Shown here in pieces: positions 1-64,000 of a stretch of DNA of 64,000 nt (positions are counted from its first letter, which is position 1; every line of letters begins with the position of its first letter). The stretch comes from Methanofollis sp. W23 (GTDB taxonomy: Archaea > Halobacteriota > Methanomicrobia > Methanomicrobiales > Methanofollaceae), in assembly GCF_017875325.1 (NCBI RefSeq), contig NZ_JAGGMN010000001.1:1880140-1944139 (forward strand). The letters run 5' to 3'. A program made the translations under genes and the position numbers. The notes under the pieces were generated by a model. It saw only the letters and a list, made by a program, of their open reading frames with translations, searched no databases and was not told where the DNA came from.

Positions 1-904
1 AGAGCACCGTCCGGTCGGCGGCAAGGAGGCCCCCCACCGCCCCGGCAAGCCCCAGACGTACCGAGCGCCCGGCCGCCGCCGTCACGTCTTCGGGCACCAC
101 CTCCGAGCGTCCGGCACGCTCGGCACGATACACCGCCTCTTTCACAAGACGCAACCCCGCCCGCAGGTCGCCGTGCCGCACCGTCTGCGCCGCCGCGACG
201 TCGAGGACCGCCGGCGCCACCACCCCGGGGTACACCCCGACCCGCACGCGGTCGGCAAGGATCCCCCGCACCTCCTCCTCGGTGTAGGGGGGGAAGAAGA
301 TCGTGCGGGCCTGGAGACTCGAACAGGCCGAGGGGGTGAGGGCGGTGGCGGCGAGCCCAGGGTCCATCGAGGCGTCGGTCATCACCACCCCGGTCCGTGC
401 GCCAGGGCATGACTCGTGGAGGCGGAGGATGGAGAGGAGGACGTCGTTGAGCACTCCCTGCGGGGCGAGAAAAGAGGCGTCGTCGAGACAGACGACAAGG
501 ACTTCGCCCCGGCGGGCCAGGGCGTGCCCGATCCCGCTGAGGACCTGCGGGCTGGAGAGCCCGTGGGCAGGGGGCGGGTGGCCGAAGAGGGCGAGATAGA
601 TCCTGGAAAAGACTGCATAGGCCGTCTGTTCTGTCCGGCAGGAGACGAGCACCGGGACCACCCGCGTCGTCGCCTCCCGCACCTGGGCGAAGAGGAGGCG
701 GACCGCCGTGGTCTTGCCGGTGCCGGGCGGGCCCTGGAGGATGGTGTTCAATGGGCGGGCGCCGTGGAGGGTGGGGCGGAGGGCGAAGGCGAGCTCCTCG
801 ATCTGGGTGTCGCGGTGGTTGAAGATCTCGGGGAGGTGGTCGGGTTCGAAGAGGTCGGGGTCGCGAAAGAGCGTCTCGTCGGCGACGCGAAGATATGAGG
901 TCAT
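1..904 (-). CDS. Orc1/Cdc6-type replication initiator, 3' end cut by the window
   Basis: Archaeal Orc1/Cdc6 proteins are AAA+ ATPases that bind origin repeats and load the MCM helicase. The visible 301 residues include Walker A (GPPGTGKTT, about residues 58-66) and Walker B (LVVCLDD, about 136-142). Near the end is a GDLRAGLRLVKEAV helix typical of AAA+ domain II. The C-terminal winged-helix DNA-binding domain lies off the window. The Walker B motif has DD rather than the usual DE, a mild deviation. A TATA-like TATATA at 927-932 lies about 26 nt upstream of the ATG, so the message is probably leaderless. The neighbour at 1059 is divergent. Origins often lie near orc1 genes, but no clear origin repeats were seen in the short intergenic stretch. 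The family call is confident; which Orc1 paralogue it is cannot be said. Confidence 0.9.
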   Translation of the reverse strand, partial: MTSYLRVADETLFRDPDLFEPDHLPEIFNHRDTQIEELAFALRPTLHGARPLNTILQGPPGTGKTTAVRLLFAQVREATTRVVPVLVSCRTEQTAYAVFSRIYLALFGHPPPAHGLSSPQVLSGIGHALARRGEVLVVCLDDASFLAPQGVLNDVLLSILRLHESCPGARTGVVMTDASMDPGLAATALTPSACSSLQARTIFFPPYTEEEVRGILADRVRVGVYPGVVAPAVLDVAAAQTVRHGDLRAGLRLVKEAVYRAERAGRSEVVPEDVTAAAGRSVRLGLAGAVGGLLAADRTVL

Positions 905-923
905 GGAGGAGGGGTGGCCGCCG

Positions 924-934
924 GGGTATATAGG
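924..934 (-). promoter_or_regulatory. TATA box for orc1/cdc6
   Basis: TATATA at 927-932 in a GC-rich surrounding lies about 26 nt upstream of the orc1 ATG at 904. That is the archaeal spacing for transcription starting at or next to the start codon (leaderless mRNA). Confidence 0.55.
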
Positions 935-1026
935 GGTGTGGCGTGTGGGCGGGGCGAAAGTGGGAAGTGGTGGCGAGAGGGCCTGTACGAACTATGAGTG
1001 AATACCCCTCTGATCAAAATAAAAAG

Positions 1027-1034
1027 ACATATAT
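1027..1034 (+). promoter_or_regulatory. TATA box for the HEAT-like gene
   Basis: ACATATAT in an A-rich patch. Its centre is about 28 nt upstream of the ATG at 1059, which favours that ATG over the one at 1047, which lies too close to the box. Confidence 0.45.
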
Positions 1035-1058
1035 CGGCCTGGAAGAATGGAAGAGTAT

Positions 1059-1865
1059 ATGCCATCCGATATTTCACGTATTTTCGATCCAGTGCCGTAT
1101 GATTTCAACAGCCGCCGTGACTATCAGATCCTGGTCAGGGAGGTTCTCGGGATCTACAGCACCCCGCCGGGTATCGACGACCTCGTCGACCTCCTGATCG
1201 CCGCCCCTGACCGAGAACGCCAACGGGCGGCGGCGATATGTCTCCAGGCGACCGGGGAGGAGTGTGTCGAGCCCCTGTACGAGCGGGCCGAGGGGGGCGA
1301 CCTTCGCGAGCAGGCCCTCTGCCTGAGGGTCCTGACCGGGGTCCCTGACCCTGACCTCGGGGAGAAGGTCGAGTTTCTCCGCACCGTGCTCACCTGTGCC
1401 GACGACGACCCGGCCATGAAGGCGGCGGGCGCACGTCTCTCAAGCCTCGGGGTCAGGGCGGTCATCCCGCTCCTGCACCTCCAGCGTCTCGACGCCGCCG
1501 CCTCCCCCGACCTGAGGATGAAGGTCAACCGTCTCCTGGTCCAGATAGGAGAGGTCGTGACCGCCCCGGCAATCCAACTCTTCAGGTACGACGACCAGGT
1601 CTACTTCGAGTCGGTCCTCCCTGTGCTCAGGTCCCTTGCCCCGGGCTCGGTGGAGGTCCTTGAGGAGGCAAAGGAGACTGGCGGGGCGGCGATACGCCGC
1701 GATGCCTCGCGGGCGCTGGACGCCGTCCAGGGGAAGGGGGCGAGGGCACGGGTGCCGAGCGGCGAGACCATGGTCTCGGTCGTGGAACTGGACGCGATCC
1801 CCTCGCCTGAGTACGGGACTTTCTGCCCGGAACATTACGACGACCTCTACGACCTCGTCAGGTGA
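1059..1865 (+). CDS. HEAT-repeat-like hypothetical protein
   Basis: A soluble protein of about 268 residues with no signal peptide or membrane segment. The middle part (about residues 30-230) is built from paired amphipathic helices with the rhythm of HEAT/PBS-lyase repeats, for example ERQRAAAICLQATGEECVEP and MKAAGARLSSLGVRAVIPLL. Such solenoids mediate protein-protein contacts; no catalytic motif is visible. The C-terminus ends in an acidic, tyrosine-containing tail. An in-frame ATG at 1047 would add four residues, but a TATA-like box at 1027-1034 makes 1059 the better leaderless start. It ends 8 nt before the convergent helicase gene. Function unknown. Confidence 0.75.
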   Translation: MPSDISRIFDPVPYDFNSRRDYQILVREVLGIYSTPPGIDDLVDLLIAAPDRERQRAAAICLQATGEECVEPLYERAEGGDLREQALCLRVLTGVPDPDLGEKVEFLRTVLTCADDDPAMKAAGARLSSLGVRAVIPLLHLQRLDAAASPDLRMKVNRLLVQIGEVVTAPAIQLFRYDDQVYFESVLPVLRSLAPGSVEVLEEAKETGGAAIRRDASRALDAVQGKGARARVPSGETMVSVVELDAIPSPEYGTFCPEHYDDLYDLVR

Positions 1866-1873
1866 GGGGAGAC

Positions 1874-4174
1874 TCAGGTCAACTCCTGCTGGTACGAGAC
1901 CGACCCGTCCTCGTCTTCGGTCCCGGTCTGCTCGGCCCGGTCGCGGTAGGTGAAGGTGACCGCTTCGCCGGCCGCGATCACCGCCTCGACCTCGCGGTAC
2001 AGGGGATAGTCCCCGGTCCCGGTCAGGGTCACCCAGGCTCGCGTCCGCGTCATCCCGACCGAGAGGCGGTTTCTCTGGGCGACGCTCGCATCGTTTCTGG
2101 CGACATAGTCGAGACTCACGCAGTAGACATGGTCGGCCTCGTTGCCTTTCGCCCGGTTGACCCCGGTGACCGTGACCGCGTACTCGGCCCTGAACCGGTC
2201 GGGGTCGGCCTCGTGCCCGGCAAAGGAGAAGGTGTTGATCGCCGGGGCCGAGGAGATGTAGACGTTCACCCCGGCGTCGTGGATCGCCTCGGCGATCTTT
2301 CTGATATGCGCCGCCTCGTCGAGCATCGAGACGACCAGGATGCTCTCCGAGGGGTCGAGGTGCTCGTCCTGGATCTCGGCCCTGATCGCCTCGGCCACGT
2401 ACGCAAGTTCTTCCTGTCTGCTCGCAAAGGTCCTGAGTTCGAGGAGCGGGCCGTCCCAGATCCTCGGCATCGGGTTGCCCGAATGTTCCCGCGGTCTGCT
2501 CAGGGTCACCTGGCGCTGCGACCGGAACGCCCCTTCGACCTGGTAGCCCAGGGCCTCCCACTCGGTCCGCCGCCGCGGCCCGGCGATCATCCCGCCTTTA
2601 TACAGGAGTCCCATCCCGAGGGCGTGGGCGGCGGTGATCACCGGGCCCGGCGTCCGCCAGCACGAGCGCATGACCACGCTCTTCTTGATCCCCGAGGGAT
2701 AGGTGCCAAAGACGCAGCGCCTGAGGGCGGGGTCGTTCCCGAAGAGGGCGGGGGCGGTCGGGATCCGCATCGTCGTGGTGTTCTGGTACTCGTCGTAGGC
2801 CCAGATGAGACGCCTGAGAGCCGGGCGGGCCTCGTCGACCGGTCTGAGGGCGGCATAGGCGAGGGCGTAGAAAGGCTGGCGTCCCTGGTGGAGGAGGCCC
2901 GGGTCGTCGACGACGAGGTCCTGGCCTTCGTCGATGAGCACGGCGTCGAAGAGGGGGACGACCTCGGTCCTGTCCATGAGGTCGGCGCAGCAGTAGGCGA
3001 GGGCTTCCTGCGGGAGGGAGTAGGCGACCCGTTTCTGCCTGAGCGAGCGGACGTTTTCAGGGATGATCCCGTGGGCCATCGCCACCACACTGTAAAACCC
3101 CTCTCTTCGTGTGCCCCCCCAGGCATGGAGGACCCTGAGTTTGGTGCGGTCCCAGACCCCGCCGAAGCCCGCGACCGAACGGCGTACCCGTTCTTCGATC
3201 ATCGCATACAGTGCCCTGGTCTGGAAGACGAGGGCGATCTCCCAGTCAGGGTGCTGCACGTGCATGGAGGCCGCCTTCTGGCAGAGCAAGCGGGTCTTGC
3301 CTGAACCTGCGATCCCGCGGATCCGCTGCGGGCCTGGCGGGACCTCGGTCCCTTCGTCCTCGAGGTTGGCGTCCATCATCGCAAGCTGCCCCTTGAGGAG
3401 GATGAGGGCGTGGCGGCGCGAGGCCGGGTGGTACTCGTTCAGCCCTTGAGGGGCGGGGACAGGAGGGACTGCCGGGGGCGTATCGGCAGGGAGAAGAGGC
3501 GCCGGGACGACGACCTCGCCGGTCGCAAACTCGTACTCGTCGAGGTGGAGGGCGTCGACGAGGGCGGCCATGAGGTCATGGACCGCGGGGTCGAGGTAGC
3601 GGGGGAGACGGGCGAGCGGGCCGTCGACCTCGCGGAGGCGGGGGACCAGGGTCTCGGGGGTCACGATATCGAACCAGGGGTAGGCGCCAGGGTCCACCTG
3701 CCCGGGCGGATAGGTGCTGCCGCCCCCGAAATAGCCCCATGCGGCGACGATCTCGGCGCGGCTCTTGCGGGCAAGGACCTCGGTGCCGTCGAAGTCCCTG
3801 ATGTACTCGGGGACCAGGGGGGCGAGGGCGGCGATGAGGGCGTAGCGCTCTTTTTCCAGCTGGGCCATGAGGTTCCCGGCCAGGAGGGGGACGAGGGTGC
3901 CGTCTGCGGTCTTCACCTGCCAGGTCCCGTTCTCCTGGCCGTAGATCTCGCCGGTGTAGGCCTTCAGTTCGAGGACGACGACCCCGCGCCTGGTGAGGAC
4001 GGCGCAGTCGATCTCGCCGTGCGGGACCCTGACGCCGGTGAGAAGCGCGACCGCGCCCACGCCCACGCCTCCGGCCGCGCCTCCGGCGGCTTCGAGCAGG
4101 GCCACGATCTCGGCGAGCTGCCGGTGCTCGTGCGGGTGCTCGCATTCACGTCCACGAAAACATCTGACCTCCAT
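1874..4174 (-). CDS. NERD-domain superfamily 1 DNA/RNA helicase
   Basis: A protein of about 766 residues. The N-terminus (about 45-80) is a nuclease-related NERD domain with GEID and VVVLELK, the pattern of restriction-like nuclease folds. An SF1 (UvrD/Rep-like) helicase core follows, with Walker A GIAGSGKT (about 287-294), Walker B LIDEGQD (about 413-419) and a C-terminal motif VI-like stretch LSVGMTRTRAWVTLTG. NERD-helicases are predicted to act in DNA processing or repair, sometimes in defence against foreign DNA; the role here is inferred from domains only. An upstream frame extension to 4408 looks non-coding, and the ATG at 4174 is preferred. It is convergent with the HEAT-like gene. A proline-rich linker (about 224-245) separates the two domains. 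Confidence 0.85.
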   Translation of the reverse strand: MEVRCFRGRECEHPHEHRQLAEIVALLEAAGGAAGGVGVGAVALLTGVRVPHGEIDCAVLTRRGVVVLELKAYTGEIYGQENGTWQVKTADGTLVPLLAGNLMAQLEKERYALIAALAPLVPEYIRDFDGTEVLARKSRAEIVAAWGYFGGGSTYPPGQVDPGAYPWFDIVTPETLVPRLREVDGPLARLPRYLDPAVHDLMAALVDALHLDEYEFATGEVVVPAPLLPADTPPAVPPVPAPQGLNEYHPASRRHALILLKGQLAMMDANLEDEGTEVPPGPQRIRGIAGSGKTRLLCQKAASMHVQHPDWEIALVFQTRALYAMIEERVRRSVAGFGGVWDRTKLRVLHAWGGTRREGFYSVVAMAHGIIPENVRSLRQKRVAYSLPQEALAYCCADLMDRTEVVPLFDAVLIDEGQDLVVDDPGLLHQGRQPFYALAYAALRPVDEARPALRRLIWAYDEYQNTTTMRIPTAPALFGNDPALRRCVFGTYPSGIKKSVVMRSCWRTPGPVITAAHALGMGLLYKGGMIAGPRRRTEWEALGYQVEGAFRSQRQVTLSRPREHSGNPMPRIWDGPLLELRTFASRQEELAYVAEAIRAEIQDEHLDPSESILVVSMLDEAAHIRKIAEAIHDAGVNVYISSAPAINTFSFAGHEADPDRFRAEYAVTVTGVNRAKGNEADHVYCVSLDYVARNDASVAQRNRLSVGMTRTRAWVTLTGTGDYPLYREVEAVIAAGEAVTFTYRDRAEQTGTEDEDGSVSYQQELT

Positions 4175-4459
4175 CTCCCATTCATCTCTACAATTCTCAG
4201 ATGTATGAGGAGAGGGCCGGGGACCACGAGAACCTTTCGAAATGGTTCGGGGGGAGAGCCGCGAGGACGGGTGCCGGCGCACGAGGAGAGAGATGGCCCT
4301 GAGATCTTTCTGGAGTGCACCTACCCCCGGTTCACGCGTACGCGATTTTAACATGACCATGGGTCTCCAGAGGGGGTGGACCTCTGTTCCCCCTTCCGCA
4401 CACGACACCAGAGGGAAACACCGTCGCCTGGCCGCCCTCGTCTCTCCTCTCGTCGTGCC

Positions 4460-5914
4460 TCAGGAAAACCCGCGGTCCAACGTCTCCTGGCTCTCAGGGT
4501 TGAGCCCGACGACGTACACCGATTTGCCCTGCTGCTGGTAGCGGTGGACGACGCGGGCGATCGCCTCGACCCCTGACTGGTCCCAGATATGCGAGTGCGA
4601 GAAGTCGATCCGCACCTGCTCGGGGTCGCCGGCATAGTCGAAGAGGTCCAGGAATGCCGCCATCGTCCCGAAGAAGAGCTGGCCCTTCACGGTGTAGACC
4701 TTCACCCCGTCCTCCCTCGTGGCCGCCGTCGCCGAGATGACCGAGATCTTCCAGCCGAAGATGAGGGCGGCAAGGATCACGCCGGCGATGACGCCCTTCG
4801 CAAGGTCGTGGGTGGCGACCACGATGGCGACCGTGAGGAGCATCACCGCCGCGTCCCCCCGCGGGATCTTGGGGAGATCGCGGATCGACTGCCACTCGAA
4901 GGTGCCGACCGCGACCATGACCATCACCCCGACCAGGGCGGCCATCGGGATCTGGGCGACGAGGTCGCCGAAGACGATGATGAGCACCATCAGGAAGACC
5001 CCGGCGACCAGGGTGGAGAGCCGGCCCGACCCCCCGGACTTGATATTGATCACCGACTGCCCGATCATGGCGCACCCGGCCATCCCGCCGAAGACCCCGG
5101 CGACACAGTTGGCAAGCCCCTGGCCCTGCACCTCCCGGTCCTTGTCGCTCCCGGTATCGGTCATCTCGTCGAGGATCGAGGCGGTGAGGAGGGACTCGAT
5201 GATCCCGACGATGACGAGCGTCGCCGAGTACGGGAGGATGATGAGCAGGGTCTCGAGGGTGAGCGGGACGGCAGGGAGATGGAAGGCCGGGAGGGCCTGG
5301 GTGATCGTCCCCATGCCGCCGACCCTGAGGACGTCGAGGTCAAGGGCGATGGCCGCCGCCGTCGCCGCGACGATCGCGACGAGCGCCGGCGGGACGGCCG
5401 TGGTGAGGCGGGGGAGGAGGACGATGGTGGCGATGGTCGCCGCCGCGATGACGTAGACGGCCGGGGATCCGCCGAGGAGAAACGGGACCTGGGCCAGGAA
5501 GATGAGGATCGCCAGGGAGTTGACAAACCCGAGCACCACCGAGTACGGGATGAACCTGATGAACCGCCCGACCTTGAGGCGCCCGAGGACGACCTGGATC
5601 GCGCCGGTGAGGAGGGTCGCCGCGAGGAGATATTCGAGCCCGTAGTCGCGGACCAGCACGACCATGACCAGGGCCATCGACCCGGTGGCCGCCGAGATCA
5701 TGCCAGGGCGTCCGCCGGCGAAGGCGATGACCACGGCGATGCAGAAGGAGGCGTAGAGCCCGACCATCGGGTCGACGCCGGCGATGATCGAGAAGGCGAT
5801 CGCCTCGGGGATGAGGGCCAGGGCCACGGTCATCCCGGCCAGGGTGTCGCCGCGGAGGTTGGAGACCCAGGCCTGTTTAAGCGCGGGCAGATTCAGGGTG
5901 ATTGGCAGGTTCAC
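4460..5914 (-). CDS. SulP-family anion transporter with STAS domain
   Basis: A 484-residue polytopic membrane protein of the SulP/SLC26 family, which carries sulfate, bicarbonate or other anions. The N-terminal two thirds hold about 10-12 hydrophobic segments, beginning with [20 protein letters not shown], the family signature near TM1-2. A cytoplasmic STAS domain follows at about 400-475 ([11 protein letters not shown], and [11 protein letters not shown] near the usual phospho-site loop). The start is GTG, with a GAGG ribosome-binding element about 9 nt upstream. A strong TATATATA at 5986-5993 lies in the divergent region shared with the universal stress gene. Substrate cannot be read from sequence. 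Confidence 0.92.
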
Positions 5915-5985
5915 GGTCAGTCCTCGGGTGCCGGCGGCGGCGCGGGGCAGGGAAGGGTGCGGTGCGGCCGGGTCGCAGATGGCAG

Positions 5986-5993
5986 TATATATA
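5986..5993. promoter_or_regulatory. TATA box in the divergent sulP / usp region
   Basis: TATATATA about 72 nt upstream of the sulP GTG and about 110 nt upstream of the stress-protein ATG. Being symmetric it could serve either strand; distance favours sulP with a 5' leader of about 45 nt. Confidence 0.4.
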
Positions 5994-6103
5994 CGCCTCC
6001 GTGGGGTTTAACGTATCCGGGTCTGGTCGAGCTCGGTATGGTTTTATGCCCGCGGGTTGCTCTCTATCCCACAGAGAGACGCTCCCGGCGTTCAGAGGTT
6101 GTT

Positions 6104-6526
6104 ATGTTTCATATGGTTCTTCTTGCAGTGGACGGCTCGGAGAATGCCATCAGGGCGGCCGAGACCGCCGCAGGTCTGGTCGCCGCCCTGCCCGGTTCCG
6201 TGCTCGCGGTCGTGTACGTGGCCGCCCCGCCTGCCCAGTCCAGGATCGTGAAGGCGAACTACGATGTCCACGCCCTCCTCGAGGAGGACGCCCGGACGGT
6301 CGCGGGCCCGGTCCTCCACCTCATCGAGGGGATGGGTGTCCCCTACTCCCTGGAGGTCGAGATGGGCGACCCGTCCGCCGAGATCCTCGCGACCGCCGAG
6401 AAGGTCGGGGCCGACCTGGTCGTCATCGGGAGCCGGGGGCTTGGGGCCCTCCAGGGGGTCGTCATGGGGAGTGTGAGCCAGAAGACGGCGCAGCTTGCCG
6501 CCTGCCCGGTGATGATCGTGAAGTGA
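6104..6526 (+). CDS. Universal stress protein (UspA family)
   Basis: A single-domain 140-residue Usp. It begins with a typical first strand, MVLLAVDGSENAIRAAE. It ends with the ATP-binding loop GSRGLGALQGVVMGSVS, which matches the G-2x-G-9x-G-S/T pattern of nucleotide-binding Usps, followed by CPVMIVK. An SD-like GAGGT sits 4 nt before the ATG at 6104; an in-frame ATG at 6113 is the alternative start. Usps bind ATP/AMP and modulate stress responses. Divergent from the SulP gene; the pairing may be functional (Usp domains often accompany transporters), but that is inference. Confidence 0.93.
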   Translation: MFHMVLLAVDGSENAIRAAETAAGLVAALPGSVLAVVYVAAPPAQSRIVKANYDVHALLEEDARTVAGPVLHLIEGMGVPYSLEVEMGDPSAEILATAEKVGADLVVIGSRGLGALQGVVMGSVSQKTAQLAACPVMIVK

Positions 6527-7217
6527 GATGTGCCGCCCGCACCAGGGGGGTTCGAAAAGAGAGAGAGGGGGGTCAATCGGCGTTTCAGGATCGAGCATAT
6601 CCAAAAACGCTCCCGGGGTGGCCATCTCCTCGAACCGAAGCGCTTCCTTCGAGGAACGTTGAACCCTCTCCTCCACCGGGGGGGCGGGCAGGCATGAAGG
6701 CATGGGTGCACAACGAAAAGAGGAGGATATTTTCTCCACCTCCATCGCGATCTCTTGAAAGGGGGGGCCTGAAGAGTTCTGGGATGCCCTCGACCATCAG
6801 TGGCAGTCTTCCTTCCGCCCTCGTCACTCGCGAGAGGGACGAGTTCTCACTTGTTCGAGAAAAGGTCTGATTTTTGGGGGGGTAGAATTGCTCATGAACC
6901 CCCGGGGTCCACGCATATGGGATGAAACGTTCTCGTCACGTGCTCTCTCCCTTTTCAAGAGAGGAGAATCAGGGGGGATCGTGTTCCATTCGCCGCCCCC
7001 ACCTATCTCCGGTCCGTGGGAGTCAGGGGGGTGCGAGATGGCAGGGGAATCTCGACGATGGACGCGGCCGATCCATCAGAAGAATTTTTTTATCCTCTGC
7101 GTATTGGCTCCTACGTGATATGAAGAGTTCAAACCCTCATCCTAACGTGAAAAGAGGATCTTCTGGATCATTGTCATGGTAAACCCTCTCCAATTCCACC
7201 GGCGATATGCACGGGCC
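6527..7217. repeat. Intergenic region filled with dispersed repeat modules
   Basis: No convincing gene. At 6593-6680 lies a copy of the WKEALRF-type block, also found at 8225-8312, 38699-38781 (inverted) and 53211-53300. The stretch 6690-6785 is seen in inverted orientation near 38450-38560. About 6905-7190 is an inverted, diverged copy of about 35300-35610; both contain the ATGATCCAGAAGATCCTC-type core on opposite strands. Short frames here run through these repeats and change frame between copies, so they are not taken as genes. Confidence 0.7.
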
Positions 7218-7469
7218 TCATCCCCACCCCATCGCCCGCAGCATCACCGCCACGATCCCCCCCACCACCCCGCCGGCCCAGGCGGCGGCCCCCCGCTCGC
7301 GCCGTTCCTCGCCGGCCCGCTCGCTCCGCCAGTTTTCGAGGGCCCGCAGGCGCTCCTCGGTCGCGGCGTCGTGCCTCTCCATCTGCGCAAGGCTCCGGCA
7401 GATCCATTGCACGTCCTGGTGCGTCTTGATGATCGTCTCGCGCAGGTCGTTTTCGTCGGCGGCCATCAT
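7218..7469 (-). CDS. Small single-pass membrane protein with coiled coil
   Basis: 83 residues (82 if the adjacent second ATG is used). The N-terminal 50 residues are charged and helical with coiled-coil character (LRETIIKTHQDVQWICRSLA, then TEERLRALENWRSER). One glycine/alanine-rich hydrophobic segment ends the protein (AAAWAGGVVGGIVAVMLRAM). The architecture resembles XhlA/holin-like small proteins of phages, but no phage genes are near and the resemblance is only architectural. Flanked on its downstream side by repeat DNA. Function unknown. Confidence 0.6.
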   Translation of the reverse strand: MMAADENDLRETIIKTHQDVQWICRSLAQMERHDAATEERLRALENWRSERAGEERRERGAAAWAGGVVGGIVAVMLRAMGWG

Positions 7470-7572
7470 GCATCCCTGGGAGAGAGATGGCGTTCAAGTC
7501 AGATTAATATTACTTGGAGTAATATGATCGTGTGCCGGTGACATCCCGGGAGTCCTGGCAGGAGTGAGAAAA

Positions 7573-8076
7573 ATGGCAGACTTTGTCCTGTCCACGACCA
7601 ACAAGACGTCGGTGCGGACACTTACCGCACCGGTCGTCGATGCCGAGACTTTCAACGGCATCATCGAGAATGTCCTGACGAACAACCCGTGGGGGTGCAC
7701 CCCGTGGGAGGGCGCCGGCGAGTCGCACGACGGCGTCGAGAAGGCCTCCGAGGCATACACCGCACGGATCGTCTACGAGGACGAGTTCGGCGGGGTCATC
7801 GGCAATGCCTCGGCACGGGCCCCGACGCTTGCAGGGTTCGACGCCGCGAAGACCGAACTCCTCGGCAACACCGCCCTGGAGTCGGCGGTCGGCGGGCACG
7901 CGGTCGCCGATCCCGACCGCGAGTCGTATGCCTGTCGCCTGCGGTGCCACGACGCCAACGGCGAGGTCTACTTCGTCGCCTTCTCCCGCACCTCGGTGCG
8001 GATCTCAAGTTATGAGGACGACGCGATCAGCGACGCGATCGAGACCTGGGCCGACGGGGTCGCCGCCCTGGCGTGA
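7573..8076 (+). CDS. Hypothetical acidic protein
   Basis: A 167-residue soluble acidic protein with no signal peptide, membrane helix or known motif. It starts MADFVLSTTNKTSV and contains NPWGCTPWEGAGE near residue 38 and two cysteines in YACRLRCHD. An SD-like AGGAG at 7560-7564 sits about 8 nt before the ATG at 7573 and decides against the upstream GTG at 7564. Codon bias matches the neighbouring real genes. It stands alone, divergent from the small membrane protein. I do not recognise the family. Confidence 0.75.
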   Translation: MADFVLSTTNKTSVRTLTAPVVDAETFNGIIENVLTNNPWGCTPWEGAGESHDGVEKASEAYTARIVYEDEFGGVIGNASARAPTLAGFDAAKTELLGNTALESAVGGHAVADPDRESYACRLRCHDANGEVYFVAFSRTSVRISSYEDDAISDAIETWADGVAALA

Positions 8077-8618
8077 GTGGGAGGGGACCACCCCCTCCGC
8101 TCTCCGGGCGGGCGGTCCTGACAGAGGGGCACTGTCCTCCCCTGGACGTAGACGCTGACCGACCTGTGGCGCCTGATCGATGGGAAACGATCGTGGTGAT
8201 CATGGCGTGACCGGACCACACCACGAGCATATCCCAAAACACTCAAGGGTTGAAGATCTCCTCGAACTGAAGTGCTTCCTTCCAGAAATTCTACACGCTC
8301 TCCTCGACCGGGGGGCTGGCCGCCCCCCGGGCCTCCCGCGAACACGATAGGTCGTGGACGGCAACGCACCTGTCATGGTCATCTATTCTGCCTTCCCGAC
8401 TCAATCGTGGCCCCCGGGGATCCGGGCGGCACTCGCCCCCGGCCGAAGAGGGGGGAAGCCGGGTAACACACATCCCCCACACAAAAGGCGAGGGTTTCTA
8501 CAGATCTTACAGGGCCGACAATTCAGAGATATACTGCTCCCGATCAAAGACAAAATGAAGGCGAGAATAGTCCCAGGGGTTCTCGCAATTTTCCGGCTCC
8601 GCTGCCGGGTTTCCAATA
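8077..8618. repeat. Repeat-filled intergenic region
   Basis: At 8225-8312 is a second copy of the WKEALRF block. At 8440-8500 is a module (CCGGCCGAAGAGGGGGGAAG, then ACACA..CCCCCACACAA) that recurs at about 39311-39368 and, in part, 52702-52745. The end marker TTTCTACAG occurs at about 8495. No gene seen. Confidence 0.6.
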
Positions 8619-8927
8619 TCACTTTGTCCTGATATCGCACCCGTTTATGATAATATCAACGACTTCTTTGCCCAGGCATTCGATATTAGATTCTCCTTCG
8701 ACCTTCAGGACGGAAAGGACGGTCGTGTCCATACAGGTTCTGCTCCCTGAGATCGTATTATCCTGCTGATACTTGACAGCCTTCGGAAGCTCATCCTTGA
8801 TCACGCGGAGAATGAGGAGCCCTTGAGCGGCGTGCCTCCTTTTTGTCCGCGATCCGCGGTCCGGAATCGGCGAGGTACCGGAGGGGGGCGGGCGCCGTGT
8901 TCGCCATCGCCGAGACTGTCCGCTCAC
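8619..8927 (-). CDS. Doubtful hypothetical protein or gene remnant
   Basis: A possible frame of about 102 residues from a GTG. The first third is arginine/proline-rich and looks non-coding. The last 65-70 residues (LLILRVIKDELPKAVKYQQD ... CLGKEVVDIIINGCDIRTK) have lower GC and a protein-like composition. It may be the 3' remnant of a decayed gene or a small foreign gene whose start I cannot place. No family recognised. Confidence 0.3.
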   Translation of the reverse strand: MSGQSRRWRTRRPPPSGTSPIPDRGSRTKRRHAAQGLLILRVIKDELPKAVKYQQDNTISGSRTCMDTTVLSVLKVEGESNIECLGKEVVDIIINGCDIRTK

Positions 8928-8974
8928 GCTCCGGCCCTTAAAAGAAAAGAAAAATAGTTGAAAATTTCAGAGGC

Positions 8975-9112
8975 TCACTTGATCTTTTTGTTGAGTTTCT
9001 TGAGCTTCTTCTTGGCGGCCTTGCTGCCCCCGGCCGCCTCCTTTGAGAGAGCTTCTGCCTTGGCCTTCTTCACTTTATTCTGCTTTTCCAGTTGTTTCTT
9101 GCTCATTGCCAT
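8975..9112 (-). CDS. 45-residue lysine-rich small protein
   Basis: A very small gene: MAMSKKQLEKQNKVKKAKAE begins it and KKLKKLNKKIK ends it, with a central EAAGGSKAAKKK stretch. About 18 of 45 residues are lysine and none is aromatic or cysteine. A GAGGAAACTGT ribosome-binding region lies immediately before the ATG, with GAGG about 7 nt away, which supports real translation. Such short basic proteins can bind nucleic acid or ribosomes, but no family was recognised. The opposite strand reads as a hydrophobic shadow frame and was rejected. Flanked by repeat DNA on its upstream side. Confidence 0.65.
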   Translation of the reverse strand: MAMSKKQLEKQNKVKKAKAEALSKEAAGGSKAAKKKLKKLNKKIK

Positions 9113-9746
9113 ACAGTTTCCTCTTCAGGCCTCTGTCTGGTTTAATTCATTTTTTTTCTTCTTATAAACCCATATCGTTGCATTGGTCTGGAAAAGGTTT
9201 GAATAAATGGCTCTGTAGAAATCTTCACTTCCTCTCGGTGCAAGGGGAACTCAGTCGCCTTCCCACACCTTCACGCCAGGGGCGCGGCGTCCCCTGACCT
9301 CCAGGACCACGATGGGGCCGGGACGGCACAAAAAATGACCATGAAGAGGAGATTGCCGTCCTCGACCTATCCTCGTGCGGGGGTTCGGGGGGCGGGGCGG
9401 CCCCCCGGCGAAGAGAACCCTCAGTTTTTTTGGTTTGAGTCTGATTCAACCGCCTTCCCCTATGCTCGTGCCGGGGCGCGGCACGCCCCTCGGCGAAGAG
9501 ACCTCCCCAGGCTGGTGCCCCTGAGATTGCAGTCCTGATCTCATACTATTGAAGCGGCGGCCCATCGCTCCCGCACAATCGCACCCACCAACGCCGCACC
9601 CATCAGGTGCGTTCATCCCGGCCACGGGCAACATCCCGACTCACCAGGACCCCCCTCATTTCCATTTCAAAGAAGAGTCAAAGACCCACTCGCCACCCGG
9701 ACAAAAAACCAGAGGAGATGATCCTCCCCGCGCTTCCATCTTCACC
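9113..9746. repeat. Repeat-filled intergenic region
   Basis: Contains the end marker GGCTCTGTAGAAA at 9209-9221. At about 9330-9430 is a copy of the CCGTCCTCGACCTATC / GGGGGTTCGGGGGGCGG module also seen at 45020-45090, 37725-37790, 38660-38700, 56515-56570 and 61090-61150. No gene seen. Confidence 0.6.
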
Positions 9747-10340
9747 TCAGGCCATCGCACCGGCGGCGACCGCCACCGCGGCGATCATCACCACGAAAAC
9801 GATGAAGAGCCCGAAGAGGACGACCACCGGCAGAAAGACCGCGACCGCCGCCCGCCCGGTCGTGGTCTCGTGGCACTCCCTGATCCCGACGACCGCGAGG
9901 ACCACCGTCCAGAGCGTTGCAAGGGGACCAAGAACCGGGATCCACCCGAAGAGCATGCTGGGGGTGGAGGCGTACGCCAGGGCCCTGACCGTCGCTTCGA
10001 TGCCGTTCCCGCCGACGAGGAGAGCGACAAGGATGTGGACGAGGAGGGCGATGACGCCGAGGCCGACGATCTCGCCGACACATGTCCCGACGATTGCCTC
10101 AATACCGGCGCCGACGCTGGAGACCGCCTCCGACCCGGGCAGGTTCTCCATGCCGGCGATATCGGCGTACGACAACCCGAACCCTACCATCGTCATGAGT
10201 CCGATGAGGACGGCGTTCACCGCGAGGATGGCGACGAAATATATGAGCACCTCGCCGAGGTCGTCACCTTGTGTATTCCTGAAACTCTCTACCGGATTCA
10301 TGATGAACCCTCTCGCGTTTTCGACGATGTCAGGTGACAT
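9747..10340 (-). CDS. Yip1-family membrane protein (copy 1)
   Basis: 197 residues with about five hydrophobic segments. The N-terminal signature IVENARGFIMNPVESFRNTQ, the inner SMLFGWIPVLGPLATLWTVV and the late RECHETTTGRAAVAVFLPVV are typical of archaeal Yip1-domain proteins. Their role is unknown; eukaryotic relatives work in membrane traffic. It is a clear paralogue of the gene at 11733-12302 and more distantly of 27175-27726. A TATA-like ACATAAATC about 25 nt upstream suggests a leaderless transcript. Confidence 0.85.
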   Translation of the reverse strand: MSPDIVENARGFIMNPVESFRNTQGDDLGEVLIYFVAILAVNAVLIGLMTMVGFGLSYADIAGMENLPGSEAVSSVGAGIEAIVGTCVGEIVGLGVIALLVHILVALLVGGNGIEATVRALAYASTPSMLFGWIPVLGPLATLWTVVLAVVGIRECHETTTGRAAVAVFLPVVVLFGLFIVFVVMIAAVAVAAGAMA

Positions 10341-10593
10341 GATAGAAATGCAAATCGTTTGGATTTATGTTTTCCGTGCATTTTGTATCTCTTTTCCTGA
10401 ATAAAATCCGCAGGACGAAGAGGTTGCCGGAGATGTGAGGGAGACAGATCCAGGAGAACAAGGATCCACACCCTTTCTGAGAACCTGCACGTCCCCCCCG
10501 CCTTCCCCCACCGAGCATAGTATCAATCCCATCAACACATCTATGCAGTGAATCTGACCGGTCGAACGGCTACAGAGCCCGGGACAGGGAGAC

Positions 10594-11226
10594 ATGACAG
10601 AGATGGACTACATATTTTTTGCACGGGTATGCACTTCCCCTGAGAGGCCGGTAATCGAGAGAACCTATGTGATGCCAGACGACCTCCACACCTCAGAGAT
10701 GCCGGCAGAGCGGGTCCTCGAACGACTGGTCCCGCCCGAGCACCAGGAGGACGCGGATGAAGGCGCATGGCTTGAAGACGGATTTTACTACACCCACGAG
10801 GGCCTGGCCTACGCCATCAAGGAGGTCCTCTTCGACCAGTACGTCACGACCGTCGTCACCGCCGAGGGGAGCGCCCTCGCCGATTTCTGGGCGGCGCCGT
10901 ACGGGTGCCGGTTCGGGATCTACCCGAGCGGCGCCTGGCTTGTCGGGGAGATCGTGGGGCGCGAGTCGAAGCCCGGGGACCAGCCTATCGTCTGGGTCCC
11001 CTGCCCAGGGATCGAGAACGTCGACGTCGATGCATGGGCCTTTATGGGCGGCGCCGAATGGGACCGGGAGAGACAGGGGTTCGTCTTCCCGGATGGGCGG
11101 TGCTTTGACGACGACGGCGACCTGGTCAGGACGATCTGCACCAGGGGCGAGGTCCCCGACGAGGTCGAGTGGCTCAGGGAGGTGCTCGTCCATGAATACT
11201 ATTTTGTGAAAAAGATCGGGCGGTGA
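10594..11226 (+). CDS. Hypothetical protein
   Basis: 210 residues, acidic, soluble, without signal peptide or membrane helix. Aromatic-rich stretches stand out (WLEDGFYYTHEG, YGCRFGIYPSGAWLVGEIVG, WAFMGGAEWDRERQGFVFP). The second in-frame ATG at 10603 is an alternative start; GGGAG lies just upstream of both. Codon use matches real genes of the window. It sits alone between two Yip1 paralogues. No family recognised. Confidence 0.75.
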   Translation: MTEMDYIFFARVCTSPERPVIERTYVMPDDLHTSEMPAERVLERLVPPEHQEDADEGAWLEDGFYYTHEGLAYAIKEVLFDQYVTTVVTAEGSALADFWAAPYGCRFGIYPSGAWLVGEIVGRESKPGDQPIVWVPCPGIENVDVDAWAFMGGAEWDRERQGFVFPDGRCFDDDGDLVRTICTRGEVPDEVEWLREVLVHEYYFVKKIGR

Positions 11227-11241
11227 GGATATGAGGGGATC

Positions 11242-11433
11242 TCACGCCCCTTCCTTGCGCACCAGGACCGCCACCCGCGCCCGGCGGACCACAAAGGAGG
11301 CGTCGACGAGGGCAGGGTCGGCCTTGAAGTACTCGGCGGCCCCCGGCCCCAGAGACGGCAAGAAGGCGGATCGTCAGCCTGAACGCCTCGACAAACACCG
11401 CTCGCCGACCCCGGCAAGGGGAGGTTCGTTCAT
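11242..11433 (-). pseudogene. Frameshifted small gene remnant
   Basis: Minus-strand reading gives MNEPPLAGVG in one frame, then VFVEAFRLTIRLLAVSGAG in a second, then AAEYFKADPALVDASFVVRR and ARVAVLVRKEGA to a stop at 11242-11244 in a third. Removing one G from a run of five near 11353 joins the second and third parts smoothly; another shift near 11415 joins the first. This fits a decayed gene of about 63 residues, or sequencing errors in G runs. No family recognised. Confidence 0.4.
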
Positions 11434-11732
11434 GTGGATCATCTCCCTGGGAGAGGGGGGGGGCGGCGGGGATGAGAAAGGTGTCGACCGGGTTCAGCAG
11501 GGATAGCCCAGGACCCCTGGGATGAAGAGAGGCCCGGGAAGGCAGCATAGACGACCATGACGAGGGGTTTGCTGTCCTCGATTCTATCGTGTGTGTGGCA
11601 GGGGGCGCGGGGGAGCGTGCCGACCCCCGCAGATTCGAGAAAGCCGCCGGATTTTCAGCCGGCAGACATTCCCCTGACCCCTCCACATCTCCACGAGGGG
11701 ACCCTGCCGCCAGAAAAGAAAGGGGCCTGGTC
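11434..11732. repeat. Intergenic stretch with repeat fragments
   Basis: About 11530-11610 carries the AAGGCAGCATAGACGACCAT module, related to copies near 44995, 52650 and 60535. The rest shows no gene. Confidence 0.45.
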
Positions 11733-12302
11733 TCAGGCCACCGGGGCGAACGAAAAGTAGGCGACGACCGCCGCCAGGAGAACAAATCCCAGGATAAAGA
11801 TGATGATCACCGGCAGGAGGACGGCGGCCGCAGCCCGTCCGGTCGTGGTCTCGTGGAGTTCCCTGACCCCGAGGATATAGAGGACCACCGACCAGAGCCC
11901 TGCAAGGAGATTGACGATCGGGATCCAGCCAAGGAGCATGCCGGGGGTGGCGCCATATGCCATGGCCTTGATGCTCTGCCCGACGCCGTTCCCGCCGATG
12001 AGGAGGAGGACAAAGAGGTGGAGGATCAGCCCGGCGATGAAGATGCCGATGATGCCGGCGACGATCACCGCGATGATCGCCACGATCACGGTAGCGACGC
12101 CGATTCCGGCCCCCATCCCGGGTACGTCGGCGAAAGCCCCAACCCCGACCATCATCAGCAGTCCGCTGAGGACGGCGTTGATGAGGAGGAGGACGACGAA
12201 ATACGTGATCACCTCACCAAGGTCGTCGTCTTTTGTGGCTTGGAAGGTATCTACCGGGTTCATGAGGAACCCTTTTATCCGTTCAACAATGCTTAGAGCC
12301 AT
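11733..12302 (-). CDS. Yip1-family membrane protein (copy 2)
   Basis: 189 residues, about five membrane segments. Closely parallels the protein at 9747-10340: IVERIKGFLMNPVDTFQATK at the start, GMLLGWIPIVNLLAGLWSVV, then RELHETTTGRAAAAVLLPVI. A TATA-like GATTAAATC about 25 nt upstream of the ATG suggests leaderless transcription. The two copies lie in the same orientation, separated by an unrelated gene and a remnant, so they probably arose by local duplication. Function unknown. Confidence 0.85.
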   Translation of the reverse strand: MALSIVERIKGFLMNPVDTFQATKDDDLGEVITYFVVLLLINAVLSGLLMMVGVGAFADVPGMGAGIGVATVIVAIIAVIVAGIIGIFIAGLILHLFVLLLIGGNGVGQSIKAMAYGATPGMLLGWIPIVNLLAGLWSVVLYILGVRELHETTTGRAAAAVLLPVIIIFILGFVLLAAVVAYFSFAPVA

Positions 12303-12435
12303 GATGAGGATACTGAATCGATAGATTTAATCATTTCTATATGTTATCGAAAATTAATCAGATCCAATTGATGTGATCTCCAGGGGGGCGCGGGCATGGC
12401 AGGCAGAGCCTCAGACCTGGGGGGTTCTTCCATAA

Positions 12436-12495
12436 TCCCGAAAGAAAAAGTGGCCTCCCACAGGGGCAGAACCCCTGCGCCGCCTGGAGGCCACT
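12436..12495 (-). terminator. Hairpin plus T-tract terminator of the DHH-mptE-rSAM operon
   Basis: AGTGGCCTCC (12449-12458) pairs perfectly with GGAGGCCACT (12486-12495). Inside, CAGGGG pairs with CCCCTG. Read on the minus strand the hairpin starts 48 nt after the radical-SAM stop codon and is followed by CTTTTTCTTT. This resembles an intrinsic terminator and is unusually strong for an archaeon. Confidence 0.6.
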
Positions 12496-12542
12496 GAGGG
12501 TATAGGTCATCATCATAGATAGAGATCACGTCGCGACGCCCC

Positions 12543-14192
12543 TCACTCGAAGACGAGGTAGGCCTCGACCCCGGTCTCCCCGGCGACCTTCCTGAAACTT
12601 GCAAGGTCTTTGAAGGGCCGTTTGGCGATCACCGTCGCCACCCGCTTCTTCCCGAGCCCGGGTATCCAGCGGAGGGCGGTGTGCGGGAGGGTGTTGACCG
12701 GAATCGGCGTCGGAAGAGCGGTGATGGAACGGTGGCCCCAGCCGACGACGACGGCGTCGAGGGCGGTGCCGGCGGCGACCTCGAGCGGGAGGCCGACCAG
12801 GATCGGGTACGACCCCATCTGCCGCCCGAAACTTGTCTTGCCCGGCTTCTCGACCCCGACGTCCCTGAGCAGGGTGCCGGCCGGGAAGACCCGCCTGAGC
12901 ATGGGGAGGTCGAAGTGCGTGTGCACCCACTCCTTGAACCCCCGGAACTCGCGGGCATGCTGGCCCAGAGTGTGCTCCTCGTAGGCCCTGGTCCCGGCAA
13001 AGGGCATCAGTTGCCTGATGTTCACCCGGCGGACCATGAGTCCGGCGTCGAGCACCCGCTGGAGGAAGGCGCGGTTCAACTCGTAGGTCGCCGGGGTCTC
13101 GCCGGCAAGCCCGCAGACGAAGTTGAGCCCTGGCAGGAGGTCGGGCACCCCGTTCCTGCGTGCGCCGCCGACCTCGTTGACGATCTCGATGGCCCGCAGG
13201 ACGGCGTCGGGCAGGGCCTTGAGGTTGTTTGCCGCGATCACCGCCGGGTCGGCGGTCTCCATCCCGAAGGCGGCGACGTCGCCTGGGGTGTGGCCGGCGA
13301 CGACCGCCTGGAGGGCGGCGCGGCTCGCCTCCTCGTGGTGGGCGATGGTGCCAGGATTGACATTGTCGATGTGAAGCGTCAGAAGGTCTGGCGCCGCCGC
13401 CCGCACCTTCGTGAAGAGCGCCTCGATGAGGTCGGGGCGCGGCCGCGGGAACTCGGCCTCGCCGCTCGTCCCATAGGCGAGGAGGTCGGGCTGTCGGCCG
13501 AGCCTGAAGTGGCGGGCCCCGGCCTCGTGGAGGGCCGCCACCTCGGCGGCAAGCCCTGAGACCGAGCGGTAGCGCGGGAGGCCGTAGAAGGGTTCGGTGC
13601 AGAACGAGCACCCGCCGCATGCCGCACGGGCACACCCCTGGGCGGTCTCGAGTTCGACCATCACCCGCGGGAACATCGGGTGGGCGGCCACCACCCCGGC
13701 GCCGAGCACGCTCCAGCGGTCGATCTCGGCATAGGTCGACGTCCCCTCAGGTTCGCCGCCAGAGAGGAGGGCGTCGAGGGCGGACGCCGGCGAGCCCCTG
13801 AGCAGATGGTCGAACCCTGCGACCGCCGCCTCGACCGCCTTCGCCCCGCCCTGCGGGGCATACCCAAACCCGATCGGCCCGCCGATCACCGTCGTCGGGC
13901 CGCGCAGGAGCGTCCCGATCTGGGAGAGTTCGGTGAGGGTCGCGGGCGTACCGGCAAGATATTTGCCAGGCACCGTGACCCCGGCGATGACGAGCAGGAG
14001 GGCGGCCTTGCCGGCGGCAAGGAGGATCGTCGGGTCCTCGCGCACGGCGTCGATGGTGGTGTAGCGGACCGCATACCCGTGGTCCCTGAGCACCCCGGCG
14101 CAGTAGCGAATATACGGAGAAATATAGGGCGGGACGCCGAAACAGGCCGGCTCGTCCACATACCCGTCCAGAATAAATGCCTCAGAGGTCAT
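12543..14192 (-). CDS. Radical SAM protein with C-terminal helix-hairpin-helix (COG1031-like)
   Basis: 549 residues. The iron-sulfur site is CARAACGGCSFC (about residue 180), with cysteines spaced CxxCxxC at its end rather than the standard CX3CX2C. It is followed by a radical-SAM barrel (FRLGRQPDLLAYG, LTLHIDNVNPGTI, AAFGMETADPAVIAANN). The end carries a helix-hairpin-helix, LRWIPGLGKKRVATVIAKR, a DNA- or RNA-binding element. This layout matches the uncharacterised archaeal COG1031 family; the substrate is unknown, though HhH suggests nucleic acid (inference). The ATG at 14192 overlaps the mptE end by 11 nt, pointing to translational coupling. Last gene of a three-gene operon. Confidence 0.88.
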   Translation of the reverse strand: MTSEAFILDGYVDEPACFGVPPYISPYIRYCAGVLRDHGYAVRYTTIDAVREDPTILLAAGKAALLLVIAGVTVPGKYLAGTPATLTELSQIGTLLRGPTTVIGGPIGFGYAPQGGAKAVEAAVAGFDHLLRGSPASALDALLSGGEPEGTSTYAEIDRWSVLGAGVVAAHPMFPRVMVELETAQGCARAACGGCSFCTEPFYGLPRYRSVSGLAAEVAALHEAGARHFRLGRQPDLLAYGTSGEAEFPRPRPDLIEALFTKVRAAAPDLLTLHIDNVNPGTIAHHEEASRAALQAVVAGHTPGDVAAFGMETADPAVIAANNLKALPDAVLRAIEIVNEVGGARRNGVPDLLPGLNFVCGLAGETPATYELNRAFLQRVLDAGLMVRRVNIRQLMPFAGTRAYEEHTLGQHAREFRGFKEWVHTHFDLPMLRRVFPAGTLLRDVGVEKPGKTSFGRQMGSYPILVGLPLEVAAGTALDAVVVGWGHRSITALPTPIPVNTLPHTALRWIPGLGKKRVATVIAKRPFKDLASFRKVAGETGVEAYLVFE

Positions 14193-14802
14193 GACCAAGG
14201 AGGGCGAGGAGACGGCGCGCCCAGGCCAGTTTGCCGCGCTTGACCGGGTCGACGTCAGGGTCGTCGAGGTCGAACCCGACCAGGCGCACCTCGGCCGCCC
14301 CCAGGGCATGGGCCGCAAAGGCGGCGCGGTCGCCGTCAGAGAACCCGCCGAAGTTGTGGACATGCCCGAAGGGTGCGGCCTGCGTCGTCCCGACCAGGGG
14401 CCCGCCAAACCGCGGCGTCCAGTGGCGGACGAGCGGGATGTTGTCGCCGTGGGCATGGACGACGACGATGGTCCCGGCCTCGTTCATCTCGAGGAGCACG
14501 TCGGTCGCCCCGTCGAGGTCGGTGAAGACGGCGTCGGGCCTGACCCCGCGGCCAAAGAGCACCTCGGCGGCGGCGTCGGCGGCGAGCACCTTCCCTTCGA
14601 TCTCCCCGATCTCGTCGGGGAGACAGGGGGCGTTCCCGCAGACCGTGACCGTCTCTCCTTCGATGAGCGCACGAAGCGCCGGGAGGTCGTCGCGTGGGAG
14701 AAGGCCGGCGAGCACCCTGGCCGCCTCCTCGTCGTCTTCCCGGTCAAAGGCGAAGTAGTCCAGGATCTCCTCGTAGAGTGGCTCCCACTCCTCAAACTTC
14801 AT
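14182..14802 (-). CDS. mptE: 6-hydroxymethyl-7,8-dihydropterin pyrophosphokinase, MptE type
   Basis: 206 residues of the archaeal MptE/DUF115-like family, which pyrophosphorylates 6-hydroxymethyl-dihydropterin in tetrahydromethanopterin synthesis, replacing bacterial FolK. Visible marks are the glycosyltransferase-like core with TVCGNAPCLPDEI, RPDAVFTDLDGATDVL and VVVHAHGDNIPLV, then the GTTQAAPFGHVHNFGGFSDG block. The ATG at 14802 (MKFEEWEPLY) overlaps the end of the DHH gene by 11 nt, and its own end overlaps the radical-SAM start by 11 nt. Methanopterin synthesis supports a methanogen host. Confidence 0.88.
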   Translation of the reverse strand: MKFEEWEPLYEEILDYFAFDREDDEEAARVLAGLLPRDDLPALRALIEGETVTVCGNAPCLPDEIGEIEGKVLAADAAAEVLFGRGVRPDAVFTDLDGATDVLLEMNEAGTIVVVHAHGDNIPLVRHWTPRFGGPLVGTTQAAPFGHVHNFGGFSDGDRAAFAAHALGAAEVRLVGFDLDDPDVDPVKRGKLAWARRLLALLGHDL

Positions 14803-16258
14803 GCTTCGCCTCGTCTTCCAGCCCCACGATCCGCCTGAACTTCGTGAGGATGGGGTCGATGACCAGTTCGAGGAGGTCTTCCTTCTCCTTGACCAGCGAG
14901 AAATAGTTGAGCGGGATGGCCGCCGCCGCCATGTTGGCATGCCCACCGCCGTCCCCGATCCCGGCAAAGGCCTCCTCGAGCACCTTGCCGATATGGATCC
15001 TGATGTCGCGGTTGCGCGCCGAGATGATGATATGGGTGTCGGTGATCCCGTAGACGATCGCGGTGTTCACGCCCTCGAGGTTGATGAGGATGTCGGCGGC
15101 CTGCGGGACGGCGTCGCGGTTGCGCAGGTAGCCCACGTTCGTGAAGAGATACCCTGAAACGACTTCCCGCCCCTTGATCGCGTTCCCGAGCACGTCGAGA
15201 GTCTCCTGCGAGACCGCCGGCGACATGATCTTGTCCAGGATCTCCTTGTCGGTGAGCGGGAGGAGGAAGGCGGCGTAGTTGAGGTCCTGGGGCGTGATGT
15301 TGCGCCTGAAGTCCCTGGTGTCGGCCCGAATCCCGTACAGCAGGGCGGTCGCCACCTTCTTGCCCACCGGGATGTCGAGTTCCTGGAGGTACTGGGTCAT
15401 GATGCTCGCCGTCGCCCCCATGCGCGGTCTGATGTCGACGAACTCCACGGCGCTGAGGTCGTGGGACCCGTTCTTGTGGTGGTCGATGATGATGTTGACC
15501 CGCGTCTCTGGTTCAAGGGCATTGTTCGCCCCTGGCGCCGAGGAGTCGACGAGCGCAAGGTGGTCGCATTCGGCCAGGTTCTCAGGGGTGATCGTCTCCA
15601 TGGTGATGTCCAGGAGGTTGACGAAGGCGCGGTTCTCCTGGTGGCCCACGTTCCCGTCGTAGAGGATCCTGGTCTCCAGGGCGCCGCCGCTCGCCTCGTG
15701 GGCGATCGCCGCAAGCGCCATGGCGCTCGAGACCGAGTCAGGGTCAGGGTTGGTATGGGCGACGATCCCGAGGGTGCCCTGCCATGATCCGAGTAGAGTG
15801 TAGAGTTTCCGTGCAATCCTGGATGCTGAAAGTCTCCTGATGTGGTGAACGGCGCTTTTGGCCACGACTTCCTGAGGGTAGAGGACGACGTCGGCACCGG
15901 CGCTGGCAAGCATATCCTTGCTCACCGGGTCGGTGGCGCGGGCGATGAGGTGCGCCCCAGGGTATTTGGCCTCTGCGTTCTTGACCACTGCGAGGTTGGC
16001 GTCTTTGTCGTTGGTGAGTACAAAGACCACTTCAGGGTCGGGGAGGTCGTCGAGCGTCTCCGGCGCCGTAAGTTCGCGGACAATTGCTTCATATTTCTGG
16101 TCGCGGAGATCTTCGACACGTTTCTCGTCTCGATCGAGGATCAGTATCGAGTCGGTCTCTTTGAGGAGTTCCTCGACGATATTGTATCCCATGCTCCCGC
16201 AGCCGCAGATGAGGTATTTTATCTTCCCGGCCGACCCGGGCTGAGCTGCATCGGCCAT
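14792..16258 (-). CDS. TrkA-N / DHH-DHHA1 phosphoesterase
   Basis: 488 residues. The N-terminus is a Rossmann TrkA-N (RCK) domain with CGCGSMG (about residue 18) and an acidic LILDRDE, as for NAD(H) or nucleotide sensing. A DHH domain follows, with HTNPDPDSVSSAMALAA, LVDSS and DHHKNG metal-binding motifs. The DHHA1 end contains GDGGGHANMAAAAIP. DHH-DHHA1 proteins act as nano-RNase, pAp phosphatase or cyclic-di-AMP phosphodiesterase; which applies here is unknown. The nucleotide-sensor fusion suggests regulated activity. First gene of the operon with mptE and a radical-SAM gene. The start at 16258 is preferred because the TATA at 16304-16312 leaves room for a short leader. Confidence 0.88.
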   Translation of the reverse strand: MADAAQPGSAGKIKYLICGCGSMGYNIVEELLKETDSILILDRDEKRVEDLRDQKYEAIVRELTAPETLDDLPDPEVVFVLTNDKDANLAVVKNAEAKYPGAHLIARATDPVSKDMLASAGADVVLYPQEVVAKSAVHHIRRLSASRIARKLYTLLGSWQGTLGIVAHTNPDPDSVSSAMALAAIAHEASGGALETRILYDGNVGHQENRAFVNLLDITMETITPENLAECDHLALVDSSAPGANNALEPETRVNIIIDHHKNGSHDLSAVEFVDIRPRMGATASIMTQYLQELDIPVGKKVATALLYGIRADTRDFRRNITPQDLNYAAFLLPLTDKEILDKIMSPAVSQETLDVLGNAIKGREVVSGYLFTNVGYLRNRDAVPQAADILINLEGVNTAIVYGITDTHIIISARNRDIRIHIGKVLEEAFAGIGDGGGHANMAAAAIPLNYFSLVKEKEDLLELVIDPILTKFRRIVGLEDEAKHEV

Positions 16259-16303
16259 TAGAAACAGGTGGGTCGTGACCGAATAATTAACCATCGCCGC
16301 AAC

Positions 16304-16312
16304 TTATATATG
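16304..16312. promoter_or_regulatory. TATA box between the DHH gene and tRNA-Lys
   Basis: TTATATATG in the divergent region. It lies about 50 nt upstream of the DHH start on one side and about 40 nt before the tRNA on the other. A second AT-rich patch (ACATATGA, 16324-16331) is closer to the tRNA and may be its own box. Confidence 0.45.
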
Positions 16313-16346
16313 CGAGTTCAACTAACATATGAGAGTCAAAGCATAG

Positions 16347-16420
16347 GGGCCTGTAGCTTAGTCAGGCATAGCGACGGACTCTTAATCCGTAGACCAAGGG
16401 TTCAAATCCCTTCAGGCCCG
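16347..16420 (+). tRNA. tRNA-Lys (CUU)
   Basis: Acceptor arms GGGCCTG (16347-16353) and CAGGCCC (16413-16419) pair, with discriminator G at 16420. Anticodon stem ACGGA/TCCGT encloses loop CTCTTAA, giving anticodon CUU. The T-arm AAGGG-TTCAAAT-CCCTT is standard. No intron and no encoded CCA. A T-rich tract (CCTTTTTG) follows and probably ends transcription. Confidence 0.96.
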
Positions 16421-16721
16421 TTCCTTTTTGCTCCGATGGTTTTCTGCATTCTCATCCCCGAAGAGTGCGGGCGCTCGGCAGGACGCCATTATCTCAAAGA
16501 GAATATCTTCTTGTCTGGATAGACGGTTCCTGCCCGGCATCCCTGGGGGGCAGGCGGGGAGTCACGGGATCGATCATATCGAGAGCCTCCTGTCCCCTGA
16601 TCCCCCTGCACCCGGATCAGAACCGTTCTTCCCCCCCCGCCCCATCCCCGGGCACCCAAAAACTATATCACCTCTTTTGGCAGTATAGCCTCACGGCCCT
16701 GACACCACGGGGGGGCGGCCG
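16421..16721. other. Intergenic, upstream of the first acyltransferase
   Basis: No gene. AACTATATCACC at about 16661-16672 and GGCAGTATAGC at about 16679-16689 are TATA-like candidates for the acyltransferase at 16722. No repeat module of the main families was noticed. Confidence 0.4.
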
Positions 16722-17819
16722 ATGCGATACTTCGACGAGATCACGATATTACGAGCCCTGGCGGTCCTCGCCGTCATCGCCATCCATGTCTCGACCTACT
16801 TTATGGAGATGGACTCTCTCACCCTGCTGACGACGCTCGGGATGGCGGTCGGGATCTTCTCCCACTTTGCGGTCCCGCTCTTCATCTTCATCTCGGGTTT
16901 TGTCCTGTACCACACATATCCGGGTGCCCTCGACCTCAGACGCTTCTATCAAAAACGACTGGCATCCGTCCTCCCCCCGTACCTCATCTTCTCCACATTC
17001 TACCTCGCCTTCTCCACGGCCTGTGCCCTCATCCTCTCGCGGGCAATCAGCCTCGACCTCCCCCAGGTCCTCTACCACTACGCCACCGGGGGGTGCTTCT
17101 TCCATCTCTGGTTCTTCGTGCTGATCATCCAACTCTACCTCCTCTATCCCCTCATCGTCCGGGCCTACAACGCCTGTGCGGCGCGAGGGCGCACCCCCGC
17201 ACTCCTCGCCGCAGTCTTCCTCCTCGGCGTCGTCTACACCCTCTCTCCTCTCCCCGAGATCCCTCACCTCGGCGTGGCCACGGTCTGTGTCGGCTACCTC
17301 TTCTACTTCGTCCTCGGCATGGCCGCCAGGAACAGATACGACGAATTCGTCAAGAGACCGGTCTCGCGCACCACCCTCTACGGCCTCAGCCTCGCCCTCC
17401 CCTACGGCACCCTCCTCGGCCTCCTCAACTGCGCCCCGACCTACTTCCCCTCCTTTGAGATCACCCAGATCTATCCGGTGACCGGCGCGTACTGGCATGT
17501 CCTCACGGCGACGCTCACGCCATTGTACTACGTGATCATCTTCCTCCTCTGCCTCGCGCTCGCCCTGCACTTCGTCTCCCACCGCTCGAAGGTCTCGGCC
17601 GTGCTGGAAAAGATCGGCCGCTATTCCTTCGGGATCTACCTGGTCCATGCCTTCATCTTGTGCACGATCGTCCCGGTCTTCACAAGGCTCGGGTTTGACT
17701 GGAATGACTGGCTCTTCTATCCGGTGACCTTTGTCCTGACGCTCGTGCTGAGTTATCTTGCGGTCGAGGTCATCAGGAGGGTTCCCTATAGCACCTATCT
17801 CATCGGGAGCACCAGGTAA
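16722..17819 (+). CDS. Acyltransferase-3 family membrane protein (GC-rich copy)
   Basis: 365 residues with about 10 membrane segments, spanning the full AT3 domain. The family's early motif ILRALAVLAVIAIHVSTYF contains the conserved R and H. It continues with SHFAVPLFIFISGFVLY and KRLASVLPPYLIFSTFYLAF, and late FGIYLVHAFIL. AT3 enzymes move acyl groups, often O-acetyl, onto surface sugars or lipids across the membrane. It is a paralogue of the AT-rich gene at 20058-21173, roughly 60 percent identical by eye at the N-terminus; the CRISPR array and a lipoprotein gene lie between them. Target in this organism unknown. Confidence 0.9.
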   Translation: MRYFDEITILRALAVLAVIAIHVSTYFMEMDSLTLLTTLGMAVGIFSHFAVPLFIFISGFVLYHTYPGALDLRRFYQKRLASVLPPYLIFSTFYLAFSTACALILSRAISLDLPQVLYHYATGGCFFHLWFFVLIIQLYLLYPLIVRAYNACAARGRTPALLAAVFLLGVVYTLSPLPEIPHLGVATVCVGYLFYFVLGMAARNRYDEFVKRPVSRTTLYGLSLALPYGTLLGLLNCAPTYFPSFEITQIYPVTGAYWHVLTATLTPLYYVIIFLLCLALALHFVSHRSKVSAVLEKIGRYSFGIYLVHAFILCTIVPVFTRLGFDWNDWLFYPVTFVLTLVLSYLAVEVIRRVPYSTYLIGSTR

Positions 17820-17958
17820 GGGCGACGAGGGACAACGCGCGGGGGCGCGAGGGAGAGGAGAGAGGCCGCGCGGCATGGAGTTTTGCAGGGGTGCGGGAGG
17901 ATTTTTCCCAGGCGTGCGGGGGTCACCTTCCAGAGTCTGGCCGAGCGTAGAGATTGAT

Positions 17959-18658
17959 CGGTTCATCCCCACGCGGGTGGGGAACACGTCTCCTCCAGCC
18001 CCGCTTTTACACGGAGCGACGGTTCATCCCCACGCGTGTGGGGAACACGCAATCGATGCGGCGAGAGGAAGTAGTAAGGTCGGTTCATCCCCACGCGTGT
18101 GGGGAACACCCCGTCTGCGGAGTGCGCCACCCATTCGCGAGCGGTTCATCCCCACGCGTGTGGGGAACACGGTATCAAGACCGGGGCGCGGTTCTCGGTG
18201 TGCGGTTCATCCCCACGCGTGTGGGGAACACACCTGGACAGACTCGTCCGGGTCCCAGGTCTTCGGTTCATCCCCACGCGTGTGGGGAACACTGGATTGA
18301 TGGTGATTTCTACTGTGAGGATTGCGGTTCATCCCCACGCGTGTGGGGAACACATCCGCCGTCATGATGTCGGGAAGACTCGGTTCGGTTCATCCCCACG
18401 CGTGTGGGGAACACCTATTAGATAACGCATAGGTGCCCGACGAGACCGGTTCATCCCCACGCGTGTGGGGAACACGTTCAGAATTACGAAATAGGCCCAT
18501 ATATAGGCGGTTCATCCCCACGCGTGTGGGGAACACCTCGGGGTCCTGATCACCCTCCTCCTCGCCATCGGTTCATCCCCACGCGTGTGGGGAACACTTT
18601 GGAGTCGTAATACCGGAACGCTCTGACTCCGGTTCATCCCCACGCGTGTGGGGAACAC
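17959..18658 (-). CRISPR. CRISPR array, 12 repeats, type I-E-like repeat
   Basis: Twelve repeats start every 61 nt from 17959/17960 to 18631. Read on the minus strand the repeat is GTGTTCCCCACACGCG ... GGGGATGAACCG. The final G (C on the plus strand, e.g. 17959, 18020, 18081) is invariant in all twelve, so the repeat is 29 nt and the 11 spacers are 32 nt, exactly the type I-E geometry. The repeat holds a 7-bp palindromic stem (TCCCCAC/GTGGGGA). The leftmost repeat has one change (CGCGGGTG instead of CGCGTGTG), as expected for the trailer-end repeat if transcription is on the minus strand with the leader at the right. No cas gene is visible in the window, so the effector must be encoded elsewhere or be missing. 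Confidence 0.98.
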
Positions 18659-19013
18659 TCTTCACCTTATCATCCCCGGAAAGAACCTTCTTTCCTACCA
18701 TGCCCCATGACACCGCGGACCTCCAGCACCACCACAATGCCAGAGACACAGAAGAGACCACGGTGTCATCAGGTCTCACTTTAGAAGAGAGAGAAGATGA
18801 ACCTTCTGAATTCACTCCGCCGGCGAGGAGGACCGCACGCCATTGGACCAGGCAAGGACCACGAAAAAGTCTCGCTCGCCCATCGCGCGAGGAGAGGCTG
18901 GAGGCGATGAAATAACAGAACATTTCAAAGACCTATTTTCAAAAAAATGACCTAAAAAGAATCTAAGTTCGAAAAATATATCATAAAATTCACCAAAACG
19001 TACGCGATTCATC
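18659..19013. promoter_or_regulatory. Candidate CRISPR leader and lipoprotein promoter region
   Basis: No gene supported. Twenty nt from the last repeat lies an inverted repeat, GGAAAGAA-CC-TTCTTTCC (18678-18695), a possible leader element. Further right, AT content rises sharply (18920-19010), with a TATA-like AAAATATATCA at 18973-18983 that serves the lipoprotein at 19014. Confidence 0.45.
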
Positions 19014-19673
19014 ATGAGAACATATTTGAGCATAATAGGAGTGCTCCTGGTCTTCTGCCTGGTCTTCGCCACCGGGTGCACCACGACCCCGCAGCCCGCC
19101 GCCGACGACGGCCAGACAACTCCTGCCGAGACCACCGCGGTCCCGACGCAGACGACCGCCGCCGCGACCAATGCCACCGGACCGGCTACGAACATGACCG
19201 GCCCGGCCGCCGCCGCCACCCCCGAACCCACGCCGGCCCTGACCACCGCGCCCACGGCCGTCACCACCCCCGCCCCCCAGCCTGAAGTGATCATCGACGA
19301 GGGCACCGCCGTCTATGCCGGAAGTCACAAAGTCTATGACCTCTGCGAAGAGGAAGACGTGGAGTTCCAGTACCCCGGCGACCACTACACCATCGAGATC
19401 AGATCCGATGATATGATCAATATTCTCCTTCTGAAAAGCTCAGATAAAGTTTCACTCTGTAGTAAGCATGGCCCCTGGAACTATGATGCCGCAGACCCCA
19501 TGTTCCAGTATGAAGAAATTACAAAGAAAAAAATAGAGTATACCATAGAAAAAGTAGGGAAATACTACCTCTACCTTGACGGCCGCATCATACCTGACGA
19601 CATAAACATTATCGGCGACTCATCCCCTGTCGATATCAAGGTCACCAAGGAACCAAACCCCGAATACCTTTAA
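19014..19673 (+). CDS. Secreted lipoprotein, Thr/Pro/Ala-rich stalk
   Basis: 219 residues. The signal peptide ends in a lipobox, LVFATGC, at about residues 16-22, so the mature protein is probably lipid-anchored at the cysteine. A low-complexity Thr/Ala/Pro linker (about 24-90) with N-T/S sequons follows. A globular C-terminal domain (about 92-219) begins EVIIDEGTAVYAGSHKVYDL and contains two cysteines. The second half of the gene is AT-richer than the first. TATA-like box at 18973-18983. A T-tract directly after the stop (19677-19683) is a likely terminator. Function unknown; a surface protein. Confidence 0.82.
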   Translation: MRTYLSIIGVLLVFCLVFATGCTTTPQPAADDGQTTPAETTAVPTQTTAAATNATGPATNMTGPAAAATPEPTPALTTAPTAVTTPAPQPEVIIDEGTAVYAGSHKVYDLCEEEDVEFQYPGDHYTIEIRSDDMINILLLKSSDKVSLCSKHGPWNYDAADPMFQYEEITKKKIEYTIEKVGKYYLYLDGRIIPDDINIIGDSSPVDIKVTKEPNPEYL

Positions 19674-19675
19674 TC

Positions 19676-19684
19676 TCTTTTTTA
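19676..19684 (+). terminator. T-tract after the lipoprotein gene
   Basis: CTCTTTTTTT directly behind the TAA stop. Oligo-T tracts alone terminate archaeal RNA polymerase. Confidence 0.45.
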
Positions 19685-19689
19685 CAGAA

Positions 19690-19830
19690 TTATCTCCCCA
19701 CCGCCACCAGCATCTCCTCCAGCGACGGGTACCTCGACTCGACCCGCTCCACCCGCCCGCCGGCCGCCGTGACCGCCGCCGTCACCGCGTGCATCCCCTC
19801 GATATCCCCGGCCTCGGCCAGGTACACCCC
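19690..19830 (-). pseudogene. Duplicated 3' end of the ABC ATPase gene
   Basis: Positions 19694-19830 match 21249-21385 at 135 of 137 bases. The frame is the last 45 or so codons of the ABC ATPase at 21245-22132 (VYLAEAGDIEGMHAVTAAVT ... EEMLVAVGR) with its own TAA at 19690-19692. There is no start or ATPase core, so it is a gene fragment. With the intact copy it forms direct repeats bracketing the AT-rich acyltransferase gene. Confidence 0.88.
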
Positions 19831-20010
19831 TCCCACTCGCCCCCACTCTCATGCCTTCCCAAAAGTTTGCACCGGGGGCTCTGCCCTCAGAACCTACAAG
19901 GTGGCGATTCTGGCAGGAAGGCTGAGAAAAAGATCCTGAAGATTGTGGTGCCTCACTATGAATCATCCAAAGGATTTCACATGGCCCATAGAATGAAACC
20001 CATTTAAAAA

Positions 20011-20021
20011 AATATAATATA
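20011..20021 (+). promoter_or_regulatory. TATA-like promoter of the AT-rich acyltransferase
   Basis: AATATAATATA in an A/T-rich stretch of about 50 nt, about 40 nt upstream of the ATG at 20058. GGGAAATGAG just before the ATG may serve as ribosome-binding site. Confidence 0.4.
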
Positions 20022-20057
20022 CAAAATATCGCAATTATAAATATTGTGGGAAATGAG

Positions 20058-21173
20058 ATGCGATACTTTGATGAGATTAATATTTTGAGGGCTTTTGCAA
20101 TCTTGGCTGTGATCGGCATCCATGTTTCAGCATATTTCACAAAGATGAGTACCATCAATTTACTGACAACAACATATATGGCGATCGACGCATTCTCTCA
20201 CTTCGCTGTCCCCCTCTTCATAGCCATCTCAGGCTTTGTCCTGTACAACAAATATTCTGATTCAATAGACCTCAAAAGATTTTATAAAAAAAGGCTGAAG
20301 TCCACTCTCCCACCATATCTCATCTTCTCTACCTTTTACTTGAGTATGACATATATCGGTTCAATCGTGCTCGCAAAATCAGTCAACCTCGACATCCCGC
20401 ATATCATCTACCGATACGCAACAGGGGGATGTTTTTACCATCTCTGGTTTTTTGTCCTGATCATCCAGCTCTATCTCCTCTACCCCATCATACTCTGGAT
20501 GTACCATTCATTTGAATCGAGAGGAAGAGTTTTCGAACTCATCCTTGCGACCTTCCTCATCGGAGTGATCTACAGATTATGCCCTATCCCGGATGTAGAC
20601 ATTCTCGGAGTTGACACACCCATACTGAGGGTTGCCACCACGTTCATAGGATATCTCTTTTATTTTATACTTGGAATGGCCGTCCGAAGCAGATATGATG
20701 AATTGCTTTTGAAATCTGTGTCTAAAACATCCTTGTACTGCATTTCAATCCCTTTGCTCTGCTGCACAATCCTTGGTGTCTTCAGTTACGCCCGGGAATA
20801 CTTTAACTTTGACATAGCCTCAGTCCTACCATTTGCAGGACAATTCTGGCATGGGCTTACCGTTGCGATAACTCCCTTGTATTATGTGGTTATCTTTGCC
20901 CTCAGTCTCAGCATCTCCCTGCACCTTCTCTCCAGTAAACCAATAGGATTCACATTGCTGGACAAAATCGGCCACTACTCCTTTGGGATCTACCTGGTCC
21001 ATGCATTTATTCTGTATATGCTCACTCTGGTATTCCCGATGTTTGGGTTTGACTGGAACAACTGGTTCTACTACCCCGTGATATTTTGTTTGACTCTTAT
21101 TCTGAGTTATATCTCTGTGGAGATCATCCAGAAGATCCCCTACAGCACATACATCATCGGAAGCACCAGATAG
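20058..21173 (+). CDS. Acyltransferase-3 family membrane protein (AT-rich copy)
   Basis: 371 residues, AT3 domain throughout, about 10 membrane segments: ILRAFAILAVIGIHVSAYF, SHFAVPLFIAISGFVLYNKY, KRLKSTLPPYLIFSTFYLS, FGIYLVHAFILYML. The ATG at 20058 is chosen because MRYFDEINIL aligns with MRYFDEITIL of the paralogue at 16722; an upstream GTG at 20046 is in frame. Base composition is far lower in GC than all neighbours, although protein similarity to the GC-rich copy is high. That points to acquisition from a lower-GC relative. It lies between a partial and an intact copy of the ABC ATPase 3' end. Probably modifies surface polysaccharide or lipid; substrate unknown. Confidence 0.9.
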   Translation: MRYFDEINILRAFAILAVIGIHVSAYFTKMSTINLLTTTYMAIDAFSHFAVPLFIAISGFVLYNKYSDSIDLKRFYKKRLKSTLPPYLIFSTFYLSMTYIGSIVLAKSVNLDIPHIIYRYATGGCFYHLWFFVLIIQLYLLYPIILWMYHSFESRGRVFELILATFLIGVIYRLCPIPDVDILGVDTPILRVATTFIGYLFYFILGMAVRSRYDELLLKSVSKTSLYCISIPLLCCTILGVFSYAREYFNFDIASVLPFAGQFWHGLTVAITPLYYVVIFALSLSISLHLLSSKPIGFTLLDKIGHYSFGIYLVHAFILYMLTLVFPMFGFDWNNWFYYPVIFCLTLILSYISVEIIQKIPYSTYIIGSTR

Positions 21174-21244
21174 AGGGAAAAAATATTTTTTGAGCGGGGA
21201 GTCCCCTCAAACCCTCTGTCAGGATAGAACGATGAAGGGCGACT

Positions 21245-22132
21245 CTACCTCCCCACCGCCACCAGCATCTCCTCCAGCGACGGGTACCTCGACTCGACCC
21301 GCTCCACCCGCCCGCCGGCCGCCGTCACCGCCGCCGTGACCGCGTGCATCCCCTCGATATCCCCGGCCTCGGCCAGGTACACCCCCTCGGCCTTCGAGTA
21401 GGAAAGCTCGGGATCGAGGAGCCCGGGGTCGGGCACCGTGAAAAAGATCGCATAGGTGAGCGACCCGAACCGCTCCCGCAACTCCGCCATCGTCCCGAAG
21501 GCCTCGATCCGGCCCCGCCGCAGGATCATCACCCGGTCGCAGATCGCCTCGACCTGATAGAGGTTGTGGGCCGAGAGGACGATCGTCTTGCCCTCCTCCC
21601 CAAGGCCCTTGAGAAACTCGCCGATGAACCGCCCGGTCATCGGGTCAAGCCCTGAAGTCGGCTCGTCATAGACCAGGAAGGACGGGTCGTGGATGAGCGA
21701 ACGTGCGATCGCGACCTTGCGGCGCATCCCCTTCGAGAGCTCCCCGATCTTCTTCTCGCCCGCGTCGAGCGAGAGCGAATCGAGAAGACGACTCCCCCGC
21801 GCCCGCACCGTCGCCCGGTCCAGCCCATAGATCTCGCCGAAGAACGTGAGATACTCATAGACCTTCATCGTCTCGTAGAGCCGCGACTCCTCGGGCAGAT
21901 AACCCAGCGTCTGCTTGAGCGCCGACGGATCGGCAAGGACATCCGCCCCATTCACCAGAAGCCCCCCGCCCGTCGGGAGCGAAAGCCCTGAGAGGATCTT
22001 GAGGAGCGTCGTCTTCCCGGCCCCGTTGTGCCCGACCACCCCGAGCACCTCGCCGTCCTCCAGGTCAAAACTCACGCCGTCAAGGGCGCGGAAGGTCCCG
22101 TATTCCTTCACCAGGTCGTGTGCCGCGATCAT
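21245..22132 (-). CDS. ABC transporter ATP-binding protein (ABC-2 exporter type)
   Basis: 295 residues. Walker A GHNGAGKTT (about 34-42), Q-loop TLGYLPEE, signature LSKGMRRKVAIA, Walker B FLVYDEPTSGLDP and H-loop SAHNL are all present, so it should be active. The C-terminal ~80 residues form the accessory domain usual in CcmA/NatA-like ATPases. Divergent from two ABC-2 permeases at 22270 and 24015, with which it very likely forms an export system. Its last 45 codons are duplicated at 19690-19830. Confidence 0.93.
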   Translation of the reverse strand: MIAAHDLVKEYGTFRALDGVSFDLEDGEVLGVVGHNGAGKTTLLKILSGLSLPTGGGLLVNGADVLADPSALKQTLGYLPEESRLYETMKVYEYLTFFGEIYGLDRATVRARGSRLLDSLSLDAGEKKIGELSKGMRRKVAIARSLIHDPSFLVYDEPTSGLDPMTGRFIGEFLKGLGEEGKTIVLSAHNLYQVEAICDRVMILRRGRIEAFGTMAELRERFGSLTYAIFFTVPDPGLLDPELSYSKAEGVYLAEAGDIEGMHAVTAAVTAAGGRVERVESRYPSLEEMLVAVGR

Positions 22133-22161
22133 TCTATGGGATCTTCTGGCCGGAAACCGGA

Positions 22162-22174
22162 TAAATCATATCCC
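22162..22174 (+). promoter_or_regulatory. Possible TATA box of the permease genes
   Basis: TAAATCATAT about 30 nt before a GGCAGGAG ribosome-binding-like element at 22193-22200. This supports translation beginning upstream of the first ATG (22270). Confidence 0.35.
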
Positions 22175-22269
22175 ATTCCGACCAACCACCAGGGCAGGAG
22201 TCGATCGAGATCAGCATTCGCACCGCCCTCACCATCGCCCGGTGGGAGACCAAACGCTCTCTCACCTCG

Positions 22270-24018
22270 ATGAGCAAAGAAGTCCTCCCCGTCACCGCCG
22301 TCCTCCTCCTCGCCCTCCTCGTAGCCACCGGGCTCACGGCGCAGAGCGGGATGCACCTCCACGACGGCATCTACTCTGTCGCCACCGACGACGACGCAGC
22401 CGCCGCCATCCTTGCGAGCGACCCCAGTTTTGCGACCACCTACGCCGACCTCGCCGTCATCCTGGAAGACCCCCACCGCTACGACCTGATCATCACCGGC
22501 GGCAAAGTCTGGACCGCCAGGACCACCAAAGGCGAAGCCGCGCTCGCCGCCTTCGAGACCGCCTACCTTCACTACCAGAATGCCGTCTACGGCAGTGCCG
22601 ACGACCTCTTCGCCGCCTACCCCCTCTGGATCGACACCATCGAGATCGAGAGCGAACTCGACTTCACCGCCACCGAATCCGGGACCAGCGCCGGGATGCA
22701 ACGCGGCCCGCAGATCCCACCCTTCCCCAGGGGCACCATCGAACCAGTCCCGACCCCCGCCGCCGACCTCGACGTCGACGAGGAGGCCCTCAGACTCGCG
22801 GCCGCACAGGGGCCCGCACGCACCGACAGGGTCGAGACCGTCCTCGGCGGCGACGGCCAGGAGGACGGCCCCACCCTCGGGACCTTCAAGACCCCGTCCC
22901 AGCTCTCGCCCGGCCTCCCCTTCGACTCGCTCGTCTACGTCTTCGTCTTCATCTTCCCGCTCTACTTCACCTCCCAGTTCTTCATGATGGCCATCGCCAA
23001 CGAACGCAGCGGGCGGCGGGGCGAAGTGCTCCTCTCCACCCCCGCAGGCCCGGCGACGATCATCGCCGGCAAGGCCCTCCCCTACTTCCTGCTCATGCTC
23101 GGGATCTCGGCGGCGATCCTCCTCGCCACCGGCGGCCCGCTCACCGTCCTCCTCCCGCTCGTCCCGGTGATCCTCTTCTTCCTTGCCGGCGCCCTCTTCA
23201 TCGGCATGACCGCCCGGAGTTTCAGGGAACTCTCCTTCCTCTCCATCTTCTTCTCGACCGTGATGACCGCCTACCTCTTCTTCCCCTCGGTCTTCGCCAA
23301 CGTCCACGCCGTCAGCCTCATCTCCCCGCTCACCCTCGTCGTCCTCCTCTTCCAGGGGAACGGATTCGGAGCGGCCGACTATGTCTATGCCACCGCCCTC
23401 TTCTACCTCGGGACCGCCGCCGTCCTCGTCCTCTGCATCAAAAACTTCAACGAAGAACGACTCTTCTCGCAGGAACGCCTCACCGCCAAGGTCGTCTCCT
23501 TCGTCGCCGGGGCGATGGCGAGAGGCCACCCGTACGCCTCGCTCGTCGCCCTCAACGCCCTCGCCATCCCGCTCGTCTGCATGGTCCAGATGATGTGCCT
23601 GGCCCTCTTCTTCAACCTCCCCCTCCCGCTCGCCCTCGTCCTCCTCATCTTCCTTGCCGCCCTCACCGAGGAGGTCTTCAAGTCGCTCGGGATCGCCGCC
23701 CTCTTCAGGCGGGCGGGCAAGGCGCCAGGATGGAAGACCCTCGGGATCGCCGCAGTGGCGACAGGGTTGGGGTTCCTGCTCGGCGAGAAACTCCTCCTCT
23801 TCGTCACCCTCTCGCAGGTCACCGGATCGGTCTTCGGCGACGTCCTCTTCTCGGGCGTCGGACTCCTCTGGATGCCTTTCCTCCTCCACACCGCCGGTGC
23901 GGCGATCGTCGCCGCCTACCTCAAGATCGGCGGGGCCAGGGCCTATCCGCTCGGGGTGCTCACCGCCGCCGCCGTCCATGCCCTCTATAACTTCGTCCTC
24001 ATCGGAGGCGCCCTATGA
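22270..24018 (+). CDS. ABC-2 permease fused to a PrsW-like C-terminal domain
   Basis: 582 residues from the first ATG. An N-terminal membrane helix, an external acidic domain (about 30-215) and six or more helices with IANERSGRRGEVLLSTPAG match ABC-2 permeases. The last ~180 residues form a second membrane block with ALTEEVFKSLGIAALF, the EExxK motif of PrsW-type membrane glutamic proteases, and later HTAGAAIVAAYL and AAAVHALYNFVL. In the same frame, codons upstream of the ATG read EISIRTALTIARWETKRSLTS, the usual permease N-terminus, yet no ATG, GTG or TTG occurs between the stop at 22162 and 22270. The true start may be a rare codon near 22204-22210, or a base is wrong. Overlaps the next permease by 4 nt. 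Confidence 0.85.
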   Translation: MSKEVLPVTAVLLLALLVATGLTAQSGMHLHDGIYSVATDDDAAAAILASDPSFATTYADLAVILEDPHRYDLIITGGKVWTARTTKGEAALAAFETAYLHYQNAVYGSADDLFAAYPLWIDTIEIESELDFTATESGTSAGMQRGPQIPPFPRGTIEPVPTPAADLDVDEEALRLAAAQGPARTDRVETVLGGDGQEDGPTLGTFKTPSQLSPGLPFDSLVYVFVFIFPLYFTSQFFMMAIANERSGRRGEVLLSTPAGPATIIAGKALPYFLLMLGISAAILLATGGPLTVLLPLVPVILFFLAGALFIGMTARSFRELSFLSIFFSTVMTAYLFFPSVFANVHAVSLISPLTLVVLLFQGNGFGAADYVYATALFYLGTAAVLVLCIKNFNEERLFSQERLTAKVVSFVAGAMARGHPYASLVALNALAIPLVCMVQMMCLALFFNLPLPLALVLLIFLAALTEEVFKSLGIAALFRRAGKAPGWKTLGIAAVATGLGFLLGEKLLLFVTLSQVTGSVFGDVLFSGVGLLWMPFLLHTAGAAIVAAYLKIGGARAYPLGVLTAAAVHALYNFVLIGGAL

Positions 24019-25088
24019 ACGCACGTCATCTCTGGACCATTGCAAAAAAAGATCTCCATGGCGTGAAGAGCGAGCGGACAATCGTGCTCGCGATCCTCCT
24101 CCAGGTCTTCATCGCCATGTTCTCCTCGTTTTTAGTCGTCGGACTCACCTCGCTCTACGACCCCGAGGCCCTCGGCGAACAGGGCGGGGGGCTTGCGATC
24201 GGCTACGCCGGGGCCGACTCCCCGCTCGCCGGACTCCTCCACGAAGACGGCGGGTTCGTCGTCTACCGCATGGACCTCTCCGAGGCGGTCGCCGCCCTCA
24301 AGGAACGCCAGGTCTCGGCCGTGGTCTATGTCCCCGACACTCGGCCCGACGCCGAGGCGCCGGTGAAGGTCACGCTCTACACGATCAAAAACGACATCCA
24401 GGGAGCGGCAGCGTCGGCAGGCCTCAAAGACGCCTTCGAGGCCTATGAAGAAGACCTCAGGGACGTGCGGGCCGACCGCCTCGCCACCGTCCCGGTCGAG
24501 GTGGCGGCGCCCGAGTCTGAGGGCGGGCAGACCTTCTTCCTCTTTGTCTACGGGCTTCTCATCCCGCTCCTCCTCTTCCTGCCCGCGATCATCTCGGCAA
24601 GCCTGGTCATCGACTTCGTCACCGAGGAGTACGGCGCCCAGACCCTCGACACTCTCCTCTCCACCCCGGTCACCTTTGTCGAGTGTTTCTGGGGCAAGGT
24701 GCTCGCCGCATGGATCCTGGTCCCGCTCCAGGCCGGGGCGTGGCTCCTCCTCCTCGCCGCCAACGGGATCTTCATCGAGAACGCCCTCGCCGTCCTCGCC
24801 CTGGTCTCGGCGGCGGCCCTCGCCCTCATCCTCCTCGCCGGGGTTGCGGCCCTCCATTACCGCGAGCGGACGGCCGCCCAGTTCGTCTACTCGACGGCGC
24901 TCGTCGCGGTGATCCTCGCCGCCCTCGCGGTCCCCGGCAACCCGGGCCACCTCCTCGTCCTCCTCTCGGCCGGGGCCGCCGGGCCATGGGAGTATATGAT
25001 GGTCGGGGCCTCGGTGCTCGGCACGGTCGTCCTTGCGGCCCTCGCCGACCGCTACGCGAGGGCGATGGAGATCCGCACCCGCGGCTGA
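24015..25088 (+). CDS. ABC-2 type transporter permease
   Basis: 357 residues. First helix after NARHLWTIAKKDLHGVKSER, a typical cytoplasmic N-terminus. A large external domain follows (about 45-165), then five to six helices including FVTEEYGAQTLDTLLSTPVT, the permease coupling-loop motif. The ATGA overlap with the upstream permease shows translational coupling. With the divergent ATPase at 21245 it likely forms a heteromeric exporter; cargo unknown. Confidence 0.9.
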   Translation: MNARHLWTIAKKDLHGVKSERTIVLAILLQVFIAMFSSFLVVGLTSLYDPEALGEQGGGLAIGYAGADSPLAGLLHEDGGFVVYRMDLSEAVAALKERQVSAVVYVPDTRPDAEAPVKVTLYTIKNDIQGAAASAGLKDAFEAYEEDLRDVRADRLATVPVEVAAPESEGGQTFFLFVYGLLIPLLLFLPAIISASLVIDFVTEEYGAQTLDTLLSTPVTFVECFWGKVLAAWILVPLQAGAWLLLLAANGIFIENALAVLALVSAAALALILLAGVAALHYRERTAAQFVYSTALVAVILAALAVPGNPGHLLVLLSAGAAGPWEYMMVGASVLGTVVLAALADRYARAMEIRTRG

Positions 25089-25218
25089 GAACTTCTCCCT
25101 CTTTCCTCTCCCTCAAATCCCTGAGAAAATCTTCAGAGATATTGAAAAGATTCAGCAAATCCCAGAGAAAAAAGAAAAAAAGTAAATACAAAAAATCGGA
25201 ATTAAACGTAGATCCACT

Positions 25219-26535
25219 ATGGACACACGCAGGCCCATGCTGGCCGGAGCTCTACTTATGCTCCTTCTTCTCCTTGCCGCACCTGTCGCCGCGGCCACCC
25301 TCGGCGGCGACGAGGCGTGGATCAAGGTCCGCTGCAACGTCGACGGTGCGGCGGTTTATTTTGACAATGAATACAAGGGCACGATCGAGAACGGCGAGGT
25401 GAACGTCGCGGTCCTCACTACGGCGACCCCGTACCACACGGCCAGGGCCGAGAAGGACGGCTACTACACCGCCTCGGCGCCCCTCGGACCGTACCCTGCG
25501 GTCGGTGAGACCAGCACCGTCTACCTCACCCTCAACCCGGTCCCGACCCCGCCCCCGCCGACCACCGGCACCCTCTCGGTGAGTTCCTCGCCGAGCGGGG
25601 CGAAGGTCTATGTCGACGGGTCGTATTATGGCAGGACGCCGCAGAAGGTCTACGGGCTTGCGGCCGGGAGCCACCGGGTCGAGGTGCGCCTCGACGGCTA
25701 CGACACCTGGAGCAGCACTCAGCAGGTGAGGCCCGGGGAGACGACCGGCGTCCGTGCCGATCTGCACCCGCACGTGAGTTATGGCTCGCTCTACGTCACC
25801 TCCAGTCCGTCTGGGGCGAAGGTCTACCTGGACGGGAAGTACGAGGGCAAGACCCCGCGGACTATCTCAGGGGTCAGCGAAGGGCGCCATTATGTCGAGC
25901 TCGAAGAGGCCGGGTATCAGGAATGGACCGGGCCGGTGAAGGTCGTCGCAGGGCAGCAGGCCTATGTCTCGGTCAGCCTGAACACCGAGCCGAAACCGGT
26001 CTCAGGGACGATCGATGTCTTCTCGAATCCGGTGGGGGCCTACATCTATCTTGACGGGGAGTACCAGGGCCGGACCTATCCTGAAGGGTTCGTGGTCATC
26101 GGGGTCGCCCCTGGCACCCATACGGTCACCCTCAAACTCACGGGCTATAAGGACGCTTCGGCCTCGGTGAACGTGAACTCAGGCCGGGAGTCGTCGGTGA
26201 GGATGACCCTCAACCCGGCGGTCCCGTCCTCTGACGCCGGGTCGATGGAGGTCACCTCTGAACCGGCAGGGGCCGAGGTCTACCTGAACAACGAGTACAG
26301 GGGCGTGACCCCGGTGACGCTCGAAGGCCTCGCCCCAGGGAGTTATGCGGTCAGCCTCAAACTCAGCGGTCACCCTGACTGGAAGACGACCGCCGAGGTG
26401 AACGTGGGTGCGAAGACCCCGGTCGCCGCCCAGTTCGCCGAGCCCGCACCGACGACGCAGACCCCGGCGCCGGTCCTCCCGGTCGTCGGGGCACTTGCTC
26501 TCCTCGGGTTCCTCGCGGCCCGGAGAGCAGATTAA
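25219..26535 (+). CDS. Secreted PEGA-repeat surface protein
   Basis: 438 residues. Signal peptide about 1-27 (MLLLLLAAPVAAA). Five PEGA-type beta repeats follow: the first (about 32-110) is degenerate; the others begin near 121 (LSVSSSPSGAKVYVDGSYYG), 191 (LYVTSSPSGAKVYLDGKYEG), 261 (IDVFSNPVGAYIYLDGEYQG) and 343 (MEVTSEPAGAEVYLNNEYRG). A Thr/Pro linker and a C-terminal hydrophobic segment with RR (LPVVGALALLGFLAARR) suggest a membrane or sortase-type anchor. PEGA proteins decorate archaeal and bacterial surfaces. A T9 tract follows the stop. Confidence 0.9.
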   Translation: MDTRRPMLAGALLMLLLLLAAPVAAATLGGDEAWIKVRCNVDGAAVYFDNEYKGTIENGEVNVAVLTTATPYHTARAEKDGYYTASAPLGPYPAVGETSTVYLTLNPVPTPPPPTTGTLSVSSSPSGAKVYVDGSYYGRTPQKVYGLAAGSHRVEVRLDGYDTWSSTQQVRPGETTGVRADLHPHVSYGSLYVTSSPSGAKVYLDGKYEGKTPRTISGVSEGRHYVELEEAGYQEWTGPVKVVAGQQAYVSVSLNTEPKPVSGTIDVFSNPVGAYIYLDGEYQGRTYPEGFVVIGVAPGTHTVTLKLTGYKDASASVNVNSGRESSVRMTLNPAVPSSDAGSMEVTSEPAGAEVYLNNEYRGVTPVTLEGLAPGSYAVSLKLSGHPDWKTTAEVNVGAKTPVAAQFAEPAPTTQTPAPVLPVVGALALLGFLAARRAD

Positions 26536-26537
26536 AT

Positions 26538-26550
26538 TCTTTTTTTTGGT
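26538..26550 (+). terminator. T-tract after the PEGA gene
   Basis: ATTCTTTTTTTTTGG begins 2 nt after the stop codon; a typical archaeal oligo-T terminator. Confidence 0.5.
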
Positions 26551-27174
26551 CGGCCAGATCTGATTCTGGTCCTGATGGTCTATGGGTGCGGCACGCTCCT
26601 CGCGAGGGCGAGTGGTCGGGGATCACGGTCCGACGGGCGAGAGACAGGGGACCGCTGAATCCTGATCAGGGGAGGGTCACCTAATTTGGATCGGGCGTGT
26701 GGTCTCTCGTGCCAGTTTTCATGAGACGTGTACGTCTGTCCCCGCGCCGGGGGACTCCGCCCCCGGTCCCCCGGCGGATGGCGATTAGTCGGGGACCGCT
26801 GAATTCAGATCAGGGGAGGGGCATCTAATTTGGATCGCAAGGATGCCGCCCACGACCAATCTTCATAACAAGGGGCTCAGGGGCCGAAGGCCTGCGGTCC
26901 CCGTCGAAGTGCGTGGTGTTTTTGGACCACACACTCTTCAAGAAAAGTGTACGCCCGTCCCCGCGCCGGGGGTTCGCCGCCCCTAGACCCCGCCACATGA
27001 TTGACCAAGAACCGCAGAGCATCTGATCAGATGAGCGCCACCCTTTCTGGATCGGCCCACCTGCCATACCCCGCCAATCTTCACAATAGGGGGACCAGGG
27101 GCCGCAAGCCCCGTGGTCCCCGTCGCAGGGGTGATTTATCAGGGGGGTCCACCACCTGGTCTCCCTCAAACCTC
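26551..27174. repeat. First block of the 26.6-28.6 kb repeat set
   Basis: Contains units built of CGCGCCGGGGGACTCCGCC, CCCCGGCGGATGGCGA, GTCGGGGACCGCTGAA, GATCAGGGGAGGG and GGATCG, in that order. The clearest unit is about 26700-26880, with a partial one before (about 26600-26700) and a decayed one after (about 26945-27140). GC-rich palindromes (GCCGGGGG/CCCCCGGC) could form hairpins. No gene. Confidence 0.7.
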
Positions 27175-27726
27175 CTACACCCAGGTGATCCTTCCCGGCG
27201 CAAGCCAGAAGACCGAGTAGCCCGGAGTTACGGCAAGGACGGCGAGGACAAGGAGGGGGATGCCGAAGACCAGGACAAGCGCCAGGGCCGCCTCCCCTTT
27301 CGAGAACTCCTGGAGTTCCTGGAGCCCGAAATAGAGGATGACAAAAGACCAGAGGAACCCGACGAGGGCGATGCCCGGGATCCACCCGAGGAGCGCCGTC
27401 GGGGTCAACCCGAGGACGACCACCGTGAAGGTGCTGCCGACCCCGCTCCGCCCGCCCAGTCCATAGACGAAGAGATGGAGCCAGAACCCCCCGAGACAGA
27501 CGACCAGGATCGAGGAGATCGCCACCGGGAGGAGGATGTCGGGGGTGAACCCGGTCGTCATCGAGAGAAGGACGGTCATGAGCAGGTTGAAGACGACGAT
27601 CCCGAGGCCGTATACAAGGACCGTCCCTACACTCATCGCTCTCACCTCCTGAAAGGCCCCGGCAGGATGGGTGAGTGTTCGTATCATCAGACGAAGATAG
27701 GAGGTGCCATTCGTGGTCTGGTTCAT
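27175..27726 (-). CDS. Yip1-family membrane protein (copy 3, divergent)
   Basis: 183 residues from the ATG at 27726, which has a GTGAGG element 6 nt upstream. About five membrane segments. The Yip1-like features are RTLTHPAGAFQEV at the start, PTALLGWIPGIALVGFLWSF in the middle and LQELQEFSKGEAALALVLVF, matching positions in the copies at 9747 and 11733. A possible longer form from 27795 would add DRYQCKNCRSLGHDSC, a small zinc-ribbon-like element; the TATA-like box near 27806-27815 is too close for that start, so the shorter form is preferred. Flanked on both sides by repeat units. Function unknown. Confidence 0.8.
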   Translation of the reverse strand: MNQTTNGTSYLRLMIRTLTHPAGAFQEVRAMSVGTVLVYGLGIVVFNLLMTVLLSMTTGFTPDILLPVAISSILVVCLGGFWLHLFVYGLGGRSGVGSTFTVVVLGLTPTALLGWIPGIALVGFLWSFVILYFGLQELQEFSKGEAALALVLVFGIPLLVLAVLAVTPGYSVFWLAPGRITWV

Positions 27727-27831
27727 TTTTTTCCTCACTCGGATGCAAGAATCATGTCCCAAAGATCGGCAGTTCTTGCATTGGTAACGATCCATATAAT
27801 TGAGAATATATATGTCGATTGTGATCGGCAT

Positions 27832-28710
27832 TTCACTCGATCAGAGGGGAACGAGACGAGACGAGAGGGTCACATGGGTTAAGATCCAGGAGCCCTGTCT
27901 CGATGATATCGAGGCCATACCGGATTATCGTGGCGGCGGCCCGTGCATGCTCGCGCCGGGGACGCCGCCCTCGACCAATCTCCATGACAGGGGGCTCTGG
28001 GGCCGACAGGCCTACAGTCCCCGTCGAAGTGCGTGGTGTTTTTGTATCACCCACTCTTCAAGAAAAGTGTACGTCTGTCCCCGCGCCGGGGGACTCCGCC
28101 CCCGGGCCCCCGGCGGATGGCGAGGGGTCGGGGATCGCTGAAGGTCGGATCAGGGGAGGGCCGTCTGGTTTTGATCGAGCGTGTGGTCTCTCGTGCCAGT
28201 CTTCATGAGACGTGTGTGGTCATCTCGCCGGGGGACTCTGCCCCCGGATCCCCGGCGGAGGGCGATGGGTCGAGGGTCGTTGAAGTCGGATCAGGTGAGG
28301 GTCGTCTGGTTTGGATCGGGGTGTGGTCCCTCGTGCCAGTCTTCATAAGACGTGTGTGGTCATCTAGGGACCGCTGAAGATCGGATCAGATGGGTTTCAT
28401 CCATTCTGATCGCGGGGATGCCGCCCACGACCAATCTTCATACCGAAATGCGAGCATCTCGCGCCGGGGGACTTCGCACCCCCGGACCCCCGGCGGATGG
28501 CGATGGGTCGGGAACCGCTGAAGATCGGATCTGGCGGGGGTCGTCTGGGTTTGATCGCGGGGATGCCGCCACCGACCAATCTTCACGAGAAACGGCCTGC
28601 GGTCCCGGTCGTCAGGCGATCACAAAACCGACGACGAAGAGAACCCCCGCATCCCCCCCACCCCCCGAAAATTCTCCACCGGCTCCACCGGCATATCGCA
28701 TCTTTCAAGA
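27832..28710. repeat. Second block of the 26.6-28.6 kb repeat set
   Basis: Units about 150 nt long follow one another at about 28060-28215, 28216-28370 and 28440-28600, with shorter pieces at 27940-28060 and 28370-28440. They share CGCCGGGGGACTC, CCCCGGCGGATGGCGATGGG, GATCGGATCAG, GCCACCGACCAATCTTCA and TCTTCATGAGACGTGTG. No frame is conserved across units, so no gene. A TATA-like CATATCGC at about 28691 serves the radical-SAM gene. Confidence 0.75.
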
Positions 28711-28734
28711 GTGTGGCAACCGATAGATCAGACA

Positions 28735-30048
28735 ATGAAAACCGTGGTCATCTCCCCTGAGATCGCCACCTATGGCGCCATGCTCATCGGCGGAGTGGTG
28801 CGGGACGCCGGACACGAGGTCCGGCTCTCGACCGCCCTCGCCGCCGGCGACGCCGGGGCGGTGCTCCTCAGCCTGTACTCGACGCAACATCTCATGGACC
28901 CTCGCGTGAAGGAGTTCGTCGCCTCGGTGCGAGAGGCGGGGAAGCCCTGCTATGTCGGCGGCCCGGTCTCGGCCTACCCTGAGTACGTGCTCGGCGAACT
29001 CGCCCCCGACGCCGTGGTCGTGGGCGAAGGGGAGGAGACGGTGCCGCGCCTCCTCGAAGACGGGGTCGGCCCAGACCTGCCAGGGATCGCCTACCTCGAC
29101 GCCGACGGCACCCCGGTGCTGACCCCGCCGGCACCCCCGGCGCCGGTGCAGCACCGCTCGCTCCCCCTCATCCCGCCGACCATCGGACAGCAGTCGGTGC
29201 GGGGGGCGAACGTGTATATCGAGACCCACCGCGGGTGCACCGGGGCCTGCACCTTCTGCCAGGTCCCGCGGTTCTTCGGGCGCGAGATCAGGAGCCGCGA
29301 CCTCGACGAGGTGCGGGCCGAAGTGCGGGCGTTCAAGGAGATGGGCGCCCGCCGGATCTCGGTCTCGGGCGGGACCGGGTCGCTGTACGGCTACGACGGG
29401 GAGACGATCAACAACGACGCCGTCATCGCCCTCCTCGAAGTCCTTGCCGAGGAGTTCGGGCCAAAGAACGTCTCGGCCCCTGACATCAGGGTGGACGCCC
29501 TCACCGACGAGGTGCTGGAGGCGATCAGGAAGTACACCATCGGCTGGCTCTTCTTCGGGTTCGAGTCAGGGAGCGATTCCGTGCTCAAACAGATGGGCAA
29601 GGGGGTGAGTGTCAAGCAGATGCACGAAGCGGTCGAGTGGTCACGCCAGCACGGGCTCAAGGTCGCCGGGTGCTTCATCGTCGGGTATCCGACCGAGACC
29701 ATCGAGGACTACGAGGCGACGAAGGCGTTCATCGAGGAGGAGATGCTCGACGACGTCTTCATCTCGGTCGCCGAACCCATCCCCCGCACCCCGCTCGCCG
29801 ACCTCGTCCTGCGCACGCCGCACGACGAGAACCCGGTCTATCTCCCGCACACCGGGGAGTACCACGCCCTCCATCTCACCGAGGCCGAGGCCCGCTACTT
29901 CGACCTCTCGATGCATGCCGACATGTACAAGCCCCTCCTGCACGTGGTCACCGACGAGGTCTTCAATGGCTATCTCGCCGAGGCGAAGACGCAGGGCGAG
30001 GACGTCCGGCGGGCGACGGGGTTGATCGAGCAGTACGACGGTGCGTAA
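28735..30048 (+). CDS. B12-binding-domain radical SAM protein
   Basis: 437 residues. The N-terminal ~130 residues form a cobalamin-binding-like Rossmann domain without an obvious DxHxxG. The radical-SAM site is [11 protein letters not shown] (CX3CX2C, about residue 168). Barrel motifs [14 protein letters not shown] and [16 protein letters not shown] follow, then [17 protein letters not shown]. The layout matches uncharacterised methanogen B12/radical-SAM families of the MJ_0865/MJ_1487 kind; the exact family is not certain and the substrate is unknown. The ATG at 28735 ([10 protein letters not shown]) is chosen as a leaderless start; an in-frame upstream start is at 28711. The macrodomain gene follows after 5 nt. 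Confidence 0.85.
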
Positions 30049-30053
30049 AACTG

Positions 30054-30608
30054 ATGACCGGCGAACGGATCACCGTCCTCAGAACCGACATCACGACCCT
30101 CGAGGTCGACGTGATCGTGAACGCCGCGAACACCAGTCTCCTCGGCGGCGGCGGGGTGGACGGCGCGATCCACCGGGCCGCCGGGCCAGGACTCGACGAG
30201 GAGTGCCGGGCGCTCGGGGGGTGTCGGACCGGCGAGGCGAAGGTGACCGGGGGCCACTGTCTCCCGGCAAAGTGGGTGGTCCACACCGTCGGCCCGGTCT
30301 GGCGGGGCGGGGAGCGGGGCGAGGACGACCTCCTCGCCTCGTGCTACCGCCGCTCCCTTGAGGAGGCAGTGCGCCTCGGGGCACGGACGATCGCCTTCCC
30401 CGCGATCTCGACCGGGGCCTACGGGTTCCCGGCAGAACGGGCGGCCCAGATCGCGGTGCAGACGGTGCGGGCCTTTCTTGCGGCGCACCCCGACGACGCC
30501 CCCGAGGTCTTCCTGGTGGCATACTCACCCGCCGCCGAGGAGGTGCTGAGGGCGGCGGTCGAGAGAGAGGGAGAGAGGGGGCACATTATTATCATTAATG
30601 ATCTATAA
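30054..30608 (+). CDS. Macrodomain protein (ADP-ribose deacetylase/hydrolase type)
   Basis: 184 residues, a single macrodomain. [18 protein letters not shown] (about 23-40) is the ADP-ribose-binding loop with the asparagine and glycine run of the MacroD/YmdB class. [10 protein letters not shown] (about 122-131) is the second binding loop. Enzymes of this class remove ADP-ribose from proteins or hydrolyse O-acetyl-ADP-ribose. It starts 5 nt after the radical-SAM stop and ends 12 nt before the NYN gene, suggesting one transcript or a tight cluster. Confidence 0.93.
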
Positions 30609-30620
30609 TGCAATTTCAAT

Positions 30621-31145
30621 ATGGAAAAAGTATGTATATTCATCGACGGCAGCAATTTTTATCACGGGCTGCGCCATAACCTCGGCAGGACGGCCATCAA
30701 TTTCCATTATCTCGGGCAGAAGTTGTGCGACAGGAGAAAACTGGTCCGCACCTATTATTACAACGCACCCCTCGACCGCGAGGACAACGAAGAAGCCTAC
30801 AAGGCCCAGCAGCGCTTCTTCGACTCGCTCAGGTCCACGCCCTACATTGAGATCAAACTCGGCCGCATGGTCCAGAGGAACGGGTTCAAGATCGAGAAGG
30901 GCGTCGACGTCTTCCTTGCCGTCGACATGCTCAGGTTCGCCTACACCGACGTCTACGACACCGCCGTCCTGGTGAGCGGGGACGGGGACTTCGTCTCGGT
31001 GGTGAACGCCGTCAAAGACCTCGGAAAACATGTCGAGAACGTCCAGTTCCAGTCAGGGTGGTCGGCGCACCTGAGCGAGTGCTGCGACCTCAGCACGGTC
31101 CTCGACGAGGAGTATCTTGAGGGGTGTTTCATGGAGTATCGGTGA
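30621..31145 (+). CDS. NYN-domain (LabA/DUF88-like) predicted ribonuclease
   Basis: 174 residues. Conserved acidic residues of the NYN/PIN-like fold are visible: FIDGSNFYHG (about 7-16), KGVDVFLAVDML (about 93-104) and VSGDGDFVSVV (about 118-128). NYN proteins are metal-dependent RNases or RNA-processing factors. The AT-rich spacer before the ATG (ATGATCTATAATGC) could hold a second promoter. Followed by repeat DNA. The link with the macrodomain neighbour suggests RNA or ADP-ribose metabolism, but this is inference from position. Confidence 0.88.
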   Translation: MEKVCIFIDGSNFYHGLRHNLGRTAINFHYLGQKLCDRRKLVRTYYYNAPLDREDNEEAYKAQQRFFDSLRSTPYIEIKLGRMVQRNGFKIEKGVDVFLAVDMLRFAYTDVYDTAVLVSGDGDFVSVVNAVKDLGKHVENVQFQSGWSAHLSECCDLSTVLDEEYLEGCFMEYR

Positions 31146-31485
31146 AGGGGGGGCGGCACTTCGTCATCACGGACCGATCTCCGCCTTCCCGACCCGACCC
31201 TCTCGCCATCCCGGGGGTCCGGGCGGCACTCGCCCCCGGCGAATGGATGGGGGGAAGGCGTGAGGATCAGGCGTGCCGCCCCCAGTTCGGAGAAAATTTT
31301 CTGCCGTCTCGCGCCGGGGGAGACCCCCGGACCCCCCACGATGAGGAGGGGCGGGGACGGCGATGGATTAAGGTCTCCACCAGTTTTGCTGTCTTGAAAA
31401 AGAGCGATCAAGCGACGAGAAATGGTCATCCCATATGCGTGAGGCGCCCTCTCGCCTCATGCAAAATTCTACACAGCAAAAAAAA
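31146..31485. repeat. Repeat DNA and RNR terminator
   Basis: About 31285-31445 shares the CACCAGTT.TGCTGTCTTGAAA / CGACGAGAAA / CATCCCATATGCGTGAGG module with 35515-35600 and, inverted, 6905-6965. The A-run at 31477-31485 is a T8 tract on the minus strand just after the RNR stop and is a likely terminator. No gene. Confidence 0.55.
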
Positions 31486-34400
31486 TTAGTTGCACCCGCT
31501 CCACCCGCAGTTCTTGCAGGTACCCTGGTTGCACCCCTCGCCGAAATCGAGTTCTGCCCCGCACTCAGGACAGAGATTCTTCTTCTTCGTCCCGGCGCCG
31601 CCGACCTCGGTAATCGTCCAGTTGTCGAGGGTGGCGATCGTCTGCCTGGACGCCGCAAGGTCGATGCACTTGCCGACGACGTCCGCACACGAAAGCCCCT
31701 CGGCCTCCGGGTTCTTGAGGGCGGCGATGCAGTTGACCTTCGCGAACTGTTTGACAAACTTCTGGTACGGCACCCCGTTCTGGAGCCCGGTCGAGATGGA
31801 CCGGCCAAGGGCGTTGGAGTTCGCCTCGCACCCGCCGCTCCCCACCGTCCTGATGAAGACCTCCCAGGGTTTGCCGTCCATGAGATTGACCGTGATGTAC
31901 AACCGGCAACACCCAGACTGGCCAAGATAAGTCTTGCCCGCGAGTTCTTTCGGACGCTGGGTCACTACCTTCACTTCCTTCTCGGCCGCCGGTTTCTTCT
32001 CCTTGAGGGCAAGGACCACGTCCTCGCGGCTTCCCGTCCGGTAGATGGTCATCCCCTTGATCCCGCTCTTCCATGCCATCATGACCGCCTCGGCGATCTC
32101 CTCGCGGGTGGCGGCGTTGGGCATGTTGATCGTCTTGGAGATGGAGGCGTGGACATGCTTCTGGAAGACCGCCTGCATCCGCACATGGTCGCGCCAGTCG
32201 ATGTCGAGCGCCGTCCTGAAGAGGTGCCTGAACGAGGCCGGGAGCCAGGCGACGTCGCGGATGGTGCCGGTCTCGTGGACGTGCTCGATCGCCTCCTTCA
32301 CCTTCGCCTCCTCCTCCTCGGGCGGGAGGCCCATCCCGCCGACGACCCGGCGGAGTTCGGCCTCGAAGATCGGGTGGAGGATCATGAAGGTCTTGCCGAC
32401 AGTGTTCTTGCGGGTGTAGGCATAGGAGAAGACCGGTTCGACCCCGCTCGAACACCCGGCCAGGAGGGAGATGGTCCCGGTCGGGGCGATGGTGGTGAGG
32501 GCGGCGTTGCGCATCTCAGAGTCGCCCCAGACACTCCCCTCGAACGCCGGGAAGGTGCCCTTCTCGCCGGCGAGGACGTGCGACTCCTCGATCGCCGTCT
32601 CGTTCACGAGGGCCATCACCTCTTCGCAGACCCCCCGGCCCTCGTCAGAGTCGTAGGGCATGCCGAGCATCAGCAGGGCGTCGTGGACCCCCATCAGCCC
32701 GAGCCCGATCTTTCTCGTCTTCCTGGTCGCCTCGCCGATCTGCGGGATCGGGAAGACGTTCTCGTCGATGACGGCGTCCAGGAACCGCACGGCCATCCTG
32801 GTCATCTTTTTCAGCCCGGCCTCGTCGACCGCCCCGTCCTTCACGAACTTTGCCAGGTTGATCGAGCCCAACACACAGGACTCGAAGGGGAGGAGTGGCT
32901 GTTCGCCGCAGTTGTGGGCCACAAACCCGTTGGCGTCGAAGGCGTTCACGCCCGGCACCTGGACGTCGTAGACCGCTTCGGTCCCGTCGGCGGCGACCGA
33001 GGCGACGGTCGCGACATACCGTTCTCTCTTCAGGTTCCGGGAATATTTCGCAAGGAGGGCGTCGAGTCTGGCGGCCTTCTCTTCGTCCCTGAACCCGACG
33101 CGCTCCCTGAAGGTGAGGAGGTTCTCGCCGCTGACGGCCAGGTCGTACTGGCTCTTCACGGCGTACGTCTTCAGGCCGCCCTTGCCGTCAGGGAGACGGC
33201 GGTGGCCTGCGGCACGGCGCCGGTAGATCGTGCTCCTCACACCCATGCGGAGGAGCATCCGCTGGGCGGCGAGAAGGAGCGAGCGGTCGCTCTGGGAGAG
33301 CCTGACACTGACGCCCTTTGCAGGCGTGCCCTGCACCGAGCCGTCGGCGTCGAAGAGTCCGGCAAGGAACCCGCGGTAGCCGGCCGAGGAGGCCTGCTCG
33401 ATCGCCGGGGTGATCCCCTTGGCGCCTGGGGCCATCCCCATCGCCTCGGCAAGGTCGCGGACGGCCGAGAGTTTGAGCCTGGACTCGTCCCTTCCGTCCA
33501 CCGGGAACCATCCCGAGAAGTCGGCGCGGTGGTCGAGCGTCCTGGCACAGGTCTCGGCATGGGCCATCACCGACCCGGCGCCGGCGTTCGCCGACCAGAC
33601 CGAGAGGACGGCGGCGTCTTTCTTGAGCGTGCCGTCGCCGACGAGCATTCCGAGGAGGTAGCCCTGCTCCTCGGTGAGGGCGCCGTCCCACGCGGCACAC
33701 GCCCGGTGGTCGTGGAGGAGGAGGCGGTCGCCGGGGGAGAGGTCGCCGGCCCGCACCCACTCGGTCTCGGTCCTGGAGCGGGTCAGGGACGCAACCCGGC
33801 AGACCGGGTGGTCGGGGGTGAGGCTGAGGTGATATCCCTCGCGGGTGCAGAGGCGGAGCACCGCCCTGGTCCCGGTCTGGAAGAACCCTTCTGGCCCCGA
33901 GGAGGCGGGGGTGCCGCAGACCACGGCGTCGAACCGGCGCCCGATGAGGTCGGCGACCTGGCGCGGGCCTTCGGTGGTCATCACCCAGGTGTCGGCGGTG
34001 ACGCAGGGGTTCGTGGTCTCGATAGGGCCGAGGTGGGGAGCCGGGTTCTTCCGGTTGATCTCGTCGTAGAAGAGCACGCCGGGCTCGCCGTTTTTCCAGA
34101 TACCATCGATGATCCCGTTCCAGATCTCGCCGACCGTGATCTCTTCGCCAGAGTAGGGGTGGGTGATCCAGACTTTGTTGAACTGCCCTGACTCCACGAA
34201 CTCCATGAACCGGTCATTGACCATCACCGAGATGTTGAAGTTCGAGAGGTCGCCCTCGACCTTCTTGGCATGGATGAACCGCATGATGTCGGGGTGCCAG
34301 ACATTGAGGATGCCCATGTTCGCACCCCGCCGCCGCCCGCCCTGTTTGATGACGTCGGTGGCGGCGTTGAAGACTTTCATGAACGAGATCGGGCCTGAGG

Positions 34401-34764
34401 CCACGCCGTCGGTGGACTGGACCGGGGCGCCTTCGGGGCGGAGTTGGGAGAAGTTGTAGCCGGTGCCCCCGCCGCTCTTGTGGATGAGCGCCCCCCATTC
34501 GAGGGCATGGAAGATCTCGGGGATGGAGTCGCCGACCGGGAGAGTGAAACAGGCCGAAAGTTGGCCGATCTCGGTGCCGGCGTTCATCAACGTGGGAGAG
34601 TTCGGGAGAAAGGAGAGGGAGCGCATGGCTTCAAAAAATTCTTCGCGTTCGGCGTCGTCCTTGCCGAGCGCGGAGGAGACTCTCCTGCAGATATCTTCAA
34701 AGGTTTTTTCACCCTTGCGGAGGTAACGGGCCGCAAGGATACTGTCAACAACTGAATCGGTCAT
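31486..34764 (-). CDS. nrdJ: Adenosylcobalamin-dependent (class II) ribonucleotide reductase with intein
   Basis: 1092 residues including a 365-residue intein; the spliced enzyme is about 727 residues. It reduces ribonucleotides to deoxyribonucleotides using B12. Visible features are SFLPNSPTLMNAGTEIGQLS, then ACFTLPVGDS, GGGTGYNFS near the start, and the active-site NPCGEQ formed after splicing, with FESCVLGS following. SLLAGCSSGVEPVFS and the PTGTIS loop come later. A C-terminal zinc-ribbon reads CPECGAEL ... CKNCGWSGCN. The TATA-like TTATTTTATGG at about 34776-34787 sits close to the start. Stand-alone gene; the T8 tract after the stop (31477-31485) is a likely terminator. Confidence 0.96.
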   Translation of the reverse strand: MTDSVVDSILAARYLRKGEKTFEDICRRVSSALGKDDAEREEFFEAMRSLSFLPNSPTLMNAGTEIGQLSACFTLPVGDSIPEIFHALEWGALIHKSGGGTGYNFSQLRPEGAPVQSTDGVASGPISFMKVFNAATDVIKQGGRRRGANMGILNVWHPDIMRFIHAKKVEGDLSNFNISVMVNDRFMEFVESGQFNKVWITHPYSGEEITVGEIWNGIIDGIWKNGEPGVLFYDEINRKNPAPHLGPIETTNPCVTADTWVMTTEGPRQVADLIGRRFDAVVCGTPASSGPEGFFQTGTRAVLRLCTREGYHLSLTPDHPVCRVASLTRSRTETEWVRAGDLSPGDRLLLHDHRACAAWDGALTEEQGYLLGMLVGDGTLKKDAAVLSVWSANAGAGSVMAHAETCARTLDHRADFSGWFPVDGRDESRLKLSAVRDLAEAMGMAPGAKGITPAIEQASSAGYRGFLAGLFDADGSVQGTPAKGVSVRLSQSDRSLLLAAQRMLLRMGVRSTIYRRRAAGHRRLPDGKGGLKTYAVKSQYDLAVSGENLLTFRERVGFRDEEKAARLDALLAKYSRNLKRERYVATVASVAADGTEAVYDVQVPGVNAFDANGFVAHNCGEQPLLPFESCVLGSINLAKFVKDGAVDEAGLKKMTRMAVRFLDAVIDENVFPIPQIGEATRKTRKIGLGLMGVHDALLMLGMPYDSDEGRGVCEEVMALVNETAIEESHVLAGEKGTFPAFEGSVWGDSEMRNAALTTIAPTGTISLLAGCSSGVEPVFSYAYTRKNTVGKTFMILHPIFEAELRRVVGGMGLPPEEEEAKVKEAIEHVHETGTIRDVAWLPASFRHLFRTALDIDWRDHVRMQAVFQKHVHASISKTINMPNAATREEIAEAVMMAWKSGIKGMTIYRTGSREDVVLALKEKKPAAEKEVKVVTQRPKELAGKTYLGQSGCCRLYITVNLMDGKPWEVFIRTVGSGGCEANSNALGRSISTGLQNGVPYQKFVKQFAKVNCIAALKNPEAEGLSCADVVGKCIDLAASRQTIATLDNWTITEVGGAGTKKKNLCPECGAELDFGEGCNQGTCKNCGWSGCN
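32911..34005 (-). other. Intein with LAGLIDADG endonuclease inside nrdJ
   Basis: 365 residues from C1 (CVTADTWVMTTEGPRQ, block A) to the final HN before Cys+1 (NAFDANGFVAHN, blocks F/G). Block B is LTPDHPV. The homing-endonuclease motifs LLGMLVGDGTL and FLAGLFDADGSVQ carry the expected acidic residues, so it may be active. By comparison with known RNRs the insertion lies at the NP/C-GEQ junction, so the Cys+1 that takes part in splicing is also the catalytic thiyl-radical cysteine. Confidence 0.96.
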
Positions 34765-35665
34765 TGTGGTGCACCATAAAATAAGAGTCGGAAGCTCTTC
34801 TCTACATCAGATCGGCGTAGAAGATAATACTATTTTCATCGGCATACTGTCAGGGTCTGCTCTGGCCTGGAACAATTTCTTCGTTAGGTGAAGAGAGAAA
34901 AACAACGAAAGAAACTGGAATATGGAGACCGAATGAGAGAGGAGCGCCCTCATCATGGAGACCACAGGGGAAAGACGAGGAGACGAGGTCAGCCCGAACT
35001 CTCCTGCCCTACCGTCGCAAGAGAGCGATGGATGACGGCTGAGAGATCGTCACCACTTCCTGGCGTGAACGCGGCTCACCTGCCTTCCTCCATCGTCAGG
35101 CGAGGAGGAACAGAGAGGTGGCCGCGGCGACACGATAGGTCAAAACCCCTCGTTATGTTCATCGATTGTGTCTTCCCGTCCCCATCGTCATCCTGGGGGT
35201 CAGGGCGGCACAATCAATGACCATGAAGAGCGCACTGCCATCCACCGCGTATCTTCGGGCGGGGAGTTTGGGGGGCGGCGAGCCCCCGCCAGAGAGAGAC
35301 ATCTGGAGGGTTTACCATGAAAATGATCCAGAAGATCCTCTCTTCAAGTTTGCATGGGAGTTTGAACTCGTCATATCACGTTGAAGCCAATACACAGAGG
35401 ATAGAAAATTCTTCTCATGGATCGGCCGCCCCCATCGACGAGATTTCCCTGCCATCTTGCGCCGGGGGGAAACCCCCCGGACCCCCCACAGACCGAAGAT
35501 AGGCGGGGGCGGCGATGGAACGAAGTCTCCACCAGTTCTCCTGTCTTGAAAAGAGAGAGAGCAAGTGACGAGAAATTTTCATCCCGTATGCTTGAGCCCA
35601 GGGCTCATGCCCGATTCTACAGAGCCGAACTACAGATATTCTCTCAGAAGAAGGGGGAGCACAGG
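34765..35665. repeat. Long intergenic region with repeats
   Basis: 34765-34900 is AT-richer and holds the nrdJ promoter. About 34900-35215 shows no gene. About 35217-35300 carries a CCATGAAGAGCGCACTGCCA / GGGGGGCGGCGAGCCCCCGCC module. About 35300-35610 is the inverted counterpart of about 6905-7190. The end marker TTCTACAGAGCC is at 35617-35628. Confidence 0.65.
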
Positions 35666-36487
35666 TCAATCTCCATGAGGCCGCCCCTCAGCAAGGTGGC
35701 GCTGGATAAGTGTCCAGGCGATGCTCAGGCGACCGGGAAGGTCGGGCAGGGCGTCGGGCGGGAACCATCCGGCCTCCTCGACCTCCACGCCGTCCGGGCG
35801 CACCTCGCCGCCGGCGTACTCGGCGAAGAACCCGGCCATCAGGGAGTGGGGGAAGGGCCAGGGCTGGCTCCCGGCGTACCTGAGGTTTTTGATCGAGACC
35901 CCGGTCTCCTCGGCGACCTCGCGGGCGGCGGCGTGTTCGAGGGTCTCGCCGGGCTCGACGAACCCGGCGATGAGGGAGTAGCGCCCAGGCGGGAACCGGG
36001 GCGAGCGCACGAAGAGGACCTCGCGCCCGCGCCGCACCAGGACGATCACCGCCGGGGCGAGCGTGGGGTAGACGCTCTCCCCGCACGCGGGGCAGACCTT
36101 CGCCACCTCGCCCTCCTTCCAGACAGTGGGTTCGCCGCACCGTCCGCAGAACCGCGTCGTCTCGTCGAAGTGGACGAGGTGCACGCCCCGGCCCGCAATG
36201 GCAAGCGTCTCCTCGTCCACCCGCCCGAAGAGGCGGCGCAGCCGGTGCGGGGTGAGCCCGACAGGGGCAGTATCGGTTCCGAGAGCGTAGAGGGGAGTGC
36301 CGTCGAGGGCGCCGAGCAGGATGGCCCCCGAGGGGTCGAGACCGTCGGGCAGGGACAAGAGGAGAGGCGACCCGTTTTCGTCGCAGAAGACCTCCCCCCC
36401 GCGGACGAGGAGCCACACGGGCGGGGCGTCGGGCGCGGGGTCAGGGTGGAAGACGAGGCGCTCGACGGCAAAGTGTGTCCAGGTCAT
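35666..36487 (-). CDS. nudC: NudC-type Nudix NAD(P)H pyrophosphatase
   Basis: 273 residues. A four-cysteine zinc ribbon (FCGRCGEP ... VCPACGES) precedes the Nudix domain. The Nudix box is GFVEPGETLEHAAAREVAEE plus TGV, followed by SQPWPFPHSLM, the NADH-specific signature of NudC. The enzyme cleaves NADH (and NAD-capped RNA in bacteria) to NMN and AMP. Three in-frame ATGs exist at 36505, 36496 and 36487; the last has GGGAG about 9 nt upstream. The neighbours are unrelated. Confidence 0.92.
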   Translation of the reverse strand: MTWTHFAVERLVFHPDPAPDAPPVWLLVRGGEVFCDENGSPLLLSLPDGLDPSGAILLGALDGTPLYALGTDTAPVGLTPHRLRRLFGRVDEETLAIAGRGVHLVHFDETTRFCGRCGEPTVWKEGEVAKVCPACGESVYPTLAPAVIVLVRRGREVLFVRSPRFPPGRYSLIAGFVEPGETLEHAAAREVAEETGVSIKNLRYAGSQPWPFPHSLMAGFFAEYAGGEVRPDGVEVEEAGWFPPDALPDLPGRLSIAWTLIQRHLAEGRPHGD

Positions 36488-36548
36488 GAGAATCATCTCT
36501 CCCATAGGCGTCAGGCAGATTTATCTGGGACCATAGAGAGGGGACGGC

Positions 36549-36737
36549 ATGGAGAGGTGCGACCGCCACCCAGGAAACATCATCACCGGGCGGTGCCGGA
36601 TCTGCGGGCGGGGTTTCTGCCCGGAATGCATGGGATGCCGCCTCCAGATCTGCCCGGGGTGTCTGTACAAAGGAGGGGTCGTCGTCTTCGTCGCGATGGT
36701 CCTCATCTCGTACACAGTCTGGTTCGGGGTCCTGTAG
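36549..36737 (+). CDS. Small zinc-finger membrane protein
   Basis: 62 residues. The first two thirds hold a B-box-like pattern of one histidine and six or seven cysteines (CDRHPGNIITGRCRICGRGF, then CPECMGCRLQICPGC). The last third is one membrane helix (VVVFVAMVLISYTVWFGV). Such proteins are common in methanogens and of unknown function. Divergent from nudC. Confidence 0.8.
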   Translation: MERCDRHPGNIITGRCRICGRGFCPECMGCRLQICPGCLYKGGVVVFVAMVLISYTVWFGVL

Positions 36738-36805
36738 ATGCCGCCGCCACACTCTTTAATTGGCATTCTGGCAGGAGCACCCCGCTCGCCCTCCAGACAA
36801 GGGCA

Positions 36806-37381
36806 TCATCCCCTGATCTTTTTCAGGAGCCAGGCCATGTTCTGGCCCAGGACCCGCATCGTCTCCAGCCCCTCGGCGTCCTCTTCCACCTCGCCGGGGG
36901 CGAGACCGATGCCGATGTTCCAGTACGAGGACCCGACCGTGACCATCTGGGAGATCCCGAAGAGGTGGTTGATGGTGTCGTAGGCATGGATCCCACCAGC
37001 ACGGCGGACGGCGACGACGGCCGCCCCGGGCTTGCGGGCGAACATGCCGTCGTTTGCGATCGCGACAAATCCGGCGCGGTCGAGGAGGGCCTTCGTCTCA
37101 GCGGAGACGTCGGCGAAGAAGGTGGGCGAGCCGATGAGGATCCCGTCGGCCGCGGCCATCTTCGCGATGCACTCGTTGACGATGTCGGTCTCGATGACGC
37201 ACCGCCCGTCCTTCTTCTCGAAACATTTCATGCAGGCGGTGCAGCCATGGACGGGCTTCCCGCCGATATGCACGAGTTCGGTCTCGACGCCCTCCGTCTC
37301 CAGTTCCAGCAGCACCTCGCGGAGGAGGCGGGCGGTGTTCCCGTCTTTACGCGGACTCCCATTGAACGCCACGACTTTCAT
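36806..37381 (-). CDS. Iron-sulfur flavoprotein / NADPH-dependent FMN reductase family
   Basis: 191 residues. The N-terminal phosphate loop [13 protein letters not shown] binds [18 protein letters not shown] gives the compact CX2CX2CX7C cluster of the methanogen iron-sulfur flavoprotein (Isf) family, which binds one 4Fe-4S cluster. [18 protein letters not shown] is the next flavin loop. Isf proteins shuttle electrons and can reduce O2 or peroxide. Not in an operon. Confidence 0.9.
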
Positions 37382-39412
37382 GGTGATCGGGCTCTCGCGT
37401 CCTCTCGTGATAAAGGCGTTGCGGCCTGGCAGGTATCCAGACGGACCTGAAGAGCCCCTGGAGAATCAGGCATGAACCCCTGGTTCACGCATACGGGATG
37501 AACATGATCGTGGACCTCCAGGGGGTGTGGGCCTGTGCTCCCATTTCGCGCAGGACGCCACAGGGGGAACACCACCCACCTGCCGCGAGAGTACAGGAAA
37601 GATTCTACGATCTGGGGCGGCACACCTGATCATCGCGCCTTCCCACACCTCCACGCCAGCACCCCCGGACTCCCGGGATGACGATTGAACTGGGAAGCAT
37701 ATCCAAACTCCCTGAAGAGAGATTGCTGTCCACGACCTATCGTGGCGCGGGGGGTCGGGGGGCAGCCAGCCCCCCGCCACAGAGAGAGGTCCAGAGGGGT
37801 TCTACAGGGCTAAATTCTCAAAAAAACCCGGAGAGATCATCGTCAGGATCATTTTCATGGCGGTCATCCCAGAACTCTCCCGCCCTTCTCCTCATCGATG
37901 AGAGCGAGAGATGAGAATGAAGAGATCTCTGCGTTTTCATCCGCATCCATGCATTCATCGCCTCTCCCCACGACCACGCCTGGGGCGGCCAAGCCCCCTG
38001 ACCACAGAAAGGAGGATTCGGCGGGGAAGGCACACTTCGACAAACATGAACGCACCATTGCCGTCCTCGACTCAATCGTGTGGCAGGGGTCAGGGGTGCA
38101 CCCCCCGGTGCGATCGAGGCCGGAAGACTGCTCTGAAAGAATGATATGGGTTTCTACAGAGCCCCTGTAGAACATCTCAAGAGAGAGAAGGAAGAGATCG
38201 GGGGCCGCTTCAGCGCGGCCCGCACGATTTGATCGCGAATACGACAGGTAATATTATTCGTCAAGTCTATTCCGAAATAAGATCTTTTCGAACCGCAGCC
38301 TCCAGGCCACCTTGCGATCCACAGGTGTCAGAGGAGACCGCCGACAGAGAGATTATCTTTGCAATATATACTCCTGTCGATATGATCCGGTCCCCTCATT
38401 CCTCGGCCCGGTACCTATGATGGGAGAAAATTGGGAGAAATATTGGCTCTGAGGTCATCCCAAAACTCTCAAGCCCCCGCCCTCTCAGAAGATCGCGATG
38501 GATGTGGCGGAAATATCCTCCCCTCTTCGTTGCGCACCTATGCATTCATGCCTTCCCACCCCACTGCGCCGGGGGCGCTGCCCCCGGACCCCCAGGATTG
38601 CGATTGGGTCGGGAAGGCAAAGCGATGATCGTGAAGGCGGGATGCGATCCCCCGCCACTCTTCATCGGCGGGGGGTTCGGGGGGCGGCCAGCCCCCCGGT
38701 GGAGGATAGGGTCCAGAATTTCTGGAAGGAAGCGCTTCGGTTCGAGGAGATGGACAGCCCAAGAGAGTTTTGGGATATGCTCTCTGTAGAAATCCTCCAG
38801 GTGTCGTGTCATCACTCACATGTCCGACCTGGATGCCGCGGATCACACTCTTCACGAGTGGGCAGGAGGCGGGATCGCCGCGTCCTCGCCGCCCCCCTCC
38901 TATCTCCATCGTGGGGTCCGGGGGGTCTCCCCCTGGCACGAGAGAGTGACAACAATGTCTTCGTTTTTCTGTGGGGGCGGCACAGTTGATTGACGTGCCT
39001 TCCCGCGCCCTCGCGCCGGGGGCGCTGCCCCCGGACCCCCCGGGGATGGCGATAGGGTCGGGAAGGCGCCGTCAATACCCATGAAGGGGGAATGTCGCCC
39101 CTCGGCCATCTTCGTCGTAGGGGGGTCCGGGGGGTCTCCCCCTGGGATGAAGAGAGGGACGGGAAGGCAGGGGCGAGAACATGAAGAGGACAGGGGCGAG
39201 ACCTACGTTCTTTTCACGCGAGGAGAGAGAGATCTCGTTTTATTGCATCGTGGTGACGACTTTTCGTTCTTGACTCGACATTAGCGATGCTCTCGGGGAG
39301 TGTGCCGCCCCCGGCCAAAGAGGGGGGAAGGGGGGTGACACACGTCTCCCCCACACAAGAGACGAGGGGGTGCCATGAAACACACCGCGGTGTGTTCTAC
39401 AAAACCGAAATC
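37382..39412. repeat. Two-kilobase repeat-rich intergenic region
   Basis: The largest gene-free gap. It includes a CTATCGTGGCGCGGGG / GGGGGGCAGCCAGCC module (37735-37790), the palindrome TTCTACAG-AGCCC-CTGTAGAA (38152-38172), and inverted pieces of the 6.6-kb region (38450-38560). It also holds the inverted WKEALRF block (38699-38781), several GCCGGGGGCGCTGCCCCCGG-type palindromes (38570, 39016), and the CCGGCCAAAGAGGGGGGAAG module (39311-39368). Frames up to 160 codons here follow the repeats and are not conserved between copies. Confidence 0.75.
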
Positions 39413-40555
39413 TTACAGGTCTGTCCCGTCCTCAAAGAGAGCGACGGCCTCCTTGAGCACCGTCGGGATCTCGATCCCCTGCGGGCAGAGGGAGAGGCAC
39501 ATCCCGCACTCGGTGCACCACGAGGCCAGACCCCCCTCGCCGAGGAGGGAGCGGTAGAAGAATTGTGCATACGCGGGGTCGTCGTAGAGCCCGGCATTGT
39601 TCACCTGGGCAAAACACTCAGGGATGTTTACGCCGCACGGGCAGGGCATGCAGTAACGGCACCCGGTGCACGGGACCGCGAGCCGCGCCCGGTAGACCTC
39701 GCGCACGTCCTCGACGACCGTGTGCTCCTCTGGCGAGAGCGCTCCCGGCCGGGTGGTCCCCGCAACCCCGAGGTTCTCGTCGAGGTCTTCGGGCGTCCCC
39801 ATTCCTGAGAGGACGGTCGTCACCTCGGGATGGTCGAGGACCCATCGAAGTCCCCATTCGGCAGGGCTCAGGCGCACCGAGGCGTCGGCAAAGATCTCGT
39901 CCACGTCTGCCGGGGGCCGGCGGGCAAGGAGGCCGCCGCGCAGGGGTTCCATCACGACGACGGCAAGCCCCTTCTCCGCGGCGTACCTGATCCCCTCGGT
40001 CCCGGCCTGATAGTGTTCGTCCAGGTAGTTGTACTGGACCTGGCAGAGGTCCCAGGCGTATTCGTCGACGATCCGCTTGAAGGTCGAGAGGTCGTCGTGG
40101 AACGAAAACCCGGCGTACCTGATCCTCCCGTCGGCCTTTGCTTCCTCAAGAAAGGTGTCGACCTCAAGGTCCCAGAGTTTGTTCCACCGCCGGCGGGTGA
40201 GGGCGTGGACCAGGTAGGCGTCGAGGTGGTCGGTGCCGAGGCGGCGGAGTTGGGCGTCGAGGTAGCGGTCCATGTCCTCGCGGCTCTCCACCTTCCATGA
40301 AGGGAGTTTGGTCGCGAGGAAGGCCCGCTCCCGGTAGCCGTCCTGAAGGGCGCGCCCGACGATCCTCTCGCTCTCGCCGTCGTGGTAGGGCCAGGCGGTG
40401 TCGATATAGGTGGCCCCCCCGCCGATCGCCGCCCTGATCAGGGCGACGGCTGCGGGTTCGTCCACCTTGCCGTCAGGGGTCTCTGGCAGGCGCATGCACC
40501 CCATGCCGAGGGCGGGGAGGGGTTCTCCAGATGACGGGATCTCTCGATAGAACAT
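39413..40555 (-). CDS. Aldo/keto reductase with C-terminal 4Fe-4S motifs
   Basis: 380 residues. An AKR barrel occupies about 1-270, with the catalytic-tetrad elements YIDTAWPYHDGESE (D and Y), LATKLPSWK (K) and AYLVHAL (H region). Two cysteine clusters follow, CTGCRYCMPCP and CTECGMCLSLCP, typical of ferredoxin-like extensions of archaeal and clostridial AKRs. Substrate and electron donor cannot be told. Single gene between repeat-filled gaps. Confidence 0.92.
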   Translation of the reverse strand: MFYREIPSSGEPLPALGMGCMRLPETPDGKVDEPAAVALIRAAIGGGATYIDTAWPYHDGESERIVGRALQDGYRERAFLATKLPSWKVESREDMDRYLDAQLRRLGTDHLDAYLVHALTRRRWNKLWDLEVDTFLEEAKADGRIRYAGFSFHDDLSTFKRIVDEYAWDLCQVQYNYLDEHYQAGTEGIRYAAEKGLAVVVMEPLRGGLLARRPPADVDEIFADASVRLSPAEWGLRWVLDHPEVTTVLSGMGTPEDLDENLGVAGTTRPGALSPEEHTVVEDVREVYRARLAVPCTGCRYCMPCPCGVNIPECFAQVNNAGLYDDPAYAQFFYRSLLGEGGLASWCTECGMCLSLCPQGIEIPTVLKEAVALFEDGTDL

Positions 40556-41108
40556 CGTATCCTACTCTGTCGGCCCCAGAGAATTCACTGCCGGTCTTCG
40601 CCTGGCACAATCGGGTCTGCACGAGGCCTCGCCGTGGGGGAGCCGCGAAGACGACAGAGACCTGATCATCCCGCGCCGAAGAAAACGCCATAGATCTCTC
40701 AAGCGCAGTCTTCTGATCACGTACCTTCCCACATCCTCGCGCCAGAGGGTGCCCCCCGCCAGAGAGGACCCATCCGGAGGATCTCTCCACGGCCATTTTT
40801 AGAGAGCCTCTGGACCTCTGTACAGGGGAAGCCGCGTCCCCTTCGCCCTCCACGATGATCTTCCATCCGTATGCCCGAGGCACCCGTTCGATCACTTCAC
40901 GACGCCGTTCTCCAGGGCGCGCACACTCCCCCCGCTCCCGCCCCTCATCCGCCCGCCCCAGAACTCTCCCCCCCTGTCGCCATCGATGGTCCTGCCCATT
41001 CTCGTCAGGAGAACGAGAAATCCGGTCAATCCCATCGTTTCATAAAAGTCTCAAGATATATGTGGGAGGAGGACGATCTCCCCATATCGAAGAAAGGAGA
41101 GAGACGAC
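40556..41108. other. Intergenic region before the unknown-larC operon
   Basis: 40556-41040 shows no gene, only weak repeat pieces (GCGCCAGAGGGTGCCCCCCG near 40740). AGATATATGTG at 41054-41064 is a TATA box, and AAGGAGAGAG at 41095-41104 is a strong ribosome-binding site for the gene at 41109. Confidence 0.5.
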
Positions 41109-42962
41109 ATGACAGACACGCATGAAAAAGACAAAGTCATCTTCGCCGCGACGATGGCCTCGACCTTCGAGCCGGACTCGATGACCAACGACAAACTTGA
41201 GGCCGCCACAAAAGGGCACGGCTCCCTGGTCATCCCGGTCTATGCGGCGGCCAACTCGATCGCCGAAGACCTCTTCTGCTCAGTCGCCGGGCCCGAGATG
41301 AGCCTGATGGGGCGCATGACCGTGGTGGACGCCGCCGCCGGCGAACTGCCCCTCGACATGGTCGTCGAGAAAGCGGTGCGGGAGGCAAAGAACGCCGGGG
41401 CCGAACCTGCAAACGCCGCCCTCATCGTGGCGGCGCTCGCCTACTTCTCTGGCTCGTGCGCCAGGTCGGGCGTCCCGCTCGGCAACCGGAAACTCGGGGC
41501 CATCGCACGGATCCATGCCGGGGCCGCACGGACGAGTGCGATCGCCCTCGTCACCGGCAAGTCCACCCACCGGATCCAGGCGTTCCCGGCCTATATGGCC
41601 ATCTACGAAGCCCTGGCAGAGAAGAAACTGACCAGGGTCGACGGATCCATCCTCCCGCCCTTCATCTCAGGCGGGACCATCTACGGCCACTCGGCCCTTG
41701 GCGAAGATTACAACATCCCCGAACTTGCCTACAACGCCGCAAAGGTCGGGACCGAAGCGATGATGGAGAGCATGGCCGGCGCCGGGATCACGCCCCTCGC
41801 CCTCTGGCCGGCCCTCATCGGGGCGGCGGTGACGATGGAGATCGTCCACCCTGACGCCATCCTGGGCGAAGAGTTCGGGAAGTTCGGGCGCGTCGACTCG
41901 TCGTACCTCGCCGGCAAGGGCGCACGGGACGCCGCCGGGATGCCAGAAAAACTCCATATCAGGGGGACGCACGAGGAGTACGACACCGCCAAGGTGCTCG
42001 GCGACTTCGGGCTGATCCTCAAAGACATCGGCGGGCCCTCGGTCATCGGGTCGATGGCGCTCTCCGAGATCTTCGCCTGTTTCGAGGAGTCGTCGTCCAT
42101 CGGGGCCGGGTTCTCGGGCGGCCCGGTCAACCCGCCTCTCGGCCACCTTGCAGGCGACTGCGTCCCGGCCCTCAGACTCCTGATGCGGCACCAGGGCGAC
42201 GTCTTCGCGGTCTCGGAAGCGGTCCGCGACTACAAGATGGAGGCCTTCATCGATCCCGAACTGGCCCTCTGCAGTCTCAACACCATCGCCAGAAAGGCCG
42301 AGCAGGTGAGCCGCGGCAAGGTCACCAGGGCCTGCATCCTCGCCTCAGAAGGGGTGCGGGACCGCGCCATCTACCGGCGGGCCGCTCACACCTACGACAT
42401 CATCAAGGCCGGGCAGACCGTCGCCGACGCCACGCGGATCCTTGACGAGGAGAGACTCGCCTATGTCGAACGCCGGGGTTCGGCGATCCTCTCGGGCTTC
42501 ACCGGCAGGGAGGTGGCGCTGAAGTTCACCTCGATCAAGGCTCACGGCCGCCGGACCGACAAGTTCACCGCACGCTACTGGGGTTTTGACTCCAATGCCT
42601 CGTACGACGTCTCCATCGACGGGAAGAAGTATCATGTCGAGAACCTCAGCGGGAAGGAGGTGCCCGCCTTCGCCCTTGAGGGGAAGAACCGCGATGATCC
42701 TGACTGGCCGGTCGCCCTCTTCTGCGGGTCCATCCTGACCCAGGAACTCCAGTACATCGGGCACACGATCATCAACATCACCGTCCCCGCGGCGGTCGCC
42801 GGGCTCATCGGGATGGAGGCGGAGGAGGCCGCGAAAGGGGCCGAAGACGGCGCTTTCCTCACCCGTGCCATTCCTGGCGCCGACGAGAAGGCCCTCGACG
42901 TGGCAAAACTTGCACAGCGGGTCTATGCAAAGATCAACGAGCCCTTCCCGCCTGCCGCATGA
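41109..42962 (+). CDS. Conserved-looking protein of unknown function, coupled to larC
   Basis: 617 residues, no signal peptide. Glycine-rich hydrophobic helices occur in the middle (GIGGPSVIGSMALSEIF-like and TPLALWPALIGAAVTMEI), but no clear transmembrane topology. Enzyme-like motifs are HGSLVIPVYAAANS (about 37-50), GKSTHRIQAFPAYM (about 150), ISGGTIYGHSALGEDYN (about 187) and the small domain VSIDGKKYHVENLSGKEVP (about 500). Composition and codon use are those of a well-expressed gene. It has a strong SD and TATA, and its stop overlaps the larC start by 4 nt (ATGA). I do not recognise the family. The coupling suggests a partner or client of the nickel-insertion protein LarC. Confidence 0.85.
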   Translation: MTDTHEKDKVIFAATMASTFEPDSMTNDKLEAATKGHGSLVIPVYAAANSIAEDLFCSVAGPEMSLMGRMTVVDAAAGELPLDMVVEKAVREAKNAGAEPANAALIVAALAYFSGSCARSGVPLGNRKLGAIARIHAGAARTSAIALVTGKSTHRIQAFPAYMAIYEALAEKKLTRVDGSILPPFISGGTIYGHSALGEDYNIPELAYNAAKVGTEAMMESMAGAGITPLALWPALIGAAVTMEIVHPDAILGEEFGKFGRVDSSYLAGKGARDAAGMPEKLHIRGTHEEYDTAKVLGDFGLILKDIGGPSVIGSMALSEIFACFEESSSIGAGFSGGPVNPPLGHLAGDCVPALRLLMRHQGDVFAVSEAVRDYKMEAFIDPELALCSLNTIARKAEQVSRGKVTRACILASEGVRDRAIYRRAAHTYDIIKAGQTVADATRILDEERLAYVERRGSAILSGFTGREVALKFTSIKAHGRRTDKFTARYWGFDSNASYDVSIDGKKYHVENLSGKEVPAFALEGKNRDDPDWPVALFCGSILTQELQYIGHTIINITVPAAVAGLIGMEAEEAAKGAEDGAFLTRAIPGADEKALDVAKLAQRVYAKINEPFPPAA

Positions 42963-44188
42963 GAGCGCTGCTCATCGACCCGAGGGTCGGGGGGATCGCG
43001 GGCGACATGCTCGTCGCCGCCCTCGTCGACCTCACCGGGCTGACTGAACCCCTCACCTCTCTTGCAGAGGCGGTCGCCACCCTGCCCGGATGTGCGGCCT
43101 TCGACGTGGCGGTCACCGAGACCGCGCACGGGATCAGGGCAAAGAAACTCAGGGTCATGCTCCCTGAGAGGCAGGCCGGGTCTGACGGCGACCTGGTGGC
43201 GGCGATGGAGGAGGTGATCGAGAGGGTCGGGCTCTCCCCAGGTGCGGCGGCGACGGCCAGGGGCGTGCTGAAAGACCTGGTCGAGGCCGAGCGGCGGCTC
43301 CACCCTTCGGGGTTTTCCCGCCATGCCGTCGCCTCGGCCGACACGATCTTCGATATCCTGGGCCCGCTCCTCCTGATGGAGGAGGCCGGGCTGTGGGGGT
43401 GTCCGGTCTACGCCACGCCCCCGGCGCTTGGCGGCGGGACAATCCCGACCGGCGAGGGCGAGGTCGGCGGCCCGGCCCCGGCAGCGCTCGAGATCTGTGC
43501 CAGGCACCGCCTCCCGATCTCTGAGTGTGCGCTCGGCATGGAACTCACCACCCCGACCGGCGCCGCCCTCCTTGCCAACCTGGCGGTCGTCGCGGACTGG
43601 TTCCCGGCGATGGTCCCCGCCCGCATCGGGTATGGGGCGGGCACCCGTGAACAGAACGGGCGGCACAACCTCCTGCGGGTCGTCGAAGGGGAGATCGGCG
43701 ATCTGGTGGACGAGCGGATCGTGGTCCTGGAGACCAACCTCGACGACATCACCGGGGAGACGGTCGGCTACACCTTCGAACGCCTCTTTGCGGCCGGGGC
43801 GGTGGACGTCTATATCACCCCGGCGATCGGGAAGAAGCACCGGCCGGTGCAGGTGCTCTCGGTGATCACCGATCATGCCCGCTACCAGGACCTGATCAGG
43901 ATCTTGATGGACGAGACCGGGACGCTCGGGGTGAGGGTGCGCGAGGAACCGCGGCTTGTCGCCGAGAGGTCGCGAGAGGCGGTGGAGGTCGAGGTGGGCG
44001 GGCGGACCTTCCAGGTGCGGGTGAAGACCTCACGCTCATGCGGGCGGGTGGTGGCTATCAAGCCGGAGTTCGAGGACATGAAGGAGATCGCTCTTACCCT
44101 CGGCATGCCCTTCAGGGCGGTGGCCGACGAGGTGCACCGGCATCTTCCTGGTCTCAGAGAGGAGTCGGGGGGGCCTCGCACCTCCTGA
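42959..44188 (+). CDS. larC: LarC-type nickel insertion protein
   Basis: 409 residues, full-length LarC/DUF111. The N-terminal motif DPRVGGIAGDMLVAALVDL corresponds to the family's DPFSGISGDM. FSRHAVASADTIFDILG and PPALGGGTIPTGEGEVGGPA are further family blocks. The C-terminal half contains VVLETNLDDITGETVGYTFE and IGKKHRPVQVL. LarC inserts nickel into the pyridinium-bis-thiocarboxylate mononucleotide to make the nickel-pincer cofactor, first known from lactate racemase LarA. Larger LarB and LarE partners are not in the window. Expressed with the unknown 617-residue protein. Confidence 0.93.
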   Translation: MRALLIDPRVGGIAGDMLVAALVDLTGLTEPLTSLAEAVATLPGCAAFDVAVTETAHGIRAKKLRVMLPERQAGSDGDLVAAMEEVIERVGLSPGAAATARGVLKDLVEAERRLHPSGFSRHAVASADTIFDILGPLLLMEEAGLWGCPVYATPPALGGGTIPTGEGEVGGPAPAALEICARHRLPISECALGMELTTPTGAALLANLAVVADWFPAMVPARIGYGAGTREQNGRHNLLRVVEGEIGDLVDERIVVLETNLDDITGETVGYTFERLFAAGAVDVYITPAIGKKHRPVQVLSVITDHARYQDLIRILMDETGTLGVRVREEPRLVAERSREAVEVEVGGRTFQVRVKTSRSCGRVVAIKPEFEDMKEIALTLGMPFRAVADEVHRHLPGLREESGGPRTS

Positions 44189-44202
44189 AGCCACCTACAG
44201 AG

Positions 44203-44211
44203 TAATATATG
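44203..44211 (+). promoter_or_regulatory. TATA box of the lipoprotein at 44232
   Basis: TAATATATG, centred about 25 nt upstream of the ATG at 44232: a leaderless arrangement. Confidence 0.55.
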
Positions 44212-44231
44212 TCGGCGCCGTACCGGAAATC

Positions 44232-44891
44232 ATGAAACGATGGATGAGTGTAACTCTCCTCCTCTGCGTCGCCCTTCTCTGTTGCGGGTGCATGCAGAAC
44301 GGCGACGAGGGCGACGAACCCCTGCCAGGGACGCGCTATGCCCAGAGCGGCAACGCCTCCGAGACGATGCAGTTGGATCCCGGGCTGTACCGTTTTGTGA
44401 TGAACTCCAGCGGGTCGGGGGCCTTCGAGGTCGGGATCCAGAACCCTGACACCTATGGCCTCATCGCCCGCGGCGAGAGTCCGTATTCGGGATCACAGGT
44501 CTTTGGGATCTATGAGAACGGGACCTATGTCATGAATGTCACCGCCGAGGATGCGTGGGTCGTGAATGTCGAACTCCTGACCGCACAGGCCGGGGCAGGG
44601 GCGCCGCTCCCGTTCACGCTCAACGGTTCAGGCGACGACACCGCCGGGTGGGTCGACCTCCCGATCGGCGAGGTCACGTGCGACCTCACCAATGACGGCG
44701 ACTCGGTCTTTGCGGTCTGGCTGTACAACAAGACCGGGCACCCGGTCTTCGACCAGACGAACACCTATCTCCAACCGCTCCACGGACACATGGGATCTTA
44801 TAATGGGTCCGTGCCGGTGGCCATCGAGGAGAAAGGGCCATATTACCTGAATGTCATCTCGAATGGGAACTGGAGTGTCTCGATCTCCTGA
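44232..44891 (+). CDS. Secreted lipoprotein
   Basis: 219 residues. Signal peptide with lipobox ALLCCGC (about 14-20). The mature part is beta-rich with several N-glycosylation sequons (NAS, NSS, NGT, NVT, NGS, NKT). Two similar halves can be sensed, each around a YxFVMNSSGSGAFEVGIQNP-like or SVFAVWLYNKTGHPVF-like strand pattern, as in pre-peptidase or COG-type surface domains. It ends with YYLNVISNGNWSVSIS. Function unknown. A T8 tract right after the stop (44896-44903) is a terminator. Confidence 0.82.
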   Translation: MKRWMSVTLLLCVALLCCGCMQNGDEGDEPLPGTRYAQSGNASETMQLDPGLYRFVMNSSGSGAFEVGIQNPDTYGLIARGESPYSGSQVFGIYENGTYVMNVTAEDAWVVNVELLTAQAGAGAPLPFTLNGSGDDTAGWVDLPIGEVTCDLTNDGDSVFAVWLYNKTGHPVFDQTNTYLQPLHGHMGSYNGSVPVAIEEKGPYYLNVISNGNWSVSIS

Positions 44892-44895
44892 GCCC

Positions 44896-44903
44896 CTTTT
44901 TTT
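44896..44903 (+). terminator. T-tract after the lipoprotein gene
   Basis: CCCCTTTTTTTTGG directly after TGA. Confidence 0.45.
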
Positions 44904-45117
44904 GGCTTTGTAGAAATCTGTACCTATTCTCCGCCTTCCCCCATCTTCTCGCCGGGGGCGAGTGCCCCCGGACCCCCGGGACCACATAGGGGCAGGAAGG
45001 CGGAATAGATGACCATAAAGAGAGTGCTGCCGTCCTCGACCTATCATGTGGCGGGGGGTTCGGGGGGCGGCCACGCCCCCCGCCAGAGAGATTCATCAAG
45101 AGGATTTCTACAGAACC
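44904..45117. repeat. MITE-like element with inverted ends
   Basis: Bounded by GGCTTTGTAGAAA (44904-44916) and TTTCTACAGAACC (45105-45117), inverted repeats with 11 of 13 matches. Inside are GCCGGGGGCGAGTGCCCCCGG-type palindromes, AGATGACCATAAAGAGAGTG and the GGGTTCGGGGGGCGG / CCGCCAGAGAG block. It shares layout and sequence with 52563-52752. No coding sequence. Confidence 0.65.
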
Positions 45118-45403
45118 GAAATTCTCAACTCTCTCCTCCTCCTCCCCCCACGGATGAAGAGTGGCGGGGGATCGCACCCTCTCGTCGCGATCGTCGCTCT
45201 GCATTCTCGGCCCTATCACCATGTCGAGAGTCCGGGCGGCACTCCCCCCAGCATGGGCGTGGGGGAAGGTGACAAATGCAGGGATGCGCGATGAAAACGC
45301 AGAGATCTCTTCATCATCATCATCTCTCCCCCTCATCGGTTCTGCCTTCCCGCCCCTAAATCATCCGTCAGGAGGTCTGCGAGAGACCCCCCGCATGCCC
45401 AGG
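45118..45403. other. Intergenic remainder before the HIT gene end
   Basis: Further GC-rich repeat fragments (for example GATGAAGAGTGGCGGGGGAT, also near 38655 and 53330). No gene seen. Confidence 0.45.
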
Positions 45404-45775
45404 TCATGGGTACGTCTTTTTTTCCGGGACCACGCCCCGCACCCCGCCCCTCGGGTCAGGGACATCCCCGACATAGCGGGGGATGAGATGGAGATGGAGG
45501 TGCGGCACCGTCTGCCCGGCAGCGGCGCCGACATTGATCCCGAGATTATACCCGTCAGGGTGATAGGCCTCCTCGATGAGCGGGCGGCACCTGGCGACGA
45601 GATCGAGGAGGGCCGCCTGTTCCCCGGCGGTCGCCTCGAAATAGGTGGGGACATGCCTGAACGGGACGATGAGGAGGTGGCCGGGGCTGACCGGGTAGCG
45701 GTCGGGACGTGCATAGGCAAGGTCGTTGCGGGCGACGACCTCGTCGGCCAGGGGATCGCAGAATGGACAACTCAT
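45404..45775 (-). CDS. HIT-family nucleotide hydrolase/transferase
   Basis: 123 residues. The catalytic triad motif HLHLHLIPR sits at about 92-100, and an N-terminal SCPFC supplies possible zinc cysteines. GYNLGINVGAAAGQTVPHLH is the classic segment before the HIT motif. HIT proteins hydrolyse nucleoside phosphoramidates or diadenosine polyphosphates. The ATG at 45775 fits a leaderless mRNA with the TATA at 45799-45806; an upstream in-frame ATG is at 45790. Confidence 0.93.
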   Translation of the reverse strand: MSCPFCDPLADEVVARNDLAYARPDRYPVSPGHLLIVPFRHVPTYFEATAGEQAALLDLVARCRPLIEEAYHPDGYNLGINVGAAAGQTVPHLHLHLIPRYVGDVPDPRGGVRGVVPEKKTYP

Positions 45776-45798
45776 GCCCAGAGGTCGCACCTCTGATC

Positions 45799-45806
45799 AT
45801 AAATAC
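45799..45806 (-). promoter_or_regulatory. TATA box of the HIT gene
   Basis: GTATTTAT on the minus strand, centred about 27 nt upstream of the ATG at 45775; a leaderless arrangement. Confidence 0.5.
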
Positions 45807-45960
45807 CTGGCAATCCCAGGCCGCGGCCCCACCAGAGCGATCATGACCCCTAAAGATTAAACCCTCCACAAATGATTTACATATAATTATTAAATATGAT
45901 GAAAATATTTAAGCTCTCTTCTGTCACCATCATCTATCATCCTACCTAAACCCATAATTC

Positions 45961-45965
45961 AGGAG
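45961..45965 (+). promoter_or_regulatory. Ribosome-binding site of the histidine kinase
   Basis: AGGAG, 5 nt before the ATG at 45971. It lies downstream of a very AT-rich promoter region (45880-45912, ACATATAATTATTAAATATG). Confidence 0.55.
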
Positions 45966-45970
45966 ATCTG

Positions 45971-47491
45971 ATGACATCCATACTTTATGTCCATAATAAC
46001 GCCCCTCCCTCCGACGAGGTCAGGGAATGCCTGGAAGACGGAGGGGCGTTCTCGGTCACCACCACCCCCTCGGCAGGCAACGCCCTCCAGGTACTGCACG
46101 ACCGTCCCTTCGACGCGATCATCTCGGCCCGCTCTACCGGAGAGAACGACGGGATCTCCCTTCTCACGCACCTCAGGGAGATCGGCGACCCGACGCCTTT
46201 CATCTATCTCACAGGGGAGGAAGACGAGAGCGTCATCCATGCACTCGCCCACGGCGCCGACCTCTGCATCTGCAGGGACTGCATCGAAGAGGACCGGCAT
46301 ACCTTCTTGAAAAAGGTCCAGGCCCTCATACATCGGAAAAAGAGGTACCCCTCCTCCTACCCCCAGTCCCGCGCCACCTTCTTCCTCGATGTCCTGCCTG
46401 CCTGGACCATGGTCCTCGACCCCCAGGGGAAGATCCTCTATGCAAACCAGGCCGCACAGGAGATCGCCTCTGACGTCCGGGGGCCTCCCAGGTCTGTCGT
46501 GACCCGTGCCGACCCCGCGCCTGCGGCGGCACCGGGCGGCGGTCTCGAAGGCATCTCCGTCCTCTCCCTGACCGTCGAAGAGTCCAGAGAACGCCTCAGG
46601 ATCGTGATCGCAGATGCCTGTGCCGGAAAAGAGACCGGGCCTGGAGAAGTCTGGCTCAAGACCCCTGGCGAGGCGCGGATCCCTGTCATGGTCAGGGCGG
46701 CGCCGGTCACCTACCTGGACGAGGACGCCGCACTCCTCGTCCTGACCGACCTCACCGAACAGATGGCCCTCCAAAAAGAACTCGAGTACCACGCCGCCGA
46801 ACTCAGACGGTTCTCTGAATCGCTGGCCAGGTACACCAAGAAACTCACCATGATGGAGGAGATCACCCGCCACGACGTCCTCAACCAGCTCACGGCCCTC
46901 CTCGCCCACCTCGAGATCGCCGGGGAGGGAGGGCCCGGAGACCACGAATATCTCGACCACCTCAAGGTGGTCCGCCAGGCCGCGACCGCCATCAGGAGGC
47001 AGGTCGAGTTCACCCGCACCTACCAGGAGGTCGGGGCCGATACCCCGCAGTGGTGTGCCCTGGAGACAATAGTGGCCGGATTGCGCCCCAGCACCCTTGC
47101 AGTCAGGTCAGAGGTGAAAGGCGTCGAAATCTATGCCGACCCCCTCTTTGAAAAAGTCTTCTTCAACCTCCTCGACAACACCGAACGCCACGGCGAGGGG
47201 GCCGGGAACGTTCTGATCTCGTGCCAGGAAAACGAACGAGGGCTGAGGATCTGCTGGGAGGACGACGGCACCGGGATCAGGGCAGACGAAAAAGAGAAGA
47301 TCTTCAGGCGTGGGCATGGACAGAACACCGGGTTCGGACTCTACCTCTCCAGGGAGATCCTCGCGAGCACCGGGATCGAGATCAGGGAGACAGGCAGAGA
47401 AGGGGAAGGGGCGCGGTTTGAGATCCTGGTCCCTGACGGCCGGTACAGGTGGGCGCAGGACCTGGCGCAGGGCCCGCACCCGTCGGCCTGA
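45971..47491 (+). CDS. Histidine kinase with degenerate receiver and PAS domains
   Basis: 506 residues, soluble. The N-terminal ~125 residues fold like a receiver (ILYVHNN, FDAIISARSTGENDG, FIYLTGEEDESV) but lack the usual DD pair and phospho-acceptor aspartate (alanine in IISAR). A PAS domain follows at about 135-265 (LPAWTMVLDPQGKILYANQA). The HisKA helix has EITRHDVLNQL at about 297-307 with the phospho-histidine. The ATPase domain shows FNLLDNTERHG, WEDDGTGI and GFGLYLSREI. No membrane segment and no cognate response regulator nearby. It likely responds to an intracellular signal. It ends 8 nt before the convergent dehydrogenase gene. Confidence 0.92.
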   Translation: MTSILYVHNNAPPSDEVRECLEDGGAFSVTTTPSAGNALQVLHDRPFDAIISARSTGENDGISLLTHLREIGDPTPFIYLTGEEDESVIHALAHGADLCICRDCIEEDRHTFLKKVQALIHRKKRYPSSYPQSRATFFLDVLPAWTMVLDPQGKILYANQAAQEIASDVRGPPRSVVTRADPAPAAAPGGGLEGISVLSLTVEESRERLRIVIADACAGKETGPGEVWLKTPGEARIPVMVRAAPVTYLDEDAALLVLTDLTEQMALQKELEYHAAELRRFSESLARYTKKLTMMEEITRHDVLNQLTALLAHLEIAGEGGPGDHEYLDHLKVVRQAATAIRRQVEFTRTYQEVGADTPQWCALETIVAGLRPSTLAVRSEVKGVEIYADPLFEKVFFNLLDNTERHGEGAGNVLISCQENERGLRICWEDDGTGIRADEKEKIFRRGHGQNTGFGLYLSREILASTGIEIRETGREGEGARFEILVPDGRYRWAQDLAQGPHPSA

Positions 47492-47499
47492 CCCGGTGA

Positions 47500-48927
47500 T
47501 CACCCCCGCCGGTGCAGGACCATCAGCCGCGGCTCGGTCATCTCCTCGATCGCATACCGCGGCCCTTCCCTGCCCACGCCTGAGGCCTTCACCCCGCCGT
47601 AGGGCATGGCGTCGGCCCGAAAGGTCGGGACGTCGTTGACGATCAGGCCGCCGACCTCGCACTCGTCGAAGGCGTGAAAGGCGCGGTCGAGCCGGGTGGT
47701 GAAGATCCCGGCCTGCAGCCCGAAGGGGGAGTCGTTCACCCTCGCGAGCACCTCGTCGAAGTCGTCGAAGGGGGTGACGGTGATCACCGGCGCAAACATC
47801 TCGGTGGCATTCACCCGCATCTCAGGGAGGGTGTCGGTGAGGACGGTCGGGGCAAAGAGGGTGCCGGTCCGCGTCCCCCCGGCAAGGACGGTCGCCCCGT
47901 CCTCGACCGCCTCCCCGACCTTTTCTTCGGCCGCCGCCGCGGCCTCTTCAGAGATCATCGGCCCGACGTCGACGCCCCCGTCCCTCGGGTCGCCGCTCAC
48001 GAGCGCCCCGGTCCGTTCCAGGACCATCTCCAGGCATGTCCGGAAGACCGAACGGTGAATGAAGACCCGCTGGACCGAGATGCAGACCTGGCCGGCGCCA
48101 GAAAACCCGCCCTGCACGATCCGCTCGGCGGCGTACGGGAGGTCGGCGTCCTCGTCCACGACGACCGCGGCGTTCCCGCCGAGTTCGAGGCCGACCCGCG
48201 TTCTCCCGGCGATCGCGCGGAGGTGCCACCCGACCGCCGGGCTCCCGGTGAAGGAGAGGAAGGCGATCCTGTCGTCCCGCACCATCCTTTCGGCAAGGTC
48301 GGTGGTGCACGGGACGACCGAGACGGCCTCTGCCGGATACCCGGCCTCGACGAGGAGGTCGCCGAGGACGAGCCCTGAGAGCGGGGTCTTTGAGGAAGGC
48401 CTGTGGACCACGGCGTTGCCGGCGGCCACGGCCGGCCCGATCTTGTGACAGGCAAGGTTGAAAGGGAAGTTGAAGGGCGTGACCGCAAGCACGATGCCGA
48501 GAGGGACACGGCGGAGGTAGCCGGTCCGCCCGGTCGTGGCCTGGGTGAGGTCGAGGGGGATCACCTCGCCGTAGATCCGCCCCGCCTCCTCGGCCGAGAG
48601 GAGAAGGGTCTCGACGGCACGCGCCACCTCGGCCCTCGCAAGGACCGCGGTCTTCCCGCTCTCCAGGGTGATCGTCTCCGCGATCTCGTCGCTCCAGTCT
48701 TCGATGAGGGCGGCAAGGCGGGTGAGCACGCCGGTCCGTGCATGCGTCGGGAGCCGCCTGGTGCGTTCAAACCCCAGTTCCGCCGCACCGACGGCGTCCT
48801 CCAGGTCGGCCTGGCCGGCGAGGCAGACGGTGCCGACGAGGGCGTGGTCGTACGGGAATCTGACCTCAAGGATCTCTTCGCTCGTCCGCCGCTCCCCGCC
48901 GACAAGGAAAGGTCGAGGCTCTGTCAT
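47500..48927 (-). CDS. Aldehyde dehydrogenase, probable lactaldehyde dehydrogenase
   Basis: 475 residues, complete ALDH fold. VTPFNFPFNLACHKIGPAVA and GNAVVHRPSSKTPL form the NAD(P)-binding part. The catalytic glutamate lies in LELGGNA, and the catalytic cysteine in GAGQVCISVQRV. MFAPVITVTPFDDFDEVL and PYGGVKASGVGREG close the fold. It is similar in layout to archaeal CofA, which makes lactate for coenzyme F420; that assignment is probable, not proven. The ATG at 48927 (MTEPRPFLV) is preferred over an upstream one at 48969 that gives a proline-rich extension. Confidence 0.88.
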   Translation of the reverse strand: MTEPRPFLVGGERRTSEEILEVRFPYDHALVGTVCLAGQADLEDAVGAAELGFERTRRLPTHARTGVLTRLAALIEDWSDEIAETITLESGKTAVLARAEVARAVETLLLSAEEAGRIYGEVIPLDLTQATTGRTGYLRRVPLGIVLAVTPFNFPFNLACHKIGPAVAAGNAVVHRPSSKTPLSGLVLGDLLVEAGYPAEAVSVVPCTTDLAERMVRDDRIAFLSFTGSPAVGWHLRAIAGRTRVGLELGGNAAVVVDEDADLPYAAERIVQGGFSGAGQVCISVQRVFIHRSVFRTCLEMVLERTGALVSGDPRDGGVDVGPMISEEAAAAAEEKVGEAVEDGATVLAGGTRTGTLFAPTVLTDTLPEMRVNATEMFAPVITVTPFDDFDEVLARVNDSPFGLQAGIFTTRLDRAFHAFDECEVGGLIVNDVPTFRADAMPYGGVKASGVGREGPRYAIEEMTEPRLMVLHRRG

Positions 48928-48988
48928 GGAAGGGGATCTGGGCAGACCTGGATATGGAGGTTTCGGCATGGGGTCGGCCGGGAAGGTT

Positions 48989-48997
48989 CATATAGAA
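48989..48997 (+). promoter_or_regulatory. TATA box of the TPR membrane protein
   Basis: CATATAGAA, about 55 nt before the ATG at 49047. It places transcription start near 49019, beyond the alternative GTG at 49011. Confidence 0.45.
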
Positions 48998-49046
48998 TAG
49001 TGTACCGGGTGTGAGCACCGGTGCCCGGGGGAGGACGTGGGGCGGG

Positions 49047-52000
49047 ATGGACTCTCGACTGTGCAGAATAGATTCTCCAGGTCGGTTCTGGATCATCTTG
49101 ATACTCACGATACTCGTGATCCTCCTGGCAATTGGGGTCATAGTCTGGGAGACCGTCGCGCTCCTGCACGTTCTCCTTCGCACGATCCCCGAGACCATGC
49201 TGGCACCAATTCTCATATCTCTCGCACTCCTTTTCATCGTGGGAATATTCTGGCTGGAGGTGCCTGACTGCAGGTGCATCCGGACGATCCGATCCACGCG
49301 CACGCAGATCAGAATATCCCTGCTTCCCGGAGAGATCAGGGTCAAAAAAGCCTACTCTCGGTTCATGTCCTGGGTCAACAGGACGATGTGTATTCTCCTG
49401 AAAAATCTCGTGATCAGCACCGGGATCGTCTGGGTCTTCATCCTCCTCGACCTGGTGGTGCACGACCTCTCCAGGGATGAACTGAAAAGTCTTGTCTCCT
49501 ATATCCTCCAGAGTCTCAACACCCTCTTCACCCTTGATCTCATCGCCCCGATCCTGATCCTCACTATCGTACTCTTCATCCTCGGACTGCTCAACCGGGC
49601 GCGAAACACCCTGATCATCGAGGATGTGCAGAGGGCAGAGAAAAAGAACGACAAAAAAGAGAAGAAGGACGAGAAAAAGGGATCCCCCAACTACCACCTG
49701 ATCCTCATCGAGGAACTCAACCGGATCTACCAGATTTACAGCGATGTCGACGAACAGCGTCCCATAAAAACCTCGATGGCAGAAAAATGCGACATCACCT
49801 CGGCGTCTCTGAGGGCAGGGAGTCTGGACTCTCTCCTCAACAGCGCGACCCTTGCAGAGACCGCCGTCACTCTCGGTCCGGTCTCGGTCCCGTCCAACTT
49901 TCTGCTGTCCCTGACCAACAGGGTGCTGAAGGGCCCCCGCCTCCTCCTCTCGGTCGACCGTGAGGACAGGACGGTCAGACTCAGCGCGGTGCTGACATCT
50001 CCAAAAAACCTCAGTTGGCAGGTCACGCGCACGATCCCGCATGCGCCCCCGACCGAAGAACACCCTGACAATGATATGGTCAGAGAACTTGCCTGCCGGA
50101 TCTTCACCGGCATGACACGCGGCAAGACCCAGCGCTGGGAAGCGACAGAGGCATTTGTCGAAGGACTCGAGAATTACCGCAAAGGCCTCAGGTCACCGAA
50201 AGACCAGATTTTCTATCTCAAAGAGGCAGAGGACAAATTTTTCAAGGCGCTCGGATATGATGAAGGCTACAAATTCGCCTGGTACAACCTCGGCGTCGTC
50301 TATAGTGAGATGAAACGACATGACGCCGCAGAGAAGGCGTTTTCTCGTGCAGCCGAGATCGATCACTCACAGTGGGAACCCTACTATGCAAAGGCGGTGA
50401 ATGCCAGGCACCAGATCATAACTGATACAGAAAGAACGTTCTGCAAAGCGGCCACGCAAAAATGTCCGCCCCTTCAGGACAGGACTCCGGATCCTGCCGC
50501 AAAGTATCAGGAGATCATCGCACACCTCGACCAGGCAGAGAGAGTCCTGAAAAAAAAGCGCCGCAATGATGTTTCAGAGGTCTTCATGGTGAGGGGCGAG
50601 ACCTATCTCAGGATATATCGAATGAGCAAGGATCAGGACGACCTCGACCAGGGCGTCTCCGACCTCAGGGAGGCGACCCTCGCAGGATGGAGGCGGTACC
50701 GGGCCCATCTTGCATCCTCGCCGACCACGGTCTCCGAACTTGCCAGAGAGGAGACCGCATGCCGACTGATGCAGGAGTCCCTCAGTTCTCTCGCCTATGC
50801 CTATGCCCACACTAACCGCAGCGAGGCCGAGTGCCTCATCTCCCATGCCATCTCCATCGACCCGACCTGCCCTGAGGTCTACTTCACCTGCGGCCGGATC
50901 CATCTCATGGAGGAGCAGAAGGAGAAGGCGGTTCGGGCGTTCAGGACGGCGACCGAGATCGCCCCGCAGAGGATGAAATATTGCCTGGCCCTCGCGATCG
51001 CCGAGTGTCTCACGGACGCTGATAAGATAGACGGATGTCCTCAGGTCATCGAGAAGAAGATCGGTGGATGCCTTCAGATCATCGACGGGGGCAGTACGAA
51101 TGATACAGAGATGGAAAGAGAACTCTGCGCTGAGGTGAGCGAGGAAGAATGGATCGAGATCGACGAGATGGTAAAAGATCTGAAAAGTGAAGATCCAAAA
51201 AATAAGTGTGAGAAAAAAGAGGACCAAGATAAAATTAGAGACGATCTCAATGATCTCCACGCCCTATGTTGCAAGGTCCACAAGGAGGAGATCACCGATA
51301 TCGCCACGTACAGCAGGAACAAAAAGAGCGAACTCCACACCACATGGCAGCAGTACTGGGAAGAGCCGCTCACCTTCCAGGAGCACTATGACCTTGCACG
51401 CCTCCATTATCAGGAGAAGAGATACCGCCTCGCGATCCAATTCCTGGAGACGACACTCCCGCTCAGGCCCCAGGATCCACGCGCCTCCGAGTACATCGGG
51501 ATCGCCTCGGTACAATATGTCCTCTCCTCTCATCCCCGCGATTATGCTACCATCCTGGAGAAGGGCGAGAAAAACCTGGAGAACGCCCTCCAGATCTACC
51601 GGCACCGGATTTACAAGATCCTTGAGGCGGAGAGCAACGCCGAGGTATTTCTGAAAGGGATCGTACGCACCTATTACTGGCTCGGGCGCCTCTTATCGAT
51701 CAAGCAGAGGTATCCCGAGGCGATCGAGAAATTTCAACTCGCCACCCAGCTTGCAGAGGACTCATGCAGAGGGTACACATCTGACCTGAAGACAGGACTG
51801 ACCTCCCGGCTTGCATGGGCGTATCTGAGAAACCAGGACTATGACCTGGCAGAAATTAAATTTAGAGAGACAATTCTTCTCGCTGAGAACCATCTCCATA
51901 CTGATCTCAGTGGAGATCTCGAAGATGAGATCAAGGGCCGGGAGATCACATATTGTTCCTATCTTGGCCTGGCATATTCATTTTTTCTCCGTGGCATTGC

Positions 52001-52532
52001 CCCTGATGAGACCAAGTCTTATCTGAACAAAGCAAAGAAGATCGAAGAGAAAAACGCTCCCCGTTATTCCGGTTGTCATGCATCGTGCCTGGGGCTCTAT
52101 GAATACACCAGGTCTCATTCAGATCCAGGAGACAAAAGAAGATGCCTTGAAGAGAGCATCACCCTGCTCACCAAAGGCCTGGAGGGGAGACCGACGGCGG
52201 GGAAGTACCTCGCCCTGGCCAGGGCCTGCATCTCATGTGGAGAACTGGAGGGGTCAAAGCCGGTTTCTGAGAGGAAACCTACTGAAGAAAAATACACTGC
52301 CATGGCCAAGACCTATGTTTCCTTCGGGGCACTGAAGGAGGAAATACAGGATCCAGAGGAAGAGGAGAACCAAATTCCAGAGGAGAAGCCAGTGATCCCG
52401 GCAAAGATGCCATACCTCTCCCGCGCACAGGAGTGCCTCGCCCGTGCGAGGGAGATGGATCACTTCAGGAGACATGCCGACGAGATCGAGAGGCTCAGCA
52501 CACGGGTCGAGCGATGCCTAAAACCAAAGTGA
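49047..52532 (+). CDS. Large membrane-anchored TPR protein
   Basis: 1161 residues. Four membrane segments fall at about 15-36, 51-71, 114-138 and 160-182. A Lys/Asp/Glu-rich linker follows (KKNDKKEKKDEKKG, about 202-215), then a ~130-residue mixed domain (SLRAGSLDSLLNSATLAETA). From about 340 to the end are helical repeats: clear TPRs are FAWYNLGVVYSEMKRHDAAE (about 405), PEVYFTCGRIHLMEEQKEKA (about 605), YDLARLHYQEKRYRLAIQFL (about 780) and YYWLGRLLSIKQRYPEAIEK (about 865). The C-terminus carries two similar 40-residue units around KPVSERKPTEEKYTAMAKTY. The internal GC is lower than the neighbours. The ATG is chosen over a GTG at 49011, which precedes the expected transcription start. Function unknown; probably a cytoplasmic scaffold. 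Confidence 0.85.
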   Translation: MDSRLCRIDSPGRFWIILILTILVILLAIGVIVWETVALLHVLLRTIPETMLAPILISLALLFIVGIFWLEVPDCRCIRTIRSTRTQIRISLLPGEIRVKKAYSRFMSWVNRTMCILLKNLVISTGIVWVFILLDLVVHDLSRDELKSLVSYILQSLNTLFTLDLIAPILILTIVLFILGLLNRARNTLIIEDVQRAEKKNDKKEKKDEKKGSPNYHLILIEELNRIYQIYSDVDEQRPIKTSMAEKCDITSASLRAGSLDSLLNSATLAETAVTLGPVSVPSNFLLSLTNRVLKGPRLLLSVDREDRTVRLSAVLTSPKNLSWQVTRTIPHAPPTEEHPDNDMVRELACRIFTGMTRGKTQRWEATEAFVEGLENYRKGLRSPKDQIFYLKEAEDKFFKALGYDEGYKFAWYNLGVVYSEMKRHDAAEKAFSRAAEIDHSQWEPYYAKAVNARHQIITDTERTFCKAATQKCPPLQDRTPDPAAKYQEIIAHLDQAERVLKKKRRNDVSEVFMVRGETYLRIYRMSKDQDDLDQGVSDLREATLAGWRRYRAHLASSPTTVSELAREETACRLMQESLSSLAYAYAHTNRSEAECLISHAISIDPTCPEVYFTCGRIHLMEEQKEKAVRAFRTATEIAPQRMKYCLALAIAECLTDADKIDGCPQVIEKKIGGCLQIIDGGSTNDTEMERELCAEVSEEEWIEIDEMVKDLKSEDPKNKCEKKEDQDKIRDDLNDLHALCCKVHKEEITDIATYSRNKKSELHTTWQQYWEEPLTFQEHYDLARLHYQEKRYRLAIQFLETTLPLRPQDPRASEYIGIASVQYVLSSHPRDYATILEKGEKNLENALQIYRHRIYKILEAESNAEVFLKGIVRTYYWLGRLLSIKQRYPEAIEKFQLATQLAEDSCRGYTSDLKTGLTSRLAWAYLRNQDYDLAEIKFRETILLAENHLHTDLSGDLEDEIKGREITYCSYLGLAYSFFLRGIAPDETKSYLNKAKKIEEKNAPRYSGCHASCLGLYEYTRSHSDPGDKRRCLEESITLLTKGLEGRPTAGKYLALARACISCGELEGSKPVSERKPTEEKYTAMAKTYVSFGALKEEIQDPEEEENQIPEEKPVIPAKMPYLSRAQECLARAREMDHFRRHADEIERLSTRVERCLKPK

Positions 52533-52562
52533 CGTGAGAGGAGAGGAGCGGGATGATCCTCT

Positions 52563-52752
52563 GGCTCTGTAGAAATCCTCTTGATGCATCTCTCTGGCGG
52601 GGGGCGTGGCGCCCCCCCGAACCCCCGGGGCCACGATAGGGGCAGGAAGGCAGAATAGATGACCATAAAGAGAGTGCTGCCGACCTCGACCTATCATGAA
52701 GGGGGGTGACACACGTCTCCCCCACACAAGAGGAGAGGGTTTCTACAGAGCC
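52563..52752. repeat. MITE-like element with perfect 13-bp inverted ends
   Basis: GGCTCTGTAGAAA (52563-52575) and TTTCTACAGAGCC (52740-52752) are perfect inverted repeats. Inside: AATCCTCTTGATGCATC, GGGGCGTGGCGCCCCCC (hairpin), AGATGACCATAAAGAGAGTG (identical to 45006-45025), CCTCGACCTATCATG and GGGTGACACACGTC. Length 190 bp, no coding sequence, no transposase. Confidence 0.72.
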
Positions 52753-54175
52753 GATCCTTTCTGCCTGAATATGGACCTCTCGCCTTCCCCAGATCATCTG
52801 CTGGAACAAACGTCAGTCAGCGAGGGCGAAAAGAGCTCATTTTTCCCGTCCACTGAAGATCGAAGAGTTTCGGCTTTGTAGAGCCTTCAGGATGGCCATC
52901 TCTGAGGGGGGCGTGGCGCCCCCCTACTCCTGTGCGACGCGAGAGGGCAGGGGCGGTAACGCACTCGTCATCTTCTCGCCCTTATCGTGGTCCAGAGGGT
53001 CCAGGGCAGTGTCCCAGGCGCCGAGAGGGGAGGGAGAATCACGCTTGCCTACAGAGTCCTACAAAGCGGGGGGGAGCGTGATGCAACCGCCTTCCCATAG
53101 ATTTTCCCCAGATAAAGATAGGGACAGAAGGCGGAGAGGGGACCATGAAGAGGGTATTACCATCCGCCGCCTATCTTCGTATCCAGTTCCCTGTCGCAGA
53201 GAACAGTCAAGGAGCATATCCCAAAACTCTCTTGAGGTGAAGATCTCCTTGAACCGAAGTGCTTCCTTCCAGAAATTCAAAACGCTCTCCTCCACGGAGG
53301 GCGTGCCGCCCCCCTGAGCCTCCACTGATGAAGATTGGCGGAGGGGTGCGTTCCGTCTTCATGGTTTATTCTCTGCCTTCCCGAGCCAATCGCCATCGCG
53401 AAGGTCCGGGGGAGGCGATGAAGAATCCCTCCATCTCTCCCTCCTCGCGTCCATGATTTTCACCACCTGACCCCCTCACGATTGAGAGAGGAGGCGGAGA
53501 GAAGAGGCCTGAACCACGGAGTGCCGTCTTCGACTGAATCCAGACACCGAAGATGAATGGGAGGGATCAATACACTCTCCAGTCTTCAAGAGTAAGCCTC
53601 ATGCCACCAGTAATCCTGAATGGGAATCCCAGAGTATTGACTCCAGAGATTGTTGATCAAGCCAAAATAGTGACAGCACCGCCATCGAATGAGACTCGCT
53701 CCCCGGGCATACGTGTTCTGTCTCCTCCAGAGAAGACACAAAAACACCCTGTGCTCGTCCATGCCCGGTAGAGTCGCCGAAAGGGTCGGGGTGTGGTGGT
53801 GTGTGGTGTCACAGACGTGGGTTACCAGGGCGTCATGACCCGTCCAGGCGGTGTCCCACCTGACCTGACCGGGCTTAGAAGGTGCCAATCGTCAGCACAG
53901 GGACAGTCTGAAACGGGACTCGCCCATACACACTCCCCTGAAGACAGGCTGCATGCAGCCAGCCATGGTGCCCGCCAGCACCAGACCATGCCGCAGCCGG
54001 CACAGGTGTCTTCAGGAGAATGCAGAGAGGGCGAAGGCCCCGATCCGTTTTTGGGTCCATGGTTCTTCTCCTCCCTTCCCCCCGGCACTCATACCAGGCG
54101 ACTCCATAGAATAGGTCGCCATGAAAGGATATAACAAAACACGGTCCTGGCGGTTCGTACCCTGAACCGGGAAGT
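52753..54175. repeat. Repeat-rich gap before the kinase operon
   Basis: Further copies of GGCTTTGTAGA (52873), CTACAGAGTCCTACAAAGC (53048-53066) and the WKEALRF block (53211-53300). From about 53540 to 54150 base composition is more even and no repeat is recognised; no frame there is convincing on either strand. This last part may hold a decayed gene. Confidence 0.55.
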
Positions 54176-55516
54176 TCAGTATTCGACCGCATCAAGAGCG
54201 GCACAGAACTCCCCGGCCGACCCGAACCGCATGGCCGGATCCTTCTCCAGGCACCTGAGCACGATCCCATCGAAGGGGGCGAGGGCGGGGTCGACGCCCG
54301 AAGGCGGGCGGGGCGGGGTGTCGAGGACGGCGGCCGAGTATGCGCCCGGGCCCTCGTCGTCATAGGGGAAGGTCCCGGTGAGGAGGACGTAGAAGACGAC
54401 GCCGACCTGGTAGAGATCGGTCCTCTCGTCGGGATGGCCGAAACGGGCCGGGGCGAGTTGTTCTGGGGCGGCGTAGTGGAGGGAGTAGCCAGGCGCCACC
54501 GTCTCGTCCCCCTCACCGAGGACCTTGCCGAGCCCCCAGTCGGCGATCTTCGGGGTGGCGTCGGCGGCAAGGAGGATGTTGCCGGGCTTGAGGTCGCGGT
54601 GGACGACCCCGCGGGCGTGGGCGTACGCAAGCCCGGCCGCGATCCCGCGGACAAGTTCGATCGCCCTGGCAGGGGGGAGCGGGGACGCAAGGTCGGCGAG
54701 GGTGCGCTCCAGGTACTCGGTCTCCACGTACGGGACCGGGAGGACATTGACCGCATAGACCCTCACGATATTGGGGTGGGCCAGACCCTGCCAGATGCTG
54801 ATCTCGCGGAGAAAACACCGGCCTGTCGCCTCGTCCTGGCGGAGCGGGACTTTGACCGCGACGGTCTGGTCGTCGGCACGGCGGATCGCCCTGAAGACCC
54901 GGGCGGTGCCCCCGCTCCCGACCGCCACGACCCCGGTATATTTCTCGCCCAGCGCCTGCGGGAATCCAGACTCTGTCTCGATGTCAGGCGGAACGACGAC
55001 GGTCGTCTCCTCGGTTGCTCCCGGAGGAGGAGGGGGGAAAGGGGCCTGCTCTCGCCGGCGGGCATAGACGACCCCGCCGAGGGTGGCGGCAGAGACGAGG
55101 AGGGCGGCCGCCGAGAGAACGAGGGGCGAGAAGAGATCGGTCTCAACGGCGGCATCAGGAGTCTCCTGCGCCTCGACCGTTTCCAGGGACGTGGAAGAGG
55201 GGGAAGGAGTGAACTCAGGGACCAGGGTCTCGGTGGGAGGAACTAATGTGGGCACAGAAGTGGGCTCAGGGGTCGGGGCCTCAGTGGTGGACGGCGGTGT
55301 CGGAGCAGGAGTCGGCACCTCAGGCGCAGGCTCGGTCTTCTGCTGCCCTGGCGCATGGGCCAGGCCAGGGGGGGCGTCCTGGCCGTGGCCACGATTGTTC
55401 GTGTCCTTTGCGGCGGCATGGTCGGGCGGCACCGCCGCCGCAGAGACCGTGAGGGCCAACACGACGAGGAGGACAAGACCCCATCGCACCACCGCGCCTC
55501 TCTTCTCAGACCACAT
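54176..55516 (-). CDS. Membrane Ser/Thr protein kinase
   Basis: 446 residues. Signal or anchor segment at about 12-28, an external Pro/Thr/Glu-rich stalk (about 30-130), a membrane helix at about 132-151, then a cytoplasmic kinase domain (about 190-446). The glycine loop is GSGGTARV. TVAVKVP carries the ATP lysine. HRDLKPGN is the catalytic loop. The metal loop is ADWG instead of DFG, and YAAPEQL is the APE-like motif. A eukaryotic-type (Hanks) kinase. The 15-nt gap from the FHA-HTH gene upstream indicates one transcript and a phospho-dependent partnership. It ends at the C-terminal domain without PASTA repeats. Confidence 0.93.
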   Translation of the reverse strand: MWSEKRGAVVRWGLVLLVVLALTVSAAAVPPDHAAAKDTNNRGHGQDAPPGLAHAPGQQKTEPAPEVPTPAPTPPSTTEAPTPEPTSVPTLVPPTETLVPEFTPSPSSTSLETVEAQETPDAAVETDLFSPLVLSAAALLVSAATLGGVVYARRREQAPFPPPPPGATEETTVVVPPDIETESGFPQALGEKYTGVVAVGSGGTARVFRAIRRADDQTVAVKVPLRQDEATGRCFLREISIWQGLAHPNIVRVYAVNVLPVPYVETEYLERTLADLASPLPPARAIELVRGIAAGLAYAHARGVVHRDLKPGNILLAADATPKIADWGLGKVLGEGDETVAPGYSLHYAAPEQLAPARFGHPDERTDLYQVGVVFYVLLTGTFPYDDEGPGAYSAAVLDTPPRPPSGVDPALAPFDGIVLRCLEKDPAMRFGSAGEFCAALDAVEY

Positions 55517-55531
55517 CAGGACCCCACCCGC

Positions 55532-56320
55532 TCAGTCGTGTTCTCCCCCGGACGGCGGGAGCGTGAAGATGAGGCGGGCGCCCTGCGGCCCGCGGGCAAG
55601 GTCGATGAGGTCGCCGTCCTCAAGAAGACGGCGTTCGTGCCTGCGGAGAGGGACGGCGTTCACCTGCGTCCCGCCCGTGCTCTCGCAGTCCTCGACCTGC
55701 CAGGCACCGCCGGCGGCCATCACCAGGCGGCAGTGCGGGCGGGAGACGCGGGTGACCGCGGTGTAGCCCGGGGAGAGCACAAGCGCTTCGACACCAGACG
55801 GGAGGGGTGCGGTGTCCTCCCTGCCGACGGCATACTGCCGCCCCTCAAGAGAGAAGACCCTGCCGTCGTCAGGCCCGCCGACGACCAGGAGGAGGGGCAC
55901 CCCGCCGAAGAACGTCGACGAGACCTGGTCCCTCATCTCCTGCAGCCTGAGCGAGACCCCCTGGGCGTCGGCGGCGATCCCCAGGTTCCCGAAGAGGGCG
56001 AGGTTCTGGACCACCCGTTCGAGGCCGCCAGGGACCAGGGAATATTTCCAGACCGGGTGCACGCCGGTCGCCGTCTCGCCGGAGATCCCGGCCTCTTTGG
56101 TGACCAGGCCGGCAAGAAGAAGGCGGTCGAGATGTTTTCTGGTATTCTCGTAACTGGTCCCGACCACACGGGAGAGCGACCTGGCGTCCTTTGCCCCCCC
56201 AGCGATGGACTGCAGGATCCGCAGGCGTGCCGGACTCCCGAGGACGTCGAGGTAGTCAGAGAGTTCTTCGAGGAAGTCGGGATCGGCGCCTGAGAGCATG
56301 GTGCGGTCGCCCTCTGTCAT
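55532..56320 (-). CDS. ArsR-like HTH fused to an FHA domain
   Basis: 262 residues. An N-terminal winged helix (about 20-80: LGSPARLRILQSI, VGTSYENTRKHLDRLLLAGL) resembles ArsR/HTH_20 regulators. The C-terminal FHA domain (about 145-255) shows YAVGRED, SRPHCRLVM and STGGTQVN, the phospho-threonine-binding pattern. An FHA domain on a DNA-binding protein next to a Hanks kinase suggests a phosphorylation-controlled transcription switch; this is inference. The in-frame ATG at 56299 is an alternative start. First gene of the two-gene operon. Confidence 0.9.
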   Translation of the reverse strand: MTEGDRTMLSGADPDFLEELSDYLDVLGSPARLRILQSIAGGAKDARSLSRVVGTSYENTRKHLDRLLLAGLVTKEAGISGETATGVHPVWKYSLVPGGLERVVQNLALFGNLGIAADAQGVSLRLQEMRDQVSSTFFGGVPLLLVVGGPDDGRVFSLEGRQYAVGREDTAPLPSGVEALVLSPGYTAVTRVSRPHCRLVMAAGGAWQVEDCESTGGTQVNAVPLRRHERRLLEDGDLIDLARGPQGARLIFTLPPSGGEHD

Positions 56321-56663
56321 GAAGGAATATGGGGAGGCATGGTAGATAACCCGTACGGTCCCGCAGTTCTGGCAATGAGAGAGGAGAGAGCACCTTCAGA
56401 GCAGGTACTTCTCCTCTTTCATCCATGAAGACTCGGATCGGATTTGAAGCATACTTCATACCCGATTCAACCAGGACCGGGAAGGCACAATCAGTGGACT
56501 TGAAGAGAGATACCATCCGCCACCTATCGCTCGCGGGGGGATCGGGGGGCGACCAAACCCCGCCAGAGGAAGACATCCTGAGGGTTTCTACAGAGCCAAA
56601 AAAAGAGAATATTGTTCGGATACACTTCATTTCATCCGAACGATGAACATACGATCATGCATC
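56321..56663. repeat. Intergenic with a repeat module
   Basis: About 56475-56597 holds AAGGCACAATCAGTGGAC, CATCCGCCACCTATC, GGGGGGATCGGGGGGCGACC and the end marker TTTCTACAGAGCC. No gene. Confidence 0.55.
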
Positions 56664-57437
56664 TCAGTGTATATCCCGGGAACCAGAGCAATTGATCTCC
56701 CCCTTCACCCAGCCGGCCAGCGAGCGCTGGATATACCTTGCCAGCGGGATGTCTGACCCGATCACCGCATAGCGTTCAGAACCCGTCCCCCCGATATAGA
56801 TGAAATCTTTCTCGTCGACAAAGATGACACACTCCATGTCGGCCCCATCGTTTCTCATGTGTTGATCATCGAGTAAACCGGCAACAATACCGCTTGCCAC
56901 ATAGATCGGGAGATCGATCCCGGCATAGGCGCCGGCGTCGCGGACGATGATCGCGAGATCGATCCGCCGGTCAAACGCCCTGAGGGCCCTGAGGTGCCGT
57001 TGCAAGAACGCAGGAGTATGACAGAGGATGGTCATCTGATCCTTCGTCTTCCTGAAGAGTGAATTGAGGTGATTCTCGATCGCCCACTCGCTCTTCAGCA
57101 GGATCACTGGATCAGGGGAAGGAGGCCGGGGGAACGAGACCGCATGGATCGCCTCGCGCGTCTCCTCCAGAGAGCAGATATAGTCCTCCTTCAGGCGGTC
57201 GATCACCTGGTCGGGGTCAAGGAGATAGAAGACGGTGGGGGTCCCTTCCATCACACCGATAAAACCTCGGCGCACAAGGTCGTGGAGGATCTCGTAGATC
57301 CGGCCCCTCGGGACTGTGCTCACCTCATGGATGTCCCGTGCGGTCGCCTTCCTCAGACCGACCAGGGCGGCATAGACCTTTGCCTCATATTCATTGAGCC
57401 CAAGGTGGCGGAGAAGTGGGACGAGTGTATCGGCCAT
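56664..57437 (-). CDS. TrmB-family transcriptional regulator
   Basis: 257 residues. N-terminal winged helix (about 5-75) with LGLNEYEAKVYAALVGLRKA and TVPRGRIYEILHDLVRRGFI, the TrmB signature. A coiled-coil and PLD-like C-terminal sensor part follow (LLKSEWAIENHLNSLF ... FVDEKDFIYIGGTGSERYAV). An SD-like GAGGAGC lies before the ATG at 57437. TrmB regulators respond to sugars or other metabolites; the target is unknown. The RND exporter locus to its right is divergent and a possible target. Confidence 0.9.
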   Translation of the reverse strand: MADTLVPLLRHLGLNEYEAKVYAALVGLRKATARDIHEVSTVPRGRIYEILHDLVRRGFIGVMEGTPTVFYLLDPDQVIDRLKEDYICSLEETREAIHAVSFPRPPSPDPVILLKSEWAIENHLNSLFRKTKDQMTILCHTPAFLQRHLRALRAFDRRIDLAIIVRDAGAYAGIDLPIYVASGIVAGLLDDQHMRNDGADMECVIFVDEKDFIYIGGTGSERYAVIGSDIPLARYIQRSLAGWVKGEINCSGSRDIH

Positions 57438-57807
57438 TGCTCCTCTGTTGGGTTGCAACAAGAGTAATAATTTCCGAAGAGGACAGGAACATGCGACGCA
57501 GCAGTGGGAAAGGAGACGCAGATCCCGTCAGATCAGGCCCTGACGCGCCGCCGGGATCCTGAGATGACGGGACAGGTCTGATTCTGGCTCTATTTTGCCG
57601 CGATTTTACCTGAAACTCCACAGAGTTGCACCAATACTATATGATATGATTGCTGAAAGGTGAGAGGAAAGATGACATGAACCCCCCCACCTCGCAGGCC
57701 AGGGGCACACACCGGCCGCGAATCCGCCTCGATCCATGGCTCTGGATCGTGGGGATTCTGGAACAGGAGAGGCAGCCACGTCACAGATCTGGATTGAAAA
57801 CTGATTT
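57438..57807. other. Intergenic region
   Basis: Nothing clear. ACTATATGATATGATTG at about 57636-57652 is a TATA-like patch followed by AGGTGAGAGG. The ATG behind it opens only a short frame. Confidence 0.35.
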
Positions 57808-58071
57808 TTGCCTCCGCCGGTCTGCCGGGAAGCAGTGGAACTCCTTCACCATCTTACGATAGATGATGAGACCGTGGAAGGAGACGGCATCGCCCTTGTC
57901 ATCGGGATCGCCATGCGAGCCCTGAGACTCCCGGAAAGCAGGTTTCATATCGCCGACATTCAAAAAATCGAGGACACCGCCATCGAATACGGTGTTGCGA
58001 TCGCAGGCAGAGATGCCAGCGCAATCGCTCGTGACGTGACGGCGATGATCATCGCCGACTACGACCAGTGA
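57808..58071 (+). CDS. Small hypothetical protein before the RND exporter
   Basis: 87 residues from TTG, or 78 from GTG at 57835, which has GGAAG upstream. The body AVELLHHLTIDDETVEGDGI, then ALVIGIAMRALRLPESRFHI and DVTAMIIADYDQ, reads like a folded small protein with codon bias of true genes. It ends 27 nt before the exporter start, possibly in one operon. No family recognised; the start codon is uncertain. Confidence 0.5.
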   Translation: MPPPVCREAVELLHHLTIDDETVEGDGIALVIGIAMRALRLPESRFHIADIQKIEDTAIEYGVAIAGRDASAIARDVTAMIIADYDQ

Positions 58072-58098
58072 CCCACCACACCCACGGAAAATCACACC

Positions 58099-60411
58099 AT
58101 GAAACGACTCTACGTCCTCCTTGCGGAGGCCATCAACACTCGTCCCTTCGCCGTGCTCGGCATTGCCGCCGCCGTCTTCATGCTCGCCCTCTTCGGCCTC
58201 TCGATGGTGGGTATGGAGACCGGGGACGACACGTACATCGACAAGACCACTCCCAGAGGCGCCACCCTCGCCCATTACGCCGACACCTACGGTTCGGACG
58301 CCATCATGCTCATCTTCGAGAGCGACGACGTCACCGATCCCGAGGTGCTCGCGTACATCGAGAGTCTTGAAGACGACATCAGGACCGAGCAGTACGTCGA
58401 CCAGGTCTCTGGCATCCCAGACCTGATGAAAGAGGCGAACGGCGGGGTCATGCCCGTGTCACGAGGGGAGGTGAATGCCGTCCTGGCGCAGGCGCCGTCC
58501 GGCACCCTCGACCGCTACCTCCCGTCCATGCTCATGACCATCGTCAGCATCACCATCGAACCAGGGGTGGCGAGCAGTGTCCAGGAGCAGGTGCTCGACA
58601 ATGTCAGGACCGTCATCGAGATCTCTGAACCCCCCGCGGGGGTCGCGGTCACGGTCTCTGGGAGCCCGGCGTTCTCGCAGGAGATGGGAGAGGAGATGGG
58701 GCAGTCGATGGGGATGCTCATTCTCGCGGCGATGCTCCTGATGGTGCTTGCCGTCACCTTCCTCTTCTCCCATGTCCGCTACCGCCTCCTCCCGGTCTTT
58801 ATCGTAGGGACCGGCCTGATCTTCACCTTCGGGTTCATGGGGCTTGCCGGGATCCCGATCAGCATGACGGTCATCGGCGCCTTCCCGGTGCTCATCGGGA
58901 TCGGGATCGACTATGCGATCCAGTTCCATTCGCGGTTCGACGAGGAGCGACGGCATACTTCCATCCCTGAAGCAGTGTCGGCGACGGTCACCAGGGCGGG
59001 ACCCTCAGTGCTCATCGCCATGGTGGCGACCTCCATCGGGTTCATCGCCATGTTCGTCTCCCCGGTCCCGATGGTCGCCGACTTCGGGGTCACCTGCACC
59101 ATCGGCGTCGTCTCCTGTTACCTGGCGGCGCTGATCGTCGTCCCGGTCTTCGGGACTATCATGAAATACCGGCCACGAGAGGGAGGCGGGAAACTCGACG
59201 ACGTTGAAGCCTGCGAACTCGACTGGGAGGGGTGCGAGGAGGAACCGACGCATGCCGCGGGGTCGCGCGGCTCGTTCATCGAGCGCTACAACCGTCTCCT
59301 CGGGAAGAGCGCGTACTGGATCGCGAAAAACCCGGTCCCGGTCCTGCTGATCTTCGGGCTGGTCGCCTTTACCGGGATCTACCTGGACCAGGACGTCCCG
59401 ATCAATGCCGACGAGGAGACTTTCGTCCCGCAGGACATGCCGGCCCTCCAGGACATGAAGAAGGTGACGCGGACGATGGGTTCGACGAACACGGTCCCGA
59501 TCATCGTGACCGGCGACGATGTGCTCGGCATGGATACTCTCGGCTGGATCGACGAGTTCGGGGCCTACGAGTTGCGGACCAACGACAAGGTCACCGGGGT
59601 CACGAGCATCGCCACCCTGGTGCGGCAGTATAACGGCGGCGTCCTCCCGTCGACCGAGAGCGAGGTCGAGAGAGTGCTTGCCGGGATCCCTGAGGAGACG
59701 AAGGAGCGCTACCTCAACGGCGGGATGGAGGCGGTGATGGAGTTCTCCACCGTGGACATGGAGATGGACGTGGCCAGGTCGATGATCAAGAACGTGGAAA
59801 AGGACGTCGAGTGGATGGAGGCCCCGCCAGGGACCCATGCCAGGGTGACCGGCGGCATCGAGATGTTCGCCTCGCTGATGGACGACATCGCTCACTCAAA
59901 GACGATGATGGTGCTTGCAGGGTTCATCTTCATCCTTGTCTTCCTCCTCCTGGTCTACCGGAAGGCGAACGCCGTCACGCCTCTCATCCCGATCATCATG
60001 ATCGTCGGGTGGAATGGGGCGATCATGTACTTCCTGGGCCTCGACTACACCCCGATGACCGCCACCCTCGGGTCGATGACCATCGGGGTGGCCTCTGAGT
60101 ATACGATCCTGATCATGGAGCGGTGCGAGGAGGAACTTGCCAGGGGCCTCGATATCTACGAGGCGATCCAGACGAGCGTGCAGAAGATCGGGACCGCGGT
60201 CACGGTCTCGGGGATGACCACGGTCTTCGGGTTCTCGGCGCTGACTCTCTCGGCCTTCAATATCATCTCGAACTTCGGGATCGTGACGGTGATCACCGTC
60301 GGGTTCTCGCTGGTGGGAGCGATCCTGGTGATGCCGGCGGTCCTCTCGCTGATGTACCGCGTCACCCACCGCCGGGACGGCGAGGGGCGGCGGGCGGCAC
60401 CGGCGGCGTAG
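58099..60411 (+). CDS. RND-superfamily exporter (HAE3/MMPL-like)
   Basis: 770 residues, two homologous halves with six membrane helices each (12 in all) and large external loops after TM1 and TM7. GIGIDYAIQFHSRFDEE in half one and GVASEYTILIMERCEEE in half two are the family's TM4 motifs carrying the acidic proton-relay residues. It belongs to the archaeal hydrophobe/amphiphile exporter family related to hopanoid or lipid transporters; the substrate here is unknown. No membrane-fusion partner is present, as expected for archaea. Confidence 0.93.
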   Translation: MKRLYVLLAEAINTRPFAVLGIAAAVFMLALFGLSMVGMETGDDTYIDKTTPRGATLAHYADTYGSDAIMLIFESDDVTDPEVLAYIESLEDDIRTEQYVDQVSGIPDLMKEANGGVMPVSRGEVNAVLAQAPSGTLDRYLPSMLMTIVSITIEPGVASSVQEQVLDNVRTVIEISEPPAGVAVTVSGSPAFSQEMGEEMGQSMGMLILAAMLLMVLAVTFLFSHVRYRLLPVFIVGTGLIFTFGFMGLAGIPISMTVIGAFPVLIGIGIDYAIQFHSRFDEERRHTSIPEAVSATVTRAGPSVLIAMVATSIGFIAMFVSPVPMVADFGVTCTIGVVSCYLAALIVVPVFGTIMKYRPREGGGKLDDVEACELDWEGCEEEPTHAAGSRGSFIERYNRLLGKSAYWIAKNPVPVLLIFGLVAFTGIYLDQDVPINADEETFVPQDMPALQDMKKVTRTMGSTNTVPIIVTGDDVLGMDTLGWIDEFGAYELRTNDKVTGVTSIATLVRQYNGGVLPSTESEVERVLAGIPEETKERYLNGGMEAVMEFSTVDMEMDVARSMIKNVEKDVEWMEAPPGTHARVTGGIEMFASLMDDIAHSKTMMVLAGFIFILVFLLLVYRKANAVTPLIPIIMIVGWNGAIMYFLGLDYTPMTATLGSMTIGVASEYTILIMERCEEELARGLDIYEAIQTSVQKIGTAVTVSGMTTVFGFSALTLSAFNIISNFGIVTVITVGFSLVGAILVMPAVLSLMYRVTHRRDGEGRRAAPAA

Positions 60412-61435
60412 GTGAATTACGGTTCTGGAGAGACCCTCATCTATTCCTGATGTGAGCGTGACTCAACCTCCTTTCCCATCATCTCACCAGGGGCCCTCCC
60501 CCCGGACCCCCGGGACCACGATGAGGACGGGAAGGCAGAATCGACGACCATGACGAGTGTGGTGCCGCCCTCGCCCTATCGTGTGGTGGGGGGTCCGGGG
60601 GGTGCACCCTCCAAGCGCGATCGAGGGAAAAGAGGCACATGATCAGAAGCCCCCTCCGACCTATCTATGAGGGTTTCTACAGAGCCGGGGTTTCGGCTTT
60701 GTAGAAATCATCTTGATGGTTCTCTTTGCCAGGGGGGCGGACTGCAACCCCCTCTCCGTGGTCATCTCTCCGCCTTCCCGACCTTATCTTTATCCCAGAG
60801 CCCTGGGGCCATGCCCCCGGCGTGAGCATGAGGGAAGGCGATGGATGAAGGTCACAGGGGGGTTGTGGTGATGAAAAGAGGATGTTTTGGCCATGTAGAA
60901 TCTGGCATGAGTCGAGAGCACGCCTCAGGCATATGGGATGAAACTATCATCTCAAATTTGATCAATTCTTGACCCTCATCCTTTTACGAACAAGGAGTGA
61001 TCGAAGTCGAGCATCATGCCGCCCCTCGGCTCTCTTCGTCGTGGGGGGTCCGAGGATGAAGATTGGGCCGGGAAGGCATATTCGAACTCCCTGAATAGGG
61101 ATTGCCGCCCCCGACCTATCGTGGTGCGGGGGGTTCGGGAGGCGGACCAGAGTTCGCACTTTTCATGGAGATATTTTTTCTGGGCGACCGAGAGGAACCC
61201 CGCAGGATCCGCCAGTCGGCGAACCCCTTTCTCTCGCCACTTCAAGAGAAGAGAGGGAAGACAAGATCAGAAGAGCCGACGAGAGAATTCATTCTCAGGA
61301 GTCAGACTCCCATCGAGAGTGAGATCAGACCAGAAAAAAATCTGAATAATCGCTCTAAACCGACAGTATGCCAATCATCACACCCTGACAAAACACCGCC
61401 TCCGCTCACCCCACGAAGACAACACAAAAGAAAGA
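60412..61435. repeat. Repeat-filled region between the exporter and tRNA-His
   Basis: Holds GGGAAGGCAGAATCGACGAC (60529-60548), the hairpin TTTCTACAGAGCC-GGGGTTTC-GGCTTTGTAGAAA (60674-60706), CATATGGGATGAAAC (60930-60945, as at about 6914), and a GGGGGGTTCGGGAGGCGG module (61128-61145). 61160-61430 is plainer. No gene supported. Confidence 0.65.
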
Positions 61436-61508
61436 GGCCGGGGCCGAGATTTGAACCCGGGTCGGGGGATCCACAATCCCCTAGGATGACCGACTACCCT
61501 ACCCCGGC
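61436..61508 (-). tRNA. tRNA-His (GUG)
   Basis: Reading the minus strand: acceptor GCCGGGG pairs with CCCCGGC and discriminator C73 is at 61436. Anticodon stem GGGGA/TCCCC encloses loop TTGTGGA, anticodon GUG. The T-arm holds GGGTTCAAATC. The base before position 1 is T (61509), not G, so the extra G-1 of tRNA-His is not encoded. No CCA encoded. Confidence 0.94.
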
Positions 61509-61801
61509 AAAAGGCTTCTACTATATTGTATCCCACCACACATTAACCTATCGGCATATTCTGGCATTCAGGGGACGAGGGCCCCGTATCCTGTGCCGGT
61601 GCAAGAGGGCGGGTGAGCATTAATAGGGGGAAGCACCTTAATATAGTCAAAATCCCGATACCCTGGATAGACGGGAGTTTCGCGAGCGCATAAGGACGGT
61701 ACCGGCCCTTCAGACCAGAATTACCAGAACCGTTGCCGGCCGCCACCCCATAAAGCGGGGAGCGTTGACTACACCAGCGTGTGAAAGGGGGCATGGAACC
61801 A
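61509..61801. promoter_or_regulatory. tRNA-His / infB divergent promoter and long infB leader
   Basis: CTTAATATAG at 61637-61646 is a TATA box for infB, which gives a 5' leader of about 130 nt. The leader can form GC-rich pairs (ACCGGCCC near 61698 with GGCCGCC near 61738, and CCCC/GGGG around 61747-61760). No gene seen inside. Confidence 0.45.
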
Positions 61802-63613
61802 ATGGGCAAGAAGAAAAAAAAGCAATCAAAAAAGAGCGAAGGACCAAAGATCAGGACGCCGATCGTCTGCGTCCTCGGGCACGTCGACCATGGCAAGACC
61901 TCACTCCTTGACTGGATCCGCGGCTCCTCGGTGACCAACGGCGAGGCCGGGGCGATCACCCAGCATATCGGGGCGACGGTCGTCCCCCTGGACGCCATCC
62001 AGAAGATGAGCGGTGCGTTTGAAAAACTGCAGATCAACGTCCCGGGCCTGCTCTTCATCGACACTCCCGGCCACCACGCCTTCACCACCCTCCGCGCCCG
62101 CGGCGGCGCCCTCGCCGACATGGCCATCCTCGTCGTCGACATCAACGAAGGCTTCCAGCCGCAGACCATCGAGGCCCTTGAGATCCTCAGGGCCTGCCGC
62201 ACCCCCTTTGTCGTGGCCGCCACCAAGATCGACCGGATCCACGGGTGGCGGGTGAACACCAACGCACCCTTCAGGAAGACCTTCGAGGCCCAGGGCGACC
62301 GCGTCAAGATGGACCTGGAAAACAAGACCTACGAGTTGATCGGCACCCTCTCTGAGAAAGGCTTCAACTGCGAACGCTTCGACCGGGTCTCAGACTTTGC
62401 CAGGAACATCGCGATCGTCCCCCTCTCAGGGGTCACCGGAGAGGGGGTGCCCGACCTCCTCATGATGCTCATCGGACTTGCCCAGCGCTACCTCACCGAG
62501 GCGCTCGAGGTCGAGGTCGACGGCCCAGGGGCAGGGACCGTCCTTGAGGTAAAGGAGGAGCGCGGCCTTGGGATGACCCTTGACGTCATCCTCTATGACG
62601 GCACCCTTGCGGTCGGTGACGAGATCGCGGTCGCCTCCTCTGACGGCGTGATCAACACCAAGGTCCGCTCCCTCCTCAAGCCCAGGCCCATGTCCGAGAT
62701 CCTGGTCGAGGAGAAGTTCGAACGGGTCAAGTCGGTCACCGCCGCCGCGGGGATCAAGGTCGCCGCCCCCAGACTCGACACCGTCATCTCAGGTTCCCCG
62801 ATACGGGCCATCCCCAGCGCCGACGAGATCGACGAGGTCAACGAAGAGGTCCGCCGCGAGGTCGAGGAGATCCATGTCACCCTCTCAGACGAAGGGATCT
62901 TTATCAAGGCCGACACCATCGGCGCACTTGAAGCCCTGGCCAAAGAACTCGAAGGGCACGGGATCCAGATCATGAAGGCCGAGGTCGGCCCGGTCAACAG
63001 GCACGACCTTATCGAGGTCGAGACGATCAAGGACCCCTTGAACGCCGTGCTCCTTGCCTTCAACACCCCCATCCTCCCAGACGCCCTCGACATCCTCAAA
63101 CAACCGACCTGCAAGGTCTCGATCTTCCCAGGCGACGTCATCTACCAGCTCATCGACGACTACACCGAATGGGCCGAGGAACAGAAACGCAAGATCGAAG
63201 CGGCACGCTTTGAGCGGATCATCCTGCCGGCAAAGATTCGGATCCTGGAAGGCTGCATCTTCAGGCAGAGCAACCCCGCGGTGGTCGGGGTCAGGGTGCT
63301 CGGCGGAAAACTGCGGAGCGGCGTGCGGTTGATGCGCAAGGACACCAAAGGGATCGGAACCGTCAAGACCATCCAGGTCGAGCAGGAAAATGTCCCGGTG
63401 GCAGACGAGGGGGCCGAGGTCGCGGTCGCGATCGAAGGCGCCACTGTCGGGCGGCAGATCAACGAAAACGACGAGTTGTATGTCTATATCCCGGAAAATC
63501 ACGTAAAAGTACTTGAAACAGAGATGCTCTCCAACCTGAACCCAGGGACACGCGAGGTGCTCGAGGAGTATACCACGATCCGGAGGAAGGACAACCCCTT
63601 CTGGGGGAAGTAG
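61802..63613 (+). CDS. infB: Translation initiation factor aIF5B (IF-2)
   Basis: About 603 residues. A short lysine-rich N-terminus is followed by the GTPase domain with G1 GHVDHGKT, G3 DTPGH and G4 TKID. Domains II-IV then follow, ending in RKDNPFWGK. aIF5B promotes subunit joining and Met-tRNAi placement. In-frame starts exist at 61781 (GTG), 61793 and 61802; the GGGGG element at 61787-61791 fits 61802 best, though 61793 cannot be excluded. No intein. Upstream of rps6e on the same strand, a known archaeal pairing. Confidence 0.96.
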   Translation: MGKKKKKQSKKSEGPKIRTPIVCVLGHVDHGKTSLLDWIRGSSVTNGEAGAITQHIGATVVPLDAIQKMSGAFEKLQINVPGLLFIDTPGHHAFTTLRARGGALADMAILVVDINEGFQPQTIEALEILRACRTPFVVAATKIDRIHGWRVNTNAPFRKTFEAQGDRVKMDLENKTYELIGTLSEKGFNCERFDRVSDFARNIAIVPLSGVTGEGVPDLLMMLIGLAQRYLTEALEVEVDGPGAGTVLEVKEERGLGMTLDVILYDGTLAVGDEIAVASSDGVINTKVRSLLKPRPMSEILVEEKFERVKSVTAAAGIKVAAPRLDTVISGSPIRAIPSADEIDEVNEEVRREVEEIHVTLSDEGIFIKADTIGALEALAKELEGHGIQIMKAEVGPVNRHDLIEVETIKDPLNAVLLAFNTPILPDALDILKQPTCKVSIFPGDVIYQLIDDYTEWAEEQKRKIEAARFERIILPAKIRILEGCIFRQSNPAVVGVRVLGGKLRSGVRLMRKDTKGIGTVKTIQVEQENVPVADEGAEVAVAIEGATVGRQINENDELYVYIPENHVKVLETEMLSNLNPGTREVLEEYTTIRRKDNPFWGK

Positions 63614-63636
63614 TATTTAATAATGGTATCATCCAA

Positions 63637-63644
63637 TTTTATAG
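63637..63644 (+). promoter_or_regulatory. TATA box of rps6e
   Basis: TTTTATAG, about 45 nt upstream of the ATG at 63686, with AAGGAG at 63671-63676 as ribosome-binding site. Suggests rps6e has its own promoter besides read-through from infB. Confidence 0.45.
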
Positions 63645-63685
63645 ACACGTTCTGATAGTATCAGGATGAGAAGGAGTCAGAGATA

Positions 63686-64000
63686 ATGGTCGATTTCAAG
63701 GTTGTCGTTTCAGACAAAAAGGCGGGCCGCGCCTACAATATTGAGGCCAGCGGGGCTGCTGCCTCCGGGTTTGTCGGGAAGAAGATCGGCGACGAGGTGG
63801 ACGGCGCACCTCTCGGGCTTGCAGGCTACACCCTCCAGATCTCAGGCGGCTCTGACAAGACCGGGATCGCCGCCAGAAAAGACCTGCCAGGCGTTGGCCG
63901 CAGGCGGATCCTCCTCTCGGAGGGCTTCGGGTTCCATCCTGAACTCGACGGCGAGCGGCGCAGGAAGACGATCCGGGGCAGCGAGATCACCCAGGACTTC
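63686..64000 (+). CDS. rps6e: Small-subunit ribosomal protein S6e, cut by the window end
   Basis: 105 residues seen of about 125-135. VDFKVVVSDKKAGRAYNIEA and GFVGKKIGDEVDG form the beta-barrel start. Later GRRRILLSEGFGFHP and ERRRKTIRGSEI match archaeal S6e. The strong SD AAGGAG is 9 nt before the ATG. The end is missing. Confidence 0.95.
   Translation, partial: MVDFKVVVSDKKAGRAYNIEASGAAASGFVGKKIGDEVDGAPLGLAGYTLQISGGSDKTGIAARKDLPGVGRRRILLSEGFGFHPELDGERRRKTIRGSEITQDF

Follow-up and report, generated by a model that had tools for sequence, protein, structure and literature searches.

The two-gene locus and its signals

The window, meaning here the whole stretch of 64,000 nucleotides analysed from Methanofollis sp. 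W23, carries two overlapping genes on its forward strand. The first encodes a protein of 617 residues, called U in the following, and the second a U-associated homologue of LarC, called LarC'. The main features, with the evidence for each given in brackets, are as follows:

41052-41062, + strand: TATA-box-like CAAGATATATG for the gene pair, some 50 nt upstream of the U start codon (conserved in the alignment of eight upstream regions)
41094-41099, + strand: Shine-Dalgarno sequence AAGGAG, 9 nt before the ATG of U (sequence and aligned relatives)
41109-42962, + strand: ORF of U, 617 aa, candidate nickel-pincer-nucleotide (NPN) enzyme of an unnamed family (no family or fold match, dN/dS, lar-linked homologues)
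42959-42962, + strand: ATGA start-stop overlap of U and LarC' (sequence and aligned relatives)
42959-44188, + strand: ORF of LarC', 409 aa (PF01969, NF052512 and TIGR00299, all over cut-off)

The ATGA overlap, the strong Shine-Dalgarno sequence and the TATA box described in an earlier sequence-only reading of this DNA were all seen, and the TATA-like element is kept upstream of U in all eight aligned Methanofollis relatives. AAGGAG at 41094-41099 is a good ribosome-binding site for U.

Divergently from U, the minus strand encodes at 39413-40555 an aldo/keto reductase that ends in a 4Fe-4S domain. A homologue with about 53% identity lies at most about 3 kb from U in three Methanosarcinaceae loci (L102, L106 and L107); outside this family it is found near U only in a close Methanofollis relative, and it was therefore rejected as a member of the system. 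The window also contains a dispersed intergenic repeat family with about 72-90% identity on both strands, GC-rich and REP-like in appearance. False ORFs overlap these repeats, and a similar-looking stretch was noticed by eye in another region of the host genome (L033). The copies in the window are:

44896-45340: repeat copy
near 8309-8462, 9256-9416, 31195-31260, 35197-35313 and 37718-37985: partial copies
near 38526-39068, 52538-52706, 56504-56601 and 60475-60602: further partial copies

U belongs to a strongly constrained family without a match in the libraries searched

A profile search of U had been proposed by the sequence-only reading, and it returned no confident match to any known family: neither Pfam nor NCBIfam nor the PDB sequences gave a match even at E = 10. 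PHROGs likewise gave nothing, and none of the viral contigs encodes U. Weak Pfam matches of single family members (Fe-ADH_2, DUF6694 and others) were scattered, with E > 0.009, and were judged to be due to chance. The view that U is not LarA is borne out as well, as there is no Pfam match of Lar_N to U or to any of 39 U homologues, no fold match, and an hhalign probability of 0.2 against a profile of nine archaeal LarA.

With dN/dS values of 0.04-0.14 between relatives, U is a real and strongly constrained gene. The values for LarC' are 0.14-0.35, and the pairwise distances of the two proteins correlate (r = 0.81). Over 45 archaeal and bacterial homologues, 83 positions of U are invariant, including His194, His247, His283, His346, Lys128, Lys151, Lys396 and many acidic residues, and there is no invariant Cys in this set. 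The codons of the four histidines, each invariant in the alignment, are located as follows:

41688-41690, + strand: His194 (45 homologues), motif GH..LGED
41847-41849, + strand: His247, motif E..H.D
41955-41957, + strand: His283, motif H.R
42144-42146, + strand: His346, motif P.GH...D

Because invariant histidines and charged residues are dense across archaea and bacteria, the core of U looks catalytic. The same residues speak against U being a carrier, scaffold or chaperone that is loaded by LarC2 and protects NPN (or nickel) or delivers it to client proteins. A delivery complex of this kind would fit the translational coupling and the fixed partner, but host-type genomes are without the known client, LarA, that would have to be served, and we consider such a function unlikely.

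An AlphaFold model of U built from 39 diverse sequences (pLDDT 79.4, pTM 0.84) is mostly helical; an earlier model from 22 close sequences (pLDDT 53.6) was set aside together with its fold search. Searching the PDB and BFVD with the better model gave no fold match at E < 0.3, and none below 0.39 in the PDB. The predicted fold is new in the sense of being absent from the PDB and BFVD only.

LarC' is a divergent second LarC copy

The gene downstream of U had been read as LarC from the sequence alone. This assignment stands by its profile scores (PF01969 311.7, NF052512 128.9 and TIGR00299 111.9 bits, all over cut-off), which cover both the LarC1 and the LarC2 model; what had been missed is that LarC' is a divergent second copy. 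The H.HE motif of LarC1 is missing and reads RHAVAS in the window copy, and 42959-44188 is therefore called a LarC homologue here and not a LarC nickel insertase. Two positions set it apart from canonical LarC:

43319-43336, + strand: degenerate LarC1 His motif RHAVAS, canonical HFHEVG (27 canonical LarC aligned with 17 U-linked ones)
43829-43843, + strand: LarC2 motif GKKHR, canonical MKKGR (alignment)

All 27 canonical archaeal LarC show HFHE or HLHE in LarC1. The LarC' proteins of Archaeoglobaceae and Thermoproteota keep this motif, and most of those in Methanomicrobiales are without it. The same 27 canonical proteins have M before KK, whereas all U-linked copies examined, among them the full-length LarC of the Rhizobium array described below, have G, T or S at this position. 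The LarC2 motifs ETNLDD, KK.R and TGTLGVR are kept in LarC'. LarC2 is the CTP-binding domain of LarC; since its motifs stay while the LarC1 motif is mostly lost, the activity retained by the partner appears to be that of this domain.

Phylogenetically, LarC' forms a clade of its own with a support of 100/100, and two U-linked full-length LarC of Thermoproteota fall inside it (100/98). A single origin of LarC' and the stand-alone LarC2 proteins gave a p-AU of 0.44. At least two LarC genes are present in 38 of the 41 Methanomicrobiales genomes with U versus 10 of the 109 without it (Fisher p ~1e-22 over 150 genomes, relatedness uncorrected). Six of these ten exceptions were examined, and at least three hold a decayed, partial LarC' (G004, G052 and G131). 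Joint decay of U and LarC' was seen in L122, L123 and L124. At 4980-5480 of L124, and in L065 (Methanoculleus chikugoensis), a deletion has left ~150 codons from the start of U fused to the final part of LarC', and this fusion is a remnant showing that the pair is lost as a unit. A different irregularity was observed in a genome assigned to A. fulgidus (L116, 6888-8089), where LarC' lies in two overlapping frames of 102 and 302 aa but in one frame in two relatives; this may reflect an error in the sequence, decay into a pseudogene, or programmed frameshifting.

Distribution and gene neighbourhoods of U

U was found in 41 of 150 Methanomicrobiales genomes, in 46 of the 393 Halobacteriota genomes sampled (~12%), in 4 of 398 genomes of the Thermoproteota sample, which was taken from the phylum of a 'Thermoprotei' MAG, and on five Rhizobium/Ciceribacter plasmids, where the protein has 42% identity over ~90% of its length. 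The six-frame searches covered plasmids, one Halobacteriota sample and one Thermoproteota sample, whereas 84,980 genomes were scanned with no more than two short peptide patterns. Among the U-bearing genomes are two that we take to be Methanosarcina acetivorans C2A and Archaeoglobus fulgidus DSM 4304, and the families f8 and f9 are presumably Methanosarcinaceae and Archaeoglobaceae. In the U tree, members partnered with LarC' and members partnered with a stand-alone LarC2 are split by one branch (SH-aLRT 100). One genome labelled Desulfuromonadaceae (L051) was rejected as a bacterial occurrence, its Methanoculleus-like U and LarC marking it as probably mis-binned.

In 28 of 30 Methanomicrobiales loci, a LarC homologue lies directly downstream of U, its start being -4 to +18 nt away from the stop of U, so that the linkage is not due to chance; the two exceptions (G072 and G100) are genomes without a second LarC. 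The order U-LarC' is shared by Methanomicrobiales, Archaeoglobaceae and a genome of family f22. Methanosarcinaceae and family f14 have, next after U, the gene of a stand-alone LarC2 protein of ~165-196 aa. After this pair, genes of the LarB type and canonical LarC follow in L099, L100, L101, L106, L107, L109 and L110 (the Methanosarcinaceae arrangement), LarB being confirmed in L099, L106 and L109. For Thermoproteota, we found the order LarB-LarC'-U followed by a convergent LarC2 in L174, and the swapped order LarC'-U in L176. Stand-alone LarC2 partners, scoring over the NF052512 cut-off and having no LarC1, were recorded in L099, L104, L105, L112, L174 and L190.

The richest neighbourhood is that of Rhizobium sp. 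CCGE532, an array of U-LarC2-LarC-LarE-LarB and a NicT-type nickel permease, with scores of 232 bits for LarE, 246 for LarB and 415 for NiCoT. Its LarC (L190, 14319-15587) is full-length and contains a long insertion rich in His and Asp, which may serve to bind or store nickel. The array of R. tropici CIAT 899 is of the same type except that larE is split into two ORFs; on plasmid b of this strain (L187, 15619-16425) each of these matches one half of the LarE model, and the gene is intact in CCGE532. A LarA search of the plasmids matched other Rhizobium plasmids and none of the five that bear U. The Rhizobium array is a complete cofactor operon with U in place of LarA.

These linkages bear on a further explanation, namely that U is an enzyme of nickel or another metal without NPN, for which a LarC2-type partner was recruited to load some other metal centre, LarC being in this view a generic metal-insertion protein. 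With the LarC1 motif and the M before KK both gone, the chemistry of LarC' may no longer be that of canonical LarC, and the name of the Pfam family is simply nickel insertion protein. LarB and LarE, however, make pyridinium dithiocarboxylate and not a metal site, and both are linked to U in Rhizobium, with LarB also linked in Methanosarcinaceae and one Thermoproteote; a metal enzyme without the pincer cofactor is therefore improbable in our view.

The neighbourhood survey that the sequence-only reading had proposed thus places U homologues beside larC-type genes in rearranged contexts, and neither of the two outcomes by which that reading would have been refuted, a match to a known unrelated family or homologues mostly away from larC, was observed. 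The main evidence is this linkage, which outlasts four rearrangements and spans two phyla of archaea as well as one family of bacteria. In the loci compared, no third gene accompanies U with any consistency, and the neighbours therefore give no substrate for it. The same survey touches on whether U could instead act within cofactor biosynthesis or tailoring, as an additional step that converts NPN together with LarC2 to a modified cofactor for an unlinked enzyme. U nearly always stands beside a LarC2 protein, also in operons that already encode a complete LarC. Some genomes have both U and LarA, and there LarA homologues or other enzymes could be the recipients of a modified cofactor. The Rhizobium array, on the other hand, is complete in itself and has no further candidate for a user among its genes, no additional gene accompanies U consistently, and about 600 aa with a large invariant core would be bulky for a tailoring enzyme, though this last argument is weak. 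Taken together, we think a tailoring step rather unlikely.

The NPN pathway and the absence of LarA

The pathway starts from nicotinic acid adenine dinucleotide, which LarB carboxylates and hydrolyses; sulfur comes in through LarE, and LarC inserts nickel with CTP (PMC11770544, PMC11796402). Besides LarC', the host genome encodes LarB (241.5 bits), LarE (206 bits) and a canonical LarC (C1:2280452, 382 bits), and since all three score over their cut-offs, the host is able to make NPN. No LarA over cut-off was detected in this genome. These genes elsewhere and the absence of LarA had not been seen by the sequence-only reading. One host protein (L033 1099-2208, C1:1624160) was considered as LarA and rejected, its 20-bit Lar_N match lying below cut-off in a ferredoxin-type DUF362-like protein. 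DUF362 and LarA are placed in one Pfam clan (PMC11770544), and DUF362-like ferredoxin-type proteins may be another candidate for an NPN user in methanogens without LarA.

No match of true LarA strength was present among the Methanomicrobiales genomes listed; in U-bearing Methanosarcinaceae and in A. fulgidus, LarA is found at true strength. LarB scores over cut-off in 348 of 393 Halobacteriota genomes, and owing to this near-universal presence the co-occurrence of U and LarB was dropped as evidence. Nearly all of the 109 Methanomicrobiales genomes without U still have LarC. With LarC kept by this U-less majority, LarB near-universal and no LarA, U is not the sole NPN client in Methanomicrobiales, and another NPN user must exist there besides it.

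A proposed role for U

The sequence-only reading had guessed at an NPN-using enzyme or a delivery protein, and this is the best reading of the gene context. From the genes, their linkage, clades and conservation and the absence of LarA, we infer cofactor binding and catalysis by U as well as a loader function of LarC'. We propose that U is an apoenzyme using NPN or a close variant, a class unrelated to LarA and served by a dedicated LarC2-type loader, and give this proposal a probability of roughly 60%. It is suggested by the link of U to a complete NPN biosynthesis set in Rhizobium sp. CCGE532, with LarB and LarC linked in Methanosarcinaceae and Thermoproteota. A biosynthetic or a carrier role would give the same neighbourhood as an enzyme role.

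As we picture it, LarB, LarE and LarC encoded elsewhere in the host would make the cofactor from nicotinic acid adenine dinucleotide. LarC', which keeps LarC2 and has a decayed LarC1 site, would use the CTP and metal chemistry of LarC2 and finish the cofactor, re-metallate it or hand it to nascent U, so that loading by LarC' or LarC2 would be co-translational. Such a loader would explain the start-stop overlap and also the bare LarC2 partner in Methanosarcinaceae and Rhizobium. U itself would then carry out an NPN-type hydride transfer, either an isomerisation or a hidden redox step, with the pincer cofactor as hydride acceptor and with His194, His247, His283 and His346 presumably taking part in the reaction.

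A bolder version, in which U is a second, structurally unrelated class of NPN enzyme with a fold absent from the PDB and the LarC2 partner makes a modified cofactor, seems quite unlikely to us. This cofactor might be, for example, a nickel-pincer cytosine dinucleotide, by analogy with molybdopterin cytosine dinucleotide, in which the CMP of the cytidinylylated LarC intermediate is left attached; such an intermediate is known from the LarC of Moorella (cited in PMC11796402, PMC12611868). The version would suit a partner in which the CTP-binding LarC2 is retained, LarC1 is lost and the M before KK is replaced by G, T or S in all U-linked copies, also in operons that encode a complete LarC.

Comparison with known systems

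To our knowledge, LarA homologues are the only known NPN enzymes. In the literature searched, with most subscription papers outside its scope, no U-type family and no named NPN protein other than LarA was found. In one study, about 15% of the genomes surveyed were found to encode larBCE but not larA, and the existence of an NPN protein with a distinct sequence and a distinct fold was considered likely (PMC11796402). U is a strong candidate for this long-sought second kind of NPN enzyme, the non-LarA protein expected by that study. It is also concrete and cloneable, its family has no Pfam entry and is encoded next to cofactor genes in both archaeal and bacterial genomes, and it is present in tractable organisms, namely Rhizobium tropici and the genome taken to be Methanosarcina acetivorans. 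If U uses NPN, it would represent a new class of nickel enzyme, and its pairing with LarC2 would bring to light a step of cofactor loading that LarA is not known to have.

Like U, members of the LarA superfamily (Lar_N PF09861; NPN-dependent 2-hydroxyacid racemases and epimerases) are genetically linked to larB, larC and larE, and the use of NPN, presumed for U, would be shared as well. In contrast, LarA has ~400-470 aa, whereas U has 590-617 aa, is mostly helical in the model and shows no sequence, profile or fold similarity to it. LarC' is a full-length homologue of LarC (PF01969; CTP-dependent nickel-inserting cyclometallase, structures 12bi-12bl and 6bwo) with the LarC2 motifs, but unlike LarC it is a second copy in its own clade, with a degenerate HFHE motif of LarC1 and G for the M of MKKGR. 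Stand-alone LarC2 (NF052512; Methanopyrus MK0293, PDB 3c19) is of the same kind as the U partner in Methanosarcinaceae, one Thermoproteote and Rhizobium, while the LarC2 domain of the window is still fused to a decayed LarC1 domain. Finally, the host resembles the cyanobacteria and Haloferax that have larB, larC and larE but no larA (PMC11796402, PMC8305020); in the host, there is a specific, linked candidate for the missing user, which is U.
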